Source: Bacteroidota bacterium
Lineage (GTDB): Bacteria > Bacteroidota > Rhodothermia > Rhodothermales > Bin80
Assembly (NCBI GenBank): GCA_026709065.1
Contig: JAPOTS010000076.1
Location: 1 to 40,731 of the forward strand
DNA: 40,731 nt
Direction of reading: 5' to 3'
The notes beneath the pieces are model-generated. The model saw only the letters and a program-made list of their open reading frames with translations. It was not told the DNA's origin and searched no databases. This document shows positions 1 through 40,731 of the stretch, piece by piece. A program made the translations under genes and the position numbers. The number at the start of each line of letters is the position of its first letter. Within the stretch, counting starts at the first letter, position 1.

Positions 1-1652
1 TTTGAAGATAAATGAAATATAAAATAAGTAAGGTTATTTTTTCGCCTGCCCTAAGAGCATACTGGAAAGGTAGCTGTTTGGTGTCCTTTGCTGGTTCTAA
101 AGCATTTGTAAGATATATTCGGGCGCGCTGATTGCTCTCAAAATTATATTCAGTTTCATAAAGTTTAAGACTGATTTTGAAGTGAGCAATCACATACGGA
201 GCCATGAGGAGCTCATACCCATATAACCTTGGTAGCAAGTGTTTCGATACATAGTTGCTCCATACAGAAATAAATCCCCCCCCCCCTAAAAAATTTGGAT
301 TTTTTATATTTTTCTTGTAAAGTTTTATGTATACGATCAATTACCTCTACCAAAAATGTCCCTGTGCCAGTGGCAGGATCAAGAATTTGCACAAAATGAG
401 TTTCAGGTGTAACTCCATCTGGAATGATTACATCCTTATTTCGCAGTGACACATCTCCCCAAGAACTTGTATCTGCTAATCCATCCTCCAAACCAAATTT
501 TTTCCGTAATAGAACATCAATTGACTCAACAATATACTTAACCACGGGAAGAGGAGTATAAAAAACACCCCGTTTGACCTTTTGCTCCTTATCATATTGT
601 GCCAGAAAATTTTCATAAAAATGGATCACTGGATCCTCACGAGGGTTTTTGTCTCCAAAGTCTCGAATCACTGGTTCCATATCTGTATTACTCAAAAAAT
701 CCTGAACTTCACTCACTCCCAACTCATCAAAGTCTAGCTCATGTCCAGTCTCATCAAGATTCATAAATAGCATCATCAACTCGTGGAGAAGAGGATTCGT
801 CCGCAAGCTGTTTGTTAATTCCAAGGCTGAGCTATCTTCCCTGCTTGTTATACGAGCCGACAATAATCCATAAGTGATGGTTTGAGCAACCATATCTGCA
901 AACTGTTGATTATCAAGATTATGAACTAATGTCTCCTGAAAACTCTTCATCAGGCGGGTGATATCACCAGATTCAGTTTCTATCTCCAATGCTGAAATGA
1001 TTCGTTCGCGAATTCTTCTTGCCAGCTCAGCTAACCTTTCAGAAAGCTCTTTGGAAGTACGAATAGCATGTTCATAATTAGTTGTGAATGCTTTTCTCCA
1101 CTGTTTACGCCAAGTATCATGATCTGAGTCCGAAGGCCATGCTAAGTATTGTGTCAACTGCTGATGAACATGCTTTAGATGCAGTTGAGTATTTCGCTCA
1201 TCCCAGTCAATGACCTTCAATTTTGATGCCCTTTTATTCTGAGCAGTGAAATGTGCAAATGTAATATGTCGCTGTCCAGATATTCCATAATTTGAAATAA
1301 ATAGTAAATCTTCCATTTTCCATTTTCGATCATCCGTACCGATAGTTCTGTTCTGTTTCTCAAGAAAGTGGTTCAGTATTCTCCTAAGTGCAATGATTGG
1401 TAATCGTTTAGGATCAAACTCAACAAAAATAATTCCCCAAGGCTGATTCACATGAAGAGGTCTCATACGTTTGATTGACTGGATTTTGGCAGCGTTCTTA
1501 GAATCAAGTCCTAAATCCTCGGAAGAATATTCAAAAAAAATGTCCTCAATATTTTCTGGTCTTACTGGCCAGTCCATTTCATCATGCAAATACGCTATGA
1601 GCTGTTCAAAATCCTGGATATTTACAAGTCGGGTATAGTTATTCTGATTCAT
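1..1652 (-). CDS. N6-adenine DNA methyltransferase subunit, frameshifted at a poly-G tract (phase-variable), 3' end outside window
   Basis: Translation from the ATG at 1652 gives a type ISP/type I-like adenine methyltransferase: an N-terminal domain with NQPWGIIFVEF (69-79), FADMVAQTITYGLL (251-264), RGVFYTP (361-367) and the SAM-binding motif I DPATGTGTFL (425-434). Frame 0 then crosses eleven G (plus strand 276-286), yields an unrelated tail and stops at 213. From the tract to base 1 a different frame is open and reads LLPRLYGYELLMAPYVIAHF, then RIYLTNALEP, both characteristic of ISP-family methyltransferases. Ten or 13 G would restore one continuous protein; as sequenced it is truncated and probably inactive. 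The catalytic NPPY motif is not seen before the window edge. It lies 44 bp behind the helicase gene, on the same strand. Specificity is unknown. Family assignment is from motifs, not a search. Confidence 0.85.
276..286 (-). repeat. Poly-G(11) homopolymer inside the methyltransferase gene (C11 on plus strand)
   Basis: Eleven consecutive C on the plus strand read as G on the coding strand, at codons 456-459 of the methyltransferase. The tract sits exactly where coding shifts from frame 0 to the frame carrying the rest of the domain. Long poly-G tracts slip during replication and are a known mechanism of phase variation in restriction-modification genes. A count of 10 or 13 puts the gene in frame; 11 or 12 puts it out. 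It is the longest mononucleotide run I noticed here. Confidence 0.9.
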
Positions 1653-1696
1653 TGGATTAAGATTAATTTAATTCCATCCAACAGGCCAATTCTACT

Positions 1697-4600
1697 TCAA
1701 ACACCAATCGGAGCATCAACCTTTTTGAGATAAGTATTCTTGATATGATTTTCTATCTTTGCACGAATTTCAATTAATGTCTTTTGTTCAATTATGCATT
1801 TTCGGGGAGTATTTACTTTGGAGCGAATCCTCTCAATTATTTCTTCTGGTTTATCAAGGATTGATTCACGATCTAAATCATAGAGGTACCATCGGGTAAT
1901 TCCCGACTCTTGTGTAAACTTGCCTTCTTTTATATCTAATGCTGGAAGTCTATAACAGAAAAAGACTGCCTCTCCAAACAGTGCTACTTGCTTCTTTCCA
2001 CTGAATACCGACCCCGGAAAATGGCTTAATCTATCCTCAAGTTCTGGATCTGATTGAAGTAATTTTTGATACTCCAAATGCATTTCCTCAATGGATGACA
2101 TTGTGCCCCTATACTTTGAATCAAAATCATTCCAAATCTTTAAATCTTTGTATTTGTCCTCAGGACGGAGTAGTGTGCCACCTTCAATTCCCAATGTTTC
2201 CGAAATGATCAAAGTCTTTTTCGTCACCGTTTTATATAAAGATAGAATTTGGTTTAGCTCATGGGGAGGTAAAAAATTCCAGAACATTACATTTCCCCGA
2301 GATGTTGCAGTATCTGGACGATCGTGAGTTAACCGCTCTTCAATTTCGGGATCCATTCTTCTGTCTACCCGACCGATCCGTTGCATCAAGCGAACAGGGT
2401 TCCAGTGTATGTCATAGTTAATGAGGCGGGAAGCATCCTGAAGGTTTAATCCCTCTGATAAAACATCAGTTGAAATCAGAACGCGTATTTCTTCTAAACC
2501 TTGATTTAGTAGTTCTGATTTACTTAAACCATTATAATAAGGAGAAAACTGATTGATAATATCTGCCCGATTTTTCTTGGTACCACTGTCTACCTGCCCA
2601 ACCCCAGTAATTCCAGATTGACTAAGTTGACTTTTCAGGTATCGCGCAGTGTCTGCAAACTCAGTAAAAATGAGAACCTTCTGCCCCTCTAACCCCTTTG
2701 ACCTAAGCAACCGAATCAGCTTCTGAAGCTTATCATCGTGTTTTGGTTGAAATTTTCGAGCCTCTTCAAGAAACCGTATGATCTGTTTCAGGTCAGAAAA
2801 GGTTTCTTCTATCATGCCGTCAACATCATACTCATTCCTATTGAGTTGCTCAACTTTTGCAAGTATTTCTTGAGGAATAATATCTTCATCTTCCTCCATC
2901 TCGGAGTGATCATGCCATATTTCCATTTGACGTCTGTTACCATATCCGAGAACTTCGCTATTTTCGATTTGCCAAGTATTGAGAGTTAACTTATGCAGTT
3001 CACTTTCACAATGGATTTTCAAAAATGCTAACAGCTTCTGTAGTAGACGGTAACATGAAATTTCAAATGCAACTACAGAACTCTCAAACCTTTTGAGAAA
3101 ATTTGTGCGAATCAAGCTTACGACCTGCTTCTGGCGGTTTTCGTCAAATGGATCAATCTCTTTATCAGGGCCAATATACCAAAAAAGTGGATAGTACATT
3201 GGAAGAGTAAACAAAGGATTTTTCTTTGCAAAGGCTTCATCAAGAATATCCAGCATTCTCCCATAGGTTTTACGGATAGAGTATTTAGCAACTTTTGGCC
3301 TATGCCTTTTTGGAAACATTGCCGCATCACCATACTGCCTCTTTTGACTTTCTTGAGCATACGCTCTACTGCGCTGAACGACCAGCTGTCTAAAAATTTC
3401 CTGTCCAGAAAGGATTTCCTGAGCCTCAGTCAAATGCTCCGCAACATCAACCATTTCTTGTTCAACTCGAGTACGCAATTCGTTCTCCATCCTACTGAAA
3501 TGATATTTCAAATTATTGATTCCTAAGGTGTTTGAGAAATAACTATGATCTTGCCCAGAAAACAACTCAATCATATGTCGGAAATCAACAATACCATTAT
3601 TGATTGGCGTCGCAGTAAGCATATAAACAATCTTTTTGCGTTTAGATCTGTCTATTAAGTCAAACAACTTGTAGTATCGTGAAGGATTTTTTTCAGTGTC
3701 TTCATCACCTCTACTACCTGGATTCCGAAAATAATGTGCTTCGTCAATGATCACCGCATCTGCTAATTCAGACAAGCGTTCAAAGCGTTGCGGAAAATCA
3801 CCTTTGCGGCTCAAATCTGTATGGCTAAATATCGCAAGATTACTAAAATCCTCACTCCCGCTAATTCCTCCGATATGACTGAGATATTTCTTTAACGCAG
3901 GTACCCATACGGCATCTTTCACTGCCTTCGGAGCAAACAATACGACGCGTTTGTTTTCGTGAACAGTTAAACGCTCAATAAGCATCAAGCCAACAAATGT
4001 CTTGCCCAGCCCAACTGCATCACAAAGAAATGCTCCCCCATGACGACTGCCAATTTTCATGAGTGCAGAGTAAGCTTCTTTCTGATACTGATCTAAAATT
4101 TTGAATATGTGGGACTTGGTTTCATCCCATTCGGATGCTGTCAACTCATGGCCCCGAAAAAATTCCTGTAACGCTTTTGCATAAACATCAAAGGGCTTGT
4201 ATTCGTAGGTGTGACGTTCAACCAACTTGACAACTGTACCAGTCACCTCAACCGCTTGCTCCCAATATTTTTCAAACCACTCTTGAAGTTGTTTTACTTC
4301 TTCATATTGTTCAATTTGAACATTCAGTTCAATATTTTCGGTTAACCCAGGCCGAGTAAAATTACTTGAACCCACCAAAGCATGTGCGCGAATGACTTTG
4401 GGACTTGGATGAGTGATATATGCCTTAGCATGAAATTTTTCCTTGTTATAGATCCGACACTCAATCCTACCCGTACTTAACGCTTCTAAGATTCCCTGTA
4501 CACCATTTAAGAATGGATTCTTGATTTTTTCTGCTTCCAATCTTCCCTCCAATTCGTCGGTTGCACGTTTTTCTACACCTTCCAGAATCAATTTCTTAGT

Positions 4601-4831
4601 TCGGTCAGTGGTTTCTGATCCCATGAGAATCCGAATCTTTTTGAGTTTTTGCCACTGGCCATCAAGGGCAATCAATGATCCAATCTCAAAGTAACCTGTT
4701 GCAATATCAAATGATTGTGCAAGATCACACCATTGATTGAGATAACTCTGTCCGTCCCATCCTTCAATGCTGTTGTCCACAATGAAAAGCCCGTATGGTT
4801 CAGGCATTGTTAACGATTTATTATTATCCAT
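1697..4831 (-). CDS. PLD-nuclease/SNF2-type helicase of a restriction or defence system
   Basis: A 1044-residue protein with two parts. Residues about 30-200 form a phospholipase-D-like domain with HAK at 134-136 and GSSNF at 154-158, the HxK...GSxN arrangement of PLD nucleases such as those linked to restriction helicases. Residues about 240-830 form an SF2/SNF2-like helicase: Walker A DAVGLGKT (271-278), DEAH (363-366), TATP (406-409), LIFTEF (720-725), STDVLSEGLNLQDA (787-800) and QRIGRVDRR (817-825). The C-terminal ~210 residues are unassigned. It precedes the methyltransferase in a likely two-gene operon. I infer an ATP-driven DNA translocase carrying its own nuclease, i.e. the restriction half of the system. 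I saw no disruption. The ATG at 4831 is followed by another at codon 9, so the start could be slightly later. Confidence 0.85.
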   Translation of the reverse strand: MDNNKSLTMPEPYGLFIVDNSIEGWDGQSYLNQWCDLAQSFDIATGYFEIGSLIALDGQWQKLKKIRILMGSETTDRTKKLILEGVEKRATDELEGRLEAEKIKNPFLNGVQGILEALSTGRIECRIYNKEKFHAKAYITHPSPKVIRAHALVGSSNFTRPGLTENIELNVQIEQYEEVKQLQEWFEKYWEQAVEVTGTVVKLVERHTYEYKPFDVYAKALQEFFRGHELTASEWDETKSHIFKILDQYQKEAYSALMKIGSRHGGAFLCDAVGLGKTFVGLMLIERLTVHENKRVVLFAPKAVKDAVWVPALKKYLSHIGGISGSEDFSNLAIFSHTDLSRKGDFPQRFERLSELADAVIIDEAHYFRNPGSRGDEDTEKNPSRYYKLFDLIDRSKRKKIVYMLTATPINNGIVDFRHMIELFSGQDHSYFSNTLGINNLKYHFSRMENELRTRVEQEMVDVAEHLTEAQEILSGQEIFRQLVVQRSRAYAQESQKRQYGDAAMFPKRHRPKVAKYSIRKTYGRMLDILDEAFAKKNPLFTLPMYYPLFWYIGPDKEIDPFDENRQKQVVSLIRTNFLKRFESSVVAFEISCYRLLQKLLAFLKIHCESELHKLTLNTWQIENSEVLGYGNRRQMEIWHDHSEMEEDEDIIPQEILAKVEQLNRNEYDVDGMIEETFSDLKQIIRFLEEARKFQPKHDDKLQKLIRLLRSKGLEGQKVLIFTEFADTARYLKSQLSQSGITGVGQVDSGTKKNRADIINQFSPYYNGLSKSELLNQGLEEIRVLISTDVLSEGLNLQDASRLINYDIHWNPVRLMQRIGRVDRRMDPEIEERLTHDRPDTATSRGNVMFWNFLPPHELNQILSLYKTVTKKTLIISETLGIEGGTLLRPEDKYKDLKIWNDFDSKYRGTMSSIEEMHLEYQKLLQSDPELEDRLSHFPGSVFSGKKQVALFGEAVFFCYRLPALDIKEGKFTQESGITRWYLYDLDRESILDKPEEIIERIRSKVNTPRKCIIEQKTLIEIRAKIENHIKNTYLKKVDAPIGV

Positions 4832-5171
4832 AGCAGGTTCTAGCTGTATCCTAATTTTGTAAGAAATTTAATTAAGATCAAAATACCCATTTGCAGAGTA
4901 TTTTACAAATATTTGATTTTTCTATACATATCCTGTATCCTCTCTTTCGGTTTTGCACACGTATTTGGTTCTTACAGGAACACTTTAATGATTTCTAAGT
5001 TAATCACTACACTGATAAACTGATCTGTACAACTGACTTTTTCGTGACCATAATCTATATAGAAATTCTCGTTTAGGTCATTGACATGGCTTGATGCTAA
5101 TTCTTTATTCAGATTCTATCAACCTGTAGCTTTTTCTTTTGCAACTATATACGATAATCCTATTTTCCTAA
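4832..5171. other. Intergenic region between the defence operon and ccmD
   Basis: About 340 AT-rich bases separate the divergent helicase and ccmD genes, and both promoters must lie here. I find no open frame resembling a gene and no trace of ccmA, ccmB or ccmC, which normally sit before ccmD. It therefore marks the right border of the left-edge island. No confident promoter box or direct repeat was identified. Confidence 0.5.
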
Positions 5172-5363
5172 ATGCCTTTACTGATCCAAAATGCTGGGTT
5201 TGAATCGTTAATGCTTAATAACGATAAGCTGATGGTTGTTCTTGCCGTCGTTCTAATAATTTGGATAGGAATCGTCGTCTTTATCTTCTTAACCGATCGT
5301 AAAGTAGAACGATTGGAATCCTCTGTTCAAAACCTGATTCGTAACGATAAAACTTCTGACTAA
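5172..5363 (+). CDS. ccmD: CcmD-family small membrane protein
   Basis: A 63-residue protein with one hydrophobic helix (about 20-41) followed by a charged stretch DRKVERLESSVQ. This size and layout match the CcmD-like proteins found before ccmE in Bacteroidota-group genomes, where CcmD tethers CcmE and CcmC at the membrane for haem loading in cytochrome c biogenesis. The ATG at 5172 is the only sensible start. ccmE follows after 14 bp, so the two are almost certainly co-transcribed. CcmD is poorly conserved, and the call rests mostly on topology and the neighbouring ccmE. Confidence 0.7.
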   Translation: MPLLIQNAGFESLMLNNDKLMVVLAVVLIIWIGIVVFIFLTDRKVERLESSVQNLIRNDKTSD

Positions 5364-5377
5364 TTGCCATCCATTTC

Positions 5378-5773
5378 ATGCGCAAACCTCGAACGATCTT
5401 TAGCTTGATTGCCCTAGCAGGGTTCACTTCTCTGCTCCTTTTCAATTTTGGAGAAAGAGTTAGCGGCTATATGCACTTTTCCGAAGCCGAAGCCTCAGGC
5501 TCATATGCTCATGTTGTTGGCTATTGGGTCCAACCTGAAACTGCCCATTACAATCCTGATGATAACCTTTTTATGTTTCACATGAAAGATGAGCAAGGAA
5601 CAATTCGTAAGGTTTATTATCACGATACAAAACCAGCCAGCTTTGAGAATGCTGAAAAATTAGTCGTGGAAGGATACTTGGATGGAGAGATTTTTGTGGC
5701 TGAACATATCCTGATGAAGTGCCCATCAAAATACAGTGACACAAATACATTACAACAGATTCCCCCATCTTAA
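5378..5773 (+). CDS. ccmE: Cytochrome c maturation protein CcmE, cysteine-type haem chaperone
   Basis: A 131-residue protein with an N-terminal membrane anchor (about 7-25) and a periplasmic OB-fold-like domain containing VVEGYLDGEIFVAEHILMKC. CcmE carries haem to CcmF for attachment to apocytochrome c. In the proteobacterial form the haem is bound covalently through a His in an HxxxY motif; here the corresponding site reads CPSKY, the CxxxY variant known from some archaea and non-proteobacterial lineages. The protein is a little shorter than enterobacterial CcmE. It follows ccmD by 14 bp. ccmA, ccmB, ccmC and ccmF are not in the window, so the pathway must be completed elsewhere or the operon has been split. 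Confidence 0.85.
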   Translation: MRKPRTIFSLIALAGFTSLLLFNFGERVSGYMHFSEAEASGSYAHVVGYWVQPETAHYNPDDNLFMFHMKDEQGTIRKVYYHDTKPASFENAEKLVVEGYLDGEIFVAEHILMKCPSKYSDTNTLQQIPPS

Positions 5774-5841
5774 AATTTCATTGCTACTGCCAAGCAATTA
5801 GGTTCAATAAATACTTTCTGAGTTCACAATACTTCCTCTCA

Positions 5842-5936
5842 CAACTGTCTTGCAGACTGCACAGTTGACAGCATTTTCAATAGCTGACAACCCAATTCAG
5901 TATTGATTGAAGGTGAGTTTTACACCTATCTGAACT
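5842..5936. terminator. Possible bidirectional hairpin terminator between convergent genes
   Basis: Between convergent ccmE and the VanZ-like gene there are two inverted repeats. CAACTGT (5842-5848) pairs with ACAGTTG (5861-5867). A nested one follows at about 5895-5936, where TTCAG and AGGTG pair with CACCT and CTGAA. Neither has a long T tail, so the termination role is inferred from position. Confidence 0.35.
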
Positions 5937-5958
5937 GATCTTGAGATTGCTTTTGAGG

Positions 5959-6504
5959 TTATGTTGATGGTCTTCTTGCCCATCTCAAGGAGCTATTAAA
6001 TGTGACGGCTAAGACAGCTGCTAGGATATCATACCATATGTCATGGATATCAAATACCCGATCAGATAATCCTATTTGGATGATTTCGTCAATGGTCCCT
6101 ATGACAGCTACCGCTCCAATAACTACAAGATTAATTAGAGGAATTTTCTTACCATGGATTGATCTTTCTATCAACGCTGCATGAATGACGAATGCCACGA
6201 TCCCATAAATAATTACATGAACCCGCTCCTCTGGGTGATCAATCTCAGAAATTACCAACCAGTATATGACAACCGTAACGATAGATACTAAGATCTCCTT
6301 GACTTTGGGTAATGATCTCAGCCCTTGTGTGACTACAAATACGAGAACCGATGTACTTACCAATACAAAAAGGATCAACCCCCATCCGAAGGATTCAATC
6401 AGTAGAAGCCAATCCCTAGCAATTGTTAAGGTAGAGTAGATCGTTAATACACATAGACATGCTATGACCCATAAACGTATTTCACGCTTTGACACAAATA
6501 TCAT
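5959..6504 (-). CDS. VanZ-like family membrane protein
   Basis: A 181-residue integral membrane protein with about five hydrophobic segments. The C-terminal half carries the VanZ-like signature: ERVHVIIYGIVAF, then GTIDEIIQIGLSDRVFDIHD followed by a final helix. VanZ relatives are named after a teicoplanin-resistance protein, but most members, probably including this one, have no established function. The ATG at 6504 fits. It is transcribed toward ccmE and preceded by a ~250 bp spacer after the rhomboid gene, so it may have its own promoter. Confidence 0.7.
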   Translation of the reverse strand: MIFVSKREIRLWVIACLCVLTIYSTLTIARDWLLLIESFGWGLILFVLVSTSVLVFVVTQGLRSLPKVKEILVSIVTVVIYWLVISEIDHPEERVHVIIYGIVAFVIHAALIERSIHGKKIPLINLVVIGAVAVIGTIDEIIQIGLSDRVFDIHDIWYDILAAVLAVTFNSSLRWARRPST

Positions 6505-6755
6505 CTAGTTGGTTAGCTAACAATTGTCTAATGACTCTTGGATCCAATGAGTAATCAGGAACTTTTGCCTTTACTATTGATCCAGAATTCAAATGCGTTT
6601 TCCCGTTATTGAGTTTATTATACGGTGGCAAAGGCCTGCCATTTGGTAGGGCATTCTGATTGTCTTAGCCATAGGATGAGAACTTATGAATGACAACATA
6701 ATTGGACATCAAAAGTAGTGAATTTCCATTCTCATTCAATAATGGCCCAAATGGA

Positions 6756-7358
6756 TTAGAAAATTTTACCGATAAACGAGGCAAACACATCGGGTTCCAA
6801 GATAATCGTCAATATCAATCCCCCAACTGCACCCCCTAAATGCGCCTCATGAGCAATTCCGAAGGAACGCTCAGTTCTCATCGCATAGATACTTCCGACC
6901 ACAAATAAAACTGCAAATAAGATTGCAGGAATAGGGATGACAGCGAAAATATAGATCAACTGAAACGGAGCAAATAGTACAAATGCAAACAGAACTCCGC
7001 TAATAGCCCCACTTGCTCCTACACAACTGTATGATGTATTGCCCCGCTTCAGAAAATACGTCAACGCATGTGATGATAACAAAGCACCCATATATAGAAT
7101 GAAGTATCTGGTGGATCCTAATTCCAATTCTAACAATGGCCCAAAAAAGTATAATGTGATCGCATTGAACAACAGGTGAGGCAAAGAAACATGCACGAAC
7201 CCAGCAGTAATGTATCGATAAGGCTCTTTGGGAATCTGTGTTGGGCTAAACGCTAAGCGATCAATCAACTGTTGATTCACAAATAATGTATACCCGCTGA
7301 CCAGTACGATGGAAATCAATAGCAGAGTCGTGATCGGAGTAGACAGTCCAATTAACAT
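6756..7358 (-). CDS. Rhomboid family intramembrane serine protease
   Basis: A 200-residue polytopic membrane protein with the full rhomboid catalytic set: HLLFN (His61 and Asn65), the nucleophile in GASG (Ser116) and HEAHLGG (catalytic His173). It cleaves transmembrane substrates within the bilayer; its targets cannot be read from sequence. The ATG at 7358 overlaps the purQ stop by one base (TGATG), which implies translational coupling. A TTG codon directly before it is an alternative start but less likely. Length and the roughly six helices are typical of small bacterial rhomboids. Confidence 0.88.
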   Translation of the reverse strand: MLIGLSTPITTLLLISIVLVSGYTLFVNQQLIDRLAFSPTQIPKEPYRYITAGFVHVSLPHLLFNAITLYFFGPLLELELGSTRYFILYMGALLSSHALTYFLKRGNTSYSCVGASGAISGVLFAFVLFAPFQLIYIFAVIPIPAILFAVLFVVGSIYAMRTERSFGIAHEAHLGGAVGGLILTIILEPDVFASFIGKIF

Positions 7359-8047
7359 CAAGATATTGAATTTATGAGGCTCTCAAAAATAATTCTCCCA
7401 TCAACACCCCCTAAAATTTCCTCTGCCGCACGTTCAGGATGAGGCATCATCCCAAGCACATTCCCCTGCCGATTAACAATGCCCGCGATATTATTCGCAG
7501 ATCCATTAGGGTTGGCATCCGAAGTCATTTCACCAGCCGATGTTGTATATCTAAAGACGACCTGTCCATTGCGCTCCAATTCTACCAGCTCAGGCGCTTC
7601 AATGAAATAATTACCTTCACCATGGGCGATCGGAAGTCGCATAATCTGCCCAAGCTCTACGGACCGTGTAAACGGAATATCTACATTATCAGCCCTTAAA
7701 TGAACCCATTTGCATGCAAACCGAACCGAAGAGTTACGAAGTAAAACCCCTGGCAAGAGACCACATTCGCACAGAATCTGAAACCCATTACATATCCCAA
7801 GCACTAAGCCCCCCTCCTCGGCAAAACGCTCAACCTCCGCCATAATAGCCGAAAAGCGTGCAATGGCCCCAGATCGCAGATAATCCCCATAGGAAAACCC
7901 TCCAGGAATTATCAGTAAATCAACCTCTGGCAAATGCTTTTCTTTATGCCAAATAAAGGTCGTTTCAAGATCAAACACATGCCTAGCTAAATGGTAGGCA
8001 TCATGGTCGCAGTTGGAACCTGGAAAAATAATGATGCCTACGCGCAT
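7358..8047 (-). CDS. purQ: Phosphoribosylformylglycinamidine synthase subunit PurQ (glutaminase)
   Basis: A 229-residue class I glutamine amidotransferase that supplies ammonia to PurL for conversion of FGAR to FGAM in purine biosynthesis. The N-terminus [17 protein letters not shown] is diagnostic of PurQ. The catalytic Cys86 lies in GICNGFQIL, and His202/Glu204 are in MMPHPERA. Its presence as a separate protein implies the small-PurL/PurS type complex, but neither purL nor purS is in the window. It lies 6 bp after yceI and overlaps the rhomboid gene by one base, so the three probably form one transcript. Confidence 0.95.
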
Positions 8048-8053
8048 GATGAC

Positions 8054-8641
8054 CTAGTCTTTAATCAATTCCAATTCAAGGGTGATCTCAACATTATGCC
8101 CCACAATGACACCTCCCGCCTCGGTCAGTTGATCCCACGATAAATTAAATTCTTTTCGATTAACGGTGGTGGTCGCCTCAAAGCCTGCACGCTCGGTATC
8201 TCTCATCATAGCAGTCCCTAAAAAATTTCCATCTAAGACAACCGATTGGGTCACATCCCTGATGGTTAAATCACCTTGAAGATGAAAATTCGTTCCGTCG
8301 ACCTTGGTTACACCTGTACTCGCAAACGTCATGGCTGGAAATTCCTCAGATCCAAAGAAATCATCTGACCGCAAATGACCATCACGACGTTCATTGCCCG
8401 TATCAACACTTGCAGTTTCAATGGTTGCGTTAACGGTAAGGGTGTTCAAATCGTCACCATCCATGGTGATATCAGCATCATAGGTTAAAAACTCTCCACG
8501 CACTTTTGAAATACCGAGATGGCGAACCTTAAACGAAATGCTTGAATGGGAATTATCAATAGACCACGATGACGGATCATCCGTCGTAAATGTAAATGCG
8601 GCTAAGATCATAGCCGCAACGAATAAAGAAAAAGATTTCAT
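8054..8641 (-). CDS. YceI family periplasmic lipid-binding protein
   Basis: A 195-residue protein with a signal peptide (hydrophobic 5-18) and the YceI lipocalin-like fold: WSIDNSHSSISFKVRHLG, then HLRSDDFFGSEEFPAMTF, FHLQGDLTIRDVTQSVVLD and FNLSWD. YceI proteins bind isoprenoid or other amphiphilic ligands in the periplasm; the ligand here is unknown. It is first in a minus-strand run with purQ and the rhomboid gene, and is divergent from the Bat operon across a 114 bp spacer that must hold both promoters. Confidence 0.9.
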   Translation of the reverse strand: MKSFSLFVAAMILAAFTFTTDDPSSWSIDNSHSSISFKVRHLGISKVRGEFLTYDADITMDGDDLNTLTVNATIETASVDTGNERRDGHLRSDDFFGSEEFPAMTFASTGVTKVDGTNFHLQGDLTIRDVTQSVVLDGNFLGTAMMRDTERAGFEATTTVNRKEFNLSWDQLTEAGGVIVGHNVEITLELELIKD

Positions 8642-8755
8642 GATTAATTGTAGTTGGTTAGATCAATGGAACTCAGTAATGGCGAATAGGATTCTTGAAT
8701 TTACGACTCAACATTTATTATACAAAATCGTTCCATACAAATTTTACACTCATAC

Positions 8756-9631
8756 ATGATACCTCGGGAGCTTTTTCCAAAAATTCGGCAAATTGAAATT
8801 CGCACCAAAGGACTGGTTAATAATGTCTTTGGTGGAGAGTACAACTCTGCCTTCAAGGGTCGTGGAATTGAATTTTCCGAAGTACGCCCTTACCAACTTG
8901 GTGATGACATTCGAAGCATTGACTGGAATGTGACCGCCAGAACTGGGGAGACCTTCGTTAAAATATTTGAGGAGGAAAGAGAACAGACCTTGCTACTTGT
9001 CGTGGACATCTCTGGATCAAGCGACTTTGGCAGTCAGGATAAATTCAAACGAGAGATTTCTGCAGAAATATGTGCCCTCTTAGGATTTAGTGCAATCAAG
9101 AATAACGATAAAGTTGGGCTAATCCTTTTTTCTGATCAGGTTGAATTATATGTTCCTCCCAAAAGCGGGCGACGTCATGTCCTTCGCCTCATCAGAGATT
9201 TATTCGCTCATCAACCGCAATCCACTGGCACTTCGTTGCAGTCAGCCTTAGATCATATCCTCCGCGTCATTCGCCGTAGATCCATTGTTCTACTGGTAAG
9301 TGATTTTCTTGATGAGGGCTTTGAACGCCCTCTCAGAATGGTTTCCCGCCGACACGACACCGTTGCAGTTCAACTCATGGATCCCAGAGACACTTCGTTA
9401 CCCCCCTTAGGACTCGTCACACTCTTTGATCCAGAAACAAAACAATCTAAATTAATTGACACAGGCAGCCGCACTGTCAGAGATCAATTTACTCATTCTT
9501 CTACCCGATCCAATCAAGAATTGAAAACGCTCCTACGTCGAGCCCGCGTTGATCATGTTGAAATTACATGCGGAGAGGACTTTGTTGACCCATTGGCTAA
9601 ATTTTTCCGTGCACGCGCCCAAATTGCCTGA
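8756..9631 (+). CDS. DUF58 domain protein, first gene of the Bat operon
   Basis: A 291-residue protein with the DUF58 signature GRGIEFSEVRPYQLGDDI (36-53), IDWNVTARTG and a von Willebrand A-like MIDAS, DISGS (Asp84, Ser86, Ser88). DUF58 proteins partner with MoxR AAA ATPases and VWA proteins in chaperone-like assemblies, normally directly after moxR. Here it opens the operon with no moxR upstream. Its TGA overlaps the next ATG by one base. Precise biochemical role is unknown for the family. Confidence 0.9.
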   Translation: MIPRELFPKIRQIEIRTKGLVNNVFGGEYNSAFKGRGIEFSEVRPYQLGDDIRSIDWNVTARTGETFVKIFEEEREQTLLLVVDISGSSDFGSQDKFKREISAEICALLGFSAIKNNDKVGLILFSDQVELYVPPKSGRRHVLRLIRDLFAHQPQSTGTSLQSALDHILRVIRRRSIVLLVSDFLDEGFERPLRMVSRRHDTVAVQLMDPRDTSLPPLGLVTLFDPETKQSKLIDTGSRTVRDQFTHSSTRSNQELKTLLRRARVDHVEITCGEDFVDPLAKFFRARAQIA

Positions 9632-10599
9632 TGATGAAGTCTGTTCAGTTGGCCATCTTTTCCCTGATGGCCATTTATATCATCATTCCGATTGACGCTG
9701 ATGCCCAGCGCGTTGATGCGTATCTGTCCCAAGATACCGTCTCCGTTGGCGATCGATTCACACTGACAGTCGTCGCCCTGCATGGATTTGATCAAATCCC
9801 TTCCTTTCCAAGCCCAGATTCTGCATTCGGTGACATCATTCCAATTGAGCTTTTATCCGCTGGTACACAAAGGATTGATTCGGTGAATCGTATTGATAGT
9901 GCTATCTATGAAGTGACGACTTTTGCTTTGGATACAGCACGACTGTCACCGTTATTCATCGGGTTTGATAACGCTTCAGTGATTGCTTCCACCAATTCTC
10001 AGTTCATTTATGTTACATCGCTTGTCCCACAGGATGCTGAGGGAATTCGTGATATGGCCCCTCCTGTAGATTTTGGACCTCCGATCTGGCCCTATGTTCT
10101 TCTTGGAATTGCAGCAGTGATCATCGGCTTATTGATCTGGTATTTCGTTCGGAAGAAACGTCAACCTGATACACAGTCAGAGATTGAGACAGAATCCAAC
10201 ATTAGTCCCCCTCCATCAGAGGTTGCCCTTGCCCGCCTACACGCACTGGAAACCACCCCACTAACAACTCGGCCCCAAATTGAAGCATATTATGTTGAAC
10301 TATCAGATGCCGTGCGTACTTATATTGACCATCGGCTAGGGATTCCTGCTTTGGAATCTACTACTCAGGAGCTAGTTCTAGATTTGATCCATCCAAGTAT
10401 TCAGCACAAAATTCCCTCTGGGATTCCTCAAAAAATTGATCAGATATTGTCCCTCTCAGATTTGGTTAAATTCGCTGACTTTACTCCGACAATCCCCGAA
10501 GGGCGTGATGCAATAGAAGATGCCATGACTGTAATTCGGCGTGTGGAAGTAAAATTTGATCAGCGTGAAGCCAGCGAAAAGCTCACCCCGACCGATTGA
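9631..10599 (+). CDS. BatD-like/DUF4381-type membrane protein of the Bat operon
   Basis: A 322-residue protein with a signal peptide (ending near DADAQ), a periplasmic beta-rich domain of about 120 residues, one membrane helix (about 150-170) and a cytoplasmic helical tail containing EAYYVELSDAVRTYIDHRLG. This tail resembles those of BatD and the DUF4381 proteins found in MoxR/VWA operons. The start ATG overlaps the DUF58 stop, and batA begins 5 bp after its own stop. I infer it is an envelope partner of BatA/BatB; no reaction can be assigned. Confidence 0.7.
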   Translation: MMKSVQLAIFSLMAIYIIIPIDADAQRVDAYLSQDTVSVGDRFTLTVVALHGFDQIPSFPSPDSAFGDIIPIELLSAGTQRIDSVNRIDSAIYEVTTFALDTARLSPLFIGFDNASVIASTNSQFIYVTSLVPQDAEGIRDMAPPVDFGPPIWPYVLLGIAAVIIGLLIWYFVRKKRQPDTQSEIETESNISPPPSEVALARLHALETTPLTTRPQIEAYYVELSDAVRTYIDHRLGIPALESTTQELVLDLIHPSIQHKIPSGIPQKIDQILSLSDLVKFADFTPTIPEGRDAIEDAMTVIRRVEVKFDQREASEKLTPTD

Positions 10600-10604
10600 T
10601 ACTA

Positions 10605-11588
10605 ATGGAGTTTTCCCAACCACAGTGGTTATATCTTCTATTGGTAATTCCTGCCTATGGCCTATTTGTGTGGTTTCGGAGGCGACATTATCCGGGGCTC
10701 ACTTTCAGCAATACCAAAGCGATTGATCAATCCTCTCGAGGGTTACGAGTATACGTGTCACTGCTTCCAGCCCTGCTGCGAATATGTGCAATCGCACTTT
10801 GCATCCTAGCTCTCGCTCGCCCTCAGACACGTGACGTGACTCAGGAGCAGTATGCCGAAGGGTTAGACATTATTTTAGTATTAGATACATCTACAAGTAT
10901 GCGAGCCGAAGATTTCAAACCCAACCGCTTTGAAGCAGCCAGAGATGTAGCCTCTGATTTTATTGATGGGCGAATCTCCGATCGAATTGGACTGATCGTG
11001 TTTGCTGCAAAGGCTTATACCCAAGCTCCCTTAACCCTTGACTATCAATTCCTTCAATCTATGTTATCAGAAGTTAAAGTCGGAGCGATTCAAGATGGGA
11101 CAGCAATTGGTACGGCATTAGCGACGGCCGTGAACCGACTCAAAGATACCGTTGCAGAAAGTAAGGTGATCATACTCCTCACTGACGGGCAAAATAATCG
11201 CGGCGAAATTGACCCAGTCACTGCTTCAGAAGTTGCTGCGACGTTAGGTGTTAGAATCTATGCAATTGGTGTCGGCACATATGGTGAGGCTCCGTTTTAT
11301 GTTGACAGCCCCTTTGGAGGTCGCCAGCGTCAAATGGTCCCCGTAGAGATTGATGAAGATATGCTCCGATCGATTACTGATCAAACCGATGGACAATATT
11401 TTCGAGCGACTAATGAACAAGCCCTACGCGAAATCTATGCAACAATTGGGGAGCTTGAAACAACAGAAATTGAAACCCGAATCTATACAGGCTATGAAGA
11501 CCATTTCAATCGTTTCTTGCTTCCTGGATTGATCCTTGTCTTGCTTGAAATCTTACTTAGAACCACTTATTTGCGCCGTTTTCCCTGA
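10605..11588 (+). CDS. batA: BatA, VWA-domain membrane protein
   Basis: A 327-residue protein from the ATG at 10605 (a TTG nine bases earlier overlaps the previous stop and is less likely). Two N-terminal membrane helices are followed by a VWA domain with the MIDAS motif DTSTSM (Asp94, Ser96, Ser98) and the later LTDGQNNRG, and by a C-terminal helix ending in LRRFP. BatA belongs to the Bat complex described in Bacteroides and Leptospira; the proposed link to oxidative stress or aerotolerance is debated. Paralogous to batB immediately downstream. TGATG overlap couples the two genes. Confidence 0.9.
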   Translation: MEFSQPQWLYLLLVIPAYGLFVWFRRRHYPGLTFSNTKAIDQSSRGLRVYVSLLPALLRICAIALCILALARPQTRDVTQEQYAEGLDIILVLDTSTSMRAEDFKPNRFEAARDVASDFIDGRISDRIGLIVFAAKAYTQAPLTLDYQFLQSMLSEVKVGAIQDGTAIGTALATAVNRLKDTVAESKVIILLTDGQNNRGEIDPVTASEVAATLGVRIYAIGVGTYGEAPFYVDSPFGGRQRQMVPVEIDEDMLRSITDQTDGQYFRATNEQALREIYATIGELETTEIETRIYTGYEDHFNRFLLPGLILVLLEILLRTTYLRRFP

Positions 11589-12631
11589 TGGATTGGCTTT
11601 TTGAATCATACCTATGGGCACTTTGGGCTAGCCCACTAGTCGTTCTTCTAGGTCTTTATGCTGCATGGAGACGTAGAATTCTGCAGAATCGCTTTGGAGA
11701 TGTAGCGCTCGCTCAGCGATTGTCGCAAAGTGTGAGCGGACGGCGAAGACGCTACAAGTCTTTCCTCATGACGATTGCGGTCGCACTGATGGCTGTTGCG
11801 CTTGCAGGTCCACAGGTAGGGACTCAGCTCAGGGAGATGAAACGTGAGGGGATTGACCTCGTCATTGCACTTGATGTATCTGCGTCAATGCTTGCCGAAG
11901 ATGTTGCACCAAATCGGCTCGGCCGAGCACGTAACGAAATAAAACGACTACTCGGTGAACTCCAAGGCGACCGCGTAGGACTTATTATTTTTGCTGGAGA
12001 TGCATTTATTCAATGCCCGTTAACAACAGATTACAGTGCAGTGCGATTATTCCTTGACGTTGCGAATCCTGATCTACTTCCCACCCCAGGAACAGATTTC
12101 GGAGCAGCCATCCGTATGGCCATCCAAGCCTTTGAGGTGCCTTCGGCTGGAATTGACCCAAATGCGACAAGATCAAAAGCACTGCTCATCGTCTCTGATG
12201 GAGAAAATCATGTAGAGGGATTAGAAAATATGATCAATGAAGCACGAGAGGCCGGCATTAGACTCTATGCTGCGGGTGTAGGAGATGTAACCGGAACCCC
12301 AATTCCAGTGTATAACGATCGCGGCCAACGTACTGGATATAAGCGAGATCTGCAGGGGCAAATCGTGTCTACTAAATTAGAAGAAGCTGGCTTAAAAGCC
12401 CTGAGTGCTGACGGCGCATATTTTCAGGTAGCCAGGACATCAAGCTCTTTGTCTCAGTTGATTCCTGCATTAAACCAACTTGATCAATCAACGATGGCGG
12501 TGGACGAATTTGAGGATTATGACCTGAAATATCAATGGCCTTTAGCACTCGCATTATTCTTACTATGTCTTGATGGTGTGATTTCAGTTCGTCGAAAAAA
12601 GCCATCTTCTAAACCTGAATTTGTATCATGA
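11588..12631 (+). CDS. batB: BatB, VWA-domain membrane protein
   Basis: A 347-residue paralogue of BatA with the same layout: two N-terminal helices, a VWA domain with MIDAS DVSASM (Asp96, Ser98, Ser100), the motif IVSDGENHVEG, and a C-terminal membrane helix (about 316-333). It probably assembles with BatA and the TPR protein BatC in the periplasm. It overlaps batA by one base and batC by four (ATGA), so expression is tightly coupled. Confidence 0.9.
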   Translation: MDWLFESYLWALWASPLVVLLGLYAAWRRRILQNRFGDVALAQRLSQSVSGRRRRYKSFLMTIAVALMAVALAGPQVGTQLREMKREGIDLVIALDVSASMLAEDVAPNRLGRARNEIKRLLGELQGDRVGLIIFAGDAFIQCPLTTDYSAVRLFLDVANPDLLPTPGTDFGAAIRMAIQAFEVPSAGIDPNATRSKALLIVSDGENHVEGLENMINEAREAGIRLYAAGVGDVTGTPIPVYNDRGQRTGYKRDLQGQIVSTKLEEAGLKALSADGAYFQVARTSSSLSQLIPALNQLDQSTMAVDEFEDYDLKYQWPLALALFLLCLDGVISVRRKKPSSKPEFVS

Positions 12632-13446
12632 CAATTTTGACAGCAATTTTTGGAGTTGTGTTGACAGCGATTCAACTCATACCCGGCACAGGCCCCAATC
12701 AACATGGACGATCGGGAAACAACCACTTGGAACAAGAGGACTATGAAGAAGCTGCATCGGCTTATCGTCAAGGGTTGTCATCACTTGATTCTCCTTCGGA
12801 AACTGACCAGACATACTATGGTCTTCAGAACAACTTAGGGCTTTCTTTACATCGTCAAGAGAATTATGAGGAAGCTTCTCAAGCCTTTGGAGAAGCACTT
12901 TTATCTGCGCCAAACAATGATGCTTCCTCTCTCGCTGCATTTAACGCGGGCAATAATGCTTATGACAGTCAACAATTAGAACAAGCTCTTGCTCATTATC
13001 AAGCTGCCCTTTTAGCAAACCCTAATAATGAAGATGCAAAATTTAATTTTGAATTTGTGTCTCGTCAACTCCAAGAGCAACAAAATCAACAGGACAATTC
13101 TGATGGCGATGACCAGCAAGATTCTGAAAGCAATGATGAGCAAGAATCTGAAAACGATAACCAACACGAATCTGATAATGATGAACAACAGGAATCTCAA
13201 AGCAATGATGAGCAAGAATCTGAAAACGATGAACAACAAGATAGGATTCAGAACCAAGACGAGGAGCAACAAACTGGAGATCAAAATGATGAGCAGGCTC
13301 CCCAGCCATCTGACGAGCGCCCTACCCCATTGACCCGCGAACAAGCCGAGCAAATCCTTGAAGCATTGGAAAACGAAGAAGAAGAATTACTTCGCCAGAT
13401 CCAAAAAATTGAAGGGCGACCTAGACGGGTTTCAAAAGATTGGTGA
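12628..13446 (+). CDS. batC: BatC, TPR protein with an acidic low-complexity tail
   Basis: A 272-residue protein with an N-terminal hydrophobic segment, two to three TPR-like repeats (about 30-140, e.g. YEEASQAFGEALLSAPNN and LEQALAHYQAALLANPNN), then about 75 residues of Gln/Asp/Glu/Ser/Asn, and a short charged helix containing LTREQAEQILEALENEEEEL, a usual BatC ending. TPRs suggest a scaffold for BatA, BatB and BatD. The acidic stretch is partly built from an exact 30 bp DNA repeat. It shares ATGA with batB and overlaps the batD frame at its end. Confidence 0.88.
   Translation: MTILTAIFGVVLTAIQLIPGTGPNQHGRSGNNHLEQEDYEEAASAYRQGLSSLDSPSETDQTYYGLQNNLGLSLHRQENYEEASQAFGEALLSAPNNDASSLAAFNAGNNAYDSQQLEQALAHYQAALLANPNNEDAKFNFEFVSRQLQEQQNQQDNSDGDDQQDSESNDEQESENDNQHESDNDEQQESQSNDEQESENDEQQDRIQNQDEEQQTGDQNDEQAPQPSDERPTPLTREQAEQILEALENEEEELLRQIQKIEGRPRRVSKDW
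13129..13230 (+). repeat. Exact 30 bp direct repeat in the acidic tail of batC
   Basis: The 30 bases at 13129-13158 recur exactly at 13201-13230. The spacing is 72 bp (24 codons), so the reading frame is preserved and each copy encodes SNDEQESEND. Changes in copy number would lengthen or shorten the tail without breaking the gene. Confidence 0.85.
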
Positions 13447-13448
13447 AA

Positions 13449-15287
13449 ATGATGCGCAGCCTAGTCTTCGTTGCTGGATTGCTCCTTACCCCTCACATTA
13501 GTATTGCTCAAAGTGTCTCTGGACGCATATCATCCTCTACGATTGGCACCGAGGAAAGCGTGTCCTATACCCTTGAAATTTCCGATGCCGATGCGTCTGA
13601 TATTCAAACACCCAACCCACCTGACGCTCAAGGGCTTACTCTGATATCTGGTAATCCCTCGCGTTCAACCAATATGTCAATCATTAATGGCCAGGTCTCT
13701 ACTAGTGTAAGTTATACATGGCATTATAGGCCAGACAACGAAGGCGAAGCTCAGATCTTAGAGACGCAGATCACCGTTGGAGAACAATCATTCACTACTG
13801 AGCCCATCATCATCACTGTTGTACCTCAGTCTCAGAGGCCTCAGACTCAATCTCGGAGACGATCACCATTCGGAGGATTCAGCCTATTTGATGATCCCGA
13901 CCCAGTAGCCCCTCCCGCTGAAATCACAGAGCAGGATATTTTCATTCGTGCAAATCAAAGTAGCCCACAAGCCTTTCTCAACGAGCAAGTAACCATAGAT
14001 TATACATTGTATTTCCGTCCTTGGACTTCTCCGCGTAATAGCCGTCAAGCGGATTCGTGGGATGCCGAAGGCTTTTGGCGCGAAGAACTTGACCTATCAG
14101 ATAACCAGAATGTGCAGGTTGTGGTTGAAAATGGAATTCAGTATCAGACCGTTACCATTCGACGAGTTGCCGTTTTCCCTACCCGACCAGGGGAACTTTC
14201 TATTGACCCACTAAGCATTGCTGCTGAGGTGCGTCCACCCTCTGGAAATCCATTTTCTTCTCCATTTTTTTCAACACCCTATACTACGATTGAGCGCGCC
14301 TCTGCTCCAATCAATATCCTGTCTAAGCCACTTCCTGCCAATGCACCAAATGGGTTTAATGGTGCAGTTGGGCAATACTCACTTGAGACCAAGTTAAATC
14401 AAACGGAATTAGATGTCGGGGAAGCACTGCAACTCTCATTAACCATTTCTGGTACAGGAAATATTGCATTAATTGAAACTCCAGAGCCTGATTTCCCAGG
14501 TATTTTTGAAATCTACGATCCAGAAGTTGACGTTTCAAAAATGACGACTGGAAATTTAATCGCGGGGGCAAAAACATTCACTTGGCTTTTAATTCCACGC
14601 ACCAATGGTACGTTTCAGATTCCCAACATTGAATTTGTTTACTTTGATCCTTCTGACTCAGATTATGTCGTGCTTACGTCTGAATTAGATCCGATCACCG
14701 TCACTGGATCCTCAGCTACACCAGTCGCGACAGCGTCTACTGCCTCTGGATTTCCAGTAGATGACATCGCGATCATCAAACGGGATTCAAAATGGATCTC
14801 TGCAAATCAATCTCCGCTTCATCAGCAGAAGTGGTTCTATCTACTGCTCATCATTCCCGTTATAGGACTTGGTGTCACAGCGATCATGAGCAGACGAATC
14901 AGGCGTATTGAAACCGATACTGCATGGGCTAGAAACCGAAAAGCACATCCAATGGCACGGAAGCATTTGAAAAATGCCCGAAATCTATTACGTGAAGATC
15001 ATCCTGATAAATTTTACGGTGCATTAGAACAGGCCATTTTAGGGTTTCTTGGTAATCGACTGAATATTTCTGAGAGGGGTCTTACAAGAATGCAGCTCAT
15101 AAGTGTTTTGTCCGAGATTGGAGTACCTGACCAAGGTCAACAAGAACTGGTTTCGTTTCTTGATACATGTGATGCTGCCAGATTTGCTCCAGTTCCACCA
15201 GAGAAGTCTCTAATGCATGATCATTTAAGGACCGCTGGGTTAATCCTCAGTTCTCTTGGTCACGAAATTGAATCCATCCGCTCATGA
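13449..15287 (+). CDS. batD: BatD, large periplasmic membrane-anchored protein
   Basis: About 612 residues from the ATG at 13449; GTG 13443 and TTG 13440 are upstream alternatives inside batC, and ATG 13452 is next. It has a signal peptide ending in ISIAQS, an extracytoplasmic region of immunoglobulin-like beta domains (about 20-470) with the BatD-typical DIFIRANQSSPQAFLNEQVT, a membrane helix (WFYLLLIIPVIGLG) and a cytoplasmic helical tail. It is the presumed anchor of the Bat complex. It overlaps batE by four bases. Confidence 0.88.
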   Translation: MMRSLVFVAGLLLTPHISIAQSVSGRISSSTIGTEESVSYTLEISDADASDIQTPNPPDAQGLTLISGNPSRSTNMSIINGQVSTSVSYTWHYRPDNEGEAQILETQITVGEQSFTTEPIIITVVPQSQRPQTQSRRRSPFGGFSLFDDPDPVAPPAEITEQDIFIRANQSSPQAFLNEQVTIDYTLYFRPWTSPRNSRQADSWDAEGFWREELDLSDNQNVQVVVENGIQYQTVTIRRVAVFPTRPGELSIDPLSIAAEVRPPSGNPFSSPFFSTPYTTIERASAPINILSKPLPANAPNGFNGAVGQYSLETKLNQTELDVGEALQLSLTISGTGNIALIETPEPDFPGIFEIYDPEVDVSKMTTGNLIAGAKTFTWLLIPRTNGTFQIPNIEFVYFDPSDSDYVVLTSELDPITVTGSSATPVATASTASGFPVDDIAIIKRDSKWISANQSPLHQQKWFYLLLIIPVIGLGVTAIMSRRIRRIETDTAWARNRKAHPMARKHLKNARNLLREDHPDKFYGALEQAILGFLGNRLNISERGLTRMQLISVLSEIGVPDQGQQELVSFLDTCDAARFAPVPPEKSLMHDHLRTAGLILSSLGHEIESIRS

Positions 15288-16030
15288 AACATAAGATTCT
15301 CTTGTTATTTTTCATTATAATATCTCCTTCTGGGCTATTACACGCACAGCAATTACCGGATATCTTGCCGATCTTTGATGAAGCGAATGCCTTAGTAGAG
15401 TCCGGTGATTACCAAGATGCAATTGATCTCTATCTCTCTGTCATTGATCGTGGTTATGTTAGCGGTGCATTATATCATAACCTTGCAGGTGCTTACTTTC
15501 GCATAGATGAAATTGGTCAGGCCATCCGCTATTATCAATCTGCCCTGCGACTCCTTGGAGATGATCCTCAGCTTATTCATAACATCCAAATCCTTGAGTC
15601 TCGAATTCAAAACCCATTTTCTGAGCTTCCCAAATCCTTTTGGCAACAATGGTGGGATCGACTATTTGGACAACATCACGAGCTTCCGTATGCCGCGACT
15701 GGCATTGGTTTGTATGTGATCGCTTTCATACTCTTCGCTCAATTGGTTTGGACAAATACTCGCAATCAATGGCATCGCAGATTGCGTAGACTAACCTTAG
15801 GATTAGGACTAATATGTTTACTTACTGCCCTGTTAATTTCTCATCAACGCCATTCGATTCAAGGGGCATCTGTTTTGCAACCTACCACACTCACAGCTGA
15901 GACTGGGAATATCATAGTACCAGAGGGCATACTAGTCACGCTCGTGAATGAATCAGAATTGGGTACGCTTATTCGCCTTCCAAATGGAGTTGAAGGCTAC
16001 ATAGATCCATCAGTCCTTGGCGACTTTTGA
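15284..16030 (+). CDS. batE: BatE, TPR and SH3-like membrane protein
   Basis: A 248-residue protein with a signal peptide (ending LLHAQQ), a TPR pair (about 28-100, including LYHNLAGAYFRIDEIGQAI), two membrane helices (about 136-155 and 168-186) and a C-terminal SH3b-like segment ending VEGYIDPSVLGDF. This is the usual BatE architecture and the last gene of the block. The ATG is embedded in the batD stop (ATGA). Confidence 0.87.
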   Translation: MKHKILLLFFIIISPSGLLHAQQLPDILPIFDEANALVESGDYQDAIDLYLSVIDRGYVSGALYHNLAGAYFRIDEIGQAIRYYQSALRLLGDDPQLIHNIQILESRIQNPFSELPKSFWQQWWDRLFGQHHELPYAATGIGLYVIAFILFAQLVWTNTRNQWHRRLRRLTLGLGLICLLTALLISHQRHSIQGASVLQPTTLTAETGNIIVPEGILVTLVNESELGTLIRLPNGVEGYIDPSVLGDF

Positions 16031-16564
16031 TTTGATGGGCTATTCTTCAGGACTGCCCATTGTAGCTCTACAAGCATAGAATCTACATTCTGAGTGATTG
16101 CCTAACTCCTCGCTTCAATGACTCCGCGCCAGCCAATAGTCAAGGAAATTTTGATAAATCATGTTGACAGATGCGTATTAGAACGTTGTGAAACATTGAA
16201 TACGAAGTGAGTGGGACACCTATTTTGTTGACCTTGGTGAGTCTTTAGCGATGGAGTTTTACCCATCCATCGTGCCATCCTAAGGAGCTGGGGTGTAACA
16301 CGTTAAGGCATGGAATGACATACCCTTATACTTAATACGGTATTATCGTATCCGTACAAGGATTCTGATCAGGAGTTGCATTCTTGAAACTGCTTTTTAA
16401 TACTGACACACAGAAAAAATACTCGCAACTCATACAGAGATGAGACACCAATACGGTTGCATAAGGATAGAGGCGAAACAACGTTTATTGACAGTGCAGA
16501 ATGCAATTACATCTACTCTAAATCTCTCATAAACGATTTAGATCAGCTATGCAGAAGGATGGTA
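16031..16564. other. Intergenic region after batE, with a weak hairpin
   Basis: About 530 bases between the convergent batE and aminotransferase genes. ATGGGC (16035-16040) can pair with GCCCAT (16055-16060) across a 14-base loop just after the batE stop, and could be a weak terminator. A second small inverted repeat, CGATGG/CCATCG, lies near 16250-16275. I found no credible coding frame or RNA gene. The stretch is long for this otherwise compact segment. Confidence 0.4.
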
Positions 16565-18001
16565 TTAAACAACGGCTAATTCATCCTTGAGAGCATCAAG
16601 GGATTGACATAAAGTAGTCACTAAAAACTCTACTTCTTCTTCATTAATGATCAAGGGGGGAGAGATCCCGAGTGTATTTCCCATCGCACGAAGAATAAGC
16701 CCCCTACGGATTGCCTCTGCTCTTAACCTAATCCCCACCTTGAATTCAGCAGGAAATGGCAGATACCCATGACCTTTCTTGGCAAATAATTCAACTCCTG
16801 CTATCATACCCCGACCACGCACCTCCCCAACCAATGGATGAGGGGCTACGCGCTCTCTTAATTTTGTCTGAAGTTGCTCTCCAACATTCCGTACATGATT
16901 CACGATTTGATCCTCCTCGTAAATCCTTAAACATTCAAGAGCTACTGCCGCAGAAACCGGATGCCCAGAATATGTCATGCCGTGAGCAAAGAGACCCACT
17001 TGATCACTTCCTGACTCCAACGCTTGATAAATCTTTTGATTGATCATCACTGCTGAAATCGGTAAATATGAGGCAGAAAGTGCCTTCGCTGTGATCAAGA
17101 CATCAGGTTTCATTCCAACCGTCTGACTGCCCCACATATTTCCTGTCCGCCCAAGTCCACAGATCACTTCATCTGCAATCAGTAACACATCATGCTTCTT
17201 TAAAACGCTCTGAATGGCATCAAAATACCCTTCTGGAGGAACGATTACACCTCCAACTCCCATCACCGGCTCGGCAATAAATGCAGCCACAGTTTCAGGG
17301 CCTTCCGTCTGTATCTGAGTATCTAGATCATTAGCTAATCGAGTACTGAACTCTAATTCCGATTCGCCCTCTATGGCAAATCGCAAATAATGAGGCTTGG
17401 TTGTGTGATGGAAACCTGATAGAGGCAGATCAAATAGTTTATGATTGTTTGGAAGTCCTGTGAGGCTAGAAGAGGCAATGAGAGAACCATGATACGCATC
17501 GTGTCGCGCAATGAATTTCTTCTTCTCTGGCCTCCCAATTGCATTGTTGTAAAACCAAATCATCTTGACTGCAGAATCCACAGCCTCGGATCCAGAATTA
17601 GCAAAAAATACCTTGGCCATTGGAACAGGGGCAATCCGCAACAATTCTTTAGCCAGAGCAATGCCTGTTGGATGACTCACTGATGCAAACATGTGCATAA
17701 ATGGCAATTTTTTCAATTGCTGATGTGCTACATCAACAAGTCGTTGTTCGCTAAACCCTAGAGAGGCAGACCACAAACCTGCAACCCCCTCTAAATAACG
17801 ATTGCCGTGCTCATCATATACCCATACCCCTTCTCCATGAGTCATGACCAAGGGGGTGTGGTTACTTAAGTTGGTAAACGGATGTAAAACAACGTTACGA
17901 TCATCCCTTGAAAGAGCCGTAGACTCGGTTGAGGAATGGGGGATCTCACTCTGAGGAATCTTCCAATGAGTTCCTTCAAGGATGCCTGATGTGTTATGCA
18001 T
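16565..18001 (-). CDS. Class III PLP-dependent aminotransferase (omega-transaminase type)
   Basis: A 478-residue fold-type I PLP enzyme. Visible features are GSEA (137-140), AYHG (169-172), the cofactor-binding Asp277 in LLIADEV and the Schiff-base lysine Lys306 in ITAKALSASYLP. The motif AVKMIWFYNNAIGRPEKKKF is typical of the omega-transaminases that act on amines such as putrescine or on taurine or beta-alanine with pyruvate as acceptor. The exact substrate cannot be told from sequence. About 30 residues precede the usual family start, so the N-terminus may be extended. It is followed upstream on the same strand by a STAS protein 47 bp away, with no obvious functional link. Confidence 0.88.
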   Translation of the reverse strand: MHNTSGILEGTHWKIPQSEIPHSSTESTALSRDDRNVVLHPFTNLSNHTPLVMTHGEGVWVYDEHGNRYLEGVAGLWSASLGFSEQRLVDVAHQQLKKLPFMHMFASVSHPTGIALAKELLRIAPVPMAKVFFANSGSEAVDSAVKMIWFYNNAIGRPEKKKFIARHDAYHGSLIASSSLTGLPNNHKLFDLPLSGFHHTTKPHYLRFAIEGESELEFSTRLANDLDTQIQTEGPETVAAFIAEPVMGVGGVIVPPEGYFDAIQSVLKKHDVLLIADEVICGLGRTGNMWGSQTVGMKPDVLITAKALSASYLPISAVMINQKIYQALESGSDQVGLFAHGMTYSGHPVSAAVALECLRIYEEDQIVNHVRNVGEQLQTKLRERVAPHPLVGEVRGRGMIAGVELFAKKGHGYLPFPAEFKVGIRLRAEAIRRGLILRAMGNTLGISPPLIINEEEVEFLVTTLCQSLDALKDELAVV

Positions 18002-18048
18002 TCATCCTCCGCAAAATTGGTGCAGAGACTCTCACAAACGACTTGATA

Positions 18049-18390
18049 CTACTGTGCGATTTCTTCTTTCGCGTTATCAAGACTGTCGTAGATCTGGATG
18101 ATCTGGTTAAACCCACTGATCTCAAAGATCTCTTTGACGGTAGGCACTAAACCACAAACTGCAAATTTTCTATCACCACGATATAATTTGGCAAGTTGCA
18201 GTACAACTCTAAGGCCAGCACTGCTAATATAATCAACACGGGTAAAATCAAGAATTAAAGCTTGATCTTGATCCTTGAGTTCCGTCTCAACGGTTTTATG
18301 AAACAGTGAAGCATTACGACTATCAATCCGACCATGCAAAATAGAGGTACGGATGTTATCTTGAAACTCCCACGTAATATTAAGACTCAT
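18049..18390 (-). CDS. STAS-domain anti-anti-sigma factor
   Basis: A 113-residue single STAS domain of the SpoIIAA/RsbV type. The segment LILDFTRVDYISSAGLRVVL holds the phosphorylation loop, with Ser56/Ser57 at the usual regulatory position. Such proteins sequester an anti-sigma kinase when unphosphorylated, releasing a sigma factor or a partner-switch output. No cognate RsbW-like kinase or PP2C phosphatase is nearby, so the partners are encoded elsewhere. It is divergent from dnaX over a 168 bp spacer. Confidence 0.9.
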   Translation of the reverse strand: MSLNITWEFQDNIRTSILHGRIDSRNASLFHKTVETELKDQDQALILDFTRVDYISSAGLRVVLQLAKLYRGDRKFAVCGLVPTVKEIFEISGFNQIIQIYDSLDNAKEEIAQ

Positions 18391-18558
18391 GTTTTAGTAT
18401 CAATTCAAAGTTCTAAGTAAACCCTTAAATCCATCCAACAGTAGTATTGTTTGAAAATTCTTCGGATTTCCAAACAAATTTACAAATCGGTTAGTTTACT
18501 TGTCCGTTAAAACTTTGTTGCATGATATTTACTTTTTAAATCTATTTTGTATGAAATT

Positions 18559-20352
18559 ATGAGTCAATCTCAGTACTTAGTAACCGCACGAAAGTACCGA
18601 CCTCAACTTTTTTCAGAGTTAGTTGCGCAATCACATGTAGCCCAAGCTCTCATGAATGCGATGAAGTTGAATCGGGTTGCTCATGCTTACCTATTTACTG
18701 GCCCTCGTGGGGTAGGAAAAACAACCGCTGCGCGCATATTGGCTAAGGCCATCAATTGTACAGAGACTGAGAATGGCGAAGTTGAACCTTGCTTGACATG
18801 CCCTTCATGTTTAGATTTTGAGTCACAACAAAGCCTCTGCATTTTTGAAATAGATGCTGCCTCAAATAATAAAGTTGAGGATATCAGAGAATTACGTGAG
18901 AATGTTCTGATCCCTCCACAGGGAGGTCATCGCAAAATCTACATTATTGATGAAGTGCATATGTTAAGTAATGCAGCTTTTAATGCACTTCTAAAAACGT
19001 TGGAAGAACCTCCCGCCCATGTTCTTTTCATCTTTGCCACCACCGAACCCCATAAGGTACTTCCTACGATCCTCTCACGATGCCAACGCTTTGATTTTCG
19101 ACGCATCCCAACATTCGAAATCGTAAAACATCTCTCTGCAATTTGTGTGAGTGAAAATATTACAGCTGACGACGACGCACTCCATTTAATTGCCCACAAA
19201 GGAGACGGAGCGCTACGTGATGCTCTGAGTGTGTTTGACCAAGCCGTTGCTCTGTGCGGAACAAACCTAGATTATTCTACTCTGGCAGATGCTCTGCGTG
19301 TTGTTGATGTTGAACTGTTTTTTGAGACAACCAATCATATCTTCAATCGAGCATCAGGAGAAATCCTTACCCTCGCTGATAAAGTCATTTCTGACGGATA
19401 TGATATAAAAGAATTTCTTGATGGCCTTGCAGAGCACACACGAAACCTCCTGGTCGCCAATACTCTCGGGACAGACGCATTGATTGATCTGAGTAAGAAT
19501 CTTAGAGAGCGTTATACACAAGCTTCCACTGGAATCTCAGAAACTATTCTCCTACGCCTACTCTTGGTCATCGAAGAGACGCAAACGAAACTTCCAACTT
19601 CAAAATCCCCCCGCCTAACTGTTGAGCTTGCACTGGTCAAAATGACTCATATGGCAGATAGCGTGGATCTTTCCGAAGCCATCAAGCAAATCCAGCGCTT
19701 AGAAGATGTTTCTACAAAGACACAAAAGAATTTAGGTTCATCGCCATCTCATGTTCGCCATCAGCCCCAACCGACTCAACCTCCTACTCAAATCAATACC
19801 CATCAACCTGCCCAGCCATCACCTCCACTAAAACCTCATAGCCCTAATCCTCGTAGTCTGTCGGTCGCCGGTAAGCCTGCATTAGATCGTAGCACATCCC
19901 CAAACCAATCTCCGCAGACAGCTCCGAGTCAAGCTCCCCAACAGCAACCCGCAACAACTCAACAGACATTTAATCAAAGTCAATTAAGCTCTCTTCAGGA
20001 ATGTTGGGATCAAGTTCTAATCAGCCTGGAATCACATGTAAATGTCCGTGGAACTAAAGTATTACGAGACTCTAAGGTGATTCATTTGGATCGCGAAGTA
20101 TTGGAAGTGGCCGTCCCAAGTGAGTACATTCTCAATGCAGCAAATAAACCAACTGTGCGTACAATTATTCTTGAATTACTTAACAGCACCCCAAACTTGC
20201 CTGCAAGGGATGTGAAGTTTTCTGCTCAGCCCAATCTGTTTCCACAGATCAATATAGACCCTAAAGAAGAATTTGAAAAACTCAAAACAACCACTCCAGT
20301 TGTAAAACACTTGGACGAAGCCCTTGGATTGAACGTCCAAATACTCACTTAA
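18559..20352 (+). CDS. dnaX: DNA polymerase III subunit gamma/tau
   Basis: A 597-residue clamp-loader ATPase from the ATG at 18559 (an upstream TTG at 18547 is not needed). The order is VTARKYRPQLFSELVAQ, Walker A GPRGVGKTT (48-56), a zinc site with Cys67, Cys78, Cys81 and Cys84, DEVH (131-134) and the arginine-finger motif SRCQRF (173-178). A Pro/Gln/Ser/Thr-rich linker (about 385-470) leads to a C-terminal tau domain. I saw no A-rich slippery heptamer, so a programmed gamma frameshift is not evident. It starts the dnaX-ybaB-recR cluster. Confidence 0.96.
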   Translation: MSQSQYLVTARKYRPQLFSELVAQSHVAQALMNAMKLNRVAHAYLFTGPRGVGKTTAARILAKAINCTETENGEVEPCLTCPSCLDFESQQSLCIFEIDAASNNKVEDIRELRENVLIPPQGGHRKIYIIDEVHMLSNAAFNALLKTLEEPPAHVLFIFATTEPHKVLPTILSRCQRFDFRRIPTFEIVKHLSAICVSENITADDDALHLIAHKGDGALRDALSVFDQAVALCGTNLDYSTLADALRVVDVELFFETTNHIFNRASGEILTLADKVISDGYDIKEFLDGLAEHTRNLLVANTLGTDALIDLSKNLRERYTQASTGISETILLRLLLVIEETQTKLPTSKSPRLTVELALVKMTHMADSVDLSEAIKQIQRLEDVSTKTQKNLGSSPSHVRHQPQPTQPPTQINTHQPAQPSPPLKPHSPNPRSLSVAGKPALDRSTSPNQSPQTAPSQAPQQQPATTQQTFNQSQLSSLQECWDQVLISLESHVNVRGTKVLRDSKVIHLDREVLEVAVPSEYILNAANKPTVRTIILELLNSTPNLPARDVKFSAQPNLFPQINIDPKEEFEKLKTTTPVVKHLDEALGLNVQILT

Positions 20353-20375
20353 CTTTCATTAACCATCATCGCGAT

Positions 20376-20687
20376 ATGTTTAAACAAGTACACGAGCTTA
20401 AAAATAAAATGGCCAAAATGCAGGAGATCATGGAAAAGATCACCGTTACGGCCGAAGCAGGAGGTGGACTGGTCAAAGTCACTGCCACTGGAAATCAACG
20501 CATATCAAATATTGAATTGGATCCTGAAATTGTGGATACCGATGATATGGAGATGCTCCATGATTTAATTGTTGCAGGGGTAAACAAAGCCTTAGAAAAG
20601 GCTGCCGAAGCCGGAGGAAATGAACTCAGGACTCACGCAGAAAGCCTCCTCCCTAATTTTTCAGACCCATCTGATACCGGCTCTTGA
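20376..20687 (+). CDS. ybaB: YbaB/EbfC family nucleoid-associated protein
   Basis: A 103-residue protein with the family pattern: an N-terminal amphipathic helix with KMAKMQEIMEKI, the beta segment VTAEAGGGLVKVTATGN, and DLIVAGVNKALEKAAEA. YbaB/EbfC dimers bind DNA as tweezers. The position between dnaX and recR is conserved widely in bacteria. The start at 20376 is 23 bp after dnaX, and recR follows 3 bp later. Confidence 0.93.
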   Translation: MFKQVHELKNKMAKMQEIMEKITVTAEAGGGLVKVTATGNQRISNIELDPEIVDTDDMEMLHDLIVAGVNKALEKAAEAGGNELRTHAESLLPNFSDPSDTGS

Positions 20688-20690
20688 ACC

Positions 20691-21317
20691 ATGCAGTTCG
20701 CCACTGAATCGGTTGAAAATCTAATAGAGCAGTTCTCAAGGTTACCTACCATTGGCCGAAAAAGTGCTCAACGCCTGACTGCACATGTTCTCAAAATGCC
20801 AAAATCGCAAGTTACTCAACTTGCCAATGCTCTGTTGGAAGTCAAAGAGCGAGTTCGATTATGCAATATCTGCCATAATTTGACCGAGTCGGAGATTTGC
20901 GTTATATGTAACTCTGCAAAACGCGAAACACATATTATTTGTGTCGTACAGGATCACGAAGATATTTTAGCTTTGGAGCGCACAGGGGAATACCGAGGAT
21001 TATATCATGTCTTGGGGGGAGTGATTTCACCTCTAGATGGGACTGGTCCTGATGACCTTCACATTCGCTCTCTCTCACATCGGCTCAGCTTATCAAATTC
21101 GCAGGTTACCGAAGTTATTCTTGCTGTGAGCCCTACTGTCGAAGGTGACATGACGGCACTTTTTATTACCCAAGAATTGGAACCTTTTTCAGTCAAAATC
21201 ACTCGCTTAGCACGAGGAATCCCGATAGGACTTGGGCTTAGCTATGCAGATGAGGCAACCCTGTCGAGGGCCATCGCTGGACGCGATGTGGTGTCTCAAG
21301 TTAATCCGACAGATTGA
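20691..21317 (+). CDS. recR: Recombination mediator RecR
   Basis: A 208-residue protein with an N-terminal helix-hairpin-helix (LPTIGRKSAQRL), a four-cysteine zinc site (Cys58, Cys61, Cys70, Cys73) and a Toprim domain beginning ICVVQDHEDILALERTGEYR, with LGGVISPLDG following. RecR acts with RecO and RecF to load RecA at gaps. Length is normal and nothing is missing. Confidence 0.96.
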   Translation: MQFATESVENLIEQFSRLPTIGRKSAQRLTAHVLKMPKSQVTQLANALLEVKERVRLCNICHNLTESEICVICNSAKRETHIICVVQDHEDILALERTGEYRGLYHVLGGVISPLDGTGPDDLHIRSLSHRLSLSNSQVTEVILAVSPTVEGDMTALFITQELEPFSVKITRLARGIPIGLGLSYADEATLSRAIAGRDVVSQVNPTD

Positions 21318-22077
21318 GAGATAGAATTGATTCCCTACGGAATTATATGCGAGAGTAACCATCTATTGAGCTGCCACACCTGTTGTGTATCCATTTCACG
21401 GACCATAGGAGTTCCTGACTGAAACGCTCCTCCACATGCATATACTCCAATCCCTGAGACTAGTAATTCATTCACAGATGCGTTCATGTCTGTGAGCCGC
21501 ATGGCAACAGTTCATACACTTAAACTTGCTTTGAGTCATGCATATCCATACGATTATCCCATAGAGCACAATTAACTGGAACTGATCAATATGCATTGAT
21601 TTTTGTGAACACTCTCTATTTAACAATCCTACGACCTGCTAATTACTGCTTTGAAGGGCTCTATCTACTGAAGCACGGTAACCCTTTTGATCAAAAAATC
21701 TATGGGTATTTGAAGAGGAAAAAACCATTCTATTGTGACGCTTCAGATGTTTGCACATCCCTTTGAAAAAACAGTCCAACCATCAGACTGTTGAATAATG
21801 TGAACCGCTCTATAGCAGATGAATACTTGGATAACCAGACTATTTCTTTCCATTAAAGCAGTAATTTGATACAAGACTGAACCCTGGTACGGATGGATAT
21901 ACTTAGGCTCTGTTTCCTGATCCTCTTTATACGCTTCGTAGACTGTCCCAATATCATATTCCATACACAAGGCATCCGAGTGGTACTGTAGGAATGGCTA
22001 CTCCTAAGGGGAGATTTATGATCTCAGGGAAGATGCTTAAAGCCACTGTCTGTAGATTTGGACCTTATATCCTTGTC
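21318..22077. other. Gene-poor stretch between recR and the SDR gene
   Basis: About 760 bases. The left part holds a decayed SDR-like fragment, listed separately. A minus-strand frame at 21743-21964 encodes 73 residues from an ATG, with YQGSVLYQITALMERNSLVIQ in the middle. I do not recognise it and it may be chance or another remnant. The rest shows no coding signal, RNA gene or clear terminator. Confidence 0.4.
21335..21502 (-). pseudogene. Decayed fragment of a short-chain dehydrogenase
   Basis: A 55-codon minus-strand frame contains LTDMNASVNELL, then ACGGAFQSGTPMVREMDTQQ and VWQLNRWLL. These recall the middle of classical SDR enzymes: the DLTDEASV strand, the NVGGF-like segment and the WD..LN helix. 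The glycine-rich cofactor motif and the YxxxK active site are absent, and the intervening region looks shortened. It lies about 570 bp behind an intact SDR gene on the same strand, so it may be the relic of a duplicate. The similarity is judged by eye. Confidence 0.35.
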
Positions 22078-22722
22078 TCAGCGGGTACCATACGCCTGCA
22101 AAGCAGTTCCGCTTAATGCTCTTGCAGGGGCTGAGCATAGTTGTATGGCCATGTGAACCAAGTCATCGGCATGAACACCAGCACCATTTTTTTCTCGGTA
22201 CCGGATGATAGAGGGGGCTAACAGATAAGTCATAACCTGAGGATGCTCTGCAGCTATTGCTTCAATCAAACGTAAAAGTCCTGCCTTACTTGCAGCATAT
22301 GCACCTCCAAGTGCAACAGCCGCTTCAAGCCCGGAGCGTGCTCCAATTCCAATGATGCTTCCCCCAGAATCCTTCATGTGCCGAACAGCTTCACGAAAAC
22401 ACAAAAAGGCCGTTGTGAGGTTAACGCGCATCATATACTCCCAATCCTCCAACTTTGTATCCAATAAGGGCCACTCACTCCATGTACCTACCGCATGAAT
22501 CAAGACATCTAATCGCTCGTTCTCGCCAACAATCTGGTCAAATGTACGACGTACGGCGAGATCATCTGAGAGATCCAGAATATAATCCTCCGTCCCTTCG
22601 TTTCCAATAGAGATTACACGCGCACCGGCTTTAGTGAATCGCGTCACCATGCGCTGACCTAAGCGCCCCCCTGCACCAGTTACCACAACTACTTTATCCT
22701 GCAAATGAGTACTATCAGACAT
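22078..22722 (-). CDS. SDR family NAD(P)-dependent oxidoreductase
   Basis: A 214-residue classical short-chain dehydrogenase/reductase. The cofactor motif is TGAGGRLG (15-22), Asn101 is in MRVNLTTAF, and the catalytic residues are Ser130, Tyr142 and Lys146 (AYAASKAG). It is somewhat shorter than the usual 240-250 residues, mainly in the C-terminal substrate loop. The substrate is unknown. It lies 12 bp behind the NTF2-like lipoprotein gene on the same strand, so they are likely co-transcribed. Confidence 0.9.
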   Translation of the reverse strand: MSDSTHLQDKVVVVTGAGGRLGQRMVTRFTKAGARVISIGNEGTEDYILDLSDDLAVRRTFDQIVGENERLDVLIHAVGTWSEWPLLDTKLEDWEYMMRVNLTTAFLCFREAVRHMKDSGGSIIGIGARSGLEAAVALGGAYAASKAGLLRLIEAIAAEHPQVMTYLLAPSIIRYREKNGAGVHADDLVHMAIQLCSAPARALSGTALQAYGTR

Positions 22723-22734
22723 ATTGATTTTTGT

Positions 22735-23175
22735 TTACGGGAGATCAACAGCAGAGGTATGATCGTGAATAATTCTCCAACCATTAGGTGTATCCATTGC
22801 TATGAGTGTAAATAAGCCAGTCAATCTCTCCATCTGTCGCTGCAATGTGTAACTACCAAATATCATAGCATGTTTTTGTCCAAGTGGGCGAATTTCGTGG
22901 AGTTCAAAGCTTAAGGTTCCCATGGCTTCTCGAGTGGGGTAACTCTGTTGATACCGTTCTAGTGTTGAATGCCATCCTCGTACTTCTCCGCCAGATCCTA
23001 CAAACCGCAAGCTATCGCTTTTGAGATAGCCCTGCATAAACGATTCAATATCTCCTGCATTCCAAGCCGTCTGTTGCATCAATAGCAGATCTCGAATTTC
23101 ATTATCCTGAGCACTTGAGCAACCAATGAGTATAACTAACAAAATAGCATTGAATTGAATGAACCGGAACATCAT
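22735..23175 (-). CDS. NTF2-like (DUF4440/SnoaL-type) lipoprotein
   Basis: A 146-residue protein with a lipoprotein signal peptide whose lipobox is LIGC (Cys19), followed by a single cone-fold domain: LLMQQTAWNAGDIESFMQGY, SFELHEIRPLG and a C-terminal NGWRIIHDHTS, the usual DUF4440 ending. Such proteins bind small ligands or act as simple isomerases or hydrolases; no activity can be assigned. Two consecutive ATG codons make the start uncertain by one residue. It is divergent from sprA and leads the SDR gene. Confidence 0.82.
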   Translation of the reverse strand: MMFRFIQFNAILLVILIGCSSAQDNEIRDLLLMQQTAWNAGDIESFMQGYLKSDSLRFVGSGGEVRGWHSTLERYQQSYPTREAMGTLSFELHEIRPLGQKHAMIFGSYTLQRQMERLTGLFTLIAMDTPNGWRIIHDHTSAVDLP

Positions 23176-23314
23176 ATTTTCGTTCGCGTTGTAAGTCAGT
23201 GATATTGATTACTGTTAAACTACCAATAATCTCCTGCCTATCTGCATTTATTGATACGAGCCTCACGCTTCTAAGTAACCAACAAAGAGCTAGTATAGCT
23301 TGTCAACAGGATAA

Positions 23315-26300
23315 ATGCGTTTAAGCAATTGTAGACTATTTGCAATTCGCCAGTTAGCGGTATACTCGTTAGGTGCTATTCTGGTTTGTATTTTCTTAAC
23401 TCGTGTTGTAGCACAGGGCAATCATTCAAGGAGTGAATCTGCTCCAATTGCCCCTGCGGATACCGATAGTGTGTCCTTATATCAAGTGGATTCTCTCCGT
23501 GCACTCCTGTTGCGTTTAGGTCGAGATTCTGTTCGGAATTTAGTGCTAAATCTTCAACCAGACAGTATACTACTTGCACGCATTGATTCCCTTGCTCCCC
23601 CAGATACGAATGAACGTTCGAAACGATATTTTTCTAATTTTATTCGCACTCAATTGTCTGCGAATGTCTTTCCCACTGAACGCCGATCCTTAGGCCCTAA
23701 GCTACATAATGGATGGACGCATACTGTTGAGCTAGATAGTGCTGGTACATTTTATCGAATCCGTGAACAGGTCGCAGAGGAAGATGTGAGATACTCACTT
23801 CGATTGAGCCGGCAAGAATATCAAGAACAAAAACTCGCTGAGAGTCTTGACCGTAACTGGCATCAAATTCTTACCCGCCGTCGAAATTTGAGGGATCGCC
23901 AGCGGCGAGGGCTCGGATTAGCAATCTCTGTGCCTGGTGGTCGAGAGAGCGGTTTTTCTACCATCTTTGGTAAAAATGAGGTGGATCTACGCGTCAATGG
24001 TAGCGCGGATATACGCCCTGCATTCATTTATGAAAAGACTGCCCAACAAGAACTCCTTAGACGCGGAGCACAGATTACGCCAGAGTTTCGGATGGACTTA
24101 AGGCTTGGTGTCACTGGTACTATTGGAGATAAAATGAAGATCAATGTGGACTGGGACACCAACCGCGATTTTGACTTTCAAAATCAACTGGAACTTGTCT
24201 ATACAGGATACGAAGATGAAATCATCCAAAGCATTGAGGCAGGGAATGTATTTTTGCAAACGCCATCTACCCTTATCCGTGGCGGTCAGAGCCTATTTGG
24301 AATCAAATCTGAATTTCAGCTCGGCACATTACGACTCTCAACCGTAGTGAGTCAGCAGGAGGGGCAATCAAACAACCTTTCCCTTGATGGGGGAGCTGAA
24401 ACATCTACCTTTAGTCGCCGACCAACGGATTACAGCCAAAGGAAGTATTATTTTCTGAGCTATTACTTCCGTAACCGATGGAACGAAGCGTTAAGTAGTC
24501 CACCAAACATCATCCTTGATGGTGCTTTTTCACACATCACTGATATTGAAGTCTGGAAACTAACCCCCGTTGCACCCGAAGAGCAAAATGTGCGGCAGGT
24601 CATTGCGATGGTGGATTTAGGTGAGTCTCCAGAAATTGTCACTCGCGCAGATAACTATCTTCAACAGCGACTTCCCGATGAAGATTTTGATCAATATCAG
24701 GTAGACGAACTCCAAAATGACTTACGTGCAGGTGCAGCAGTCCCCCAGAATTATTTGGAGAGCTCGTCTATGGAACAGCCCCTCACAAGCGTTGATTATC
24801 AGGTCGGACAATTCAAAAAACTTGTGCTTGGACGCGATTATGAGCTAGATGATGTCCTAGGTTATATTACACTTCGCCAGACGATTCAGGAAAGTGAAGC
24901 ATTAGCCGTTTCCTTCCGTTATCTTGCAGGGGGAGAAGAATTTCAGGTTGGAGACTTTTCCAGTCAAACGGGTGGAGGTGACAATAGTCAAACTGGTGAT
25001 CGCTTAGCACTGAAGCTCCTTAAACCCGTGAACCTCCAACAACCCGCCAACCTTGGGCAGGCTAATCAACTTAACCCCGCGGCTTGGTACTTAGAACTGC
25101 GAAATATCTATCAACTAAATCGGGGATTACTTCCAACTGATTTTATCCTTGATATTAGTTTTGAGCCTCCCGGACGCGCATCAACCCAAACGATTGAAGG
25201 CGTAACTGGCCAAAATACGCTCATTCAAGTTCTAGGACTTGACCGACTCAATGAAGACGGTGCACCAACCCCTGATAACCTATTTGACTTTCTGCCAAAT
25301 TATTCAATCATCCCTGGAGATGGTCTACTCATCTTCCCCTACTTAGAACCATTTGGCAACCGCATTGAAGCGTTGATTGATGCAAGTCAACTCAGTGACG
25401 AAGCAAAAGAGGAAGCGAAAAATCTTTATGTATTTGATGATCTTTACACTCAAAAACAACTCAATGCAACACGGAATACCGCCAAAAATGTCTACCTGAT
25501 TGAAGGCTCTCACAAAGGAAGCATCCCTTCATTCTATGATCTGAAAGCTTACTCTGGTCTGGTAGAAGGTTCAGTACGAGTAACTTCTGGTGGCAATACT
25601 CTCATTGAAGGCTCTGACTATATAGTGGACTACCTCGGAGGGACTGTCACCATTATCAATGACTCTTATATCATTTCTGGCCGTAGTATCAACATTGACT
25701 GGGAAGAAAATGCATTTATTAATCTACAGCAGAAAACCCTATTAGGTGCGCGATTAGAGTATCTACCAAGAGAAGAGTTCGCGGCAGGGGGTACGGTGAT
25801 GCGGCTCAGTCAAAAATCACTTACAGATAAGTTCAGGGTTGGAGACGAGCCGATCTCCAATACGATTTGGGGGCTTGATTCAAAGCTGGAAATAGAACCC
25901 GAATGGCTTACCAGAGCCATTGACTGGCTACCACTGATCCAAACCAAAGAGTCTAGCTCTATCGTGGTGGCAGGAGAATTTGCGCAATTGCGCCCCAGCC
26001 ATGTTTTAACAAACGCATTCAATGACCAACGCAGAGAACTCCGAAAAGATGGACGCGACTTTTATCCAGACGAAACCCAAGGGATTTCATATGTTGATGA
26101 TTTTGAGGGGTTTGAGAATCTGATTTCACTTATGCGCCAAAGCGCATGGCTACTCAGTAGTGCCCCTGTGATCGGAGTTTCCAGTGAGTTGGGCGATGAT
26201 GAAAAGGACCTCTCCAATGATACTCGTGGGGTCTTGGGTTGGTACAGCCTCAACGCATCATCACTTGAACAACTCCCTGGTAATCGCACCCCTGCAGTTG

Positions 26301-29300
26301 AAGTGCTCACCCCCCAGCAAGTCTTTCCTAATCGAGAAACTCTACAAAGTGAGCGATTTTTGACAACATTTGATTTATACTTCACACCTTATGGACGCGG
26401 CCCGTACAACTATAATCGTGACTTAGGGCGCTTTCTGGATAATCCTCGTGAAGCCTGGGGCGGAATGACACAGCGCTTGACCGAAGGCAATACCGACTTT
26501 ACATCAAAAAATATTGAATTTGTTGAATTTGTCATGCGCCCTTACCCAGAAACCGGAGACTCTGACCCAGAGGCCAAACTCATCATTGATATTGGTCGGA
26601 TCAGCGAGGATGTCATTCCTGACAACAAACTCAATACCGAAGACGGATTGTCACTCTCTGATGTCGGGAGTGTGGGCGCTCTCGCTCGTCTGTCAACAGG
26701 GCAACAGAATCAAAAAATCAACCCCATTGGTGACAATGAACGAATTACCGAAGACCTTGGACTTGATGGCCTCCCTTCCTTCCCTGATAATCTATTTGAG
26801 CAACAGGGAGGGGCTGGCACTGAACAGTTTGTGTTTCGAGAATTTCTTTCCTCACTAGATCAAACCGTCAGTACACAACATCCAGACATCCTAGCCCGAG
26901 AAGTCGCCAAGGCTCGACTGGACCCCTCTGCCGACGATTATTATTATTTCTTAAATGAAAGTTTTTTTGGTAATAATCAATTTTTCCCTGGTGGAGCCTC
27001 AGTTCAAGAACGGTTTACCCGCTTTTTTCCTGGCCATGAACTCAATACATTTGATGCGCATCAAAAATTAGGACCACCTGGCGATAATACCGGAAACTCG
27101 CGCGTACCCGACTCTGAAGACATCAACTTGAACTCAGCTTCCGATACAGACAATAGCTATTTTCAGTACGAAGTCCCCCTACACCTCGGAACTCTCAACG
27201 AACTCGCACAGCCTCAAAATACTGGCGATTTTATCATTAACGAAATTGAGTCATCTGGCGGAGGCGGAACTGGTTGGTATCTGGTTCGAATTCCAATCAG
27301 AGATTTTACTCGCCGCGTTGGAGGAATTCAGGACTTTACCCTGATGGAATCTATCCGAATCTGGACGACTGGCCATACATCACCTGTTACCGTGAGATTC
27401 GCAACACTTGAGCTCGTAGGGAGTCAATGGAGATCAAGTGAAATTGTAAATTCCACCGATGTCGATGGGATGATGATTCCCCCAGAGGATCCAATCACTG
27501 GCGCACGAATTACCATTGAAAGCGTCAATAATGAAGAAAATCCAGATTATGAAATTCCGTCTGGAGCCGTCAGAAATCGCATCCGTGAGGCTCAGTCTGG
27601 TAGCCTGCGTGATGCCCGAGAACAAGCTATGGTATTACGTGCTTATCAGATTCGCCCCAACCGCCATGTTGCTGTCTACCGCACCTATACCTCGCCCCAA
27701 AATCTGCTTCGTTATCGCAATATGCGAATGTTTGTTCATCTCAATGGGATTCTGAATAACCAACCACTCCAACCGAAGGATCGAGGAATCGCTAAGATAT
27801 TTGTCCGTATCGGGGCAAATGAGGATTCTGATTATTATGAATATGAACAATCGCTCACCCCAAGCCCGCTAGATGAAATTCCCAGTGAAGCATCACAACG
27901 CGCGGATTATCTATGGCGCACTAATCAACCGAACAGCACCGACTCTGATGGCGATGCATTTACTGACTTGAATTCATTGAACATTGAATTGAGTGCTTTG
28001 AACCAGATGAAATTTTTAAGAGACAGTTATGAAGATGATTCTGGTGCACCATTTGATCCAAATGAAGTTTTCTGGAGTGATATTCATAGCAATTTTCAGT
28101 CTACAATTGACGAGTTTGCCCCCTCTGGTACTCGGATTGGTGTTCGTGGAACACCAAGTTTAGCACGAATCACATCAATTGTGATCGGTATCCGCAATGT
28201 TTCAGGAGACGAGGTTATTCTTGATCAGGCTAACTTGTGGGTGAATGAACTGCGAATGTCTGGCTATGACCAAGAGGTTGGCTATGCGGCATTTGGCACA
28301 GCAGATGTAAAATTGGCGGACCTGGCGCGCCTGAGGATGTCTATGCGAGCGCAGTCAGATGGCTTTGGGAGCCTCTCAAGTACGCTTGCTGATCGCCAAC
28401 AAATCAACCTGATGAATTGGACCGTCAACTCTCAACTTAGTCTGGATAAATTCATTCCCGAACGCTACGGATGGGTGCTCCCCCTGAGTTATGAGGTCAA
28501 GGAAAATTCTAGTACGCCAAGATTTGATCCGAACCGAGGTGATATTCGTGTCATCAGTCTTCAGAATGCCATTGCAGCAGATTCGCTGTTGACTAGCGAA
28601 GAAATTTCTGAGCGTCAACAACAAATTCGTGAAGAAGCCCAAACTTATTCTAATATTTGGTCATACTCCGCGCGAGTTGGCAAAAACGGATCGCGCTCTA
28701 GGTTGCTACGCAATACGGTAGATGGACTGGATCTTAGTTATTCTTTTTCCAATACAGAGGGGCGTACACCAACTCAAATGTTTCGTAATTCTTGGAGATG
28801 GAATTCTTCAATTGGATATCGATTACAAATTCGAACCCCGAATATCCTAAGATTATTTGGCTGGCTAGAAGGCGTTCCAGTACTCAAACTTTTGAGTGGC
28901 ATAGGCTTTAATTATCTGCCCAACTCTTTCGATTATAATCTCTCGGCAAGCCGATCCGTTTCAGCCTCAAGGCAACGCCCAGATCCCGTCCGAAGCCGAA
29001 CGTCTAATCTACCCATTGATATTCAATTCCCAACTCGCCAACAACATCAATTTTCACATACCCGACGATTTGCTCTTCAATATAGCCCATTCAGTTTCCT
29101 TGATTTAGGGATTGACTCCAATTCAAGTCAAAGCCTCAATGCCTCTGGTGTAGACACGGTTTTTTCGGTCATCCTGATTGATGATGACGGGGTTGAAACG
29201 CGGATGGATAATACTTCATTATCATTACTGGTTCAAGATGGCACCATTGATGAATCCGATGTTGGAGTTAGTGCATTTGAGTTGACCGACCTCCAGCATT

Positions 29301-31264
29301 TGAAATTTGGGCAGGTATTTCGGCGAGCATTTGGGCGTAACGTACCTAAGTCATTGGGTATTCGTCCAGAATCTTATTCATCTCGTTTTAGTGCGACATT
29401 TCGGCCGCGCCTCCAAAATATCCGCGCCCTTTCTTGGATACAGATTCAGGATGTTGGATATTCAACAAATTTTTCGTGGTCTAATGGATCAGTAGGCAAT
29501 AATACGGGGGCTCAGACAAGGCTGAATGCATCATTTCGGGCGGGCTTAGGTCTACGCCCTCAGGAGCTCTTTAAGAAGATCAGGTTCTACGAGCGTTTAG
29601 AAGATGCCGAAAATGCTGCACAAGCCGAAGCACAATCTCGTCGCCAAGATCGCCAAGAACGACGCCGGGTTCGACGCCAACAGCGCAGAGAAGAGTTAGA
29701 GCGACGGCGTGAACAGAGGCGCTTGGAGAGAGAGGCATCAGAGGCTGCCGATACAACTTCCACTGTTGAAGACATCGGTGATCTCGATCAAGAAGTGAGG
29801 TTAGATGCAGATGATATATTCACAGAGGAGCTAGCTCAACCACAGGACCTTGATACCACGCGAAGCTCCCGATTTAGATTCCCTCAGGCACTAACTCCCA
29901 AAGCATTGTTAAGGCGTTTAGTGCTATCACTCACCAGTTTTCAGGATATATCCATTAACTACAATGGGACACGAGAAAGCTCTGCAAACAATGTCGGCAC
30001 ATTTGATGAATTCGGAGATGTAAAGGTTAATTATAGCTTATATGATGCAATCATCAATGGACAGGGGCCATCGTTGAGATACCGCCTTGGACTTGATAGA
30101 ACCATTTCCCCTGAGCTAGGACGAATCATCAATGACAGATTTCAAGTCACTGATGCACTCTCTAATTCTGATCGCTGGTCTGGAAGAGTGTCTTTAAATC
30201 TGACCCCCAAAATTCTAGTGACGCTCAATATGAGACAAGAAACGGTCAGCACCATGAACTTAACTTATCGAATTTTAGAGGATGGACAACCCGGAGCCGA
30301 TACGACTCAAACTGGTGACCTCTCTATTTCTGCATGGTCACTTGGCGCATCATATATAGATTTATTTCAATCTCAATTAGATCTGTACCGATCAGACTGT
30401 GGAGATGCATGCTCTGCGGATGGGGGCGTGCCTGATACATTAAATTCTACCGTTCTCACCAATCGGCAAATCTATGATAGTTTTCAATCGAGCTATCTCA
30501 CGGTAAGGGGTGCGGGCGGGGCTCTGATTCCATTGCCGAACTGGAATGTGAGTTATTCAGGAATTTCTAATTGGCCTTTAATTCGCAATTTATTCCAGTC
30601 TGCGACACTCCGTCATGCCTATTCTAGCACCTATACTGCAGATTTTCGTTCAAATTTACGCGGTGGCCAGTTGGATAATTTTTCATTGGGATCAGGGCCT
30701 ACCATTGCCTTTGAAATTCCAGAGGAGGAAGTTAATGCCGTCCGAATTAATGAGCGATTTCAGCCCTTAGTTGCACTTGACCTCACACTTAGGGGTAATA
30801 TTCAGACTAGTATTGCATGGAATAAAACAAATTCGTATTCATTGAGCACCACCAATAATGTCGTCAATGAAAATCGGAGTAATGAGATTTCTTTAACGGC
30901 ATCGTGGTCAAAGTCAGGTCTTCGGCTTCCATTCTTTCGCCGCCCTCTGAATAACCGCCTGAATATATCCATGACATTTTCACGAACGTCCAATGATGAT
31001 CGGAGTTTTTATATCCGACGTGCGATGGAAATTGCTGCACTTGACCCAGAATTTGAAGTATCAGTTGCCTTAGAAGAACCCTATGTGGATGTACTTACGA
31101 GCACTGCGAGAATCCAATTTCAGCCAAAAATTGCTTATCAATTCAGCAATGTGGTTTCTGCAGATTTATTTCTACGATATGAAGATTTTATCGGAGACAG
31201 TCGTAGACTCCCATACACAAATATCAATGGTGGATTCAATTTACGTGTGAACTTTTCTCATTAA
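23315..31264 (+). CDS. sprA: SprA, type IX secretion system translocon protein
   Basis: A 2649-residue outer-membrane protein with an N-terminal signal sequence (hydrophobic about 12-33, ending RVVAQG). SprA/Sov forms the very large beta-barrel through which type IX substrates cross the outer membrane. The sequence shows repeated SprA features: LRLGVTGTIGDKMKINVDWD, the repeated beta strands with SIEAGNV, VDDFEGFENLISLMRQSAWL, and barrel-like alternation through the last ~1000 residues. Length matches the family (about 2400-2650). Around residues 2090-2140 there is an unusually Arg/Glu-rich helical insert. The frame is intact for 7.9 kb. lipB starts one base after its stop. A type IX substrate is encoded 1.8 kb downstream. 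Confidence 0.95.
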   Translation: MRLSNCRLFAIRQLAVYSLGAILVCIFLTRVVAQGNHSRSESAPIAPADTDSVSLYQVDSLRALLLRLGRDSVRNLVLNLQPDSILLARIDSLAPPDTNERSKRYFSNFIRTQLSANVFPTERRSLGPKLHNGWTHTVELDSAGTFYRIREQVAEEDVRYSLRLSRQEYQEQKLAESLDRNWHQILTRRRNLRDRQRRGLGLAISVPGGRESGFSTIFGKNEVDLRVNGSADIRPAFIYEKTAQQELLRRGAQITPEFRMDLRLGVTGTIGDKMKINVDWDTNRDFDFQNQLELVYTGYEDEIIQSIEAGNVFLQTPSTLIRGGQSLFGIKSEFQLGTLRLSTVVSQQEGQSNNLSLDGGAETSTFSRRPTDYSQRKYYFLSYYFRNRWNEALSSPPNIILDGAFSHITDIEVWKLTPVAPEEQNVRQVIAMVDLGESPEIVTRADNYLQQRLPDEDFDQYQVDELQNDLRAGAAVPQNYLESSSMEQPLTSVDYQVGQFKKLVLGRDYELDDVLGYITLRQTIQESEALAVSFRYLAGGEEFQVGDFSSQTGGGDNSQTGDRLALKLLKPVNLQQPANLGQANQLNPAAWYLELRNIYQLNRGLLPTDFILDISFEPPGRASTQTIEGVTGQNTLIQVLGLDRLNEDGAPTPDNLFDFLPNYSIIPGDGLLIFPYLEPFGNRIEALIDASQLSDEAKEEAKNLYVFDDLYTQKQLNATRNTAKNVYLIEGSHKGSIPSFYDLKAYSGLVEGSVRVTSGGNTLIEGSDYIVDYLGGTVTIINDSYIISGRSINIDWEENAFINLQQKTLLGARLEYLPREEFAAGGTVMRLSQKSLTDKFRVGDEPISNTIWGLDSKLEIEPEWLTRAIDWLPLIQTKESSSIVVAGEFAQLRPSHVLTNAFNDQRRELRKDGRDFYPDETQGISYVDDFEGFENLISLMRQSAWLLSSAPVIGVSSELGDDEKDLSNDTRGVLGWYSLNASSLEQLPGNRTPAVEVLTPQQVFPNRETLQSERFLTTFDLYFTPYGRGPYNYNRDLGRFLDNPREAWGGMTQRLTEGNTDFTSKNIEFVEFVMRPYPETGDSDPEAKLIIDIGRISEDVIPDNKLNTEDGLSLSDVGSVGALARLSTGQQNQKINPIGDNERITEDLGLDGLPSFPDNLFEQQGGAGTEQFVFREFLSSLDQTVSTQHPDILAREVAKARLDPSADDYYYFLNESFFGNNQFFPGGASVQERFTRFFPGHELNTFDAHQKLGPPGDNTGNSRVPDSEDINLNSASDTDNSYFQYEVPLHLGTLNELAQPQNTGDFIINEIESSGGGGTGWYLVRIPIRDFTRRVGGIQDFTLMESIRIWTTGHTSPVTVRFATLELVGSQWRSSEIVNSTDVDGMMIPPEDPITGARITIESVNNEENPDYEIPSGAVRNRIREAQSGSLRDAREQAMVLRAYQIRPNRHVAVYRTYTSPQNLLRYRNMRMFVHLNGILNNQPLQPKDRGIAKIFVRIGANEDSDYYEYEQSLTPSPLDEIPSEASQRADYLWRTNQPNSTDSDGDAFTDLNSLNIELSALNQMKFLRDSYEDDSGAPFDPNEVFWSDIHSNFQSTIDEFAPSGTRIGVRGTPSLARITSIVIGIRNVSGDEVILDQANLWVNELRMSGYDQEVGYAAFGTADVKLADLARLRMSMRAQSDGFGSLSSTLADRQQINLMNWTVNSQLSLDKFIPERYGWVLPLSYEVKENSSTPRFDPNRGDIRVISLQNAIAADSLLTSEEISERQQQIREEAQTYSNIWSYSARVGKNGSRSRLLRNTVDGLDLSYSFSNTEGRTPTQMFRNSWRWNSSIGYRLQIRTPNILRLFGWLEGVPVLKLLSGIGFNYLPNSFDYNLSASRSVSASRQRPDPVRSRTSNLPIDIQFPTRQQHQFSHTRRFALQYSPFSFLDLGIDSNSSQSLNASGVDTVFSVILIDDDGVETRMDNTSLSLLVQDGTIDESDVGVSAFELTDLQHLKFGQVFRRAFGRNVPKSLGIRPESYSSRFSATFRPRLQNIRALSWIQIQDVGYSTNFSWSNGSVGNNTGAQTRLNASFRAGLGLRPQELFKKIRFYERLEDAENAAQAEAQSRRQDRQERRRVRRQQRREELERRREQRRLEREASEAADTTSTVEDIGDLDQEVRLDADDIFTEELAQPQDLDTTRSSRFRFPQALTPKALLRRLVLSLTSFQDISINYNGTRESSANNVGTFDEFGDVKVNYSLYDAIINGQGPSLRYRLGLDRTISPELGRIINDRFQVTDALSNSDRWSGRVSLNLTPKILVTLNMRQETVSTMNLTYRILEDGQPGADTTQTGDLSISAWSLGASYIDLFQSQLDLYRSDCGDACSADGGVPDTLNSTVLTNRQIYDSFQSSYLTVRGAGGALIPLPNWNVSYSGISNWPLIRNLFQSATLRHAYSSTYTADFRSNLRGGQLDNFSLGSGPTIAFEIPEEEVNAVRINERFQPLVALDLTLRGNIQTSIAWNKTNSYSLSTTNNVVNENRSNEISLTASWSKSGLRLPFFRRPLNNRLNISMTFSRTSNDDRSFYIRRAMEIAALDPEFEVSVALEEPYVDVLTSTARIQFQPKIAYQFSNVVSADLFLRYEDFIGDSRRLPYTNINGGFNLRVNFSH

Positions 31265-31265
31265 G

Positions 31266-32045
31266 GTGCCTAATTTAGAATCAGTCGTTGCCTGCCATTT
31301 AGGGCGAGTTGCATATCTGCCAACTTGGAGACTCCAAGAATCTATCAAGCACCGTCTCATTGAAGCAAAAAAGAATGGAGAGTTTCTCTCGCATGTGATT
31401 TTATCGCTTGAGCATCCTCCCGTCTTTACGATGGGGAAAAGTGGGGACGATCGAAATCTCAAAGCCACAGGTAATGCGCAGGTTGTTCATATCAATCGTG
31501 GAGGAGATGTCACCTATCACGGTCCAGGGCAGCTCGTTGTCTATTTCTTAATAGATCTTGACCGGTTTTTCCGGGATTTACATCAATTTATGCGTCATCT
31601 TGAAGAAATTATAATCAGAACCCTGAATGACTGTGACCTTGAAGGATTCAGAATTCCTGGACGTACAGGAGTATGGGTTGGATCCAAGGGGAATGAGCGA
31701 AAAATCTGCGCATTTGGAATTCATACTAGTCGGTGGGTAACCTCCCATGGGCTTGCATTGAATGTCAGTCCAGACCTAAACTACTTTAATCAGATTACCC
31801 CCTGTGGAATTATGGATCGAGGAGTGACTTCAATCGCTAAAGAGCTTAATCAGACGTTCACTCTTGATGAGATCTCAAAATCGGTTCTTTCCCACTTTAA
31901 TGAGATTTTTGACGCGAACACCCTTACGCTTGATCCAACAGAATCTTATCAGTACTTAGAGCGACTCACAAAGCAGGTTAATTTAAAAGAGTCCTTACAT
32001 GTAGAATCCGATGAAAATTCGTCTTTATCTGGACTTCAGCATTGA
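31266..32045 (+). CDS. lipB: Octanoyl-[acyl-carrier-protein]:protein N-octanoyltransferase LipB
   Basis: A 259-residue lipoate-biosynthesis enzyme that moves octanoyl from ACP to lipoyl domains. Family motifs are RGGDVTYHGPGQL (78-90), Lys146 in RKICAFGIH and the acyl-accepting Cys180 in ITPCGIMDRGVTSI. The start is a GTG at 31266, one base after the sprA stop, which implies coupled translation from the giant sprA message. The last ~25 residues are weakly conserved. No lipA is visible. Confidence 0.94.
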   Translation: MPNLESVVACHLGRVAYLPTWRLQESIKHRLIEAKKNGEFLSHVILSLEHPPVFTMGKSGDDRNLKATGNAQVVHINRGGDVTYHGPGQLVVYFLIDLDRFFRDLHQFMRHLEEIIIRTLNDCDLEGFRIPGRTGVWVGSKGNERKICAFGIHTSRWVTSHGLALNVSPDLNYFNQITPCGIMDRGVTSIAKELNQTFTLDEISKSVLSHFNEIFDANTLTLDPTESYQYLERLTKQVNLKESLHVESDENSSLSGLQH

Positions 32046-32160
32046 TATTTTCTTAGAGTCCGTTGGTAGCAATGGTTTTAGTACTCTCTTGAAATTTTTC
32101 AATCAACCAAGTTCGCATAATGGAATGGGCAGCATGTATCCATTGTTCATCTCTTTCACG

Positions 32161-32735
32161 TTGGACTGTGGTTGTATAATGCGTTGTGGACTCCATATAT
32201 AAACATCTACTGGATGTAGCATCATATCTATTTACATATTTTTATTAATCTGCAAGATCCTAATTTATTGATTGAAGCAGCAAAGATTCTTAGAATCTAT
32301 CATACAAGAAAATATTTTGGCTAAATCAAAATAAATCAAATCTGCACCAAAGTAGTGCTACCGTTTTCAAAGCGTTGATATGCTTCAAATCATGGTTCTA
32401 TCACGATATTTGTGGGAGCAGGTCCAAACCTCCGCATAAGAAGAGAATAGCAACTCGGAAGTTTTCAATCTTCTGTATCATCTCCCAATAGTTTTGATCT
32501 CTTTGATTTTTCCGTCATTTTCTCTACCCATTGGACAGTGGATAAATAATGCATTGTAGACTCGATACATAAACATCTACTGGATGTAGCCTCCAATCTA
32601 TTTCGACATTGTAATAGCCAGCGAGATCCTAATTTGGTGAGTGAAGCAACAAGGATTCTATAAATGTATCTTGTATGAAAAAATAAATGTGATGGAACCA
32701 AAATCAATCGTTTCCACACAAAACGTGGTAGAACC
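32161..32735. repeat. Two imperfect ~200 bp direct repeats
   Basis: Copy 1 (about 32161-32365) and copy 2 (about 32531-32735) align at a spacing of 370 bp, changing to 369 after a one-base indel. They share the exact 20-mer beginning aaacatctactggatgtagc at 32201 and 32571, plus gatcctaattt. I judge roughly 70 % identity overall by eye. On the minus strand both encode ATSSRCL-(x)2-ES, but copy 1 is frame-broken. They may be relics of one duplicated gene or mobile element. Confidence 0.65.
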
Positions 32736-32900
32736 CAAATCATTTGTCCTCATAAACAAGGTTGTGATAAAAGAAATAGAACAACAGGCATGATTCCCTC
32801 AGCTCTGATAATTATCACCTGTTAATGACGAGGTATCATCTAAAAAGAGGTCGTAGACATCAACGGATTGTATGACAGATGGCTCCGATGAGGTCAGCTA

Positions 32901-32932
32901 TTTAGGAAATAGGATATTTTGGCTTATATTTG
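32901..32932 (+). promoter_or_regulatory. Possible Bacteroidota-type promoter for the sortilin-like gene
   Basis: TATATTTG at 32925-32932 matches the Bacteroidota -7 consensus TAnnTTTG exactly. TTTA at 32901-32904 lies 20 bases upstream, one base off the TTTG expected at -33. This would give a leader of about 120 bases before the ATG at 33064. The -33 box is imperfect. Confidence 0.3.
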
Positions 32933-33063
32933 CATCGGTTATGAAATCTTCTATTGAATTAATTAACATTATATTATGGCGATTCTAACAAGCATTAATC
33001 TTCGTGAGTTTATTTTTCACATCAAACTCATGTACATCCCCACACTAATATCTAATCTCTGCT

Positions 33064-36000
33064 ATGGAAAATAAGTCACGGTTTTCTCGAGACATCATTT
33101 TTGTTATACTGAGCTGTTTTTTCACAATGATAGCTATTTTTGGAATATCAACCGTTCCAAATAGTGAAAACTCTCCATCTCACTCTGAAGTTCGATCTGA
33201 AAAATCTAAACACCTTAGTGATCCTAAAGGGTATCCTGACAAGTTCAGGGAGTACTTCAGAGCAATTGAAGGGCTTGATCAAGGATATCAACCCTATCCT
33301 CAGGGATATCAGCTCCGTGAACATCAAAGTGCACTTTTGAGAAATTCCAAGAACGGAAGAGTTTCTGTTGATCTTGCATGGGTTGAACGTGGACCTGGAA
33401 ATAATGGAGGCCGATCACGTTCAGTCATACCGGACCCGGGTGATCCCTCACTTAACACATGGTTTGTTGCATCGGTTGGAGGGGGTGTCTGGAGAGCACA
33501 ACTCTCCACCAGTCAATTTGGATTACAGTCCATTGAATGGACTCCACTTACGGATCACTTGCCTACTCTTGCTGCCACCACACTCGCGATGTCTGCCAAT
33601 AATCCTGATGTCATGTATGTCGGCACTGGCGAAGGGTTCTTTAACATTGATGCATCGGGTGGAACAGGGATCTTCAGATCCAATGATCGCGGTCAATCCT
33701 GGATTCAACTTCAAAGTACAGTGGATCATGAAACGGAAGACTGGCGCTATGTGAATCGTTTGGTTGTACATCCTGATAATCCAGACATAGTCGTTGCCGC
33801 GACCAATTCAGGAATTTATCGAACAGAAAATGGAGGGCAGTCCTTTGAGAAGGTTCATGACTCAGAATCTCGAGTTCAAGACTTAAAGGCACATCCAACG
33901 AATTTTGACATCCAGTTTGCTGCAGTAGATGAAACGGAAATTCTACGCTCCAAAGATGGGGGAAAAACTTGGGAGACCGCGTTAAATTTTTTCCGTGATC
34001 CACCTGATCGGATTGAATTAGCTATTTCACAGTCCAACCCTGATGTGATCTGGGCATCAGTCAATGGTGCAAACGGTCGGACTCTTCAGACTGATTTTGG
34101 AAATTATATCATTTCAGAACTTTATCGATCCGTTGATGGAGGGCAAACATGGAGGTATCTTGAACATTCAGATGAGACAACACTCGTCGGTTCAATATTT
34201 CTTTTTCAACAAGGATGGTATAATAACTCGCTTTTAGTCCACCCATTTAATCCTGATTCCGTTTATATTGGTGGAGTATGGCTGTCAAGGGCTTGGATTG
34301 AGCCTTCTAGTGATCCAGTAGAAGAAGCTACCGTTGGAATTATTACAGATTTTAATGTTGAAGCTGACTTCATAGACTTCGTAGGATTTGGTGGAGCTGG
34401 TGCGGACGGTCGCGTAGAAATTGGATATCTAGATAGCGACGAAAATGATATTCAGGATATTACCGTAGATGATGTTCAGTCTGTAGAGGTACGGTTTGGT
34501 TCTGGTCTCAGTCAAAAAGCACATCGATTTACCGTTCCACCCGAAGGGGGAGCAAATGGAGATGGGGGAGCAGGAATCATTTTACCAGAGTACATTTATG
34601 AGGACTATGTAGAGGTTCCATTTGAAGTCTGGGATACCGACAACAATCGTCAATTGATGATTTCATTCAGAGATCAAGCGGCAGATGGTGAGTGGTCACT
34701 CATCGCTCAAAATACCGATGGACCTGGAAACATACATTCTCGGGAGTATACCTTTATTTCCAAATATGACTACGACGATACGGCTCCTCATCCCGATATC
34801 ATGACAGATGGAGGAGTTCGATTTGGAATGATGTATAACTATTGGCCTATACTTGATGAGTCTGGACCTGGTTGGGATCCTAATGCTCCATCTGAAGGAA
34901 CGATCGAGATTATCTTTAGGAAGGAACTACAAGCTACGGAGTTAGTCACCATAGACGACTGGGAAGAAACTGACGACTTGGTTCATGTAGATCACCACGC
35001 CTTAGTTGCCGTTCCCACTGAACAAAGAAATTTTCAACTTTTGAATGCCAACGATGGTGGGTTTGCCTATTCTCTTAATAGCGGTGAAAACTGGCGTGAA
35101 GGAGATACGTCTCCTGGCTTTAATACCTCCCAGTTTTACGATGCCACTAAGCAACCCGGTCTTTCAAGATATGTTGGGGGTACTCAAGACAATAGTACAT
35201 GGTTATCAGGATTTAACCCTAACAGCGAGAGTAACTGGGAGGAAAAATTAGGTGGAGATGGATTTGATGTCGTTTGGAAGAGTGCTGACTCATTGATGGG
35301 TACAAGTCAAAATAACAATATTAGCCGCACCTTAGATGGGGGAGATACTTGGGAATCTGCAGGTAATATTGATGACTGGAACGGTCAGTTTTTGACCTCA
35401 CTTGGATGGACCCCCGAAACGGGTGAAGCTGTATTCTCTTACTCTCCACAAGGCGGACCTCTACGTTCGCTTGATTTTGGAAATTCATGGCATCAGTTAT
35501 ATGCAGATTGGTCCCCGATAACAGGGCGTAACGCCCGTGCAGGGGGAGGAGGTAAAGTCCGGGTGTCGTTAGCAGATCCTTCGGTGGTATGGGCTGGGAA
35601 TTTTTTCATCGCACCTGGACGTCCAGGAAATCTCCATGTATTTCAAGATGCGTTAAACTCTCTTCCAAAAGTGAGGGCACGGGAAGTCAATAGACCAGAT
35701 GGAGCACCTTTTTCAGTGATCAGTGGTCTTGCAACTCATCCATTTACTCTTGCTACCGCTTATGTGATGTTTTCAGCATGGTGTCAGCCAAAGCTATTTC
35801 GGACCGAAGATCTTGGCGAATCATGGGAACAGCTCTCTGGATTTCCAGAAAATCGTCCCCGTAATTCTAGTGCACCTTGCCCTGGTAGTAGCAACGGGTT
35901 TCCCAATGCGAATGTTTATGATCTAGAAGTATTTGAGCAGATCCCATGGGTGATGTGGGCGGCGACCGATCTTGGGGTCTATGAATCTCGGGATCATGGA

Positions 36001-36429
36001 GAAACATGGGCCTATGCCGATAATGGGCTACCAGCCGTCAGTGTTTGGAGAATACGAGTTGTTGATGATGAAATCATTCTTGCAACCCATGGACGCGGTA
36101 TTTGGACTTTGCCGCTTGACCAAGTACAGACCCACGCCGAACAAGATGGGCTTGAAATACCGGACTCTTTTGAGCTGATTGGAAACTATCCGAATCCATT
36201 CAATCCTACCACGAATATTGAATTTAGGGTTGCCAATGCCAGCCACATCCGCGTTGATGTGTACGATATCTTGGGGCGTAAAGTAGCAACATTGACCGAT
36301 CAACCCTACGAAATCGGAAGTCATCAGATTCAATGGGATGCTTCTTCTGTTAGCAGTGGGCAGTATATCTATAGGATGGAGGCAGATGGTAAGATCATTG
36401 GTGCAAAGTCCATGGTCCTAGTCAAGTAA
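33064..36429 (+). CDS. Secreted sortilin/BNR-repeat protein with type IX sorting domain
   Basis: A 1121-residue exported protein with a membrane-spanning signal sequence (about 9-28). From about residue 95 it has many VPS10/BNR beta-propeller repeats of the type FRSNDRGQSW, YRTENGGQSF, LRSKDGGKTW, YRSVDGGQTW, SRTLDGGDTW and FRTEDLGESW. A non-repeat insert of about 210 residues (roughly 419-630) interrupts the propeller. Residues about 1034-1121 are a type A Por/T9SS tail, starting ELIGNYPNPFNPTTNIEF and ending in GAKSMVLVK, which directs export through the SprA channel and surface attachment. The substrate is unknown; related proteins are often called glycosyl hydrolases or adhesins without proof. 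Confidence 0.9.
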   Translation: MENKSRFSRDIIFVILSCFFTMIAIFGISTVPNSENSPSHSEVRSEKSKHLSDPKGYPDKFREYFRAIEGLDQGYQPYPQGYQLREHQSALLRNSKNGRVSVDLAWVERGPGNNGGRSRSVIPDPGDPSLNTWFVASVGGGVWRAQLSTSQFGLQSIEWTPLTDHLPTLAATTLAMSANNPDVMYVGTGEGFFNIDASGGTGIFRSNDRGQSWIQLQSTVDHETEDWRYVNRLVVHPDNPDIVVAATNSGIYRTENGGQSFEKVHDSESRVQDLKAHPTNFDIQFAAVDETEILRSKDGGKTWETALNFFRDPPDRIELAISQSNPDVIWASVNGANGRTLQTDFGNYIISELYRSVDGGQTWRYLEHSDETTLVGSIFLFQQGWYNNSLLVHPFNPDSVYIGGVWLSRAWIEPSSDPVEEATVGIITDFNVEADFIDFVGFGGAGADGRVEIGYLDSDENDIQDITVDDVQSVEVRFGSGLSQKAHRFTVPPEGGANGDGGAGIILPEYIYEDYVEVPFEVWDTDNNRQLMISFRDQAADGEWSLIAQNTDGPGNIHSREYTFISKYDYDDTAPHPDIMTDGGVRFGMMYNYWPILDESGPGWDPNAPSEGTIEIIFRKELQATELVTIDDWEETDDLVHVDHHALVAVPTEQRNFQLLNANDGGFAYSLNSGENWREGDTSPGFNTSQFYDATKQPGLSRYVGGTQDNSTWLSGFNPNSESNWEEKLGGDGFDVVWKSADSLMGTSQNNNISRTLDGGDTWESAGNIDDWNGQFLTSLGWTPETGEAVFSYSPQGGPLRSLDFGNSWHQLYADWSPITGRNARAGGGGKVRVSLADPSVVWAGNFFIAPGRPGNLHVFQDALNSLPKVRAREVNRPDGAPFSVISGLATHPFTLATAYVMFSAWCQPKLFRTEDLGESWEQLSGFPENRPRNSSAPCPGSSNGFPNANVYDLEVFEQIPWVMWAATDLGVYESRDHGETWAYADNGLPAVSVWRIRVVDDEIILATHGRGIWTLPLDQVQTHAEQDGLEIPDSFELIGNYPNPFNPTTNIEFRVANASHIRVDVYDILGRKVATLTDQPYEIGSHQIQWDASSVSSGQYIYRMEADGKIIGAKSMVLVK

Positions 36430-36456
36430 TTCCCATTGGAGATATTGCATTTTGAT

Positions 36457-36496
36457 ATAGGAGGCATCCAGCTCACCTTAGCTGGATGCTTCCTAT
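36457..36496 (+). terminator. Strong hairpin terminator after the sortilin-like gene
   Basis: A 17 bp stem (36457-36473 with 36480-36496) containing one G-U pair and closed by a 6-base loop (CACCTT). It starts 27 bases after the stop codon. The T tail is weak, but the stem is by far the most stable seen between genes here. Confidence 0.7.
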
Positions 36497-37327
36497 CGTG
36501 TTATGCAGTGATTGTTTTGTGGAAGTAGAAGATTACAGAAGGCACCCTAATTTGTGAACAAAGCCATTCCCTTGGCCAGTCAGACCAGTCATGGAAACCA
36601 CATGGGAAGTCAGAGAACAGAAGCTCAGATGTATGGGATTTTGTAGCCGATCGTCAGTCTATTGTTTTCTTCCTCTATCTAACCAACGATTTCTAAATTG
36701 AATTCAGGCGCACAGCATTTTCTATCTTGATTCTTAGGAATCAATACTTTCAACATCTAAGCAATTCTTGATTATTCTTCAAGTATTGCTACTCACTCAG
36801 ATAGATCGCGAATTCCTTAGAGAATTTAAATCTAATTCGTGGATACGATCCTTCAGCTCCATCTTTGATTCAAGCACTTCTGACTTTATCTCCCCCATTC
36901 CTTGCCAAATGCCCCAAAGAAAAGCAATAATAGTAATGATGCCAACGGCCGAGAACCTTTCAAAAGATAATCCATTACAACCTATAAAATAATTGCTCTA
37001 CCACTCCTTGAGAGTGGAATTCATTAATTTTAGTTTCGACAGAAGTATTATTCATGTCTGATACATTCTTAATACCTTGATGGATAATTACTAAAATTAG
37101 AATCTTACTGGTCAATTAACAATGTAGAAGTCAGATGTGACGAACAAAGAAATGGTCACTGAAAGGGTGATTGATCACATACATATCATCAAGTGTATAG
37201 GCAATCACGCAATGGTGTTGTAATGATATTGAGTGGAATTTATTGGCAGACCCCCTTTCAATAGTAAATAAATGTAGCCTGCGTAGCACTTGTAAGTGAA
37301 TAAACTTCGCTGGGCAAGATTCAATGA
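36497..37327. other. Gene-poor region before xthA
   Basis: About 830 bases between the sortilin-like terminator and the 3' end of xthA. The only coding signal is the broken small membrane protein at 36797-36975, listed separately. A short perfect hairpin, CCACTC-cttga-GAGTGG, lies at 37001-37016, just upstream of that remnant. The plus-strand frame at 36768-36992 is its antisense shadow. The 310 bases next to xthA are AT-rich and show nothing. Confidence 0.45.
36797..36975 (-). pseudogene. Small single-helix membrane protein with one-base frameshift
   Basis: Reading the minus strand from the ATG at 36975 gives MDYLLKG; the next frame then continues FSAVGIITIIAFLWGIWQGM and GEIKSEVLESKMELKDRIHE to a TGA at 36797. 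Joined by one added base after the GG of codon 7, this makes a sensible 58-60 residue protein: a short start, one membrane helix and a charged coiled coil. The second frame has no start of its own, since ATG, GTG and TTG are all absent between the preceding stop and the helix. I do not recognise a named family. It could be real decay or a one-base sequence error. Confidence 0.45.
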
Positions 37328-38107
37328 TTACTGAGAACCTGTTGCAAACCTACTCAAAACTGGAGCATGATCAGATGGTCGTTCACGGTCACGCTCAGCA
37401 ACATCTACCCATGCATTCGTACATGAGTTAGCAAGTGATGGAGTGGCTAAGATGTAATCAATGCAGACACCATCGTTCCAATCAAACCCACGAGTACGAA
37501 AATCCCACCATGTATACACTCCCGGCCCTGGATTTTGCTCACGTATAATATTTCTGAGAGAGAATTTATCCATGATTGCCTGCATTTTTTTCTTCGCTAC
37601 TGGATCGCACAACACCGAGTCACGCCAATTATCTGGATGTGCGACATCTATATCATGTAATGCAACATTCAAATCTCCTGTGAGGATAAAATCACGGTAA
37701 TCTTCATATTCATTATCTAAAAACTCACTCAGTGCATCAAGCCACCGAAGTTTATATGCATGTTTCGGTGTACCAATTTTTCTCCCATTAGGTACATACA
37801 CATTGATGACTCGCATTTGATTGACCGTCCCTGAAATCACACGGGCTTCAGTGTCAAGCCCAGAATGCACATCCTCAACTGATTCTCTAGTCAATAAAGC
37901 AACGCCATTATATGAAGGCTGTCCATAGATATATGACTCATAACCCGATTCAAGAATTTGGTCATAAGGAAATGTTTCCTCTGTGGCCTTAATCTCCTGA
38001 AGGCATACGATATCAGGTGAATGACGATCCAGAAAATCAAGTATTCTCTCAATTCGAGCACGTGCAGAATTTACATTCCATGTAGCTAATTTTACGGAAT
38101 TTGGCAT
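37328..38107 (-). CDS. xthA: Exodeoxyribonuclease III
   Basis: A 259-residue member of the exonuclease III/AP endonuclease family that cleaves abasic sites and trims 3' ends in base-excision repair. Active-site residues are all visible: Asn11 (TWNVNS), Glu38 (LQEIKA), Tyr104 (VYVPNG), Asp145 and Asn147 (TGDLNVA), Asp217 (CIDYIL), and Asp246-His247 (PSDHAPV). Length is typical. It appears to be transcribed alone, and is the only clearly housekeeping gene right of 36500. Confidence 0.95.
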   Translation of the reverse strand: MPNSVKLATWNVNSARARIERILDFLDRHSPDIVCLQEIKATEETFPYDQILESGYESYIYGQPSYNGVALLTRESVEDVHSGLDTEARVISGTVNQMRVINVYVPNGRKIGTPKHAYKLRWLDALSEFLDNEYEDYRDFILTGDLNVALHDIDVAHPDNWRDSVLCDPVAKKKMQAIMDKFSLRNIIREQNPGPGVYTWWDFRTRGFDWNDGVCIDYILATPSLANSCTNAWVDVAERDRERPSDHAPVLSRFATGSQ

Positions 38108-38271
38108 GGATCAGATAGCGAGTAATAGCAGTTAATGAATTGCGTATCCAGTGACAGTTAACATCTATGTCTACACTTTCACTGAGATTTAAATTGGCCG
38201 TCGGGTAATGGTCTATATTAAATTATTTTGTTGGTAAACAGTAGGTATATAATTCCCTTAATAATCATAGG

Positions 38272-38448
38272 TTAATGGATAATAGCCCATTTCGCTGTTT
38301 TTTTCATCCATACTTCGTCAGCTGCACCTTTCTCAAATTTTATCTCTAATCTTATCATCTTCATCCCAAAAGCCTCTAAAGTTTCAACAAAACAATCACG
38401 AATACGATACTCGTCTGCATAAAACTTAGGCTCTTTAATGGGTGGCAT
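38272..38448 (-). CDS. Truncated DUF5615-like PIN toxin
   Basis: A 58-residue protein starting at the ATG at 38448, which overlaps the last 14 bases of the DUF433 gene. KFYADEYRIRDCFVETLEAF resembles the N-terminal strand and helix of DUF5615/Mut7-C-like PIN domains (KFLADE..), and ADEVWMKKTAKWAIIH resembles the following DEEW...VVLT strand. Typical members run to about 100-120 residues and carry further acidic residues; here a TAA follows, and I found no continuation in other frames. The toxin is therefore probably cut short and inactive. A longer frame from 38487 exists, but the overlap start fits toxin-antitoxin operons better. Confidence 0.5.
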   Translation of the reverse strand: MPPIKEPKFYADEYRIRDCFVETLEAFGMKMIRLEIKFEKGAADEVWMKKTAKWAIIH

Positions 38449-39082
38449 AGGCAATTGCATCCTCAACTCCAGAGAGAGCAATTCCATATCCTAAAGCTAT
38501 ATCTTTAGGTGACTCTCCACCCTCAAATCTCTCATGCACGATTTCAACGGTTATTCCAGTACCAGTGATTGAAGGTTGTCCAAACCGTATGCGGGGATCT
38601 ATTTTAATACTTCTCTTCTTTTTTTGGCCTTTAATCCAAGGATACAGCACATCTGGTAAATTCACATCTTTGAATTCAAGCCTATTGATGTAGTCTCCTA
38701 ACTCAATTGATTCTAATTGTCCGTAACGAGTTGCATTCAGCAAGATATCCTGAGCATGCTTGAAGTGTATCTCAGATCCAACACGGATCCGATGATCAAT
38801 GAGTGGATAGGAGATTTTGAGATGGTCTCGGAGGTAATCAGTTGCTTCGCGTATTTTCGAAAGGGGGATTTCAAGGCTCTTTCTCATATAGTTAATTGCA
38901 AAAGCCTCAGAGAGTTGAAGGAAATTCAATGTTTGATCTGAATTTAAGTTTGATATCAGAGATCCATCTGGATGGCTATATAACCAAGAATACAGGGTAG
39001 AATAAGGTATTCTGAGTGCCTTGGATACACTTTGACAGGAGTATAATGGGTACTCCCGAGGGTGAACACCACCATAAAGCAT
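38435..39082 (-). CDS. DUF433 antitoxin-like protein with N-terminal helix-turn-helix
   Basis: About 215 residues from the ATG at 39082 (a GTG at 39109 is upstream). The N-terminal part has a MerR-like helix-turn-helix, SCQSVSKALRIPYSTLYSWL. The C-terminal ~55 residues are a DUF433 domain: IKIDPRIRFGQPSITGTGIT, then HERFEGGESPKDIALGYGI. DUF433 proteins are antitoxins paired with DUF5615 PIN-like toxins, and such a frame follows with a 14 bp overlap. It likely represses its own operon. Function as a working pair is doubtful because the toxin looks shortened. Confidence 0.75.
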   Translation of the reverse strand: MLYGGVHPREYPLYSCQSVSKALRIPYSTLYSWLYSHPDGSLISNLNSDQTLNFLQLSEAFAINYMRKSLEIPLSKIREATDYLRDHLKISYPLIDHRIRVGSEIHFKHAQDILLNATRYGQLESIELGDYINRLEFKDVNLPDVLYPWIKGQKKKRSIKIDPRIRFGQPSITGTGITVEIVHERFEGGESPKDIALGYGIALSGVEDAIAYATH

Positions 39083-39546
39083 TTTAGAATTGTTGAAAAG
39101 AAAAAACACGTTTGATTAAAAATATACAAAATTTCAGTTTTTATGTTTCCACCGATAGGTTAAATCATAGATCTCAACGCAGAAGCGTGAGACTTAAGAA
39201 TTGGTTTGGCGAATGGGCGAGGAAGTTTAGGTTGTGTAGAAATGGGGGTAATGAATGACAGCACTGCGATATATGGGTTGGATGTTAAGCGGAACGAGAT
39301 CCCGTAAATCAGAGCGCATCCTTAGAGCCGCATTAAATCATGTGGCGATCAGCAACAAGCCGTGGCTTAGGGTTCTTTGGGAGGAATATGGGTCTACTTA
39401 TTGCTAACATGCCATTCTGGCCATTCCGCTCTTTTAACATCTTGAGGCATATGATGGAATTTGAATTTGATCTCCAGCACAGGATATTGATGCGCACCTC
39501 CACCGCATCATAGGGTAACTAGGACGCTAGTTCAGTATGGAGAACT
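39083..39546. other. Gene-poor stretch upstream of the DUF433 gene
   Basis: The promoter of the DUF433 operon must lie at the left end. A 50-codon plus-strand frame from the ATG at 39255 to 39407 reads MTALRYMGWMLSGTRSRKSE and on to TYC; I do not recognise it, and its neighbours are also short broken frames. Composition is more GC-rich than the preceding kilobases. No RNA gene or repeat was found. Confidence 0.4.
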
Positions 39547-40028
39547 TTGTATGGAATATGTATTATCACGGTTGGCGAAGATCAGGCAGAGGTGCAAATG
39601 AGTCGCGGGGGTGGGGCCCGGGTGCCGATACCTGTATGCAAAGATCACATTAAGGATGCGATTGATCGGTGGAATTTAGGAGAGAATACGGTTGTTGAAC
39701 CAGTCAGGCGTATCTGGACTCCATGGACTATCCCTACGACATGGGGACAGCGGGTGGCAAACGTATTTTCTCACGATCAGCGGGGTTATGCTATTTAACA
39801 ACAGGCGATGGCGGGAGACCCTGACGGACTGTTTTATGCAGGGATGTGTTTTGAAACTGGAATGGAGCTTGCACGCAGTGCAGAGTCTGCGATCCATTAC
39901 TACTACAGGCTTCAAAGCTGGGATATCCAAGTCCAAGCGAAGCGGTGGACCCTTACAGACGCAAATGTGCTTGGAAAAAGAAGTGGACGAAGGATCAACA
40001 GCAACGGAGGAGAAGCCGATCTGGATGA
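39547..40028 (+). pseudogene. Broken Sel1-repeat gene
   Basis: From 39799 the plus strand encodes QQAMAGDPDGLFYAGMCFET and AESAIHYYYR, then, after a shift of one base near 39912, SKLGYPSPSEAVDPYRRK and a basic tail stopping at 40028. The joined sequence fits a Sel1-like TPR repeat (lG.cyetG....A..yyr.as.lGyp.A). A TAA at 39796-39798 precedes it in the same frame, and the frame upstream (39547-39795) has only a TTG start. The gene thus appears to carry at least one nonsense change and one lost base. The upstream part is not recognised. Confidence 0.45.
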
Positions 40029-40177
40029 GTTAATATGTTCAGTGCTCTTGTAATGCTTTATCGTTCACGGCTGAACCCACCTTGACCTTTGTCCTTGTAC
40101 TTATTCTTCACTTCTGACGTATCATCCTTCATTGGTGGAGGGAGTAATGTGTGAGTGGGTTTGGGAGGTAGGAGCTT

Positions 40178-40187
40178 GGGGGGGGGG
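40178..40187 (+). repeat. Poly-G(10) homopolymer 3' of the ATPase gene
   Basis: Ten consecutive G on the plus strand, 23 bases beyond the stop of the minus-strand ATPase gene. It is outside any supported coding frame on either strand, so no switch can be demonstrated. After the tract at 276-286 it is the longest G/C run in the window. Confidence 0.85.
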
Positions 40188-40210
40188 TTGATGGATGCCT
40201 TGGCTTTTGC

Positions 40211-40731
40211 CTACTCATATTCATCCACCAGCCATGTGTGGAAGGAGGGTATAGGAATACCGTAGTCCCCGTCTTCTCGCTCATCAACGATTCCTCGCTC
40301 AAGTGCTTTATTGAAGAGAGATTCGGCCACTTCTGAGGTGTACTCATTCTCAAGTACAGATATGATGTCATCAAGCTCCTTGGTTTCTCCTAATGGAACA
40401 TCAGCGAATATTTTTGCCAGAATCTGCCGCTTCTTTCTGTCAATGCTATTCATGCGCGATATGTAATACATCTCCCGATATTCTGCGCCCTTCTCAAGTA
40501 CAAACTTCAGCCCTTCATCTGTCATGAAGTGATTGTTTGATTTAAGACATTTCAAGGCAGGCTTAACATAGGAGATGATGTGATGGGGCCACCCATACGC
40601 TTGTTCCGCAATGGACTTAATCCAGACCTGAGGATCTCCCTTTGCTCTCCCATATTTGATGAGCCAGTCTCGGATCACGGCGCACTCTGATTTCTTATCC
40701 AGCCTCCCAAGTTGCACAGTACAATCACCAT
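40211..40731 (-). CDS. C-terminal part of an AAA-type ATPase, 5' end outside window
   Basis: A frame open to the right edge encodes at least 172 residues: VQLGRLDKKSECAVIRDWL, an EQAYGWPHHIISYV motif, then a long helical region and a winged-helix-like end, stopping at TAG 40211-40213. The GWPHH segment after a helical lid is typical of the lid/sensor region of AAA ATPases related to TniB/Orc1-like proteins. The nucleotide-binding part lies beyond the window. The role is unknown; the accessory surroundings suggest a mobile or defence context. Confidence 0.6.
   Translation of the reverse strand, partial: GDCTVQLGRLDKKSECAVIRDWLIKYGRAKGDPQVWIKSIAEQAYGWPHHIISYVKPALKCLKSNNHFMTDEGLKFVLEKGAEYREMYYISRMNSIDRKKRQILAKIFADVPLGETKELDDIISVLENEYTSEVAESLFNKALERGIVDEREDGDYGIPIPSFHTWLVDEYE

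What the first reader, a model, noticed from the sequence alone, without database searches (positions are those of the whole stretch)
1..1652. Phase-variable adenine methyltransferase: G11 tract switches the catalytic domain out of frame
Directly seen: motif I (DPATGTGTFL) in frame 0, then an 11-G run, then the next conserved blocks (LLPRLYGYELLMAPYVIAHF, RIYLTNALEP) one frame over. Ten or 13 G would join them. Homopolymer phase variation is established for restriction-modification genes in several phyla. Here it would turn modification on and off in a lineage where I do not know of a described example, and might act as an epigenetic switch.
Basis: partly seen in the sequence, partly recalled or inferred. 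Interest (0 to 1): 0.78.

Follow-up and report, generated by a model that had tools for sequence, protein, structure and literature searches.

The report
Poly-G switches in bacterial DNA-methylation genes
A run of 11 Gs does knock a DNA-methylating restriction enzyme gene out of frame, and it is one of about ten such G-run switches in methylation genes of this uncultured bacterium and its sister species; this particular copy is also cut by a jumping gene, so changing the run alone would not turn it back on.

Summary
In detail: an 11-G run (276-286, minus strand) splits an adenine methyltransferase gene, and 10 or 13 Gs would join the halves exactly. The gene is the methylation and specificity half of a type-ISP-like restriction system, next to a PLD-nuclease/SNF2-helicase gene. 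The nearest relative carries a 9-G run at the same place, in frame and intact.

The window is a whole contig. Its end lies inside a multicopy insertion sequence that also interrupts the gene; the rest, including catalytic NPPY, lies on another contig. Two lesions silence this copy, and tract length alone could not restore it.

Beyond the window, the genome has 31 runs of 9 or more Gs and no run of 10 As. Ten of the G runs sit in or beside methyltransferase genes, against 0.9 expected. In sister species orthologous runs differ in length (G16/G11, G14/G10, G12/G9) while their surroundings are about 91-97% identical. About one third are in frame. Switching in live cells and changed methylation are inferred. 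Long G runs also share an unexplained A(4-7)T 5' flank (43-48% against 0.6% of short runs).

The parts
276..286 (-). G11 tract (C11 on + strand), the frame-breaking homopolymer
   Evidence: whole-genome search
287..1652 (-). N-terminal part of the methyltransferase up to the tract: N-terminal region, coupler-like region, motif I DPATGTGTFL. The ORF as read (213-1652) stops 63 bases past the tract.
   Evidence: PF02384; PDLC03610 positions 148-379; LlaBIII alignment
52..275 (-). Continuation of the same gene one frame over (LLPRLYGYELLMAPYVIAHF ... RIYLTNALEP ... QYAL), up to the insertion sequence
   Evidence: (PDLC03610 positions 376-448)
1..51 (-). End of a multicopy insertion sequence; terminal inverted repeat at 34-52 read on the minus strand as AGGGCAGGCGAAAAAATAA. 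The gene resumes on contig C31 (L040:52-1791), which carries NPPY and the specificity domain.
   Evidence: same repeat at ends of contigs C6, C31, C105, C104; gap-free join to the G002 ortholog
52..54 (-). TTA target-site copy flanking the insertion sequence (TTA also begins the flank on C31)
1697..4831 (-). Upstream partner gene: PLD-type nuclease fused to SNF2 helicase (1044 aa); conserved next to the methyltransferase in G002 (73% identity) and G003 (68%)
40178..40187 (+). Second tract of the contig, G10, 23 bases beyond the stop codon of an AAA-ATPase-like ORF (40211-40729 -); role not determined

Best explanation
The tract is a genuine slipped-strand contingency tract in the methylase/specificity subunit of a type-ISP-like restriction-modification system whose motor and nuclease (SNF2 helicase plus PLD domain) are encoded by the neighbouring gene. 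Gain or loss of Gs during replication shifts the frame between motif I and the rest of the methylase: 10 or 13 Gs is ON, 11 is OFF. OFF removes methylation and target recognition. The tract belongs to a lineage-wide set of poly-G switches in methyltransferase and fibronectin-III surface-protein genes. At this locus the assembled genome also carries an insertion sequence in the same gene, so this copy is silenced twice and can return to ON only if the element is lost as well. Shown: tract, frames, homologs, insertion-sequence ends, length differences between species, enrichment. Inferred: slippage in living cells, loss of methylation, benefit from phage pressure or gene regulation.
For: Frame continuity exactly at the tract. 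No other stop in 95 + 580 codons downstream, so the OFF state is recent. The nearest ortholog (G002, 61% identity) has G9 at the same place and one open frame of 1106 aa. Twenty G runs of 10 or more against no A run of 10. Ten of 31 tracts of 9 or more lie within 700 bp of a methyltransferase domain, 0.9 expected, p about 1e-8; in six sister genomes 20 of 156 against 2.9 expected. One methylase group has tracts of 9, 9, 10, 11, 11, 11, 11 and 14 at one site, some ON and some OFF. Close ortholog pairs differ by clear indels: G16/G11, G9/G12, G14/G10, G9/G10, G12/G9, while 4 of 98 shorter runs in the compared regions differ. About a third of the inspected methyltransferase tracts are ON, as random frames predict. 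The C31 half is a Type_ISP_C specificity domain, E 2.5e-73. Joining C76 and C31 at one TTA gives a gap-free match to G002.
Against: No reads, population data or methylome could be examined; lengths are assembly consensus values. The contig C76-C31 link is inferred from the ORF and repeat ends, not from a spanning read. Not every tract is a switch: folD and mutS carry in-frame G10 and G9. All six of the genome's methyltransferase tracts of 10 or more are OFF, a mildly surprising outcome (chance about 9%). The ortholog in G003 has no tract.
Confidence: 0.82

Rival explanations
1. The gene is simply decaying: a frameshift that happened to fall in a homopolymer plus an insertion sequence, with no reversible switching at this locus.
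For: The insertion sequence interrupts the gene before NPPY. The G003 ortholog is also split at contig ends carrying a related inverted repeat, so this gene is often inactivated.
Against: The only frame break is at the tract, and 675 codons beyond it stay open. The G002 ortholog keeps a tract at the same site in frame. The same kind of tract recurs in at least nine other methyltransferase genes of the genome.
Confidence: 0.3
2. The 11 is an assembly or sequencing error and the true gene is always in frame.
For: Homopolymers are the usual place for consensus errors; reads were not available.
Against: Essential genes with comparable runs (folD G10, mutS G9) are read in frame. No A or T run of 10 exists to suffer such errors. 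Orthologous tracts differ by up to five Gs with both states present. Contig ends overlap by about 55 bases, as in short-read assemblies (inferred).
Confidence: 0.07
3. The tract is a programmed ribosomal-frameshift or transcriptional-slippage site that makes some full-length product from the 11-G gene.
For: Long homopolymers can cause RNA-polymerase slippage (general knowledge); an ISAzo13-type transposase of the same genome also has a G10 run between two frames.
Against: Lengths and frames vary between orthologs, including in-frame ones, which a programmed site would not need; the insertion sequence still interrupts the message.
Confidence: 0.08

Closest known systems
Cj0031c of Campylobacter jejuni, phase-variable type IIG restriction-modification enzyme (PMC4889913)
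   Same: Phase-variable fused adenine methylase of the IIG/ISP kind; in Campylobacter, phase variation uses G/C homopolymers (PMC8355987). ON/OFF changes methylation and phage restriction there (demonstrated).
   Different: Here the partner nuclease/helicase is a separate gene; lineage is a Bacteroidetes-labelled uncultured clade; no experimental switching; the gene also carries an insertion sequence.
LlaBIII / LlaGI, type ISP restriction-modification enzymes (PDB 4xqk, 5ffj)
   Same: Residues 229-1074 of the joined protein align to the LlaBIII coupler, methylase and specificity region; PF18135 Type_ISP_C.
   Different: Type ISP enzymes are one polypeptide with nuclease and helicase at the N-terminus; here a PLD nuclease and SNF2 helicase sit in a neighbouring gene.
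Multi-locus poly-G/C phasomes of Campylobacter (PhasomeIt, PMC6321876; 29 loci in NCTC11168, PMC4965091)
   Same: About 30 poly-G/C tracts per genome, concentrated in surface and restriction-modification genes.
   Different: Uncultured lineage with no sign of being a pathogen in what was examined; a shared A(4-7)T flank next to the tracts; mutS is present.
Phasevarions of type III mod genes (Neisseria, Haemophilus, Streptococcus suis; e.g. PMC2667262, PMC8125046)
   Same: Several tract-bearing genes here are N6_N4 methylases, one with the TypeIII_RM_meth domain.
   Different: No regulon or methylation change shown here.

Membership tests
SSR-mediated phase-variable restriction-modification gene | Simple repeat inside the ORF whose unit change shifts the frame | tested here: met
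   G11 between two frames of one profile
SSR-mediated phase-variable restriction-modification gene | Tract length varies between related genomes, giving ON and OFF forms | tested here: met
   G11 OFF here against G9 ON in G002; other groups of 9 to 16 Gs
SSR-mediated phase-variable restriction-modification gene | Reversible switching within one population | not testable with these tools
   no reads or strain-level genomes available
SSR-mediated phase-variable restriction-modification gene | Changing the tract alone restores a complete gene | tested here: not met
   insertion sequence lies between the tract part and NPPY in the assembled genome; met for the ortholog G002
Type ISP restriction-modification enzyme | N6-adenine methylase with motif I DPATGTG and motif IV NPPY plus Type_ISP_C specificity domain | tested here: met
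   (methylase on C76, NPPY and specificity on C31)
Type ISP restriction-modification enzyme | Nuclease, helicase, methylase and specificity domain in a single polypeptide | tested here: not met
   separate 1044-aa PLD + SNF2 gene upstream; the methylase protein shows no helicase match
Phasevarion | Switching changes expression of a methylation-dependent regulon | not testable with these tools
   needs RNA-seq and methylome of ON and OFF cells

The most novel reading that the evidence does not exclude
Poly-G switches in this lineage are installed by a common process: tracts of 9 or more Gs form a class apart (runs of 8 nearly absent in the stretches sampled) and carry A(4-7)T directly 5' of the G run in unrelated genes, in all three reading frames and on both strands. 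A dedicated slippage-prone module, or a mechanism that seeds such modules into genes, would explain a genome-wide, independently switching set of about ten methyltransferases.
Probability: 0.2. Interest if true: 0.82.

Novelty: new member of a known kind. Interest (0 to 1): 0.62.

Why it matters
A 2025 review of phase variation (PMC11868660) names as a major open question why genomes with many phase-variable loci appear restricted to pathogens, and suggests database bias as one answer. Here is an uncultured, Bacteroidetes-labelled lineage, with no sign of being a pathogen in what was examined, whose genomes hold up to about 40 poly-G tracts concentrated in methyltransferase and surface-protein genes. 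If switching is real, about ten independent methylase switches allow on the order of a thousand methylation states per population, testable with long-read metagenomes. The shared flank of the tracts may give a handle on how contingency loci are born.

Tried and rejected
Hairpin idea: pairing of the A-rich and T-rich flanks of the same tract is no better than between tracts, so only a one-sided flank is claimed. A ribonucleotide-reductase pair (G9/G11) was excluded because the difference comes from substitutions next to the run, not an indel. Poly-G counts in G006, G004 and G008 are partly GC-rich low-complexity or N-flanked stretches and were not used as evidence, apart from single methylase tracts read in sequence. 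The first genome-contig scan with the methylase found nothing. Habitat could not be settled: the nearest named records are MAGs CAR3_bin_16 and CAR4_bin_2, 'Bacteroidetes bacterium', and no paper naming them was found. Literature searches for poly-G phase variation in such symbionts found none in the open library. mutS has G9 only in this genome, so it is left as a side note.

Full report
WHAT IS IN THE WINDOW. The window is one whole contig (C76, 40,731 bases) of a 139-contig genome of 3.34 Mb, 98.4% complete and 0.8% contaminated. On the + strand 276-286 is C11, so the minus-strand gene has G11. ORF 213-1652(-) holds motif I (DPATGTGTFL); ORF 2-340(-), one frame over, holds the next conserved blocks. 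Both match one profile, PADLOC PDLC03610 of 1096 positions, at 148-379 and 376-448.

THE GENE GOES ON ELSEWHERE, BEHIND AN INSERTION SEQUENCE. The last 51 bases of the gene side of the contig are not methylase. They contain AGGGCAGGCGAAAAAATAA, which also stands at the ends of contigs C6, C31, C105 and C104 in matching orientations. Contig C31 starts with the other end of the same element and then continues the methylase: NPPY and a Type_ISP_C specificity domain (PF18135, E 2.5e-73). With one TTA counted once, the two sides join in frame and match the G002 ortholog without a gap (LPFQYALTALAKEGIEVDHIKRSTRFTVILGNPPYSGH). So the assembled copy is broken twice, and tract length alone cannot restore it. 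In G003 the ortholog is split at residues 408/410, again at contig ends with a related inverted repeat.

WHAT THE SYSTEM IS. The joined protein aligns over residues 229-1074 with LlaBIII, a type ISP enzyme, and more weakly with LlaGI. Its neighbour upstream, 1697-4831(-), is a PLD nuclease fused to an SNF2 helicase, and the pair is conserved in G002 and G003. It works like a type ISP system but is split into two genes, so it is not filed as a type ISP enzyme.

THE TRACT IN RELATIVES. G002, 61% identical, has G9 at the same place in a single open frame of 1106 codons. G003 (55-62% identical) and G013 (46%) have no tract there. The site is a variable-length loop after motif I, so a Gly-rich insert is plausibly tolerated (inference).

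THE GENOME-WIDE PATTERN. The genome has 20 runs of 10 or more Gs and 31 of 9 or more, and no run of 10 As or Ts. In 395 kb of sample, G/C runs fall from 71 at length 6 to 11 at 7, 0 at 8 and 1 at 9. Ten of the 31 lie within 700 bp of a methyltransferase domain; 0.9 are expected. In six sister genomes the count is 20 of 156 against 2.9 expected, significant in five of them and not in G002. The count for sisters is conservative: several type-ISP-like methylases with tracts in the C-terminal part fall outside 700 bp of the domain match. Other tracts lie just after signal peptides of fibronectin-III surface proteins.

LENGTHS CHANGE FAST. One group of eight type-ISP-like methylases has 9 to 14 Gs at one site, three ON and five OFF; a second group of N6_N4 methylases has C10 to C16. 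Between the close species G003 and G005, whose aligned regions are about 90-97% identical, orthologous tracts are G16/G11, G9/G12, G14/G10, G9/G10 and G12/G9; two pairs are equal, and one further difference is due to substitutions. Shorter runs in the compared regions differ in 4 of 98 cases. About one third of the inspected methyltransferase tracts are ON, as random frames predict. ON/OFF calls rest on the longest open frames on either side, not on proteomics.

AN UNEXPLAINED FLANK. Directly before the G run stands A(4-7)T in 13 of 30 own tracts and 19 of 40 in relatives, against 10 of 1691 runs of 4-6 Gs. The proportion stays below 1% for all runs up to 7 and is 10 of 19 from 9 on. It occurs in three reading frames (KNGGG, KKWGG, EKMGGG) and on the other strand (PPPHF, PPPIF), so it is a DNA-level feature. 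A hairpin between the flanks is not supported. The G11 of this finding has an AT-rich but not identical flank, while its ortholog in G002 has the exact one.

VERDICT. Observation confirmed; interpretation partly supported. The tract is very probably a phase-variation tract and one of many. This copy is also interrupted by an insertion sequence, so 'epigenetic switch' is better tested at the other methylase loci of the genome. The mechanism is of a known kind (poly-G phase variation of restriction-modification genes: PMC4889913, PMC6321876, PMC11868660). The lineage, the scale and the shared flank are new as far as the open literature searched here shows.

Noticed in passing
all G runs of 9 or more in G000 and sister genomes (e.g. 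L045, L044, L053, L051): A(4-7)T directly 5' of the G run in 43-48% of tracts against 0.6% of runs of 4-6 Gs; in unrelated genes, all frames and both strands.
   Followed up: partly
G000:C123:16361-16370 (L191, mutS): G9 run in frame at the conserved RGGADHSYG motif of mutS, absent from nine sister species that use mixed codons there; slippage would make a mutator.
   Followed up: partly
G000:C69:41569-41578 (L012): G10 run between two frames of an ISAzo13-type transposase (PF07592 positions 3-77 and 87-180).
   Followed up: no
G003:C12:173756 (L144): Two tandem EcoRI-type adenine methyltransferase genes, with G9 and G8 runs at the same site.
   Followed up: no
G001:C119:505 and 2607 (L199): Two tandem N6_N4 methylase genes with G9 and G12 runs at about the same site, both out of frame.
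   Followed up: no
G000 contigs C65, C91, C95, C119, C121 (L011, L019, L020, L025, L190): Family of secreted fibronectin-III proteins with a poly-C run just after the signal peptide, some in frame and some not.
   Followed up: partly
window 40178-40187: G10 run 23 bases beyond the stop codon of an AAA-ATPase-like ORF at the other contig end; related ATPase copies lie on C31 and C105.
   Followed up: no
G000:C55:91020 (L009, folD): G10 run in frame inside folD, a housekeeping gene; shows that runs of this length are not always assembled out of frame.
   Followed up: no
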